Of a stretch of DNA of 36,705 bases, positions 1 through 36,705 are shown in pieces. Origin of the DNA: an uncultured Bacteroidota bacterium (GTDB lineage: Bacteria > Bacteroidota > Bacteroidia > Chitinophagales > Chitinophagaceae). Each line of letters begins with the position of its first letter. Positions within the stretch are counted from its first letter, which is position 1. Under the pieces are notes generated by a model. The model had not been told where the DNA came from and did no database searches. It was given only the letters and a program-made list of their open reading frames with translations. Made by a program: the position numbers and the translations under genes. The stretch lies in assembly GCA_903926605.1 (NCBI GenBank), contig CAIYJV010000290.1:1-36705 (forward strand), written 5' to 3'.

Positions 1-893
1 GTCTGAATGTACGTATCATAAGTAAAACAGACATTGTGAAAAATACCGATATTCCGATAATTGGCGAGATCGGCAATAATGCCACGGGCGAAAATATTGT
101 TATCGACCGGGGAAGCCGGACATTGATATCCGAGCAGTTCAGGGCATTGAGGACGAGTCTGCAGTTTTTACTTACAGATTCAGAGAAGAAGTCACTTATG
201 ATCACTTCGAGCATGAGTAGTGAGGGTAAGTCTTTTATAGGTCTCAATCTATCCATGACGCTGGCCCTGTCTGGCAAAAAAGTAGTGCTGGTAGAATTTG
301 ACCTTAGAAAGCCGAAGACGGCGAAGATGCTGGGAATAATGTATGAAACCGGTTATTCGAACTATGTGATAGGTAAACATTCTATAGAAGAGATTATTGT
401 GCCCTCCGGTGTCAACGAGAATTTGTTTATTGTGCCGGCGGGACCGATACCACCCAATCCGTCGGAGTTGATGTTGCTGAAAAAAACGGACGAGATGTTT
501 CATTACCTAAAAGAGAATTTTGACTATGTGGTAATTGATACTTCACCGATTGGTCTGGTTGCGGATGCGCAGTTGCTGGCAAAGTACATAGATACAGTGC
601 TTTATATAGTAAGGCAGGGTGTTACTTACAAACAGCAATTGAATATTGCCAACGAAATATTCATACATGGGAAAATGCCAAATATGGGCATCGTTATGAA
701 CGACGTTGTGGCGAACCGCGGATTTGCTTACGGATACGGGTATGAAGAAGGCTACGGCTATGGTTACGGCTATGGTTATGGCTATGGTTACGGCTATGGT
801 TATGGAAGCTATGGAGATGGCTATTACATAAATAACAAAGACAAATCCAAATCTAATAAGTCTGGAAAGAACCGCAAAGGCTCTGACAGTTGA
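1..893 (+). CDS. Wzc-type tyrosine kinase (BY-kinase) for polysaccharide export, 3' part only
   Basis: This is the cytoplasmic ATPase half of a bacterial tyrosine kinase of the Wzc/CpsD type, which controls capsule or exopolysaccharide chain export by autophosphorylating a C-terminal tyrosine cluster. The frame is open to the left edge (first full codon at base 3), so the N-terminal Wzz-like membrane part lies outside the window; the GTG at 36 is an internal codon. Counting from that GTG, a typical linker (DIPIIGEIG) precedes the ExxRxLRTSL helix at about 33-43. Walker A (SSMSSEGKS) is at 58-66, Walker A' (VLVEFDLRKPK) at 84-94 and Walker B (VVIDTSP) at 165-171. The tail from about 231 has 15 tyrosines, mostly alternating with glycine, and then a Lys/Ser-rich end. 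An ABC permease gene starts 40 bp downstream, consistent with one polysaccharide operon. Family assignment is firm; the polymer is unknown. Confidence 0.9.
   Translation, partial: LNVRIISKTDIVKNTDIPIIGEIGNNATGENIVIDRGSRTLISEQFRALRTSLQFLLTDSEKKSLMITSSMSSEGKSFIGLNLSMTLALSGKKVVLVEFDLRKPKTAKMLGIMYETGYSNYVIGKHSIEEIIVPSGVNENLFIVPAGPIPPNPSELMLLKKTDEMFHYLKENFDYVVIDTSPIGLVADAQLLAKYIDTVLYIVRQGVTYKQQLNIANEIFIHGKMPNMGIVMNDVVANRGFAYGYGYEEGYGYGYGYGYGYGYGYGYGSYGDGYYINNKDKSKSNKSGKNRKGSDS
750..803 (+). repeat. Imperfect 6-bp tandem repeat encoding (Gly-Tyr)x9
   Basis: Nine consecutive GGY-TAY codon pairs (GGC/GGT then TAT/TAC) form an imperfect hexanucleotide microsatellite inside the tyrosine-kinase gene. 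It encodes most of the C-terminal tyrosine cluster. The unit count could change by slippage without a frameshift, because the unit is a multiple of three. Confidence 0.9.
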
Positions 894-933
894 GTTTTTT
901 TATGCTCAAATGACTGAATAACAAACAAAAAAA

Positions 934-1797
934 ATGAATAGCGGTTCGGCAAATAGCGAAGATTGGGATATTGAAATTGGCGGGAAAACCAGGACTGGTA
1001 TTCTTGACCTAAAGGAAATGTGGCGATACCGGGATCTTATGTTGCTTTTCGTGAAAAGGGACATTGTAGTGGTTTACAAGCAAACGGTTTTGGGACCACT
1101 TTGGTTTGTACTGCAGCCGTTGTTCACTACTTTTATTTTTGTGGTGTTGTTCGGTAGGATAGCAGGTTTGTCACCCGACGGAGTGCCTCAGTTTGCGTTT
1201 TACCTGATTGGCATTACGCTTTGGAGTTATTTTTCAGAGACACTTACCATCACTTCAAAAACTTTTACTGACAACGCCAATATCTTCGGCAAAGTATATT
1301 TTCCAAGGGCGATAATTCCGGTAGCAAAACTTTGTTCCGGGTTTTTGAAATTCCTGATGCAGTTTGCGTTCTTTTTTGTGTTTTGGCTTTACTATGTGCT
1401 TTACACCAAGCAGATTACGCCCAACTGGTTTGTACTTCTTTCGCCAATCGTACTTCTGCTTATAGTACTCATGTCTTTGGGCGTAGGTCTTATAGTGAGC
1501 TCGCTTACCACTAAATACAGGGACCTTACCTTTCTGGTAAATTTTGGAGTTCAGCTCATGATGTATGCCACGCCAGTGGCTTACTCGATGTCTAATGCAA
1601 AGCTGAGTAGGTATATGAAGTGGATCTGGATCAACCCGCTGACTTCTTTGTTCGAGGTGTTTAAGTATGGTTTTCTGGGAAAGGGTGTAATTAGTCCCTG
1701 GTGGCTTGTTTATAGTGTAGCCGTTACCATATTTTTCGTGATCGCCGGCCTCATCATTTTCAACCGTGTGGAACGCAGGTTCATTGACACAGTCTGA
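934..1797 (+). CDS. ABC-2 type polysaccharide export permease (Wzm/TagG-like)
   Basis: This is a 287-residue inner-membrane permease of the O-antigen/teichoic-acid exporter family. It would move a lipid-linked polysaccharide across the cytoplasmic membrane when paired with a Wzt-type ATPase. The N-terminus is cytoplasmic and carries the family's interface region (MWRYRDLMLLFVKRD followed by YKQTVLGPLW). About six hydrophobic segments follow, with the typical motifs FPRAIIP near 127 and ATPVAYS near 212, and INPLTSLFE near 233. Length is normal for the family. It lies 40 bp after the tyrosine kinase and is probably co-transcribed with it. The usual adjacent ATP-binding gene is absent: the next gene, 94 bp downstream, encodes an unrelated TPR membrane protein. 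The ATPase may lie upstream of the window. Confidence 0.9.
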   Translation: MNSGSANSEDWDIEIGGKTRTGILDLKEMWRYRDLMLLFVKRDIVVVYKQTVLGPLWFVLQPLFTTFIFVVLFGRIAGLSPDGVPQFAFYLIGITLWSYFSETLTITSKTFTDNANIFGKVYFPRAIIPVAKLCSGFLKFLMQFAFFFVFWLYYVLYTKQITPNWFVLLSPIVLLLIVLMSLGVGLIVSSLTTKYRDLTFLVNFGVQLMMYATPVAYSMSNAKLSRYMKWIWINPLTSLFEVFKYGFLGKGVISPWWLVYSVAVTIFFVIAGLIIFNRVERRFIDTV

Positions 1798-1891
1798 TGT
1801 GACAGATGCATTGTTTATATGCGCTGCGCAATGGTTTTGAGTATAGACAATCTTTAAAGCTACCCGTAACTAACAGAGATCAAGACCCTTT

Positions 1892-4117
1892 ATGGCAAAT
1901 ACAGGTACCATAAAATCTGGAGACCACAAAGTTGCAGGCACGAAAAATGCCTTGCCTGAAAAAAACTGGTTCAGACGTTTTTTTTATTCCGGTGAGCGCA
2001 AGTCGCAATATGTTTTTTTTGCTGTATTATGCTTGTTGCTTTACGGAAACACACTGGGCAACGACTATGTACTGGACGACATTCTCGTACTACGGGACAA
2101 CACTCTGGTGATACAGGGGATAAAAGCTATTCCGCGGTTGTTGGCCACTACGCATATGTATGGCTACCTGAACATTGCCAACGATCTATATCGACCCTTG
2201 TCGCTGGTAATGTTTGCCATAGAATACCAGTTTTTTGGTCCCAATCCTGCCGTGGGCCATTTTTTCAATATACTGGTTTTTGTGGGCTGTGTTTGTTTGT
2301 TGTACCGTTTTTTGAATGCGTTTCTTGGCCCTGGAAAAATATTCGTAGCATTTTTTGCAACCCTGATATTCGCGGTGCATCCCATACACACCGAGGTTGT
2401 GGCAAACATTAAAAGCCGCGATGAGTTGCTGTGTTTTCTTTTTTCGATGCTCGCATTACTCAGGTTTCTGGCATACCAGGAAAAAGGGAAAACCGGGCAG
2501 GTGGTGCTCGCCGGGTTTTTCCTATTCCTGGCATTGTTGTCTAAGGAGACAGCAATTACGCTTGTTGGTGTACTTGCGGTTTTGTTTTTAGTAAATCGCA
2601 CCGGGGCGAGAATGCGGTCGGCAACGGTACTGGGAGTTGCTTTATTGTCCAGTGGCGTTTTCCTGGGTTTGCGGTATTGGGTGCTGCACCGGTTCCATTT
2701 CGAGATGGCCAATAGCACTCAGGAGTTCGCTATTAACGCACTGTTTGGTGCACCCTCGGCTACGACACGGTTTGCTACAGAGATCTATGTGTTGGGCAAT
2801 TATCTAAAGTTGTTATTCGTGCCGTATCCGCTGTTGTGTTTTTATTCTTACAGCAGCATTCCCTTCGTCACATTTTCAGACCCTCTGGCATTGATGGCGA
2901 CCATTGTTAACGCTGGTTTATTAGGTTTGGCAGTGTGGCGGCTCCTACGGAACAGGAAGGATGCCGTGGCGTTTGGCATTTTGTTTTACTTTATCACACT
3001 TTCGCTTACGACCAATATTTTCTTCCTTATCGGTTCGCAGATGTCTGAGCGATTTTTGTTTTTGCCGTCTGTCGGTTTTTGTCTGGCTATTGCTGTATTT
3101 GCCGATCGGGTAGGGGTTGGGAACGAATCAGACCCTAAGGGTGAACGTACGACCCGACTGGTGTTTTTGTCGGCGCTCCCGGTCTTGTTGGTTTTTTGTG
3201 GGTTGACGATGGAACGTAATTTGGACTGGCAGACGAATTTCAGACTGTACCAGACAGATGCCAGACATGCGCCTGATGATTGCAGGTTGAACCATTTTTA
3301 CGCAGTTGCACTGATGCATCAGGCCCATGATGAGCCTGATGCGGTGGAAAAAAGAAACCTGTACCACGAGGCGATAGGATACCTGGATCATGCTATTTCC
3401 ATATACCCGGAGTTTGTGGAAGCCCACATGCAACTCGGTGTGCTTTATGATGCCCTGAAAATGTATGACTCTGCTGAACGGCACGACAAAATTGCCTTGC
3501 AGATGAATCAAGTGAACTCGCTGGCTTCCAATGCGCTGGCAGGGATATACTATGCCCAGAAGAAATACACGGATGCGATAACTATGTATCGCAAGACAAT
3601 GGCCATTGACCCTAATCTGAAGATGGCGCGTATAAATATGGCTCATTGCTTCCAGGAGGCAGGTATGTATGATTCGGCTATTGTTTATTTCAGACGCGTA
3701 CTGGCTATAGACCCCGGTCTGGTGATGGCCAACCAATGTATGGCGCAGTCTTTTTTTCAGTTGCAGCAATGGGATTCAGCGTCGGCGTATTTTGGCCGTG
3801 TCGTACAATTGAAGCCTGACGATGCAGACGATATGAACAATCAGGGTGTAGTATGGATGACGGCTGGGCGGGACAGTCTGGCTATAAATGTTTTTGAAAC
3901 TTTGGTACACCGGTTTCAGTCCTACGCAAGAGCATACAGCAACCTCGGTGTGCTCTATCAGCGCAACGGTGATTACCGAAAGTCTAACTTTTATTTTCTA
4001 CGACAATTACAGATCAATCCGCGCGACCGGTCTAACGTTGCGGCTATTGCAAGCAACTATACCCGCTTGGGATTGAAAGACAGTGCGAGGATGTTTCAGC
4101 CGGTAGAAATAAAGTAG
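1892..4117 (+). CDS. TMTC-like multi-pass membrane protein with C-terminal TPRs (putative GT-C glycosyltransferase)
   Basis: This 741-residue protein has about ten hydrophobic segments between residues 37 and 440, then roughly eight tetratricopeptide repeats (about 445-735). The architecture and several motifs resemble the TMTC/DUF1736 group of GT-C O-mannosyltransferase-like proteins: an acidic pair in the first extracytoplasmic loop (GNDYVLDDI, D62-D63), an HPIHTEVVANIKSRDEL loop near 160-180, and an ERFLFLPSVGF segment near 387-397. GT-C enzymes use polyprenyl-phosphate sugars and an acidic residue in that first loop. The TPRs probably lie on the periplasmic side and could present acceptor proteins. 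It follows the polysaccharide permease by 94 bp and may belong to the same locus. I infer a glycosyltransferase; donor and acceptor cannot be read from sequence. Confidence 0.75.
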   Translation: MANTGTIKSGDHKVAGTKNALPEKNWFRRFFYSGERKSQYVFFAVLCLLLYGNTLGNDYVLDDILVLRDNTLVIQGIKAIPRLLATTHMYGYLNIANDLYRPLSLVMFAIEYQFFGPNPAVGHFFNILVFVGCVCLLYRFLNAFLGPGKIFVAFFATLIFAVHPIHTEVVANIKSRDELLCFLFSMLALLRFLAYQEKGKTGQVVLAGFFLFLALLSKETAITLVGVLAVLFLVNRTGARMRSATVLGVALLSSGVFLGLRYWVLHRFHFEMANSTQEFAINALFGAPSATTRFATEIYVLGNYLKLLFVPYPLLCFYSYSSIPFVTFSDPLALMATIVNAGLLGLAVWRLLRNRKDAVAFGILFYFITLSLTTNIFFLIGSQMSERFLFLPSVGFCLAIAVFADRVGVGNESDPKGERTTRLVFLSALPVLLVFCGLTMERNLDWQTNFRLYQTDARHAPDDCRLNHFYAVALMHQAHDEPDAVEKRNLYHEAIGYLDHAISIYPEFVEAHMQLGVLYDALKMYDSAERHDKIALQMNQVNSLASNALAGIYYAQKKYTDAITMYRKTMAIDPNLKMARINMAHCFQEAGMYDSAIVYFRRVLAIDPGLVMANQCMAQSFFQLQQWDSASAYFGRVVQLKPDDADDMNNQGVVWMTAGRDSLAINVFETLVHRFQSYARAYSNLGVLYQRNGDYRKSNFYFLRQLQINPRDRSNVAAIASNYTRLGLKDSARMFQPVEIK

Positions 4118-4125
4118 TAGTGCGT

Positions 4126-5916
4126 TTACCTGTGTGGGAAATCGTCGTACATTTTTTCAATTTCGGCGGCGTATTTCTGGTCTATTACTTTTCTTTTTAC
4201 TTTCAGAGACGGTGTAAGTTCTCCGTTGTCTATAGTCCATTCGCCACCAAGGAGCACAAATTTTTTCACTTGTTCCGGATGACTGAATAATGGGTTCATT
4301 TCGTCTATTTGTTGCTGAATACACGCAACGACCTGAGGCAGTTTTACCAGTTCGTTGTCTTTGTCAGGAATTTGTATCGCCGGAAATTTTTCTTTCAGGT
4401 ATTTTCGGAGCTGGGAGAAAGAAGGTACGATGAGAGCACCTACAAATTTTCGTCCGTTACCGGTCACCATCATTTGTTCAATAAATGGGCTTTCCTTCAT
4501 TTTGTTTTCAACGGCCTGTGGTGCCACATACTTACCTCCGGAGGTTTTGAAAATCTCTTTTTTTCGGTCGGTGATTTTCAAAAAACGTCCGTCTATAAGG
4601 CTACCAATATCGCCAGTTTTAAACCAGTCGTCTTCCATAGTCGCAGCTGTAAGGTCTGGGTGTTTGTAGTATCCCATCATCACGTTGCTTCCACGCACCC
4701 ATATTTCACCGTCTTCGGCAAAACGTAATCCTACGTTTTCTATTAGTGGCCCTACAGTGCCGATCCGCCTGTTTTCGCTTTCAAAGCGGTTTACGGTAAC
4801 AACAGGTGATGTTTCGGTAAGGCCGTAGCCTTCCATGATCACCACCCTTGCCGCGGTGAAAATGCGGGCCAGTCGTTCCTGGCAGGCTGCAGACCCCACA
4901 ACTATGGCCTTTACGCTATTACCCAGCGCTGCGCGCCATTTACTGTATATGATGACGTTGGCAAGCCAAAGTTGTAAGCGATACCAAAGCGAACCCGGAT
5001 TGTGGTTGTCGTACCTGAAGCCCAGGTCGAGTGCCCAGAAGAACAAGAACTTTTTTATCCCGGTAAGCAGCATACCATTGGCCATGATACGTTCGTACAC
5101 TTTTTCAAGCAACCGGGGTACAGTTGTAAACACCAGCGGTTTCACCTCTTTAAGATTCTGCCCTATGGTGTCCATGCTTTCGGCATAGTAAATACATAGT
5201 TTACCGTGCAGGTAAACATAAGTCACCATGCGTTCGAAAATATGGTTGAGCGGAAGGAAGCTAAGAGCCTTACTGCCTTCTTCGGCAAATGTGAAGCAGG
5301 AGGTAGAATCAATTACATTGCTCACGATATTCCGGTGCGACAACATTACCCCTTTCGGGTCACCGGTCGTGCCGGATGTATAAATGATGGTGGCCAGCGT
5401 GTCTGTGCTGATCCTTGCCAGCGATGCAGTGTCCGGTGCGCGGGACGGATCACATATCTCCTTCCAGTTTTGTACGCCGGGCACTTCATTGAACGAATAG
5501 ATATACCGAAGCGTGGGTACTTCGGCAAAGGCCTCGCGGAAACGCTGGTAAATATCATTGTCTGCTACAAAGACCATCTGAACTTCTGCCTCACGAAAAA
5601 TATACGCCAGTTCATGTGGAGAGATCGTCGGATAAATGGGTGTTAAAACAGATCCACTCAATTGTGCAGCCAGATCGGTAATGATCCACTCCGGGCGATT
5701 GGGGGAAATGATAGCAATTTTCTCCTGTTCATCGGGTTGTAGCACCAGATTCTCTATACCCAGCCCGCGCATACCGCCAGCCAGGGCATTGGCGGTGTCC
5801 CAAACTTCGCGGCAGGTGTAGGTGCGCCAATTGCCATTTTCTTTGCCAGCCAGCATGACGGCATCGGGTGCGTCGCCAGCCCTTTGGGCAACAATATCAA
5901 AGAGTCGTTGCATCAT
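4126..5916 (-). CDS. Long-chain fatty acid--CoA ligase (AMP-forming acyl-CoA synthetase)
   Basis: This is a 596-residue ANL-superfamily adenylating enzyme that activates fatty acids to acyl-CoA through an acyl-AMP intermediate, probably at the inner face of the membrane. The ATP-phosphate loop (IIYTSGTTGDPKGVMLSHRN) lies at about 177-196. The adenine motif (EGYGLTETSP) is near 366, the TGD motif (WFKTGDIGSLIDG) near 438, and the hinge and C-terminal lysine region (DRKKEIFKTSGGKYVAPQ) near 455-472. Length and motif order fit the FadD15/ACSBG-like long-chain group common in Bacteroidota. The start is one of two adjacent ATG codons (5916 or 5913). It is convergent with the TMTC-like gene: the stops are only 8 bp apart and no terminator hairpin lies between them. 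It appears to be a single-gene unit. Confidence 0.92.
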   Translation of the reverse strand: MMQRLFDIVAQRAGDAPDAVMLAGKENGNWRTYTCREVWDTANALAGGMRGLGIENLVLQPDEQEKIAIISPNRPEWIITDLAAQLSGSVLTPIYPTISPHELAYIFREAEVQMVFVADNDIYQRFREAFAEVPTLRYIYSFNEVPGVQNWKEICDPSRAPDTASLARISTDTLATIIYTSGTTGDPKGVMLSHRNIVSNVIDSTSCFTFAEEGSKALSFLPLNHIFERMVTYVYLHGKLCIYYAESMDTIGQNLKEVKPLVFTTVPRLLEKVYERIMANGMLLTGIKKFLFFWALDLGFRYDNHNPGSLWYRLQLWLANVIIYSKWRAALGNSVKAIVVGSAACQERLARIFTAARVVIMEGYGLTETSPVVTVNRFESENRRIGTVGPLIENVGLRFAEDGEIWVRGSNVMMGYYKHPDLTAATMEDDWFKTGDIGSLIDGRFLKITDRKKEIFKTSGGKYVAPQAVENKMKESPFIEQMMVTGNGRKFVGALIVPSFSQLRKYLKEKFPAIQIPDKDNELVKLPQVVACIQQQIDEMNPLFSHPEQVKKFVLLGGEWTIDNGELTPSLKVKRKVIDQKYAAEIEKMYDDFPHR

Positions 5917-6242
5917 TTCCTAAATTTAGAAAAAATCTCTAAAACTATTATTTTATATTCAGGACGCTGTTGCCCAAAAAAGGATTGACTGGGAATTTCA
6001 ATGTATTACATCGGTTAGCCGATCTTTTGGTTTTCCCTCCAGAACGACCTTCCAAACCGTGTTTCATTAACTTCGGGTTGGAAAAATTAGGAGCTTTTGA
6101 CAATTGAATTATTGTAAATAATATACAATATTTTATTTTGTGCTATTTGAAAAAAAATTGTAAGTTTACTTGTAATTGTAATTTATTGAGTTTGCTAACA
6201 GGAGCGTACCTGGCAAGTATAGCACCAGACAAAAATTTACTT
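5917..6242. other. Intergenic region between divergent genes
   Basis: This is a 326-bp A/T-rich gap between the divergent acyl-CoA synthetase gene (minus) and the first giant surface-protein gene (plus). It contains a promoter-like pair at 6137-6168 for the plus-strand gene. I see no convincing promoter for the minus strand. The 35 in-frame codons upstream of ATG 6243, beginning at a TTG at 6138, overlap the promoter-like sequence and precede a good signal peptide, so I treat them as untranslated. Confidence 0.6.
6137..6168 (+). promoter_or_regulatory. Putative Bacteroidota sigma-A type promoter for the first giant surface-protein gene
   Basis: TTTG (6137-6140) is separated by 20 nt from TAAGTTTA (6161-6168), which is one mismatch from the TAnnTTTG -7 consensus. 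It lies about 75 nt upstream of the preferred ATG at 6243. Spacing fits the class; the -7 mismatch lowers confidence. Confidence 0.45.
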
Positions 6243-9200
6243 ATGAATAAGCTTTATTTTGCTTTGTCAGTAGTAGTGTTATGCGCGTTATCGGCAAAAG
6301 GACAAACTACTGTTTCGTTTACCTGCCCTACTACTACCACGACGTGGACGGTACCGGCAGGTGTAACCAGTATTCAGGTAGATGTTCAGGGGGCTAATGG
6401 TGGGTTGAACTCGGTAGAAGGTGTTCCCAGTTTCGGATATACGGTTTTGGACCGAGGCGGGCATGGAGCCCGGGTGCAAGCAACACTGGCGGTTACGCCG
6501 GGTCAGGTTTTGAATATATATGTAGGCGGAATAGGCCCCAATGGTATCACCGGTAGCAATGTGCCCGGAGGATTTAACGGCGGCGGCGGCGGTAAATATG
6601 CGCCGGGCGCAGGCCTTACACCCAATATTTGTGGCGGTGGTGGCGGCGGCGCATCGGACATAAGAATAGGCGGTACCGCGCTTGCTAACAGGGTTGTTGT
6701 TGCTGGTGGTGGTGGTGGTGCTGGAGGCAACTATGTTAATCCATATGTAGATTACGACAGAGGAGGCGACGGAGGTGGAACCACGGGCGAGGCCGGATGG
6801 GCTGGCGGCACTGTTTATGGCGGTGGCGCCGGTGGCGGTGGTACACCCACGGCTGGCGGCGGCGGTGGCGCATCCCTTGGTTTTGGTCTTGGTGCTGGTG
6901 GTGCAGGTACGCTTGGCACTGGCGGCAACGGCGGTAATAACTCGGCTGGCGGCGGCGGCGGCGGCGGATACTACGGTGGCGGCGGCAGCTGTTACAGTGG
7001 CGGAGGTGGCGGCTCGTCATACACCGACGCGGTACTGGCTACATCCGTAACTCATACACGTGGCTACAACACAGGCTGTGGTGTAGTCACTATTATAGTT
7101 CCAGGTTGTTCGGGTACGCCCACTACAGGCACAGTTTCCGCATCGGTCACATCCGGATGCGGCCCTTATACATCTGTACTCAATTTAACTGGTGCATCCG
7201 GCGGCGCGGGGATTACCTATCAATGGCAATCTTCGCCCGATGGGTTGACCTGGACCAATATCACAGGCGGCACTACATTGCCCTATACCGTCACAGTGAG
7301 TACCACTACCTATTACAGATGCGTAGTGACTTGTACCACATCAGGAATTTCTACGAACAGTGCGGCAATAGAATGTTTCGAATACCCTGTACCGGCGGCG
7401 ATCACAGGTCCTGGTACGGTGTGTACCGGCCTCACTATCACCCTTGCAGACGTAACGACCGGCGGTACCTGGAGCAGTTCTGCTTCAGGAACTGCATCCG
7501 TTGTTTCCGGAACCGGCGTGGTTACCGGTGTGGCGGCACTGGGCGGCACAGCAACCATTACTTATACCACCACCGGTGGGTGTACGGCAACCACGGTTGT
7601 CACCGTCAATACTAATCCACCCCTTATTTCCGGAAGTTTGACCGTATGTACCGGCAATACCACCACGCTCACCGACCTCACAACCGGCGGTAGCTGGACA
7701 AGTTTATCAGGTGGCATAGCTACTATAAACAGCGCTGGTGTGGTTTTTGGACTTAGTGTGGGCACGTCGGTTATTTCTTATACGCTTGGCTCCGGTTGTG
7801 CAACCGCTTCTACAGTCACTGTATATGCGACACCTGCATCTATCACCGGACCCGGCAATGTGTGTACGGGTGCAAATATTACGCTCGCAGACGTGACTCC
7901 CGGCGGCACCTGGACTAGCTCATTTCCGGGAATCGGGGGAGTAGGTTCTACCACGGGTATAGTTACGGGCGCAGGCACAGGTACTACCACGATTAGTTAT
8001 ACCACTGCTGGCGGCTGTTTTGCCACTGCGCCGGTTACAGTGAACCTCACTCCTTTACCCATATCGGGTTCTGCGTCGGTATGTCTGGGTTACAATGTAA
8101 CACTTACAGACGCCACCGCCGGTGGCAGCTGGAGTAGCACTGTGCCTCTGGTTGCTCCGATCGGCGCCGGGACTGGAATTCTTACCGGCAATACCCTGGG
8201 TACCACAACTATTTCTTATGTAATGCCCACCGGTTGCTACCAGACATACGCGGAGACCGTGAATGCGCTGCCTGGCCCGATTTCGGGAACCCCATATGTG
8301 TGCAAACTTTCTACTACTACACTCACCGATGCAGGCGGAGGCACATGGAGTAGCAGCAATGGCAGTATATCTACTGCCGGTGCGGCCACCGGTGCCATTT
8401 ACGGTGTTTCGGCGGGAACAGATACCATAACTTATACGATAGGGTCGGGGTGTTTTGTAACCCAGTCATTTACGGTGAATCCGCTTCCGGCGGCCATCTC
8501 AGGCAATGTGCCGTTTTGTGTGAACGCCACGGTTACGCTTGCAGATGCCACATCCGGCGGATCCTGGGCAATAGGTGGAACACAGGCTACTATCTCATCT
8601 ACTACAGGTGTGGCATCAGGAGTGTCTAACGGTAATCCCACAGTGACCTATACCGCTCCGGTAACAGGTTGTCAGCAAACAGCTGTGCTCACTGTGAACC
8701 CGGTTCCCGGAGCCATAGCCGGTATTTTGCTGTTGTGCGATTCGTCAACAAGCATATTGCTGAATGGGTTGACTGGCGGTGTCTGGACCAGCTCCAATAC
8801 CAGTGTGGCAACCATCAATCCCGGCACAGGCGCTGTTTTCGGCGTAAGTCCGGGACTGGACACTATAACATATACCATAGCACTTACAGGTTGTAAAACA
8901 ACTTCTACCCTTACTGTACAGCCACCGCCTGCGCCGATCGGCGGGCCAACTGCATTGTGCGTCGGGTCTAATATCACATTGAGTGACCTTATCACAGGTG
9001 GATTCTGGACCAGTGGTACAATGGCCAACGCCACAATAGATTCGTTCAGTGGCCAGGTTTCCGGGGTTAATGCCGGTACCGCTCTTATTTCTTATACGCT
9101 CGGGGTCTGTGCTACGTCGGAATTAATAACGATAAATGCAGTACCTGCTCCTATTGGCGGTCTCAATTCTGTTTGTACCGGAGGTGGCATTACCACCCTT

Positions 9201-10955
9201 AGCGAATCCACACCGGGTGGGAGCTGGTACAGTGGCAGCCCTGGTGTTGCATCTGTAAACATTTCAACGGGAGTATTAACTGGCTTTTCGTTGGGCACGG
9301 CTTTGATTTCGTATGTATTACCGGGAACCGGATGTTTGACCACCGAACTGATCACGGTGGATCCACTGCCGATGCCGATTACCGGTGTTGATTCTGTATG
9401 TGTAGGGTATACCGTGCTTTTGTCCGATCCATTAACCGGAGGTACATTCTCCAGCGGGTCCGGTTCCATAGCTTCTGTAAACAGCACTACCGGTATGGTG
9501 ACCGGAGTATCGGGCGGTAACACTTACATAAGCTACACCCTGGGTGGAACTGGCTGCTCCATTGCTGTTCCTTTCCATGTCAATCCGATTCTTTCGGTGA
9601 GCAGTACGTTGGCTGCTTATCCCGGCGACACGATCTGTGCGGGCAATCCAGAAACCTTTACAGCGACCACCACCAACGGCGGTACTGCGCCTGTATACCA
9701 ATGGTTGGTGAATGGCTCGCTCGTGCCGGGTGCTACATCGGGAACATACACTTTTACCCCTTCTAACGGGAATGTGATCAAATGCATCGTGACCAGCAAT
9801 GCTACCTGTGCTATCCCTGCTACAGCAACGAGCAACTCGATCACCATGACCGTGAACCCGGTTACCAATCCTGCGGTCACCATGATTCCCGGTGGCAACG
9901 ACACGATTTGTACGGGAACAACACAGACCTATTCAGTTACCTCTTTATGGGGTGGTACCGCACCGGTCTATTTATGGACCGTGAACTGGATACCTGTAGG
10001 AACGGGGACGACCAGTTTTACCTACACGCCTGCAAACGGCGATATTGTCCGCTGCGGTATGATAAGCAGCAGCCCATGTCCGGTGCCCGATACCGCCTTT
10101 GCCATAGACACGGTGGTAGTGAAAGATTACGCCACACCAATGGTGAGCATCAACAGCATTGGCAGCCTTTCGGCCTGCCAGGGTAATATGGTCACGCTAA
10201 CAGCCAATGCTACCTGGGGTGGCTGGGGGCCGGTTTATAGCTGGACTTTGAACGGAAATGCCGTCCCCGGATCAGGTAATACTTATACCTATATTCCGGC
10301 AGATAGCGACCTGGTTGTGGTAACCATGAGAAGTAATTACCCCTGCGTTGTTCCCACTGATTCTGCTGAAGGGCAGATTCGAATTTCAGTGGATCCGGTT
10401 ATTGTGGTTACAATTACAGACAGCTATGGTGGTTTGGTAACGGAGGGTGCCTATGATACACTGGTGGCGCATGTGCAGAACGGGGGTACTGACCCAACCT
10501 ACCAATGGTACAGAAATGGTGTACCCGTGCCCGGCGCTAACAATTACAAGCTCGCGATGAATGACTTTGTGAACGGTGATTCGGTGAGCGTAATGGTGCG
10601 GACGGGTAGCGGTAGTGCCTGCGAAGGCGTAAGGGGTTACAACTGGATTTTTCTTGAAGTGGCGCCGGCGGGTGTAGGCACCTCCAATACGGGCATAAGT
10701 GATGCCATGTTAATGCCCAACCCTAATGGCGGGTTGTTTACTGTTTCAGGCAGGTTACGTACCGGGACGGGAAGCGTGGCAATATTGGTAACTAATGTTT
10801 TGGGCCAGCAAGTATATAGTGCAGTTGCAAACGTGCGTGGAGGCAGAATAAATGAAATAATAGATTTGGGCCGTGAACTGCCCGCGGGCATATACAATCT
10901 GGTTCTGGTGCCGGAAAACGGGGCCAGAGAAGTGCTTCGGTTTTATAAAAACTAA
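6243..10955 (+). CDS. Giant T9SS-secreted surface protein with ALK-like glycine-rich module and 14 Ig-like repeats
   Basis: This is a 1570-residue secreted protein, probably an adhesin or surface matrix protein. The start at ATG 6243 is chosen because it gives a clean signal peptide (MNKLYFALSVVVLCALSAKG, cleavage near residue 20). Domains in order: a short beta-rich lead; a Gly-rich module at about 95-270 with poly-Gly runs and a GGGGGGASDIRIGG motif like the glycine-rich domain next to ALK-type receptors; one Ig-like domain at about 285-380; ten repeats of about 73 residues (384-1116), each with a VC near its start and a GC near its end; four repeats of about 91 residues (1117-1479); and a T9SS type A sorting domain with PNPNGGLFTVSG and LPAGIYNLVL motifs. 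A paralogue follows directly. A hairpin terminator ends the unit. No enzymatic motif is visible; the adhesin role is inferred. Confidence 0.85.
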   Translation: MNKLYFALSVVVLCALSAKGQTTVSFTCPTTTTTWTVPAGVTSIQVDVQGANGGLNSVEGVPSFGYTVLDRGGHGARVQATLAVTPGQVLNIYVGGIGPNGITGSNVPGGFNGGGGGKYAPGAGLTPNICGGGGGGASDIRIGGTALANRVVVAGGGGGAGGNYVNPYVDYDRGGDGGGTTGEAGWAGGTVYGGGAGGGGTPTAGGGGGASLGFGLGAGGAGTLGTGGNGGNNSAGGGGGGGYYGGGGSCYSGGGGGSSYTDAVLATSVTHTRGYNTGCGVVTIIVPGCSGTPTTGTVSASVTSGCGPYTSVLNLTGASGGAGITYQWQSSPDGLTWTNITGGTTLPYTVTVSTTTYYRCVVTCTTSGISTNSAAIECFEYPVPAAITGPGTVCTGLTITLADVTTGGTWSSSASGTASVVSGTGVVTGVAALGGTATITYTTTGGCTATTVVTVNTNPPLISGSLTVCTGNTTTLTDLTTGGSWTSLSGGIATINSAGVVFGLSVGTSVISYTLGSGCATASTVTVYATPASITGPGNVCTGANITLADVTPGGTWTSSFPGIGGVGSTTGIVTGAGTGTTTISYTTAGGCFATAPVTVNLTPLPISGSASVCLGYNVTLTDATAGGSWSSTVPLVAPIGAGTGILTGNTLGTTTISYVMPTGCYQTYAETVNALPGPISGTPYVCKLSTTTLTDAGGGTWSSSNGSISTAGAATGAIYGVSAGTDTITYTIGSGCFVTQSFTVNPLPAAISGNVPFCVNATVTLADATSGGSWAIGGTQATISSTTGVASGVSNGNPTVTYTAPVTGCQQTAVLTVNPVPGAIAGILLLCDSSTSILLNGLTGGVWTSSNTSVATINPGTGAVFGVSPGLDTITYTIALTGCKTTSTLTVQPPPAPIGGPTALCVGSNITLSDLITGGFWTSGTMANATIDSFSGQVSGVNAGTALISYTLGVCATSELITINAVPAPIGGLNSVCTGGGITTLSESTPGGSWYSGSPGVASVNISTGVLTGFSLGTALISYVLPGTGCLTTELITVDPLPMPITGVDSVCVGYTVLLSDPLTGGTFSSGSGSIASVNSTTGMVTGVSGGNTYISYTLGGTGCSIAVPFHVNPILSVSSTLAAYPGDTICAGNPETFTATTTNGGTAPVYQWLVNGSLVPGATSGTYTFTPSNGNVIKCIVTSNATCAIPATATSNSITMTVNPVTNPAVTMIPGGNDTICTGTTQTYSVTSLWGGTAPVYLWTVNWIPVGTGTTSFTYTPANGDIVRCGMISSSPCPVPDTAFAIDTVVVKDYATPMVSINSIGSLSACQGNMVTLTANATWGGWGPVYSWTLNGNAVPGSGNTYTYIPADSDLVVVTMRSNYPCVVPTDSAEGQIRISVDPVIVVTITDSYGGLVTEGAYDTLVAHVQNGGTDPTYQWYRNGVPVPGANNYKLAMNDFVNGDSVSVMVRTGSGSACEGVRGYNWIFLEVAPAGVGTSNTGISDAMLMPNPNGGLFTVSGRLRTGTGSVAILVTNVLGQQVYSAVANVRGGRINEIIDLGRELPAGIYNLVLVPENGAREVLRFYKN
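7392..9590 (+). repeat. Ten tandem Ig-like (BIG2-like) repeats of about 73 residues, first giant protein
   Basis: Ten degenerate units read P-x-x-I-x-G-x-x-x-V-C, then a TL-x-D, GG-x-W-x-S, TG-x-V-x-G, TI-x-YT and GC pattern, ending in a VNP-type linker. Total 733 codons. Each unit has one Cys near its start and one near its end, about 50 residues apart, suggesting one disulfide or paired site per domain. Units are diverged from one another but match the unit of the same rank in the downstream paralogue. Confidence 0.85.
9591..10679 (+). repeat. Four tandem Ig-like repeats of about 91 residues, first giant protein
   Basis: Four longer units share a D-TIC-x-G start, GG-x-x-PVYxW-x-VNG core, YTPANGD-type strand and SNxxC segment. 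The block is 363 codons, exactly the length of the matching block in the paralogue (13936-15024). It immediately precedes the T9SS sorting domain. Confidence 0.82.
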
Positions 10956-10996
10956 AAGGTATTTAGCTGTTTTTTTGCTCAGTAAAATCAATGTGG

Positions 10997-11034
10997 AGGT
11001 CGCTTCGGAGTTTTTCGGAGCGACCTTCGGTTTT
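10997..11034 (+). terminator. Rho-independent terminator of the first giant gene
   Basis: The 11-bp stem AGGTCGCTTCG (10997-11007) pairs with CGGAGCGACCT (11016-11026) with one T-G wobble and an 8-nt loop. A short T run follows at 11031-11034. It begins 41 bp after the stop codon. Confidence 0.65.
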
Positions 11035-11128
11035 ATGCTCTATATAGTTGGTAGCCAACGTTTGGTCCGCTTTAGCCGTCTACTAAATCAAATGGCATGG
11101 TCAAAAAAACTGATCAGGATTTTGGAAA

Positions 11129-11136
11129 TATTTTTG
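11129..11136 (+). promoter_or_regulatory. -7 promoter element (TATTTTTG) for the second giant gene
   Basis: An exact TAnnTTTG match lies about 127 nt upstream of ATG 11263. No clear TTTG is found 18-21 nt upstream, so the call rests on the -7 element and position only. Confidence 0.35.
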
Positions 11137-11262
11137 TAAATTGCACATGAACGGAATATTTTTTTGTGTGACTTTTTTTGGATGGGTTGAGCAACCGGCC
11201 CTTTCCTTGTGCTTTTACGTTGGCAACTGAAAATGTATTCTCCAGCTCAAAAACGAATTACT

Positions 11263-14200
11263 ATGAAGAAACTATACTTTTTTTGCTTCCTGTTTTGTTT
11301 GTTGGGATTTTCCAACAGGAGTTTCGGGTTTACCACCTATTATTACCCGACCAGCGCGACCGTAACCGGCGGCGGCACTTCGGTGTGTCAGGGCGGACCA
11401 GCTAGTCCGCTCACCTGCACGGTTCCCACTTCAGGATATTCTGTTTTTTTGGGCGGAGGTGGACCCAGCGTACTTGTCACCTACACCTGGTATTATAACA
11501 CCACCGGCAGTGTGGTTTCCGGTACGCCGGTGCCAGGATATGTGGGTCTGACTTATACAGCGGGCGCTGCAGCGCAGATACTCACACTGCCGTCGGCAGC
11601 GATCAGTACGGCTACGATAGGCACATTTTACTATTACGTGATACTTACGGGAACCAATACCGCTGACGGTTCATTTAGCCCAATCAATATCACATCTAAT
11701 ACCCAGACGATCACGGTAACAGCACCTACGTCATCCATTTTAGGACCCAGTACTTTGTGTAGTGGATCGACCATCACTTTGACAGATAGTTCGCCCGGCG
11801 GAACCTGGAGCAGCAGCGCACCTGGTGTGGCCACGGTCACCACTGGTGGTGTGGTCACCGGCGTGGGTGCGGGTGGTACGGCCACCATAACCTATGCTGG
11901 TAGCGGTGGTTGCAATGCGACCAAAGCCATAACCGTAAATCCGCTGCCTGCAACAATTTCGGGTACACCGGTGCTTTGCGCGGGTACCACGACCACGCTT
12001 ACAGACCTCACGGGTGCTGGTACATGGACGAGCAGCAACCCATTGATAGCGACCGTTGGCAGTAGCTCGGGCGTGGTTTCGGGGTTGGCCGGCGGCACGA
12101 CGACAATCGTATTTTCCCTTACGTCAACCGGTTGCAGCACCTCTGAGGTGGTTACAGTAAATCCGGCGGCAGCGCCCATAACGGGCACACAAACAGTTTG
12201 CGTAGGTCAGAATACTACATTGGCAGATTTGACCACCGGGGGTGCGTGGTCCAGCTCGGCACCGGGAATTGCTTCGGTGACCGGAGGAGTAGTAACCGGA
12301 GTTTCTGCCGGAACCGCTACCATATCCTACGCCCTTGGTACAGGTTGCTCAGCCACCGTGGTGGTAACGGTCAACGCATTGCCCCCGGCCATTACAGGTT
12401 CGGCTACAGTTTGCCATACATACACAACTACCCTTGCAGACGGGGGAGGAGCGGGTACATGGACCAGCAGTAACCCGGGCATAGCTCCCGTTGGTGCGAC
12501 CACGGGAGTTGTTACCGGTTCCGGTCTGGGTAGCGCCACCATTACCTATGCGCTCGCGGCTACGGGATGCTACACGACCTACAATGAAACGGTAAATCCA
12601 CTGCCATCTCCCATACAGGGACCAGCATCGCTTTGTGCGAATGCCTCTGTTACGCTTTCGGACACCACACTGGGTGGCACATGGGTTAGCGGCACCCCCG
12701 GTTCGGCGGCCGTAGGCCCTACAGGTATTGTTTCGGGTGTTGCGGCGGGTTCCACTACAATTACTTACACCCTGGGCACCGGCTGTTTTGTGACACAAAC
12801 CGAGACTGTTCTTCCATTTCCCGCGCCTATTACGGGAGATAGTATGGTATGTTCCGGTTCGGCAGTTACCGAGTCCGACATCACCGCTGGAAGCACCTGG
12901 AGTCTGACAGGTACAGGAGCTACCATAGGCACAACAACCGGTATCATCACTGCCACATTATCCGGTGCCACACCTGTAGTAGATACCGTACGCTACACCA
13001 TTACAGCCACCGGATGCCGTGTAAGCAGACCGGTGACCGTAAATCCGCTACCGTCCGCCATTGCGGGCATTCGTGTGATTTGCGATTCATCTACCACCAA
13101 CTTGTTCAATACCTTGCCGGGCGGAATCTGGACCAGCAGCACTCCAGCAATAGCAACTATTAATAGTGTAACGGGTGTGGCCTTTGGTTGGGCTCCCGGC
13201 ATAGACAATATTACGTACACGATACCCACTACGGGTTGTGTGGCGACGACAACGCTTACTGTTGCGCCGCCTCCTGCGCCAATAAGCGGTTTACAAACGG
13301 TTTGCCCCATGCTCACCACCACGCTGAGCGATGGTATTTCCAGTGGCACCTGGATCAGTGGCTCCCCTTCGGTAGCCACAATAGGCGCTTCGACAGGTAT
13401 TATTACAGGTATAATGGCTGGTACCACGGTGATCACCTACGAACTGGGCGTATGCAGCACGACAGAAGTTGTTACCGTAAATCCGTTGCCTGCGGTTATT
13501 GGCGGTCCTAACTTCGTCTGCACGGGCGGCGCCACCATTACGCTTACCGATGCCACTCCGGCCGGTTCCTGGTCCAGCACCAATCCTTCTATTGCGCCCA
13601 TCAATTCCGTATCGGGGGTGCTTACAGGTATGGGTACGGGCACCGCAACCATTACTTACCAGCTTATTGCTACAGGATGCTACCAGACTGAGAACATAAC
13701 GATCGAGCCATTGCCTGGTGCTATAACTGGCCCGGATTCTGTATGTCTTGGCGGTTCGGTGACATTGGCCGATCCCGCGTCTGGTGGTAGTTTCAGTTCG
13801 GGAACTCCTTCTATCGCAGGTGTTTCGGCGTCCTCAGGCGTCGTTACTGGCGCGTCTGTAGGCGCTACCCAGATCACCTATACACTTAGCGGAACCGGAT
13901 GCCAGATATCCATGCCGTTCCACGTAAACCCCATCCTGCCCGTGAGCAATATGCTTACGAATTCGCTAGGCGATACGATCTGCGCGGGTAACACGGAGAT
14001 GTTTACCTCACTGTCTGTAAACGGCGGTACGGCACCTGTTTACCAATGGGTTGTCAATGGCGCTGTTATTACCGGTGCCACCAGTGCTTCGTATAGCTAC
14101 AACCCCGGAAACGGAGACGTGATAAAGTGCATTCTTACCAGCAATGCCACCTGTGCGCAACCGGCTACTGTAACCAGTAACGCCATTACCATGGTGGTAA

Positions 14201-15300
14201 ATCCTGTTACCAATCCCACGGTTACTATGTCGCCCGGAAACCACGACACAATATGCGTGGGTACGTCTACCACATTTAATGTAGTTACCACATCGGGTGG
14301 CTCCTCACCCGTTTATTTATGGAGTGTAAACTGGATGCCGGTTGGGGCAGGTACTACAAGCTATTCTTACACTCCGGCAAACGGAGATATTGTTCGTTGC
14401 GGCATGATTAGCAGCAGTCCATGTCCTGTACCCGACACTGCATTTGCAATAGATACAATGATAGTGGAGCCTTACCAGACACCCCTGGTGAGCATAGACG
14501 GTGCGAGCGGACTGGCAGCCTGTCAGGGTAATTTCGTGACTCTTACGGCCAATCGGGTATGGGGTGGTTGGGGCCCTGTTTATAACTGGACTGTGAACGG
14601 TCTGCCTGTAACAGCAACCGGAAACACCTATTCCTATATGCCGGGTAACAACGATGTAGTTGCCGTTACCATGAACAGCAATTACCCTTGTACCGTTCCC
14701 TCTGCCTCTGCCAGTTCACAGACCACCATCACTGTGAACCCGGTGATCACGGTAACTATCACAGACGTTGACGGAGGTTTGGTGACCAGCGGAACATTTG
14801 ATACGCTGATTGCAAATGTTACTAACGGAGGTACGAATCCTATCTATCAGTGGTTTCGCAATGGAACGCCCATACCGGGAGGAAATTATTATAAACTCGC
14901 ACTGAACGACTTTGTAAATACAGACTCGATAAGTTGCGATGTTATTACAAACGGCTCGGCGGCGTGCGATGGCATCCGGGGGCATGCGTGGCTGGTGCTG
15001 CAAGTGGCTCCCGAGCGTGCGGAAAGTATGCACAATGCACCGTATGAACTGGTATTGAAGCCTAATCCCAATGCCGGCTCGTTTTTGATTACCGGCAAAA
15101 TAGCTGACGGGTCGCGCCTGGCGCATATTGAAGTGACCAACATGATGGGACAAAAGGTTTATAATGGCGATACGCCCGTAGTGAACGGAGTATTGAAAGC
15201 GCAACTTCATCTTGACCCCTCACTGCCGTCCGGAATGTATCTGGTGCGTGTAGGTACCGGTAAAAATGCAACGGTTTCGGGCATCAATATCGTGAAGTAA
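11263..15300 (+). CDS. Giant T9SS-secreted surface protein with 14 Ig-like repeats (paralogue of the preceding gene)
   Basis: This is a 1345-residue secreted protein, tandem paralogue of the gene at 6243-10955. The start at ATG 11263 gives a signal peptide (MKKLYFFCFLFCLLGFSNRS). The unique N-terminal module (about 22-156) is Ser/Thr/Tyr-rich and Ig-like and lacks the Gly-rich domain of its neighbour. Ten 73-residue repeats (157-891) and four 91-residue repeats (892-1254) follow in the same order as in the paralogue. The T9SS type A sorting domain at the end has LKPNPNAGSFLITG, VTNMMGQKVY and LPSGMYLVRV. Repeat-by-repeat correspondence indicates whole-gene duplication after the array was built. 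A lipoprotein hydrolase gene begins 36 bp downstream with no terminator hairpin between. An adhesin or matrix role is inferred; no catalytic motif is visible. Confidence 0.85.
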   Translation: MKKLYFFCFLFCLLGFSNRSFGFTTYYYPTSATVTGGGTSVCQGGPASPLTCTVPTSGYSVFLGGGGPSVLVTYTWYYNTTGSVVSGTPVPGYVGLTYTAGAAAQILTLPSAAISTATIGTFYYYVILTGTNTADGSFSPINITSNTQTITVTAPTSSILGPSTLCSGSTITLTDSSPGGTWSSSAPGVATVTTGGVVTGVGAGGTATITYAGSGGCNATKAITVNPLPATISGTPVLCAGTTTTLTDLTGAGTWTSSNPLIATVGSSSGVVSGLAGGTTTIVFSLTSTGCSTSEVVTVNPAAAPITGTQTVCVGQNTTLADLTTGGAWSSSAPGIASVTGGVVTGVSAGTATISYALGTGCSATVVVTVNALPPAITGSATVCHTYTTTLADGGGAGTWTSSNPGIAPVGATTGVVTGSGLGSATITYALAATGCYTTYNETVNPLPSPIQGPASLCANASVTLSDTTLGGTWVSGTPGSAAVGPTGIVSGVAAGSTTITYTLGTGCFVTQTETVLPFPAPITGDSMVCSGSAVTESDITAGSTWSLTGTGATIGTTTGIITATLSGATPVVDTVRYTITATGCRVSRPVTVNPLPSAIAGIRVICDSSTTNLFNTLPGGIWTSSTPAIATINSVTGVAFGWAPGIDNITYTIPTTGCVATTTLTVAPPPAPISGLQTVCPMLTTTLSDGISSGTWISGSPSVATIGASTGIITGIMAGTTVITYELGVCSTTEVVTVNPLPAVIGGPNFVCTGGATITLTDATPAGSWSSTNPSIAPINSVSGVLTGMGTGTATITYQLIATGCYQTENITIEPLPGAITGPDSVCLGGSVTLADPASGGSFSSGTPSIAGVSASSGVVTGASVGATQITYTLSGTGCQISMPFHVNPILPVSNMLTNSLGDTICAGNTEMFTSLSVNGGTAPVYQWVVNGAVITGATSASYSYNPGNGDVIKCILTSNATCAQPATVTSNAITMVVNPVTNPTVTMSPGNHDTICVGTSTTFNVVTTSGGSSPVYLWSVNWMPVGAGTTSYSYTPANGDIVRCGMISSSPCPVPDTAFAIDTMIVEPYQTPLVSIDGASGLAACQGNFVTLTANRVWGGWGPVYNWTVNGLPVTATGNTYSYMPGNNDVVAVTMNSNYPCTVPSASASSQTTITVNPVITVTITDVDGGLVTSGTFDTLIANVTNGGTNPIYQWFRNGTPIPGGNYYKLALNDFVNTDSISCDVITNGSAACDGIRGHAWLVLQVAPERAESMHNAPYELVLKPNPNAGSFLITGKIADGSRLAHIEVTNMMGQKVYNGDTPVVNGVLKAQLHLDPSLPSGMYLVRVGTGKNATVSGINIVK
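11731..13935 (+). repeat. Ten tandem Ig-like repeats of about 73 residues, second giant protein
   Basis: 735 codons in ten units with the same VC...TL-x-D...GTW-x-S...TG-x-V-x-G...ITYT...GC pattern as the upstream paralogue (733 codons). Same-rank units match best: unit 7 of both has the unusual ICDSST or LCDSST variant, and unit 10 of both ends in PFHVNPI. Confidence 0.85.
13936..15024 (+). repeat. Four tandem Ig-like repeats of about 91 residues, second giant protein
   Basis: 363 codons, identical in length to the block at 9591-10679. The second unit contains a 30-residue run identical to the paralogue (bases 14368-14457 here, 10023-10112 there) although 16 of 30 codons differ synonymously. 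Confidence 0.82.
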
Positions 15301-15336
15301 GGTGGGTGAGTCCCCCGAGCTTGTAAACGCCTGCGA

Positions 15337-16251
15337 ATGAAAGTGCCGACCCTGTTTTTCTTTTTTGCCCTGTTGCTTTGTACGGCCTGTGCGCCCGGAA
15401 ATGGTGCGACAAAAATCGGTCATCAGGAAATATTTTTTTACGACAGCGCCCGTAACAACCGCCTGATAACAGTGGAGGTGTTTTATCCAGCCGATCCGGA
15501 CGGGCAAATTGCACGCCCCGTAGCAGCCGGAAGATTTCCCGTTCTGGCATTCGGGCACGGGTTTGTAATGTCGTGGACTGCTTACAAGAACTTTGTGGAC
15601 TGGCTGGTACCGGAGGGATACATTTTAGTGTTTCCGGCCATGGAGACCTCCATCAGTCCCAGCCACCTGGATCTTGCCAGAGATCTTGCTGCAACCCTAC
15701 GCCGAATGGCCGTCCTGGGTCGGGATACTACTTCCCCGTTTTTCGGTCACATAGATTCCATGAATTGTGTGATGGGGCATAGCATGGGTGGAGGATCGGC
15801 ATTTTTAGCAGCAGCTGAAGATCCTTCCATCCGGTCGTTAGCCACTTTCGCAGCCGCCCGGACCAACCCGTCTGCCATCGGTGCGGCAGGGTGCATCCAT
15901 GTTCCGGCACTAGTGTTTTTTGGTACGAACGATTGTATCACGCCACCATCAACCGACCAGATACCCATGTTCGATGCCATACCTGCAAAAGGTAAGTACC
16001 TGATAAGTATAAAGGGTGGTAGTCACTGCCTTATGGCAAACAAAAATTTTGCTTGTGGCTTCGGGGAGTCTACTTGTAAGCCTAAACCGGAAATTTCCCG
16101 CGCGCAACAACACGAGATCATAAAACGATTCCTGATTCCATGGCTGAATGGAACTTTAAAAAGCGATAGTGTGGCGGAACGTAACTTTACCGAATTGATG
16201 CGCGGAGATACCACGGTGGTCACCAATTTACAAAGCAGTCTCCGGAAATAA
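15337..16251 (+). CDS. Secreted lipoprotein alpha/beta hydrolase (chlorophyllase/dienelactone-hydrolase/cutinase-like)
   Basis: This is a 304-residue serine hydrolase that probably cleaves an ester outside the cytoplasm. A short hydrophobic signal ends in LLCTAC, so Cys18 is a probable lipid anchor. The HG oxyanion motif (AFGHGFV) lies at 71-77. The nucleophile elbow GHSMGGG puts Ser149 as nucleophile; Asp199 (FFGTNDC) and His230 (GGSHC) complete a plausible triad. GHSMGGG is shared with cutinase-like and polyester hydrolases as well as dienelactone hydrolases, so the substrate is open. It starts 36 bp after the second giant gene and is followed after 8 bp by an epimerase gene, so the last two are probably co-transcribed. 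Cysteine content after residue 140 is high and might stabilise the protein outside the cell. Confidence 0.8.
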   Translation: MKVPTLFFFFALLLCTACAPGNGATKIGHQEIFFYDSARNNRLITVEVFYPADPDGQIARPVAAGRFPVLAFGHGFVMSWTAYKNFVDWLVPEGYILVFPAMETSISPSHLDLARDLAATLRRMAVLGRDTTSPFFGHIDSMNCVMGHSMGGGSAFLAAAEDPSIRSLATFAAARTNPSAIGAAGCIHVPALVFFGTNDCITPPSTDQIPMFDAIPAKGKYLISIKGGSHCLMANKNFACGFGESTCKPKPEISRAQQHEIIKRFLIPWLNGTLKSDSVAERNFTELMRGDTTVVTNLQSSLRK

Positions 16252-16259
16252 TAAGTGTG

Positions 16260-17171
16260 ATGGGAAAGCGAGAAACAGTGCTTGTTACCGGAGGTACAGG
16301 TCTTATAGGCAGGGCATTATGTCCATTGCTCACCGCAAACGGGTATGACGTCCGGTTGCTGAGCAGGGCCGCCGGACTGAATGGAAAATACAGGTCGTAT
16401 CACTGGAATGTGGAAAATGGTGAAATGGATTTCCAGGCTTTGGATGGCGCAGATCACATTATTCATCTGGCAGGGGCCAATATCGGCGAAAAACGCTGGA
16501 CAGAAGCCCGCAAGGCCTTGATTCGCAGCAGCCGGACCGACGCAGCCACTTTGCTTGCTGCAGCAGTGAGCAAGTATCCCGGAAAGATCAAGACCTTTCT
16601 GGGCGCATCAGCTGTTGGTTATTACGGTGCGCATACCTCGGCGCATATTTTTACAGAAGCCGATCCCCCGGCTTCCGATTTTCTGGGAACCACATGTGCG
16701 CAATGGGAAGCCTCCTCATTGGTTTTCGAAGAACTGGGATGCAGGCGAGTGTTACTGCGCACCGGTGTGGTGCTCTCTCGTGAAGGCGGAATCATACCAG
16801 CATTGAAACCAATGGTAAAGTGGGGCATGGGTGCAGTTGCCGGTACAGGCAGTCAATACTTGCCTTGGATACACATTGAAGACCTTTGCCGGCTTTACCT
16901 GTTTGCACTGCGCACTTCCGGACTGCATGGAGCTTTCAATGCAGTAGCGCCTGAAGACACCGACTACAGGACCTTTATTCATACCATGGCCCGAATTATG
17001 GGACGGCGCATCCTGTTGCCCGCCATACCCGGCAGTATTTTGAAGGTGTTGTTGGGCGAGATGAGCCAAATGGTATTGTACGGATCCCGTGTATCAGCTT
17101 CGCTTGTGATGGAGGCCGGATTTGCATTCAACCTGCCCGTTCTGAGCGATGCCTTAGGCAGCGAACTTTAA
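16260..17171 (+). CDS. TIGR01777-family NAD(P)-binding epimerase (SDR39U1/YfcH-like)
   Basis: This is a 303-residue atypical short-chain dehydrogenase of unknown substrate. The Rossmann motif TGGTGLIG is at 10-17. The family hallmark HLAGANIGEKRW near 69-80 and the S-A-V-G-Y-Y-G segment near 118-124 follow. The C-terminal part has the family's DUF1731-like region (LLPAIPGSILKVLLGEMSQMVLYG). ATG 16260 is preferred over the GTG three bases upstream. It begins 8 bp after the hydrolase stop. Members often sit near envelope or pigment genes, but no specific pathway can be inferred here. The gene ends without a visible hairpin; the next gene begins 164 bp later. Confidence 0.88.
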   Translation: MGKRETVLVTGGTGLIGRALCPLLTANGYDVRLLSRAAGLNGKYRSYHWNVENGEMDFQALDGADHIIHLAGANIGEKRWTEARKALIRSSRTDAATLLAAAVSKYPGKIKTFLGASAVGYYGAHTSAHIFTEADPPASDFLGTTCAQWEASSLVFEELGCRRVLLRTGVVLSREGGIIPALKPMVKWGMGAVAGTGSQYLPWIHIEDLCRLYLFALRTSGLHGAFNAVAPEDTDYRTFIHTMARIMGRRILLPAIPGSILKVLLGEMSQMVLYGSRVSASLVMEAGFAFNLPVLSDALGSEL

Positions 17172-17245
17172 CACTGCTACACCCTATGCATTTGCTTTTA
17201 AACCCCCGATTTGCCGGGCCGTGATAAGGGTCGCCGGGAAATGTC

Positions 17246-17253
17246 TAAATTTG
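17246..17253 (+). promoter_or_regulatory. -7 promoter element (TAAATTTG) for the TPR/receiver gene pair
   Basis: An exact TAnnTTTG match lies 82 nt upstream of the ATG at 17336. A TTTG at 17210-17213 is 32 nt away, too far for normal spacing, so the -33 element is unassigned. Confidence 0.38.
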
Positions 17254-17335
17254 CGTATCGCTATCGTTATTGTTCCATTTTCTATTCAATTTGAAACCGG
17301 GTTACGGAATTGAATTTTAAACCGAAATAATTGAA

Positions 17336-18967
17336 ATGAATTTTATTGCCGTCCATCTGGCAAAGTTGTTGAGGGCATTGGGTATGCTTGTCGGCTTGCT
17401 ATGTTTGGTCCTGTACGTGCATGGGCAAAACCGGCTGGGGCAAAGGATAGACTCCATGCGGCTGCTGGTATCGGTTTGCAGGACGGATACGGAACGCATA
17501 AAGCTGCAGTGCGATATCACCAAACTTTATCCGGCCTATGATCCCAACAAAGGATTGGAGCTGGCCCGAAAGTCGCTGGCCGAGTCGCGAAACATAGGGT
17601 GGGATCGCGGTGTTGTCTTATCTTATATCGGTATGGGGCTTAACCAGCAAAGCAGGGCAGACTATGCCAGCGCCATCAGGGAGTTCGATTCCGGGGCGGT
17701 CATCAGTGCCGAGTTGGGTAACAGATTATGGTGCGGCATCTGCGCCAAATACAGCGGTGAGTCTTATTATGATGAGAACAATTATGCCGAGGCATTGCGT
17801 TGTTTTTTTGATGCTCTGCAAGCCGATGAAGAAGTGCACAATACAAAAGAAACATTTGTGGTACTGGAATTCATAGGACGTGTATACGAAGCGCAAAAAA
17901 ATTACGAAAAAGCACTGCAGTACTACAAAATCTCCTACGACTCGGCACTAAGGTCAGGTGCGGCAAACGCCACTGCAAAGAATCTGGTAAACATAGGGCA
18001 GGTTTATGAGTTGCTGGGCCGGAACGAAGAAGCCCTGAATTGTTTCAGTAAATCGCTTGAAATATTTACCCGACTCAATGATGAAGGAGGCCTGGGCATA
18101 TCGCTCGCCAACATGGCTATAGAATACAGGCACATGCACCGTTACGGCGCAGCGTTGGCGAATGCACGGGCTGCTCTGGAAATCTATGAACGCTACAATG
18201 ATCGGCAGAACATAGGATCAGTATATGAGTCGCTGGGCAATATTTACTTTTCAATAGCAACTAGCCGTTCAGTGGATGCATTACCTGATTCACTGGCCAA
18301 CAGGAATAGAGACATGGATCGTGCGTTCGCCTATTTTTTCAACTCTATAGCCATCTGCCGTGAACTGGCCTACCTTGAAGGTATCTACGTAACATCTGCT
18401 GATGTGTCTCAGGCGTTCGAGGCAAATGGAAACTACAAAGAGGCGTTGAAGTACTACAAGCAATATATCTCCATCAGAGACTCTGTCTTTTCGGCCGAAA
18501 ACAATGTCAAGATTGCCAACCTGGAAATCGCCCGGGAGGTGTCTTTAAAAGACCGTGAGCTAATGATTGAGCGGGTAAAATCTCAGAAGAGGCGAAATGA
18601 AAATTTGTTTTTCGCTTGCGGAATCGTTTTTCTTTTATCGGTGCTCATCATTTTGTATCGTAATTTTGCGTTACAGAAAAGACTTAATGCCAAAATCTCA
18701 GAACTGGTAAGCGAACAGGAGCAAACTATTGCGTTGCGCACTAAGGCCCTGACCGAAGTGAACACAAGATTGTTGCAACTGATACAGTTTAATGTGCACC
18801 AGGTAAGAGAACCAATGACGCGTGTGATGGGTCTGGTAAAGTTGCGCAGAGAAGTTGGTGACGAAGAATTTCTGGAAGTGTGCCTGCCCATGATAGAACA
18901 GTCGGTAAATGATGTCGACAAGACAATGCAGGAGGTGGTCAAAAAAGCTGAAGAGGCAATTAAATAG
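17336..18967 (+). CDS. TPR protein with membrane helix and histidine-kinase dimerisation-like end but no ATPase domain
   Basis: This is a 543-residue protein with an N-terminal signal or anchor segment (about 7-30), at least seven TPR units (about 50-395), a transmembrane helix near 422-440, a coiled coil, and a final helix pair. That helix pair carries QFNVHQVREPMTRVMGL, a DHp-like H box with His488 as candidate phosphoacceptor. The domain layout matches Bacteroidota TPR sensor histidine kinases, where the TPRs are periplasmic and the kinase core cytoplasmic. However, the protein stops about 55 residues after the His and has no N, G1 or G2 boxes. A TAG stop and a new gene start follow within 6 bp, so the ATPase domain is not hidden in another frame. 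The next gene is a lone receiver domain. It may act as a phosphotransfer protein, a phosphatase or a scaffold. Confidence 0.8.
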   Translation: MNFIAVHLAKLLRALGMLVGLLCLVLYVHGQNRLGQRIDSMRLLVSVCRTDTERIKLQCDITKLYPAYDPNKGLELARKSLAESRNIGWDRGVVLSYIGMGLNQQSRADYASAIREFDSGAVISAELGNRLWCGICAKYSGESYYDENNYAEALRCFFDALQADEEVHNTKETFVVLEFIGRVYEAQKNYEKALQYYKISYDSALRSGAANATAKNLVNIGQVYELLGRNEEALNCFSKSLEIFTRLNDEGGLGISLANMAIEYRHMHRYGAALANARAALEIYERYNDRQNIGSVYESLGNIYFSIATSRSVDALPDSLANRNRDMDRAFAYFFNSIAICRELAYLEGIYVTSADVSQAFEANGNYKEALKYYKQYISIRDSVFSAENNVKIANLEIAREVSLKDRELMIERVKSQKRRNENLFFACGIVFLLSVLIILYRNFALQKRLNAKISELVSEQEQTIALRTKALTEVNTRLLQLIQFNVHQVREPMTRVMGLVKLRREVGDEEFLEVCLPMIEQSVNDVDKTMQEVVKKAEEAIK

Positions 18968-18972
18968 TTGGT

Positions 18973-19335
18973 ATGAAACTGATGCTGGTGGACGATGAAA
19001 CGATTTCAAATTACATTTTGAAACGTTTTCTATCGCAGATAGACGAAAAGCTTGAGATAATGGATTTTACAGACCCGTTCGCAGCTTTTGATGCAATAAA
19101 GACTTTTGATCCGTTTTTGATTTTCATGGATCTGAATATGCCCAGATTGTCAGGCCAGGCGTTTCTGGACAAAATGAAAACTGAGCAAGTGCCCAACAAA
19201 GTAGTGGTGATCACTTCCTCAACAAGCGCGTTTGATATTGATCGGATTTCGGGATATCCCAACGTATTGCATTTCCTTTCAAAGCCTGTGAACCGGGATT
19301 TGCTGCGCCAGATTTTGTTTCCTTCCGGGGACTGA
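18973..19335 (+). CDS. Single-domain response regulator (CheY-like receiver)
   Basis: This 120-residue receiver domain has no output domain. The acidic pair is D7-D8, the phosphoacceptor is D53 (IFMDLNMP), T81/S82 is the switch residue (VVITSS) and K104 is the conserved lysine (FLSKPV). It starts 5 bp after the stop of the TPR/DHp gene and is almost certainly translated from the same mRNA, so the two products are likely partners. All residues needed for phosphorylation are present, so the receiver should be active even though its neighbour lacks a kinase ATPase domain. The target is unknown. Confidence 0.9.
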   Translation: MKLMLVDDETISNYILKRFLSQIDEKLEIMDFTDPFAAFDAIKTFDPFLIFMDLNMPRLSGQAFLDKMKTEQVPNKVVVITSSTSAFDIDRISGYPNVLHFLSKPVNRDLLRQILFPSGD

Positions 19336-19354
19336 CCGGCTCACGATAAAGCGC

Positions 19355-19362
19355 TAAATTTG
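19355..19362 (+). promoter_or_regulatory. -7 element (TAAATTTG) almost touching the start of the small lipoprotein gene
   Basis: An exact TAnnTTTG match ends only 5 nt before ATG 19368. If used, transcription would begin at or next to the start codon, giving a leaderless message. It could also be a chance match. Confidence 0.3.
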
Positions 19363-19367
19363 AAAAG

Positions 19368-19775
19368 ATGAAATCGTTGCTCACAGTTGTTTTTGCCGTT
19401 GTCGTTTTCTACTTTACTACCGGTATGAGTTGCAGAAAGCCAGCGCAGTCTGTCACCGGAGGCAAGGGTGGGGGCGCCACGCTCATTATTACGCCCGTAC
19501 ATCTGGCGCTGAACGTAGACAGTTGTACGGTGTACATCAAGTACGCGGCGGTAGATGCCCCTGCAAAGAATACCTACGACGATTCGCAGCGCGTGCACAT
19601 GAGCGATACGACGCCGGTAGTTATTTTCCCCGGTCTGAAAAAGGGACAGTACTATATCTACGGCGAGGGATACCATTCGGTATATTTTTCTTATGTAAAG
19701 GGTGGTATACCAATTTCAATCAGTGCTGAGGATTCTAATTTTGTGTTGTTGCCCACCTCTGCATATCTGAAGTAA
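19368..19775 (+). CDS. Small putative lipoprotein of unknown function
   Basis: This 135-residue protein has a hydrophobic N-terminal signal (about 1-20) ending in TTGMSC, so Cys22 is a probable lipidation site. It is followed by RKPAQS and a flexible GGKGGG linker. The remainder is predicted beta-rich (ATLIITPVHLALNVDSCTVYIKY, then a VIFPGLKKGQYYIYGEG segment), like a small Ig or transthyretin-like fold. I do not recognise a named family, but GGKGG-type small lipoproteins recur in Chitinophagaceae. The residues after the Cys are basic rather than acidic, so a Bacteroidota surface-export signal is not obvious. It lies between the receiver gene and purN on the same strand, 32 bp after the former. 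Confidence 0.75.
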   Translation: MKSLLTVVFAVVVFYFTTGMSCRKPAQSVTGGKGGGATLIITPVHLALNVDSCTVYIKYAAVDAPAKNTYDDSQRVHMSDTTPVVIFPGLKKGQYYIYGEGYHSVYFSYVKGGIPISISAEDSNFVLLPTSAYLK

Positions 19776-19821
19776 CAAGGATAACGGGCATAGACAATCT
19801 GCCCTGCGGTAAAGGTTTCGT

Positions 19822-19829
19822 TATATTTG
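19822..19829 (+). promoter_or_regulatory. -7 promoter element (TATATTTG) for purN
   Basis: An exact TAnnTTTG match lies 43 nt upstream of ATG 19873. No good TTTG is seen at the matching upstream distance. Confidence 0.4.
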
Positions 19830-19872
19830 CGTGTTGTTTCGCAGATTTTGCGTGCAGTTTAACCAGAGTTTT

Positions 19873-20445
19873 ATGCAGTCTGTTATCATTTTTGCATCGG
19901 GTGGAGGATCAAATGCCGCGGCAATCATACAGTATTTTCGGGGGCAAAGCAACGTGCGTGTCGCAATGATCGTTTCCAACAACCCAAATGCGGGTGTGCT
20001 GGATATTGCAAAAAGAGAGGAGATCCCTTTCCTCATTGTGGACCGGAAAGCTTTTAGTGAGTCATTGTTTTTAGAACAGCTTGCCACCGCGGAACCTGCA
20101 TTGTTGATTCTGGCAGGTTTTTTATGGAAGATACCGGAATCGTTGGTAAAAGCCTATCCAGGAAAGATCATCAATATTCATCCGGCGCTGCTGCCGGGCT
20201 ATGGCGGGAAGGGTATGTATGGTATTCATGTGCACAAAGCAGTGCTGGAGGCCCGTGAGCGGGAATCAGGTATCACGATTCACTATGTGAATGAGCGCTA
20301 CGACGACGGTGCCACCGTTTTGCAGGCGCATTGCCCGGTAATGTCGGACGATACTCCGCAGGTGCTTGCGGCAAGGGTATTGAAACTGGAACATTACTTT
20401 TACCCCAGAACCATTGGATTTCTTCTGGAGCAAATAGCAGGCTAA
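19873..20445 (+). CDS. purN: Phosphoribosylglycinamide formyltransferase (GART)
   Basis: This is a 190-residue cytoplasmic enzyme of de novo purine synthesis that transfers a formyl group from 10-formyl-THF to GAR. The start ATG 19873 is chosen over an upstream in-frame GTG because the first beta strand and phosphate loop (VIIFASGGGSN, 4-14) begin right after it. The catalytic set is visible: N101 and H103 in INIHPALLP, and D144 in ERYDDGATVLQ. The folate-site GGKGMYG segment at 111-117 is typical. Length matches PurN. It appears monocistronic, with its own -7 element, and is convergent with the downstream response regulator (38 bp between the stops). Confidence 0.95.
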   Translation: MQSVIIFASGGGSNAAAIIQYFRGQSNVRVAMIVSNNPNAGVLDIAKREEIPFLIVDRKAFSESLFLEQLATAEPALLILAGFLWKIPESLVKAYPGKIINIHPALLPGYGGKGMYGIHVHKAVLEARERESGITIHYVNERYDDGATVLQAHCPVMSDDTPQVLAARVLKLEHYFYPRTIGFLLEQIAG

Positions 20446-20483
20446 ACGTTAATCAATATGGTGCAACGACTCCGGATCCCCTA

Positions 20484-21197
20484 TCAGGTGGCCGGCGCGC
20501 TGTTGTAGCTGAACTTAAAGCCTATGCCGTGTATGGTCTGCAACTTGGCTTCGTTCTGCGACTTCAGGTACTTGCGCACCTTGGTTATAAAGACATCCAT
20601 ACTGCGCCCGAGGAAATAATCATCCTTGCCCCACACGCTCATCAGTATCTCGTCTCTTTTCAGTACCCTGTTGGCGTTCATGCACAGGAAACGAATCAGG
20701 TCGGCTTCGCGTTGGGTAAGCTGGTATTCTATAGTGGTATTGCCAAGTACCAGATTGGAATAGTCGAATTTCAGGTCGCCGATCATAAAGGTAACCGGCC
20801 CTACATGGATGTCTTTTTTGCGGCTGCGTTTCAGGAATACTTGAATCCTGTGCAGCAGTTCCTGCATATTGTACGGTTTGGTGATATAGTCATCTGCACC
20901 ACTTTCAAAACCTGCGATCTTGTCGTCGTCAAGGTTTTTCCCGGTTAGTAAAATGATTGGAATATTCTCGTTTTTCTTCCTGATATTATTGGCCAACTCC
21001 ATGCCATCTTTTTTTCCGGGCAGCATAATGTCTACCAGACACAGATCATAATTGTGCTTCATAAACTGTTGCCAGGCAATGTCGCTGTCTGTGCAGTGGT
21101 TCACTTCATATTCATGTTTCTGAAGAAAATCTTTTACCACATAACCCAAGATAGGGTCGTCTTCTACTAACAATATTTTAGGTTTATCCTGCACCAT
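20484..21197 (-). CDS. OmpR/PhoB-family response regulator (RprY-like), orphan
   Basis: This is a 237-residue DNA-binding response regulator. The receiver domain occupies 7-122 with acidic residues E12-D13-D14, phosphoacceptor D56 (CLVDIMLP), T85 and K107. The winged-helix DNA-binding domain at about 135-232 has LTQREADLIRFL and the recognition region RSMDVFITKVRKYL. The GIGFKF ending is typical. The best overall resemblance is to the Bacteroidota RprY group. No histidine kinase gene is adjacent, so its partner lies elsewhere. It is convergent with purN and 79 bp downstream of ruvC on the same strand, with an A/T-rich gap that could hold a promoter. Confidence 0.9.
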   Translation of the reverse strand: MVQDKPKILLVEDDPILGYVVKDFLQKHEYEVNHCTDSDIAWQQFMKHNYDLCLVDIMLPGKKDGMELANNIRKKNENIPIILLTGKNLDDDKIAGFESGADDYITKPYNMQELLHRIQVFLKRSRKKDIHVGPVTFMIGDLKFDYSNLVLGNTTIEYQLTQREADLIRFLCMNANRVLKRDEILMSVWGKDDYFLGRSMDVFITKVRKYLKSQNEAKLQTIHGIGFKFSYNSAPAT

Positions 21198-21276
21198 AAG
21201 AGAGTAAAGTTAAAAATTTTAATGGCATTTACACATCATTTATCTATAAAAATAAATTAAATTAAATGTGTTTAGT

Positions 21277-21978
21277 TTATTTCAGTTTAATTCTTTCCGG
21301 ATTTTGAGCTATAAAGCCCGCCCAATCGTTTTTTTTGCCTGATTTTGGTTTTTTAATTTCGGGTTGCGAAATGTTTGCTGCAATTACCGGTAGTCTGTTT
21401 TGATGGAAGTGACATATTGCCACTGCCACAGCGTCGGTAGCGTCAAAGAACCTGAAATCCTCCTCACGCAAATTTAAAGTGTGTTTAAGAATTTCCCAAA
21501 CCTGTTCTTTAGATGCGTTGCCTCTTCCGGTTACAGCTTGTTTTACTTTTCGGGGTGCGTATTCTGTGGCTTGCAGGCCGCTCATCATAGCTGCGGCGAT
21601 AGCCACACCCTGCGCTCGCCCCAATTTTAGCATGCTCTGCACGTTTTTTCCGAAAAATGGCGCTTCTATCGCTACAGCCGACGGTTGGTGTATTCGGATC
21701 AGACTTTCCATCTTCTGAAAAATGAGCCGGAGTCTTTCGGCATGATTCTTGTACTTAGATAATTGTAGCACGCCCATTTCGACCAGTGCGATCTGGTTTC
21801 CGGTAATAGATATGAGGCCATAACCCATGACAAGGGTGCCGGGATCTATGCCAAGAATATATGTGGTATCGTGTTTCAGGAGGCTAGATTTTGGCAATTG
21901 AACAAATATAGCCAAAAAAGGTGTGGTTGTTCCTGCCGGGGTTGAGATATCAGGATTAATAAGCAATGAGGCTGGCAT
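21277..21978 (-). CDS. ruvC: Holliday junction resolvase RuvC
   Basis: This endonuclease resolves four-way junctions as a dimer with RuvAB. Catalytic acidic residues are visible: D45 in ILGIDPGT, E105 in AIEAPF, and D179/D182 in FFDATDAVAVA. The central APRKVKQAVTGRGNASKEQV segment is typical. The ATG at 21978 gives 233 residues with about 40 residues before the first beta strand, unusually long for RuvC, and that leader (MPASLLINPDISTPAG) has no recognisable fold. A TTG at 21897 would give about 206 residues and a more normal N-terminus. The start is therefore uncertain while the gene is not. It is divergent from the DUF3108 gene; the possible promoters overlap in the space between them. Confidence 0.93.
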   Translation of the reverse strand: MPASLLINPDISTPAGTTTPFLAIFVQLPKSSLLKHDTTYILGIDPGTLVMGYGLISITGNQIALVEMGVLQLSKYKNHAERLRLIFQKMESLIRIHQPSAVAIEAPFFGKNVQSMLKLGRAQGVAIAAAMMSGLQATEYAPRKVKQAVTGRGNASKEQVWEILKHTLNLREEDFRFFDATDAVAVAICHFHQNRLPVIAANISQPEIKKPKSGKKNDWAGFIAQNPERIKLK

Positions 21979-22034
21979 GCGGGTTTGCGGTCGTGCTGCA
22001 CAGTGAAATTTTTAACTGAATAAAACAGTTTTTT

Positions 22035-22838
22035 ATGAAAATATATATAGCCGTCATTTCGTTTTTGCTGGTGTTTTTGTTGCAGGTACCTCCTGCTGGT
22101 GCGCGCAAATTGTGCAATGCTACGGGCACCCGCTGTTTCGCCGATGGCGAGCGGCTTAAATTTCGTGTATATTACAATATGGGGTTTGTGTGGATAAATG
22201 CCGGAGACGTGACCATGGGTGTCGCAGACCAGAGTTTTCGTGGCCGGAAAACCTATCACATCACCGGTACCGGGAAAACAGCCAAATCTTACGAGTGGTT
22301 TTTTAAAGTGACCGACAAATATGAGTCCTACGTAGACGAGGAAACACTTTTGCCCGAGAAGTTTTTGCGAGATGTGGACGAAGGCGGCATCAAGTTCAGG
22401 AACAATGTGACCTTTTATCACAATCAGGGTATTGCCATGTCTGATACTTCGGCTTACAATATTCCTGATTGCACTCAGGACATTTTGTCATCTTTATATT
22501 TTGCACGTACCATTGATTTTTCCAAGCTCAAACCCGGAGATAAGGTTCCGTTTAATGTTTTCCTGGACAACAAGGTATATACACTTACCATGAAGTATGA
22601 TGGCAAAGAGCGAATCACCACAAAAATGGGCGAATTCAACGCCATACGGATTGTGCCGCAGGTAATACGAGGTACGATTTTTAAGGACGACGATAAAATG
22701 ACGATTTGGGTGAGCGATGATGAAAATCATGTGCCACTCAGGGTGAGTTCTCCTATTCTAGTAGGGAGCATAAAAGTAGACCTGATAGGTTACGACAACC
22801 TTGTAAATCCGTTTTCGAGTATAGTACAACTCAAATAA
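22035..22838 (+). CDS. DUF3108 domain protein, exported
   Basis: This is a 267-residue protein with an N-terminal signal peptide (MKIYIAVISFLLVFLLQ, cleavage near 23). The body fits DUF3108: a beta-rich barrel-like fold with GERLKFRVYYNMGFVWINAGDV near the start, a central KVTDKYESYVDEETLLPEKF segment, and a conserved end (MTIWVSDDENHVPLRV followed by GSIKVDLIGY). Proteins of this family are envelope-associated in Gram-negative bacteria and their biochemical role is unsettled. It is transcribed divergently from ruvC with 56 bp between the ORFs and ends 70 bp before the hairpin that terminates the small gene on the opposite strand. Confidence 0.85.
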   Translation: MKIYIAVISFLLVFLLQVPPAGARKLCNATGTRCFADGERLKFRVYYNMGFVWINAGDVTMGVADQSFRGRKTYHITGTGKTAKSYEWFFKVTDKYESYVDEETLLPEKFLRDVDEGGIKFRNNVTFYHNQGIAMSDTSAYNIPDCTQDILSSLYFARTIDFSKLKPGDKVPFNVFLDNKVYTLTMKYDGKERITTKMGEFNAIRIVPQVIRGTIFKDDDKMTIWVSDDENHVPLRVSSPILVGSIKVDLIGYDNLVNPFSSIVQLK

Positions 22839-22901
22839 TACAGCCTATTCAGACAAAACGCCGGATTGTAAAATTTCGGCGCAAGTAGGTTCGGTTCCCG
22901 T

Positions 22902-22939
22902 AAAAATGGTAAAGGCTGATTTAAAAAATCAGCCTTTAC
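22902..22939 (-). terminator. Intrinsic terminator overlapping the end of the 61-residue gene
   Basis: A perfect 14-bp stem, 22909-22922 against 22926-22939, has a 3-nt loop. Read on the minus strand it is followed by TTTTT (22906-22902). The TGA stop of the minus-strand gene (22929-22931) lies inside the stem, so the hairpin begins within the last codons. On the plus strand no T run follows, so termination should be directional. Confidence 0.8.
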
Positions 22940-23114
22940 GGTCATTAACGATCTTGTATGTTTTGTTACTACCCGTTCCTTCAAAAGTCACTTCCACTTC
23001 TTCGGGCTTGAACAAATCGTGCAGTTTGCGGCTGAGTTGTTCAAAAATCAGGTCACCGCGACTTTTAGGTTTGTCTGACGCGATGTTTGACTCTTTTATG
23101 TTCTGTTCGCTCAT
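22929..23114 (-). CDS. Small conserved-looking protein of unknown function (61 aa)
   Basis: This is a 61-residue soluble, charged protein. It has a polar N-terminus (MSEQNIKESN), then a predicted amphipathic helix (FEQLSRKLHDLF) and two beta strands (EEVEVTFEG and KTYKIVND). I recognise no named family. It is judged real because its composition is protein-like, it has an ATG start, a -7-type element lies upstream (23197-23204), and a strong terminator overlaps its stop codon. The overlapping plus-strand ORF is poor in charged residues and unsupported. It is divergent from the rpsF operon. The helix-strand-strand layout might be a dimeric or nucleic-acid-binding fold, but that is a guess. Confidence 0.65.
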   Translation of the reverse strand: MSEQNIKESNIASDKPKSRGDLIFEQLSRKLHDLFKPEEVEVTFEGTGSNKTYKIVNDRKG

Positions 23115-23196
23115 AAAAATGCTGGATTAACTCTGGATAAGCATTAACCGTGAAAAGAATACCGGCTTAAAACCGGATGTATAACGACTTGGAAAA

Positions 23197-23204
23197 CAAA
23201 TGTA
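23197..23204 (-). promoter_or_regulatory. -7 promoter element (TACATTTG) for the 61-residue gene
   Basis: On the minus strand an exact TAnnTTTG match lies 82 nt upstream of the start codon. A TTTG at 23219-23222 is only 14 nt further upstream, shorter than the preferred spacing. Confidence 0.33.
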
Positions 23205-23280
23205 GTATATTGGTGAATCAAAATTTTTGCAGGCTGACAGGTTATTCACACGATATCAAGGTTTTTTGTTTTTTGAGTTG

Positions 23281-23312
23281 TTTGGATAGTAAATATTTTT
23301 ATCCTACTTTTG
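23281..23312 (+). promoter_or_regulatory. Strong Bacteroidota promoter of the rpsF-rpsR-rplI operon
   Basis: TTTG (23281-23284), 20-nt spacer, then TACTTTTG (23305-23312). Both elements match the Bacteroidota primary-sigma consensus exactly with ideal spacing. It lies 84 nt upstream of the rpsF start, giving a leader of roughly 75 nt. Confidence 0.78.
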
Positions 23313-23319
23313 CACTCCC

Positions 23320-23396
23320 AAAATTATCCGGCTGTCTCCCGTGCGGAGATACCCAAAGTTCCTGCCGGGTAATGGGTTAATTATTAAAACAAAATT
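23320..23396 (+). promoter_or_regulatory. Structured 5' leader of rpsF, candidate S6:S18 autoregulatory site
   Basis: An outer stem ATCCGGC (23326-23332) with GCCGGGT (23364-23370), one wobble, encloses an inner stem GTCTCC (23334-23339) with GGAGAT (23345-23350) and a 5-nt loop. The 3' side of the junction has 13 unpaired bases beginning ACCC. Many bacteria carry an S6:S18-binding structure in the rpsF leader with an unpaired C-rich stretch next to a hairpin; this one has similar layout and position. The function is inferred. Confidence 0.4.
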
Positions 23397-23759
23397 ATGG
23401 CAACAGAAAACAAACTTCAGAATTACGAGCTGATGGTCATTTTCACTCCGGTGCTCTCGGAGGATGACTACAAGGCGGCTCAGAGCAAATTTATCGATTT
23501 TGTGACCTCAAACGGAGGCACAATCGTTCACCAGGATGCCTGGGGGCTTCGCACAATGGCTTATCCTATAGCCAAGAAAACAACTGGCCTGTACTTTGTA
23601 ATGGAATACACGGCACCATCTGAAATGAATGCGAAAATGGAGATCCAGATGAACCGCGATGAGCAGATCATCCGTCACATGGTGACCCGTCTTGACAAAG
23701 ACGCAGTCGCATACAATTTGAGAAAACGTAACAAAAATGCAAACCAGGTAGCAGCCTAA
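23397..23759 (+). CDS. rpsF: 30S ribosomal protein S6
   Basis: This 120-residue ribosomal protein binds S18 and the central domain of 16S rRNA in the small subunit. The sequence follows the family: an [18 protein letters not shown] first strand and helix, [23 protein letters not shown] in the middle, and [14 protein letters not shown] near the end. The short polar tail ([10 protein letters not shown]) is common in Bacteroidota. There is no Shine-Dalgarno sequence; the start is preceded by an A-rich tract (ttaaaacaaaatt). It is the first gene of an operon with rpsR (14 bp gap) and rplI. Confidence 0.97.
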
Positions 23760-23773
23760 AAAAGTACACGAAC

Positions 23774-24040
23774 ATGGCAAAGCAAAACGAAATAAAGTTT
23801 TTAACTTCCCAGAGGGTAGAAAAACGTCCGAAGAAATACTGCCGTTTTAAGAAAATGGGTATTCGCTACATTGATTATAAAGATGGCGAATTCCTGAAGA
23901 AATTTTTAAATGAACAAGGTAAGATGCTGCCGCGTCGCATTACGGGCAACTCCCTGAAATTTCAGCGTAAAGTGGCGCAGGCTATCAAGAAGGCCCGTCA
24001 GATGGCGTTGTTACCTTATGTTACTGACCTTTTAAAATAA
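23774..24040 (+). CDS. rpsR: 30S ribosomal protein S18
   Basis: This 88-residue ribosomal protein forms a heterodimer with S6 on 16S rRNA helix 22/23. The core matches the family: [17 protein letters not shown], the [22 protein letters not shown] helix and the LLPYVTD end. Only one cysteine (in KYCRF) is present, so this copy is not the four-cysteine zinc form. Gaps are 14 bp to rpsF and 6 bp to rplI. Confidence 0.97.
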
Positions 24041-24046
24041 ACAATC

Positions 24047-24493
24047 ATGCAAGTAATCTTAATAAAAGACGTTGATAATCTGGGCTCAGCCCACGAAATG
24101 GTTGAAGTGAAGCCCGGATACGCCCGCAACTTCCTCATACCCGGCAAGTTGGCTATGGAAGCCAGCAGTTCCAATATCAAGATCATGGAGGAACGCCGCA
24201 AGCAGCAGAAAAAGAAAGAAGACAAATTGATGGCCGAAATAGCAAATGTTACGGAAACACTGAAAGCAACGCCAGTGAAAGTTGGCGCAAAGATCGGTGT
24301 GAGCGGCAAGATTTTCGGTTCAGTTACTTCTATTCAGATCGCACGTGCTATCCGCGAACAGAAAGGCTACGAAATTGATCGTCGCAGGATCACCATCCTC
24401 GATGAGGTAAAAGAAGCAGGTTCTTTCCGCGCCAGCATAGACTTTGGTAAAGAAAATGTAGTGGAGATCAATTTTGAAGTTGTTGCTGAATAG
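24047..24493 (+). CDS. rplI: 50S ribosomal protein L9
   Basis: This is a 148-residue two-domain protein of the large subunit that supports reading-frame fidelity. The N-terminal RNA-binding domain (MQVILIKDVDNLGSAHEMVEVKPGYARNFLIP) is followed by the long connecting helix (about 40-75, Lys/Gln/Glu-rich) and a C-terminal domain with KIGVSGKIFGSVTS and IDRRRITILDEVKEAGSF. Length is standard. It is the last gene of the operon; a terminator starts 45 bp downstream. Confidence 0.97.
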   Translation: MQVILIKDVDNLGSAHEMVEVKPGYARNFLIPGKLAMEASSSNIKIMEERRKQQKKKEDKLMAEIANVTETLKATPVKVGAKIGVSGKIFGSVTSIQIARAIREQKGYEIDRRRITILDEVKEAGSFRASIDFGKENVVEINFEVVAE

Positions 24494-24537
24494 GATTCTT
24501 TTTTAGCACGATCTTAGAATATCCGCTTAAATAATAA

Positions 24538-24573
24538 AGTCCCGGTTGCCTTTGGTTACCGGGACTATTTTTT
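24538..24573 (+). terminator. Rho-independent terminator of the rpsF-rpsR-rplI operon
   Basis: AGTCCCGGT (24538-24546) pairs perfectly with ACCGGGACT (24558-24566), with further partial pairing around a TTT loop. TTTTTT follows at 24568-24573. Confidence 0.85.
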
Positions 24574-24696
24574 GGGGCTAAGCTGTATGGATTCAGTACC
24601 GTAAATACATACATTGCCGCCGATGCTTATGTCTTTTGAGCCGGTTGACGGGATGCATTTACCCAGTGCGTTTGCTCGCCGGGCAATATCAATAAC
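24565..24696 (-). other. In-frame open extension beyond the stop of the collagen-like lipoprotein gene
   Basis: After the TGA stop at 24697-24699 the same frame stays open for 43 codons to a TAG at 24565-24567, at the edge of the rplI terminator. The would-be peptide (VIDIARRANALGKC..., then SKDISIGGNVCIYGTE) looks protein-like. It may be the remnant of a longer C-terminus lost by a nonsense change, or chance. The chance of 43 open codons in random sequence is not negligible (about 1 in 8). Confidence 0.28.
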
Positions 24697-25449
24697 TCAG
24701 GGTACGATAGCAGAATCAATAAGCGCTGAATCGCTTACGGCATTGTAGACGTTTTTTCCGGATATCAGGTCCTCATACACCGAACAGTCGCGTACCGAAT
24801 AACTGTATGCTGCATAATATACTTTGTCGCCGCTTGCAAAGCCATAATTGTAAAAGTCTTGCGCTGGAATGGTAAAACCAACTGCGGAGCCCGCAAACGT
24901 GTTGGAATAAGCAGCAACATAGCCAGAAGGTTGATGGTTCACCGCCGCCGTGTTATTTAAAAACAAGATGCACGACCGGGTACGCGCATCATCCGGGAAA
25001 GAAACACTGATAGACTCTGCAGCAATAAGTTTATTTATTGCCATTGACACAGGAACGAAATCAGGTTTGGCAGAAAGGCGTATGTCTTTATAAACAGTAT
25101 CAGTAACACACTGAAAGGGCATGAGGGCTGTTGCTGCATAGCCACTATCGGATGCAGCGAGCGTATAGTTTCCCGTAGACACATTAGTATAAACAAAGAA
25201 ACCCGTTGTGTCTGGAGATATGGTGGGTCCGCTATTCAGCGATATTTGGGTTTTGTTCAAAGCAGTCAGTACCCGGTCTCCATATTGGTCATAAAAAGAA
25301 ACGTGACCCATTATTACACCATTGGTGTAGGCTGGACCAGCCGGACCAGTAAGTCCGTTGGCACCAGACGGGCCAACCTTGGCGCACGAAGCCAGAAACA
25401 AAAAACCGGACGCGGCGATAGCTTGAAGCAGGATTTTTTCGAAACGCAT
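24697..25449 (-). CDS. Lipoprotein with short collagen-like stretch and beta-sandwich region
   Basis: This is a 250-residue putative surface or periplasmic lipoprotein. The N-terminal signal ends in LFLASC, with Cys22 as lipidation site. Five Gly-x-y triplets follow (GPSGANGLTGPAGPA, about 26-40), a very short collagen-like segment. Residues about 45-130 resemble a carboxypeptidase-regulatory-like beta sandwich (GHVSFYDQYGDRV, then GFFVYTNVSTGNYTLAASDSGY). The remaining part (about 130-250) is not recognised. Function is unknown; related short-collagen lipoproteins occur in Bacteroidota. An in-frame open extension lies beyond the stop. The neighbouring minus-strand gene also encodes a lipoprotein, about 150 bp upstream. 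Confidence 0.75.
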   Translation of the reverse strand: MRFEKILLQAIAASGFLFLASCAKVGPSGANGLTGPAGPAYTNGVIMGHVSFYDQYGDRVLTALNKTQISLNSGPTISPDTTGFFVYTNVSTGNYTLAASDSGYAATALMPFQCVTDTVYKDIRLSAKPDFVPVSMAINKLIAAESISVSFPDDARTRSCILFLNNTAAVNHQPSGYVAAYSNTFAGSAVGFTIPAQDFYNYGFASGDKVYYAAYSYSVRDCSVYEDLISGKNVYNAVSDSALIDSAIVP

Positions 25450-25597
25450 AAGTTTGGTTTACCTGAAATAATTTAGAAACGGATACTTCCGCTGCTAAAG
25501 TTACGGGCTACAGTGACTACAAAATCTATTTAGTTAGATCGCACCACAATTTTAATCCGGGAAAAAAACTGTCTGGAAAAGCAGTCAAAGCAGCGAC

Positions 25598-26302
25598 CTA
25601 GTGCGTAGTAAATGTAAAGGACTGATTGGCGGTCATGGGCAATGCAAGTGTGGTATCGGAAAAAGTGTTTCCGTTGGCATAAATGGCCTCCAGTGTTGAA
25701 TTGGAATAGGCATAAAAGTACCCTACGCCATATGTAGCGCCAGTGCCGGGAAAAGTGGCATTTACGGTCTCTGTCGCCACCAATTGGTTCACAAGTATTT
25801 TATTAACCGAAGCGGTTCCGTTATTGGCAATTTTCAGGAAGTAGTAGCTGGCGCTAACGTCAATAGCCATGTTCTGGGTGCTTACGGCAAAAGCGTTTGC
25901 TATGGTCCAGGTCACAGTTTCGCCCAGTGTTCCGCCGCTTGCGCCGGCACCTACTGTGGTTGCGATACCCACAGCCGAGTCGGAATAATAACCGCTATAT
26001 GTTACCATGCCACCGGAAGGAATGGTTTGTGTGTAGCCGTTTACGGTAATAACGACAGGTGTAAATGTATTATTCGTGTAGGTGATATAACTGGTGGCAA
26101 GGTTTTGGCAGGAATCTCCGTTGTAACCAGCGGCACAGGTGCAAATGCCATTGTTGCAAGTACCGCTGTTCAGGCAATGTACGTAGGTGCAATTGTCTTT
26201 TTTGCAGGAAAAATAGGTTATCGCCAGGAATACTACCGGTAAGATCACCGAGAAAAACAATAATGCCTGACGACCCGGCTTGCGTGAAATGATATTTGTC
26301 AT
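25598..26302 (-). CDS. Lipoprotein with an EGF-like module
   Basis: This is a 234-residue putative lipoprotein. ATG 26302 is preferred over an in-frame upstream start at 26347 because it directly precedes a basic-hydrophobic signal (MTNIISRKPGRQALLFFSV...) ending in ITYFSC. Soon after comes an EGF-like motif with six cysteines spaced C-x4-C-x5-C-x3-C-x1-C-x8-C (CTYVHC, NSGTC, GICTC, GYNGDSC). The rest (about 65-234) is Thr/Ser/Gly-rich and predicted beta-sheet with no named domain. EGF modules usually mediate extracellular binding. It may form a unit with the collagen-like lipoprotein gene downstream on the same strand. Confidence 0.72.
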   Translation of the reverse strand: MTNIISRKPGRQALLFFSVILPVVFLAITYFSCKKDNCTYVHCLNSGTCNNGICTCAAGYNGDSCQNLATSYITYTNNTFTPVVITVNGYTQTIPSGGMVTYSGYYSDSAVGIATTVGAGASGGTLGETVTWTIANAFAVSTQNMAIDVSASYYFLKIANNGTASVNKILVNQLVATETVNATFPGTGATYGVGYFYAYSNSTLEAIYANGNTFSDTTLALPMTANQSFTFTTH

Positions 26303-26310
26303 GTTGCAGG

Positions 26311-26318
26311 CAAAAATA
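26311..26318 (-). promoter_or_regulatory. -7 element (TATTTTTG) just upstream of the EGF-like lipoprotein gene
   Basis: On the minus strand an exact TAnnTTTG ends 8 nt before ATG 26302, implying a very short leader if used. The nearest TTTG is 26 nt further upstream, too far. Confidence 0.25.
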
Positions 26319-26591
26319 TCATTTAGTAGTGATAAGGCGCATAACAAATGGTTGAAAACGCTTTTTTAACATCGTATTTTAGTTTCGTCTTTTCGGCGTG
26401 AATTCATTTAGCTATAAAGCAGTGCGACCGGGGTGCTCACGTTCTTTTTTGCTGCAACCCTTGCAATTCAGGATCATGTAGACCGGAAAACGTATGTTCA
26501 TGTACGCTGCCTGTACGTTGAAATCGGCTTTTTGCGGTAATGGGTATTATTGAATTAAGATATTTTAATGAATTTTACCCGCGCTATTTAC

Positions 26592-26599
26592 TAAATTTG
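26592..26599 (+). promoter_or_regulatory. -7 promoter element (TAAATTTG) of the two-component operon
   Basis: An exact TAnnTTTG match ends 17 nt before ATG 26617, implying a leader of about 10 nt. No good -33 element is seen. Confidence 0.4.
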
Positions 26600-26616
26600 T
26601 ATGGTAATTTATTATT

Positions 26617-27291
26617 ATGAATATTTTGTTGGTTGAGGACGAACCCAAGGTCGCAGACTTTATAAAGAAAGGTTTGGAGGAACAAAGTCACATCGTAACT
26701 GTTTGTTATGATGGGCAGATGGGGGAAAAAATGGCACTCGAAAATGAGTATGCGCTGATGATTCTGGACGTGATAGTGCCGTACGTGAATGGACTGGAAT
26801 TGTGCAAACGTATTCGTAAGGTCAAACCCGACGTACCTGTTCTCATGCTTACTGCGCTGGGCACGATCCAGGATAAAGTTACCGGTTTCAATTCCGGGGC
26901 TGACGATTATTTGGTGAAACCATTTCATTTTGACGAATTACTGGCCCGTATTAATGCGCTTAGCCGGAGAAAGTCTATGGCCACTCCCGGTATGAATTAT
27001 TCAGCAGATGACCTTGAACTGGACAGTTTCAAAAAGACAGTAAAAAGAGGCGGGAAAGACATAGTCCTTACAGCAAAAGAATTTGGCCTTCTTGAATTGT
27101 TGCTTGTGAACAAGAATAGAGTAATGTCCCGTTCGCAAATATCAGAAAGCGTTTGGGGCATAGATTTCGATCGTGGTACCAATGCTATTGATGTATATAT
27201 TAATTACCTTCGGAACAAAGTTGACAAAGGGTACAACCACAAACTGATTCACACAGTAATTGGGATGGGGTACGTACTTCGGGATCCTTAG
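26617..27291 (+). CDS. OmpR-family response regulator (CusR-like)
   Basis: This is a 224-residue DNA-binding response regulator. The receiver domain spans 1-115 with E7-D8, phosphoacceptor D51 (MILDVIVP), T79 and K101. The winged-helix domain at about 125-222 contains LTAKEFGLLELLLVNKNRV and the recognition helix area TNAIDVYINYLRNKV, ending in GMGYVLRDP. It resembles the CusR/heavy-metal and general OmpR group. It starts an operon with a histidine kinase gene 23 bp downstream. The ligand cannot be predicted: no metal-efflux or transport genes are adjacent. Confidence 0.92.
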   Translation: MNILLVEDEPKVADFIKKGLEEQSHIVTVCYDGQMGEKMALENEYALMILDVIVPYVNGLELCKRIRKVKPDVPVLMLTALGTIQDKVTGFNSGADDYLVKPFHFDELLARINALSRRKSMATPGMNYSADDLELDSFKKTVKRGGKDIVLTAKEFGLLELLLVNKNRVMSRSQISESVWGIDFDRGTNAIDVYINYLRNKVDKGYNHKLIHTVIGMGYVLRDP

Positions 27292-27314
27292 TCCGGGATC
27301 TGTATTTCGATCAG

Positions 27315-28670
27315 ATGAAAATCAGAGACAGGTTATCGCTGCAATTCGCCGGTATCTCGGCGATCATTCTTTTTCTGGTGTTGGCCGGTATTTATATTGC
27401 GGTAGAGCGCACCAGGGCCAGTACATTTTATAACCGCCTTAATGACCGCGCACTTACAGTAGCCGAATTGTTCCTGGGAGAGGATAATATGACCAGGGAG
27501 AAATTTACCGAAGTCCAACGTCGTTATCCCATAGAGCTTCCCAACGAGGAAGTACATATATATAATGAAAAGGGAGACCCAGTTTTCATTAATCAGAACA
27601 CTATTCAGTGGCCGGGGCCAATGATAGAGCGGGTGAGAAAAGAGCACAGGCTGCGCATACGACAGCGGGACAAACAGTCGGTAGGATTGTTATATGAAGA
27701 TAATTCGGGTAATTTCGTAGTGCTTATTTCTGCATACGACAAATACGGACACAACTGGGAGCGCCAGTTATTGTGGGCCATGCTGTTCAGTTTTATTATT
27801 TCAACGGTGGTTATGTTCTTTTTGGGTCGTGTGTTTGCGCGTACTGCCCTGTTGCCCATTACAAGGGCTGTTAACGAAGTGAAGGTAATAAGGTCTACCA
27901 GTCTGGATCGCAGGTTGAAGACCCAGGAAAGCAGGGATGAGGTAAATGAGCTGATCGTCACCTTTAACAATTTGTTGGAACACCTCGAGCAGTCGTTCGA
28001 CGCACAGCGGTCGTTCGTGTCTAATGCGTCGCATGAGTTGAGAACACCACTTACTTCTATCATCGGTAATATCGAGGTGACACTCGCATTCGACCGTACC
28101 GCAGCCGACTACAAGCTTACTTTGCAACAGGTATTGGTAGCGACCGGCAAATTGAACGAACTCATTAACAACCTGTTCGAACTTGCCCAGGCAGCTATTG
28201 ACGTAAGCGACTTTGAGGAAGTAAGACTTGACGAGCTAATATGGCAGGTAAAAGATGAATGGATGAATAAAGTACCTGGTTGCCACATAGAACTTGATTT
28301 TAAGTTGGATCCGGACTTCAGGAAGTACACCATAAAAGGGAAAAGCGATTTGCTTTTTATTGCTTTTGGCAATCTGGTGCATAATGCCATCAAATTTTCT
28401 GGAAATAAACCCATTTTTTGTACCATCGAGAGCAAGTCTCACGAAACCGAGATCCGGATTCGCGATCAGGGTATTGGGATACATTCTGAAGAAGCGCACG
28501 AGGTTTTTCTGCCGTTTCGTAGGGGGTCTAACGCCAAGAATTTTGAAGGCTCCGGAATCGGCTTGTCGTTGACCGAAAAAATACTCAGGCTGCAAGGTGG
28601 TCATATCCGTATCAACGATACCCTCCAGTCCGGTACCGAATTTATTATTTCGTTTCCGTCATTGTTGTAG
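27315..28670 (+). CDS. Sensor histidine kinase (CusS-like)
   Basis: This is a 451-residue inner-membrane histidine kinase. Transmembrane helix 1 is at about 10-30, a periplasmic sensor region at about 31-152, transmembrane helix 2 at about 154-171, and a HAMP domain at about 172-225. The dimerisation domain has the H box SNASHELRTPL (His240). The ATPase domain has N357 (NLVHNAIKFS), the G1 box DQGIGI (384-389), an F box (FLPFRRG) and the G2 box GSGIGL (412-417). All catalytic motifs are intact, in contrast to the TPR/DHp protein at 17336. It is the cognate kinase of the preceding regulator. Confidence 0.94.
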   Translation: MKIRDRLSLQFAGISAIILFLVLAGIYIAVERTRASTFYNRLNDRALTVAELFLGEDNMTREKFTEVQRRYPIELPNEEVHIYNEKGDPVFINQNTIQWPGPMIERVRKEHRLRIRQRDKQSVGLLYEDNSGNFVVLISAYDKYGHNWERQLLWAMLFSFIISTVVMFFLGRVFARTALLPITRAVNEVKVIRSTSLDRRLKTQESRDEVNELIVTFNNLLEHLEQSFDAQRSFVSNASHELRTPLTSIIGNIEVTLAFDRTAADYKLTLQQVLVATGKLNELINNLFELAQAAIDVSDFEEVRLDELIWQVKDEWMNKVPGCHIELDFKLDPDFRKYTIKGKSDLLFIAFGNLVHNAIKFSGNKPIFCTIESKSHETEIRIRDQGIGIHSEEAHEVFLPFRRGSNAKNFEGSGIGLSLTEKILRLQGGHIRINDTLQSGTEFIISFPSLL

Positions 28671-28857
28671 CTGAGACACTGGTTTTCTAATGCCTTCGGT
28701 GAAAGTGGCGGCATGCACCAATCGGGCCGCCAAATTAAATTCAACATACTGATTAAACTATTTGGCCCGGCAAAGTTCCCATTCTTGTTGTATCCTGAAT
28801 CATATTGCAAAAAAGTAATCTATACAGTTAAATTCGAGTTAAACTGTCAAATCAACT

Positions 28858-28895
28858 TTTGTTACCTGATCCAACAGCCTATTTTTGTACCTTTG
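28858..28895 (+). promoter_or_regulatory. Promoter of the uppS-bamA-skp cluster, with tandem -7 elements
   Basis: TTTG (28858-28861), 18 nt, TATTTTTG (28880-28887). A second exact TAnnTTTG (TACCTTTG, 28888-28895) follows directly; its own TTTG distance is 26 nt. ATG of uppS is at 28923. Confidence 0.58.
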
Positions 28896-28922
28896 CACGA
28901 TTTTTGTAATAATAGCAACGTA

Positions 28923-29684
28923 ATGAATATTCTGGACTCCGTTGACCGAAGCAAGCTACCCCGGCATATAGCCATCATCATGGATGGTAATGGTCGCTGG
29001 GCGAAAGAGCGTGGGGAAGACAGGGTCTTTGGTCATTACGAAGGTGTAATGAGCGTGCGTGATGTGGTGGATACTTGTGGAGACCTGGGTATAGAATACC
29101 TGACGCTCTACGCATTTTCTACCGAAAACTGGAACAGGCCGAAGGCAGAAGTAGACGCATTGATGGAGCTAATGGTAAGTACCATAAGGCGTGAAATAAT
29201 AGACCTGCTGAAAAACAACGTAAGGGTGCATTTTATTGGTGATATTGATAGCCTGCCGGAGACGTGTCGTGCAGAAATGCTGGACGCAAAAGCCCGTACT
29301 GCCAATAATACCGGTCTCAATCTGATCCTGGCCCTGAGCTATAGTGCAAGGCAGGAAATAACTGAGGCAGCAAGGAAAATTGGTGCCGACGTAGCCAGTG
29401 GACTTCTGAAACCGGAGGATATAAATACTGCTGCTTTCGAAGAACGATTGTACACCAGGGAATATCCGGACCCTGAGTTGATGATCCGGACCAGCGGCGA
29501 ACACCGTATCAGCAACTTCCTGCTGTATCAGCTTGCTTATGCTGAATTATATTTTACACCCGTTCACTGGCCCGATTTCAGAAAGAAGGACCTGTGTGAG
29601 GCAATATTAAACTACCAGCAGCGCGAGCGCCGTTTTGGTAAAACAAGTGAACAAATACAAAAGAATCCCAACCTGCATGCTTAA
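28923..29684 (+). CDS. uppS: Undecaprenyl diphosphate synthase (isoprenyl transferase)
   Basis: This is a 253-residue cis-prenyltransferase that makes the C55 lipid carrier for peptidoglycan and surface polysaccharides. Start ATG 28923 is chosen because the upstream in-frame stretch overlaps the promoter and has unlike composition. Catalytic Asp21 lies in the IMDGNGRWAKERG motif (19-31). The family motifs FSTENW (65-70) and RTSGEHRISNFLL (189-201) are intact, the latter supplying diphosphate-binding arginines. The last 8 bp overlap the start codon of bamA, so the two genes are translationally linked. No cdsA or rseP gene lies between them, unlike the E. coli order. Confidence 0.95.
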   Translation: MNILDSVDRSKLPRHIAIIMDGNGRWAKERGEDRVFGHYEGVMSVRDVVDTCGDLGIEYLTLYAFSTENWNRPKAEVDALMELMVSTIRREIIDLLKNNVRVHFIGDIDSLPETCRAEMLDAKARTANNTGLNLILALSYSARQEITEAARKIGADVASGLLKPEDINTAAFEERLYTREYPDPELMIRTSGEHRISNFLLYQLAYAELYFTPVHWPDFRKKDLCEAILNYQQRERRFGKTSEQIQKNPNLHA

Positions 29685-32340
29685 AGTCTTTAAATACGTT
29701 TCTTTATCTTTTTGTTTGTTGTCTTATTTTCTTGCCGGGGCTCAGGAAGGAACTTCCGTAGGTGGTCTTAACAAGATCATCAATCGCCAGCAGGGCCCTG
29801 CGGAAGCAGACAAGACAAAAGAATACGAACTTGCGGGTGTCACCGTTTCTGGGTCTAAATACCTCGATCAGGATTTGCTTATCGCCGTTTCTAATCTCAC
29901 TATTGGACAGAAAATTCATTTGCCCAACGATGAGGGTATCGCAAGGGCTATCAAATCGCTTTGGAAACAGGAACTTTTTTCTAACGTCAACGTCACGATC
30001 ACAAAATTCATAGACGACAAAATTTTTCTGAACGTAGAGGTTGAAGAACGTCCGAGGCTGGCCCGGTATAATTTCAGGAACATAAAACCGGGAGAGGCCA
30101 AAGAACTCAAGACCAAACTTTCGCTTACAGCCAACAAAGTAGTTACGGATGCTACGAAGAAGGAAGCGGTGGTAAGGATTAAAAAGTTTTATACAGACAA
30201 GGGTTTTGGCAGGGTAAATGTGAGTGTATTGGAAAGAGTGGATTCTGGTTTGTCCAACAAAGTGGTGCTAACCTTTGTAATAGAAAAAGGTGCGAAAACG
30301 CATATCAATCAGGTGAATATTGTTGGCAACGATCATGCCCCTGAGGTACGGCTGAAGCGCACGCTTAAGTCAACAAAGGAAATGACGAGGTTGACGTTAC
30401 ATGCTGCCGACGAGAAAAGTGTATATCCGATGGCGCCACGTTCTTTTAAAAAGTATTTGAATGAATATGGTTTCCTCACACCCACCAAGACGCTGGATGC
30501 GTTGGATCCCTATTTCCGGTTTGGTTTGTTTTCTTCTTCCAAGTTCAATCCTGTGAAATATGAAGAAGATAAACTTTCGTTGATCACGTTTTATAACACG
30601 CTCGGCTTTCGCGACGCATACGTGGTTTCTGACACCGTGTACCCGGTTGCAAACGGCAATCTGAACGTGGACATAAAGGTGGGCGAAGGCCATAAATATT
30701 ATTTTGGCAACATTACCTGGAAGGGGAATACGAAATACAATTCAGAATTTCTGTCCAAAACTTTGGGCATTAAAAAAGGAGATACTTACAACTACCAGTT
30801 GCTGGAGACCCGCATGGGTAAGCAGCTGAGCGCCGATGGTAATGGAGAAGATGTGAGCAGTCTTTATATGGACGACGGATACCTGTTCTTCAACATAGAG
30901 CCGGTTGAAACTTCGGTAAATAATGACACGATAAATTTTGAAATGCGTATCACTGAGGGTTCTCAGGCAACCATCAGGGACATTCATATTTTTGGCAACG
31001 ACCGAACCAACGAGCATGTTTTGCGTCGGGAGTTGCGTACCATGCCCGGTAACAAATTCAGCCGGTCGGATCTGATTCGTTCTCAACGAGAAATTGCCAG
31101 TCTGGGCTTTTTCGATCAGGAGAAAATAGGCATTCAGCCAAAACCGCACCCCGAAGATGGTACAGTAGATATAGACTATACGGTTGTGGAAAAGTCTAGC
31201 GATCAGTTGCAACTTTCCGCCGGATTTGGTGGTGGTGTTAATTTTTACGGCACGTTGGGTATTACGTTCAGTAACTTCTCCATTCGCAATATTTTCAAAC
31301 CCAAATTCTGGGATCCGCTCCCGGTAGGCGATGGTCAGCGTTTTGCAGTCAACTATTCCTCAAATGGTGGCTACTACAATTCGCTCAATACTTCTTTTAC
31401 CGAGCCATGGCTCGGCGGACGCAAACCCAATTCTTTTACCGCCAATATCGTGTATAGTAAGTATTCGGCATCTGCGACCGGCACAGACCCCAATCTGGCT
31501 TACCTCAGGATGGTAGGCGGCGGCGTATCTATGGGCAAGCGTCTCAACTGGCCGGATAACTACTTTGTGTTTAACTATGGTTTGTTTTACAACAACTACC
31601 GCCTGAACAACTACGCGCTTCTGTCAGATTTTAGCAATGGTTACAGCAACGACCTGCATTTTAAGTTTGTGCTGTCGCGCAATTCCATAGATCAGCCGCT
31701 TTACCCGCGCAGTGGCTCCAACATTGCGTTTACGTTGCAGATTACGCCTCCGTACAGCGCATTTTCCGGGCTGGATTATTCTATGGAGACAACCAGCCAG
31801 AAGTACAAGTGGATTGAATACCACAAGTACAAATTCACAGCCGATTTTTACCAGAAGATCGTGGGGAATATGGTACTGCGCCTGGCGGCTAAATATGGCT
31901 TTATGGGCTATTTCAACAGTGGTATCGGTTTTTCTCCGTTCGAGCGTTTTCAGGTGGGTGGCGACGGATTGTCGGGTTATTCTTACTTCATAGGCAAAGA
32001 CATTATCTCTCAGCGTGGCTACGAGGTTTATGCCGCATCTACGACAATTTTTAACAAGTACACGGCAGAGATACGTTATCCGTTCTCTCTAAGCCCTACA
32101 GCTACCATATACGGACTGGCATTTGCCGATGCAGCCAACGGTTGGGACAATTTCTCCCAGTACAATCCGTTCAAGCTTAACCGTGACGTGGGCGTGGGCA
32201 TACGCTTGTTCCTGCCCATGTTTGGATTGCTGGGTCTGGATTATGGCATTGGAATTGATAGGTATAATCCGGCGGGAGGTACTACCTCGCTTAAGGATAT
32301 GTCCAAGTTTAATTTTATGCTTGGTTTTGAGCCGGAATAA
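29677..32340 (+). CDS. bamA: Outer-membrane protein assembly factor BamA
   Basis: This is an 887-residue Omp85 protein that inserts beta-barrel proteins into the outer membrane. The start ATG 29677 gives a signal peptide (MLKVFKYVSLSFCLLSYFLAG, cleavage near 23). It has five POTRA repeats (about 45-500), with recurring V-x-G-x-x-Y or -N-x-x strand-turn motifs (VTVSGSKYLD; IHIFGNDRTNEHVLRRELR; TWKGNTKYNSEFL). The barrel (about 510-887) includes the GGDGLSGYSYFIG and RYPFSLSPTATIYGLAFAD strands and ends in aromatic FMLGFEPE. The start lies inside the uppS end. Two skp-like genes follow, encoding periplasmic chaperones of the same pathway. The start at TTG 29635 is rejected since it would add 14 residues before the signal. 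Confidence 0.94.
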   Translation: MLKVFKYVSLSFCLLSYFLAGAQEGTSVGGLNKIINRQQGPAEADKTKEYELAGVTVSGSKYLDQDLLIAVSNLTIGQKIHLPNDEGIARAIKSLWKQELFSNVNVTITKFIDDKIFLNVEVEERPRLARYNFRNIKPGEAKELKTKLSLTANKVVTDATKKEAVVRIKKFYTDKGFGRVNVSVLERVDSGLSNKVVLTFVIEKGAKTHINQVNIVGNDHAPEVRLKRTLKSTKEMTRLTLHAADEKSVYPMAPRSFKKYLNEYGFLTPTKTLDALDPYFRFGLFSSSKFNPVKYEEDKLSLITFYNTLGFRDAYVVSDTVYPVANGNLNVDIKVGEGHKYYFGNITWKGNTKYNSEFLSKTLGIKKGDTYNYQLLETRMGKQLSADGNGEDVSSLYMDDGYLFFNIEPVETSVNNDTINFEMRITEGSQATIRDIHIFGNDRTNEHVLRRELRTMPGNKFSRSDLIRSQREIASLGFFDQEKIGIQPKPHPEDGTVDIDYTVVEKSSDQLQLSAGFGGGVNFYGTLGITFSNFSIRNIFKPKFWDPLPVGDGQRFAVNYSSNGGYYNSLNTSFTEPWLGGRKPNSFTANIVYSKYSASATGTDPNLAYLRMVGGGVSMGKRLNWPDNYFVFNYGLFYNNYRLNNYALLSDFSNGYSNDLHFKFVLSRNSIDQPLYPRSGSNIAFTLQITPPYSAFSGLDYSMETTSQKYKWIEYHKYKFTADFYQKIVGNMVLRLAAKYGFMGYFNSGIGFSPFERFQVGGDGLSGYSYFIGKDIISQRGYEVYAASTTIFNKYTAEIRYPFSLSPTATIYGLAFADAANGWDNFSQYNPFKLNRDVGVGIRLFLPMFGLLGLDYGIGIDRYNPAGGTTSLKDMSKFNFMLGFEPE

Positions 32341-32430
32341 GAGAGCAATTAAACCATACCAGTTGCAGGGTATCTTAATTAAAAGCGGACCATTCCAAGG
32401 GTTTTGACAATCACTTTTAAAACTGTTTTT

Positions 32431-32949
32431 ATGAAAAAGAATTTCCTGATTTTGGCGGTACTCACGATTTTCTCGTCCGTGTCTTTTGCACAACAGCATT
32501 ACGGTATCATAGACTCGAAGTACATACTGGAAAAAATGACCGACTATAAGGATGCACAGGGAAAGCTGGACGCGCTGTCTAAAGCCTGGCAGGAAGAAAT
32601 AGATGGTAAGATGGCTGAAGTAGACAAACTATTCAGAGGCTATCAGGCAGAAAAGCCCATGCTGAGCGACGAAATGCGCAAGAAACGCGAAGATGAGATC
32701 GTAGCTAAGGAAAAAGCAGCCAAAGACCTCCAGAAGCAACGTTTTGGTTATGAAGGAGACTTATTCAAGAAGAGGCAGGAGTTTATTAAACCCATTCAGG
32801 ATCGCGTTTTTAATGGGGTACAGAAACTAGCTGCCCAGAAGGGATACGACATGGTACTGGATAAAGCGGGCGGTGTAACCTTGTTTTATGCAGACCCCAA
32901 GCTCGACCATAGCGATGACGTGCTAAAAATTCTTGGAATAAACAAATAA
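32431..32949 (+). CDS. OmpH/Skp-family periplasmic chaperone, first copy
   Basis: This is a 172-residue Skp-like protein that would hold unfolded outer-membrane proteins for BamA. A signal peptide (MKKNFLILAVLTIFSSVSFA) is followed by a short beta strand (YGIIDSKYILEKM), a long charged helical hairpin (about 40-125, Lys/Glu-rich) and a C-terminal beta segment (YDMVLDKAGGVTLFYAD). ATG 32431 is preferred because it begins the signal peptide. It lies 90 bp after bamA and 48 bp before a second copy. Tandem skp-like genes after bamA are common in Bacteroidota. Confidence 0.9.
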   Translation: MKKNFLILAVLTIFSSVSFAQQHYGIIDSKYILEKMTDYKDAQGKLDALSKAWQEEIDGKMAEVDKLFRGYQAEKPMLSDEMRKKREDEIVAKEKAAKDLQKQRFGYEGDLFKKRQEFIKPIQDRVFNGVQKLAAQKGYDMVLDKAGGVTLFYADPKLDHSDDVLKILGINK

Positions 32950-32997
32950 TGGGTTTTACTTTGCACTCTGAAAAAATAAATTAATACTAAACAAATA

Positions 32998-33579
32998 ATG
33001 AAAAAGTTAGCACTGCTTACGGCCTGTGGGCTTATTTTAGGAAATTCTGTATTCGCTCAAAAATCAAAGCCTGCGGCTGCCAAACCGGAAAGCGCCGCGA
33101 GCGAAACTACCGAAGCTGCACCCCATACGGGATTGAAACTGGGTTGGCTGAATTCAGCACTGCTGCTGGACGGTATGCCTGAAAAAGTAAAAGCAGACTC
33201 GATCATCACCAAGTATGCCCGCTCATTTCAGGAAATGATAGAAGGAATGGGTAAGGAGTATCAGGCAAAGGTTCAGGAATACCAGGCCAGCGAAAAGACC
33301 ATGACCGATGCCATGAAGGAAGTGAAGCAAAAAGAAATTCAGGACCTCCAGAACCGTGCAGAGTCTACCCAGCAGAGTGCTCAGGAAAAAGTAGGACAGA
33401 AGAAACAGGAAGTTTATGGCCCGATCCTGGAAAAGGCAGACAAGGCGATAAAAGCTGTAGCTAAAGAAAAAGGATACGACTATATTTTCGATGCCAGCAG
33501 CGGTGGCGGCACCTTGCTGTTTGCACGTGAGAGCGACAACATCACCCCACTGGTAAAAGAAAAGCTGGGAATAAAATAA
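32998..33579 (+). CDS. OmpH/Skp-family periplasmic chaperone, second copy
   Basis: This is a 193-residue Skp-like protein. A signal peptide (MKKLALLTACGLILGNSVFA) leads into an Ala/Glu/Ser/Pro-rich linker (about 22-45) not seen in the first copy. A beta strand (LKLGWLNSALLLDGM), a Gln/Lys-rich helical arm (about 70-150) and a C-terminal strand pair (YDYIFDASSGGGTLLFA) follow. The two copies are diverged but share the same fold layout, so they are ancient duplicates. The gene ends 28 bp before a strong bidirectional terminator. Confidence 0.9.
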   Translation: MKKLALLTACGLILGNSVFAQKSKPAAAKPESAASETTEAAPHTGLKLGWLNSALLLDGMPEKVKADSIITKYARSFQEMIEGMGKEYQAKVQEYQASEKTMTDAMKEVKQKEIQDLQNRAESTQQSAQEKVGQKKQEVYGPILEKADKAIKAVAKEKGYDYIFDASSGGGTLLFARESDNITPLVKEKLGIK

Positions 33580-33607
33580 ATAGGATTACTTGTTGAATAG
33601 TTTTTTG

Positions 33608-33647
33608 AAAAGCACAATGCCCTGAATTTTCAGGGCATTGTGCTTTT
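33608..33647. terminator. Bidirectional intrinsic terminator between the skp genes and uvrA
   Basis: A perfect 17-bp stem (33608-33624 with 33631-33647) has a 6-nt loop. The outer AAAA/TTTT pairs supply U runs on both strands. It separates convergent units ending at 33579 (plus) and 33671 (minus). Confidence 0.88.
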
Positions 33648-33670
33648 GGGGTGGAGGGTTGCTGGATCAG

Positions 33671-36553
33671 TTAACGTGGCAGTTCGTCTTTCAGATAGAA
33701 TCCCGTAAAGCTGTCTTTCAGTCCGGCTATTTTCTCAGGGGTGCCTTCACCTACCAGCGTGCCACCGCCGGATCCGCCTTCCGGTCCCATGTCTATCACA
33801 TAGTCGGCCACCTTTATCACGTCCATGTTGTGCTCTATGACCAGCACGGTGTTACCGCGTTCTACCAACCTGTTCAGGACAAGAAGCAGGTGGTTTATGT
33901 CTTCGAAGTGAAGCCCGGTAGTGGGTTCATCCAGTATATATATGGTCTGTCCGGTATCCCGTTTGGATAGTTCGGTGGCCAGCTTCACGCGCTGCGCCTC
34001 GCCGCCACTCAACGTAACTGCGCTTTGGCCCAGCGTGACATACCCTAGTCCCACATCTGCCAGGGTTTTTATTTTACGGTGCAAGTAGGGTACGTTCACA
34101 AAAAACTCCACGGCTTCCTCTACAGTCATATTGAGCACGTCTGAAATAGATTTGCCCTTGTAGCGTATTTCCAGCGTTTCACGGTTGTAGCGGCGTCCAT
34201 TGCACTTACTGCATGGCACGAACACATCGGGCAGGAAATTCATTTCTATGATCTTCATCCCGCCGCCCTGACACTCTTCGCAACGCCCACCCTTTACGTT
34301 GAACGAAAACCGACCTGCGTTGTATCCCCGGATCTTGGCTTCAGGTACCTGCGAAAAAAGCTGGCGTATCTCGTTGAAAAAACCGCAATAAGTGGATGGG
34401 TTGCTTCTGGGCGTTCGCCCTATCGGGCTTTGGTCAATTTCTATTACCTTATCTATATGTTCCAGTCCCTGTATCTTTTTGTAGGGCATGGGTGGTTGTT
34501 TGAAATTCGGGTAGCAGTGTTTTGCCAGCAGCGGATACAGCGTGTCGTTTATGAGCGTGCTTTTGCCACTGCCCGAAACCCCGGTGACACAAACAAAAGT
34601 GCCCAGCGGTATTTTAATATCCACTTGCTTCAGGTTATTTCCGTTGGCGCCGGTCAGCTTCAGGATTTTGCCATTGCCCTCGCGCCGCGTTTCGGGTACC
34701 GGTATCGAGCGGGTATGGTTGAGGTATTCTGCTGTAGTGGTTTTCCCTTTCAGCATTTCCGCCGGGGTTCCCTGACTTACAATTCGTCCGCCATGAATGC
34801 CGGCGGCTGGCCCGATATCTATCAGATAGTCAGAGGCCAGCATGATGTCTTTGTCGTGCTCCACCACCAGTACGGAGTTGCCCGTGTCGCGCAGGTTTTT
34901 CAAAGCCTTTATCAGCCGGTGGTTGTCGCGTTGGTGCAGACCTATACTGGGTTCGTCCAATATATAGGTTATACCTGTAAGTTGCGAACCGATCTGGGTA
35001 GCCAGCCTTATGCGTTGCGATTCGCCACCACTCAGGGTGCGGGTAGGCCGGTCGAGCGACAAATAGTGCAGGCCAACATCCATCAGAAAAGCCAGTCGGT
35101 CTTTTATTTCCTTTAACATGTCTTTGGCAATAATATTCTGCTTGGCGGTCAGGTCACCTGTTAGGCAATCGAACCATTGAGCCAGTTCCCGGAGGGATAA
35201 GGCCGATAATGCGGCAATATTTTCTCCGGCGACCTTAAAGTGTACACTTTCTTTTTTCAGCCGGCTACCCTGGCATTCAGGGCATACCGCCAGCGACATG
35301 AATTTTTCGGCCCAGGAGCGTATGCCTTCCGAGGTGGTTTCGTTAAACCAGCGCAGCACCATATTCACTATACCTTCAAATTCGTGCTTTGTCAGCGTAT
35401 CCGCAAAGGCTGAATCCTTTTGTTCGGTATAGGTAATAATGCCTTCTTCATTGCCATAAAGCAAAATGTTGAGCTGCTTTTCAGGAAGGTCGCTTATGGG
35501 TTTGTCAAACGATAGTTTTGATTTTTGTGCCAGCGATTTCAGGCTTTGGTAAGACCACGCCTCCCGCTCCTCCCCCAATGGTGCGATGCCTCCCTGAGCA
35601 ATGCTTTTTCCGGGGTCGGGTATCACCTCCTGCATATTCACCTGATAAATGCTGCCCAGCCCCTTGCAATGCGGGCATGCCCCGTAGGGCGAGTTGAACG
35701 AGAATGTGTTGGGCGAGGGCTCTTCGTAGGAGATGCCGGTTTCCGGGCACATCAGATGCTTGCTGTACCTGGCTATTTCGTCTGTTTCGGCATTGGCTAC
35801 AAACATCAGTTCTTTTCCGGTTTGCAACGCCTTTTGTATGCTTTGGCTCAGCCGGAGTTGGTCTGTTTCTTTCACGATCACCCTGTCTACCACCAATTCT
35901 ATATCATGAATTTTGTAGCGGTCCAGTTGCATCCTTTCTTTCAGGTCGGTCACTTCTCCGTCTATGCGTACCTTCAGATAGCCTTGTTTGCGCAACTGCT
36001 CAAAGAGTTCCCTGTAGTGACCTTTCCGGCCTCGGACCACCGGTGCGAGTATCAGTATTTTTTTGCCGGAAAAGTTTTCCAATACATGGTGCACTATTTC
36101 TTCCTCACTGAACCGGGTCATTTTTTTTCCGGTGTTATAGGAATAGGCGTCGGCTATGCGTGCAAAAAGGAGTCGCAGAAAGTCGTAAACCTCTGTCACA
36201 GTGCCTACGGTAGATCGCGGGTTGCGGTTTGTTGTTTTTTGTTCGATTGAAATGACGGGGGAGAGACCAGTAAGTTTGTCTACATCAGGTCGTTCAAGGT
36301 CGCCCATGAATTGCCGCGCGTACGCAGAAAAACTCTCCATATAACGTCGTTGCCCTTCAGCGAAAATGGTATCGAATGCCAGCGACGATTTTCCGCTGCC
36401 GCTGATGCCGGTAATGACCACAAGTTTATTCTTCGGAATTTCTATATCTATGTTTTTCAGGTTGTGAACCCGGGCGCCATGAATACCGATCACGTTTTTC
36501 GGACTTTGTTCTACTGTCGTAGCCTCTGCTTGCTTCATAATTATACTGTGCAA
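33671..36553 (-). CDS. uvrA: UvrABC nucleotide excision repair protein UvrA
   Basis: This is a 960-residue DNA damage sensor, a tandem ABC ATPase that loads UvrB at lesions. The first Walker A (GISGSGKSS) is at about 49-57. The first zinc-binding site includes CPHCKGLG near 293, and a CPECQGSRL motif lies near 428. The first ABC signature LSGGESQRIRLA is near 508, followed by YILDEPSIGLHQRD. The second half has GVSGSGKST near 659, the damage-recognition zinc module (CEECQGGG and CSKCNGRRY, about 757-787) and the second signature LSGGEAQRVKLA near 848. Length and motifs are complete. ATG 36538 (MKQAEA) is an alternative start 5 codons in. It is a single-gene unit with a divergent A/T-rich upstream region (36554-36705) in which I see no clear promoter. 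Confidence 0.97.
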   Translation of the reverse strand: MHSIIMKQAEATTVEQSPKNVIGIHGARVHNLKNIDIEIPKNKLVVITGISGSGKSSLAFDTIFAEGQRRYMESFSAYARQFMGDLERPDVDKLTGLSPVISIEQKTTNRNPRSTVGTVTEVYDFLRLLFARIADAYSYNTGKKMTRFSEEEIVHHVLENFSGKKILILAPVVRGRKGHYRELFEQLRKQGYLKVRIDGEVTDLKERMQLDRYKIHDIELVVDRVIVKETDQLRLSQSIQKALQTGKELMFVANAETDEIARYSKHLMCPETGISYEEPSPNTFSFNSPYGACPHCKGLGSIYQVNMQEVIPDPGKSIAQGGIAPLGEEREAWSYQSLKSLAQKSKLSFDKPISDLPEKQLNILLYGNEEGIITYTEQKDSAFADTLTKHEFEGIVNMVLRWFNETTSEGIRSWAEKFMSLAVCPECQGSRLKKESVHFKVAGENIAALSALSLRELAQWFDCLTGDLTAKQNIIAKDMLKEIKDRLAFLMDVGLHYLSLDRPTRTLSGGESQRIRLATQIGSQLTGITYILDEPSIGLHQRDNHRLIKALKNLRDTGNSVLVVEHDKDIMLASDYLIDIGPAAGIHGGRIVSQGTPAEMLKGKTTTAEYLNHTRSIPVPETRREGNGKILKLTGANGNNLKQVDIKIPLGTFVCVTGVSGSGKSTLINDTLYPLLAKHCYPNFKQPPMPYKKIQGLEHIDKVIEIDQSPIGRTPRSNPSTYCGFFNEIRQLFSQVPEAKIRGYNAGRFSFNVKGGRCEECQGGGMKIIEMNFLPDVFVPCSKCNGRRYNRETLEIRYKGKSISDVLNMTVEEAVEFFVNVPYLHRKIKTLADVGLGYVTLGQSAVTLSGGEAQRVKLATELSKRDTGQTIYILDEPTTGLHFEDINHLLLVLNRLVERGNTVLVIEHNMDVIKVADYVIDMGPEGGSGGGTLVGEGTPEKIAGLKDSFTGFYLKDELPR

Positions 36554-36705
36554 TTTAAGGTAAATCGGTTTATCGGTAGCAGGAAGTGTAGGGGCTCTGT
36601 TTTTACGTTTTTGAAAACTAATTTTTAATACTACGTTAGATTAATTTTTTTTAATGTCTTGTATGGGTAATATTTTTTCTTCTTTTATTTATTTCTTTGG
36701 TTTAA

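Follow-up and report, generated by a model that had tools for sequence, protein, structure and literature searches.

Proteins with a HisKA domain and no HATPase domain are known from Archaeoglobi and Methanomicrobia, with phosphoacceptor, phosphotransfer and phosphatase roles proposed for them (PMC5847659), and the class, 'HisKA, no HATPase' or 'possible incomplete histidine kinase', is also found in PMC1183210 and in P2CS; in SMART, 1556 of 42417 HisKA proteins are without HATPase (PMC3591291). A kinase-derived dimeric His protein paired with a lone receiver, which is what we propose here, is known from PhyT-SdrG in Sphingomonas, Spo0B-Spo0F in Bacillus and ChpT in Caulobacter. PhyT is anchored in the membrane and has a periplasmic domain, as the protein studied here probably does, and takes phosphate from the lone receiver SdrG and passes it via a conserved His to PhyR, which it also sequesters (PMC5898713). 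All three keep a degenerate ATPase-like domain, and ChpT is similar to a whole kinase core (PMC3433190). In Rhodobacter, CheA3 is likewise a phospho-acceptor without an ATPase domain of its own that acts on a CheY-like receiver, with an HPt-type P1 domain and a known kinase partner, CheA4 (PMC3591291).

The protein studied here belongs to the 'HisKA, no HATPase' kind, with a sensor, a C-terminal HisKA-like domain, a conserved His and no HATPase domain. Its family differs from the described members in forming a Bacteroidia clade, in having an HxxREP box without an acid at H+1, in its TPR, 7TM and propeller sensors, and in a recurrent, co-inherited lone receiver. We do not file it under Spo0B, ChpT or PhyT, as it lacks their degenerate ATPase-like domain and stops at helix 2 of the DHp; by analogy the module may work like these three. 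It differs from CheA3 in having a HisKA-type domain, and an HPt identity was rejected, as Pfam, searched up to E 1, gave no match to Hpt. The same gene order is seen in the 'histidine kinase + lone receiver' pairs of Bacteroidota, examples of which in the same genome are C215, C377, C172 and C396; they share the receiver type and a related DHp, but differ in carrying an ATPase domain and, as a rule, Asp at H+1. A literature search, mostly of papers outside subscription, found no paper on the Bacteroidia clade, the receiver pairing or the residue signature, which is weak evidence of novelty; these three are what we consider new, and the kind was already known.

The window is the whole stretch of DNA that was analysed, 36,705 nucleotides from an uncultured member of the Chitinophagaceae, and the features of the sensor and receiver genes are collected in the table. 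The window also holds two very long tandem paralogues (6138-10955 and 11209-15300), which contain numerous Ig-like repeats and have a sorting-type domain at the C-terminus.

Features of the sensor and receiver genes, in positions of the window
Feature	Position	Strand	Basis
TPR sensor with C-terminal DHp-like hairpin and without ATPase domain, 543 aa	17336..18967	+	ORF, Pfam, AF2
Signal peptide or signal anchor, about residues 1-31	17336..17428	+	sequence reading; AF2 helix 2-30
TPR sensor region, about residues 34-384	17435..18487	+	Pfam TPR_12, E 6e-30; AF2 helical repeats
Single TM helix, about residues 424-445, strongly hydrophobic	18605..18670	+	sequence reading; inside AF2 helix 387-505
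Signalling coil and DHp helix 1, residues 446-505	18671..18850	+	alignment, AF2
Codon of candidate phospho-acceptor His488, H box HQVREP	18797..18799	+	invariant in 30/30 aligned proteins
DHp helix 2, residues 509-542, final element of the protein	18860..18961	+	AF2
Lone receiver, 120 aa, likely partner; D7, D8, D53, T81, K104	18973..19335	+	full Response_reg domain, E 6e-16; alignment; tree

The signal peptide or anchor would place the TPRs in the periplasm. His488 lies within FNVHQVREPMTRVMGL, and the 55 residues that remain after it hold no N, G1 or G2 box; Pfam found no HATPase domain in the protein. AlphaFold2 (AF2) predicted the last 108 residues as a two-helix hairpin (pLDDT 89) with a short turn 20 residues past the His, and for the whole protein an unbroken helix that leads from the TPRs across the membrane into the DHp and is then followed by helix 2. 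By these models the protein has a full DHp hairpin and nothing beyond it. The coil of some kinase-less relatives carries a 7-residue insertion (alignment columns 30-36), as expected for one coiled-coil heptad.

HisKA matches the window copy alone at residues 487-529 with an E of 0.0045 or 0.075, which does not reach the Pfam threshold, and it matches 22 of 25 homologous C-termini, at best with 5e-6. A profile-profile comparison (hhalign) of the kinase-less hairpins with the DHps of full-length kinases gave a probability of 98.9 and an E of 1e-17, and in the PDB the profile of homologous C-termini picked out DHps of histidine kinases, with 3a0r as the best match (E 3e-4). Foldseek found no match for the hairpin model in the PDB, a result that is uninformative for a bare helical hairpin, and the assignment of the DHp fold rests therefore on the sequence profiles and the AF2 secondary structure. 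Apart from His488, R491, P493, G499 and D528 are invariant in all 30 whole proteins aligned.

A search for related loci with the whole TPR protein gave nothing, and matches came from a narrower alignment. The last 98 residues were searched against 396 genomes of the family, and the alignment against 299 from the order and 345 from the class; overall the searches covered about 1,100 genomes of Bacteroidia. After removal of duplicates there were 67 distinct kinase-less proteins, ending 51-80 residues past the same His, and 32 full kinases in the same loci, extending 156-228 residues past it; as the loci were gathered by a profile of kinase-less DHps, the two counts are not an unbiased census. 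Two of the TPR proteins with the same end (L103 and L014) are outside the window's family. PAS proteins with the box HVVRAP had been taken for ordinary kinases and also end at the DHp, so that this reading was rejected.

The tree of DHps included 51 kinase-less rows, and 49 of them fall in one branch (support 95/94); there are further supported branches for the window's own family of 31 rows (96/97) and for the window together with G116, G396, G349 and G287, the four relatives closest to it (99/94). The tree is built on few columns, and requires 2 changes against 25.8 with shuffled labels. Since the kinase-less rows cluster, the loss of the ATPase domain is old. The stripped-down sensor, with its receiver, is thus a real and old signalling module and no broken gene, and it descends most likely from an ordinary Bacteroidota pair of histidine kinase and lone receiver after loss of the ATPase domain. 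The initial annotation had described a TPR/TM protein that ends about 55 residues after His488 without an ATPase domain and is followed 5 bp later by a complete receiver, and the two ORFs and their Pfam matches agree. It had also argued against a frameshift remnant, and a recent truncation, frameshift or local deletion is rejected here, as homologues in many genomes stop at the same place; no close homologue keeps an ATPase domain, His488 has not varied, and orthologues with the same end and a linked receiver, which it had suggested looking for, do exist.

The receiver gene in the window has the acidic pair, the phospho-Asp, the Thr and the Lys of a single-domain response regulator and no output domain, and these five residues are invariant across the eight paired receivers that were aligned. 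A receiver is found directly downstream in three of the window's four closest relatives, and all four GAF-type proteins L094 and L096-L098 have one as well. In two genomes (L094:3970-4539 and L096:3870-4448) a carboxymuconolactone-decarboxylase/AhpD-like gene lies directly upstream of such a GAF-DHp and receiver pair. In two TPR pairs, both from close relatives of the window, sensor and receiver gene share an ATGA overlap, a hint of translational coupling. Altogether, the neighbouring gene on the same strand codes for a lone receiver in 16 of the 67 kinase-less cases and does not in 51, and 17 of the 32 full kinases in the sample have such a neighbour; in the window's own genome several lone receivers lie 15 to 138 bp behind a full kinase. 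To judge by the gene order, the kinase-less pair looks like an ordinary kinase-plus-receiver pair minus the ATPase. The receiver tree follows the DHp types, and the DHp and receiver distances of 16 pairs are correlated (Mantel r 0.87), with none of 10,000 permutations as high. Linkage and mirrored trees are signs of joint inheritance, as distinct from contact or phosphotransfer, and they show that sensor and receiver have been co-inherited. The window pair lies among other genes than the pairs of its relatives do, and the conserved unit is thus the pair itself.

A degraded and non-functional former histidine kinase is what the missing ATPase domain might suggest, but 67 distinct proteins from several families share this end, with frames open throughout, an invariant His, a conserved helix 2 and an origin at the level of a clade, and this is hardly what decay would leave; we regard this reading as refuted for the family and give it practically no weight. 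The residues around the His bear on the readings in which the protein is functional. In the HisKA kinases that have been tested (CrdS, HK853, HK4262 and HK1190), kinase activity, but not phosphatase activity, depends on an acidic residue directly after the His, and phosphatase activity depends on Thr or Asn at H+4 (PMC3510030). The window protein has Gln489 and Glu492 at these two positions. The acid at H+1 is found in 1 of 33 proteins of the strict family and in 10 of all 67 kinase-less proteins, against 25 of the 32 full kinases (Fisher 1e-9), and among the kinase-less relatives the position varies freely between N, Q, S, Y, R and H. Such a pattern would be expected if the autokinase reaction had been abandoned while the His was still in use. 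It is unfavourable to a split kinase, where His488 would be phosphorylated in trans by a full kinase as heterodimer partner or by a free-standing ATPase in the manner of CheA4 and CheA3, because the acid required for the kinase reaction is lost in 32 of the 33. EnvZ is functional with HisKA and HATPase separated, CheA3/CheA4 is a natural split kinase (PMC3591291), and the window genome has 52 HATPase matches that could supply a partner, but the kinase-less DHp has diverged from those of full kinases and the collected loci are without an ATPase gene, except for full kinases in two of them. We hold a split kinase to be quite unlikely. A split ATPase gene nearby was rejected as a candidate: there is none in the collected loci, and the kinase at 27315-28670 of the window is an ordinary histidine kinase with an HELRTP box and an OmpR-type regulator of its own.

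The DHp could instead bind the phosphorylated receiver and drain it, as a phosphatase or phosphate sink that resets, under control of the TPRs, a pathway fed by a kinase in trans. HisKA domains of full kinases can dephosphorylate receivers even with the kinase reaction disabled (PMC3510030), and this activity has been proposed for the archaeal proteins without HATPase (PMC5847659). The Thr or Asn required at H+4 is replaced by Glu in 33 of 33 strict family members and is absent from all 67 kinase-less proteins; as it is missing from the 32 full kinases too, its absence is not specific to the kinase-less group, and the argument against a phosphatase is weakened. A pure phosphatase, on the other hand, would not in every case need an invariant His. 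A phosphatase is in our view unlikely, and is the weakest of the options in the initial annotation. The interpretation given there is supported in part: its more general idea, that the protein may handle phosphoryl groups for another kinase, stands as the best reading. Pseudokinases that regulate other kinases are known, and would be a precedent for a scaffold that sequesters receiver or kinase by binding alone, with His488 as a structural residue. So would PhyT in its sequestration of PhyR (PMC5898713). A mere scaffold would hardly keep His488 invariant next to a freely varying neighbour, or every phosphorylation residue in the receivers, and we find it rather improbable.

With this residue pattern and a partner that can be phosphorylated, a role in phosphotransfer is the best reading. 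We thus favour a two-gene, sensor-gated His-Asp relay module working like PhyT or Spo0B with a kinase in trans as the best explanation, and would put its probability at about one half. The bare DHp hairpin would be the output of the TPR/TM sensor and would dimerise into a four-helix bundle that presents His488. Without an ATPase the sensor could not generate phosphate itself, and His488 and the linked lone receiver would exchange a phosphoryl group; a signal-driven movement of the coil would open or close phosphotransfer between this receiver and another two-component protein, in a direction that the model leaves free, with the kinase and the final output regulator encoded elsewhere in the genome. 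The relay builds on what is observed, that is the architecture, the conservation, the pairing, the lack of an ATPase and the loss of the kinase-specific acid. Against it speak the 51 homologues without a neighbouring receiver gene, the degenerate ATPase-like domain that Spo0B, ChpT and PhyT retain and the window family does not have, and that sequestration would give similar linkage and mirrored trees. About 1.1 kb from the pair there is an orphan OmpR-family regulator (20484-21197, reverse strand) without a neighbouring kinase, a possible end regulator by position only.

The initial annotation spoke of a TPR-gated module; gating by TPRs is not its essence, as sensors of the GAF, PAS, 7TM and propeller types are joined to the same module. 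Kinase-less DHps carry TPR heads in the window and in L073-L076, GAF heads in L077, L094 and L096-L098, multi-TM heads in L083, L085 and L090-L093, a 7TM head plus an extracytoplasmic N-terminal domain in L095, and further a beta-propeller (L139), receiver-PAS (L105), PAS (L106, L110) or receiver (L112) head; the heads other than TPR were assigned by reading the sequences and not by family scans of each protein. The beta-propeller sensors of L139:1043-4288 and L079 are like those of hybrid kinases, and the kinase-less DHp is all that comes after them. Kinase-less DHp TPR/TM proteins adjoin TPR/TM proteins of the class III adenylate/guanylate cyclase type in L086:4010-7443, L087:4014-7362 and L002:106-2019, and the closest TPR paralogue in the window genome (C298) is itself a TPR/TM protein that ends in a class III cyclase domain; the TPR/TM input seems to have been swapped between outputs, DHp and cyclase. 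The same genome has a second kinase-less DHp protein of 588 aa (G000:C282:4377-6143, also L212:378-2144), with receiver-like and PAS domains, an HKVRSP hairpin and the end ...VVEKTEILGQE, and no HATPase match on its contig. Contig L145, labelled as a Gammaproteobacteria MAG, codes for a DHp protein that hardly differs from the one in Flavipsychrobacter (L144), probably a case of binning contamination in the public record.

It is tempting, though doubtful as yet, to see in Bacteroidia a whole sensor layer, in which TPR, GAF, PAS, 7TM and propeller heads share one kinase-less DHp output with partner receivers, depend on a single kinase in trans or on a few for their phosphate, and integrate the signal by controlling phosphotransfer and not autophosphorylation. 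Proteins of this design are easily mistaken for histidine kinases or dismissed as fragments. A design that is clade-wide, with swappable sensors, a signature against autokinase activity and a likely partner gene adjacent, makes the long-noted 'HisKA, no HATPase' class testable with two small proteins. If the relay is true, the sensor counts and the wiring of the two-component networks of Bacteroidota would need revising.
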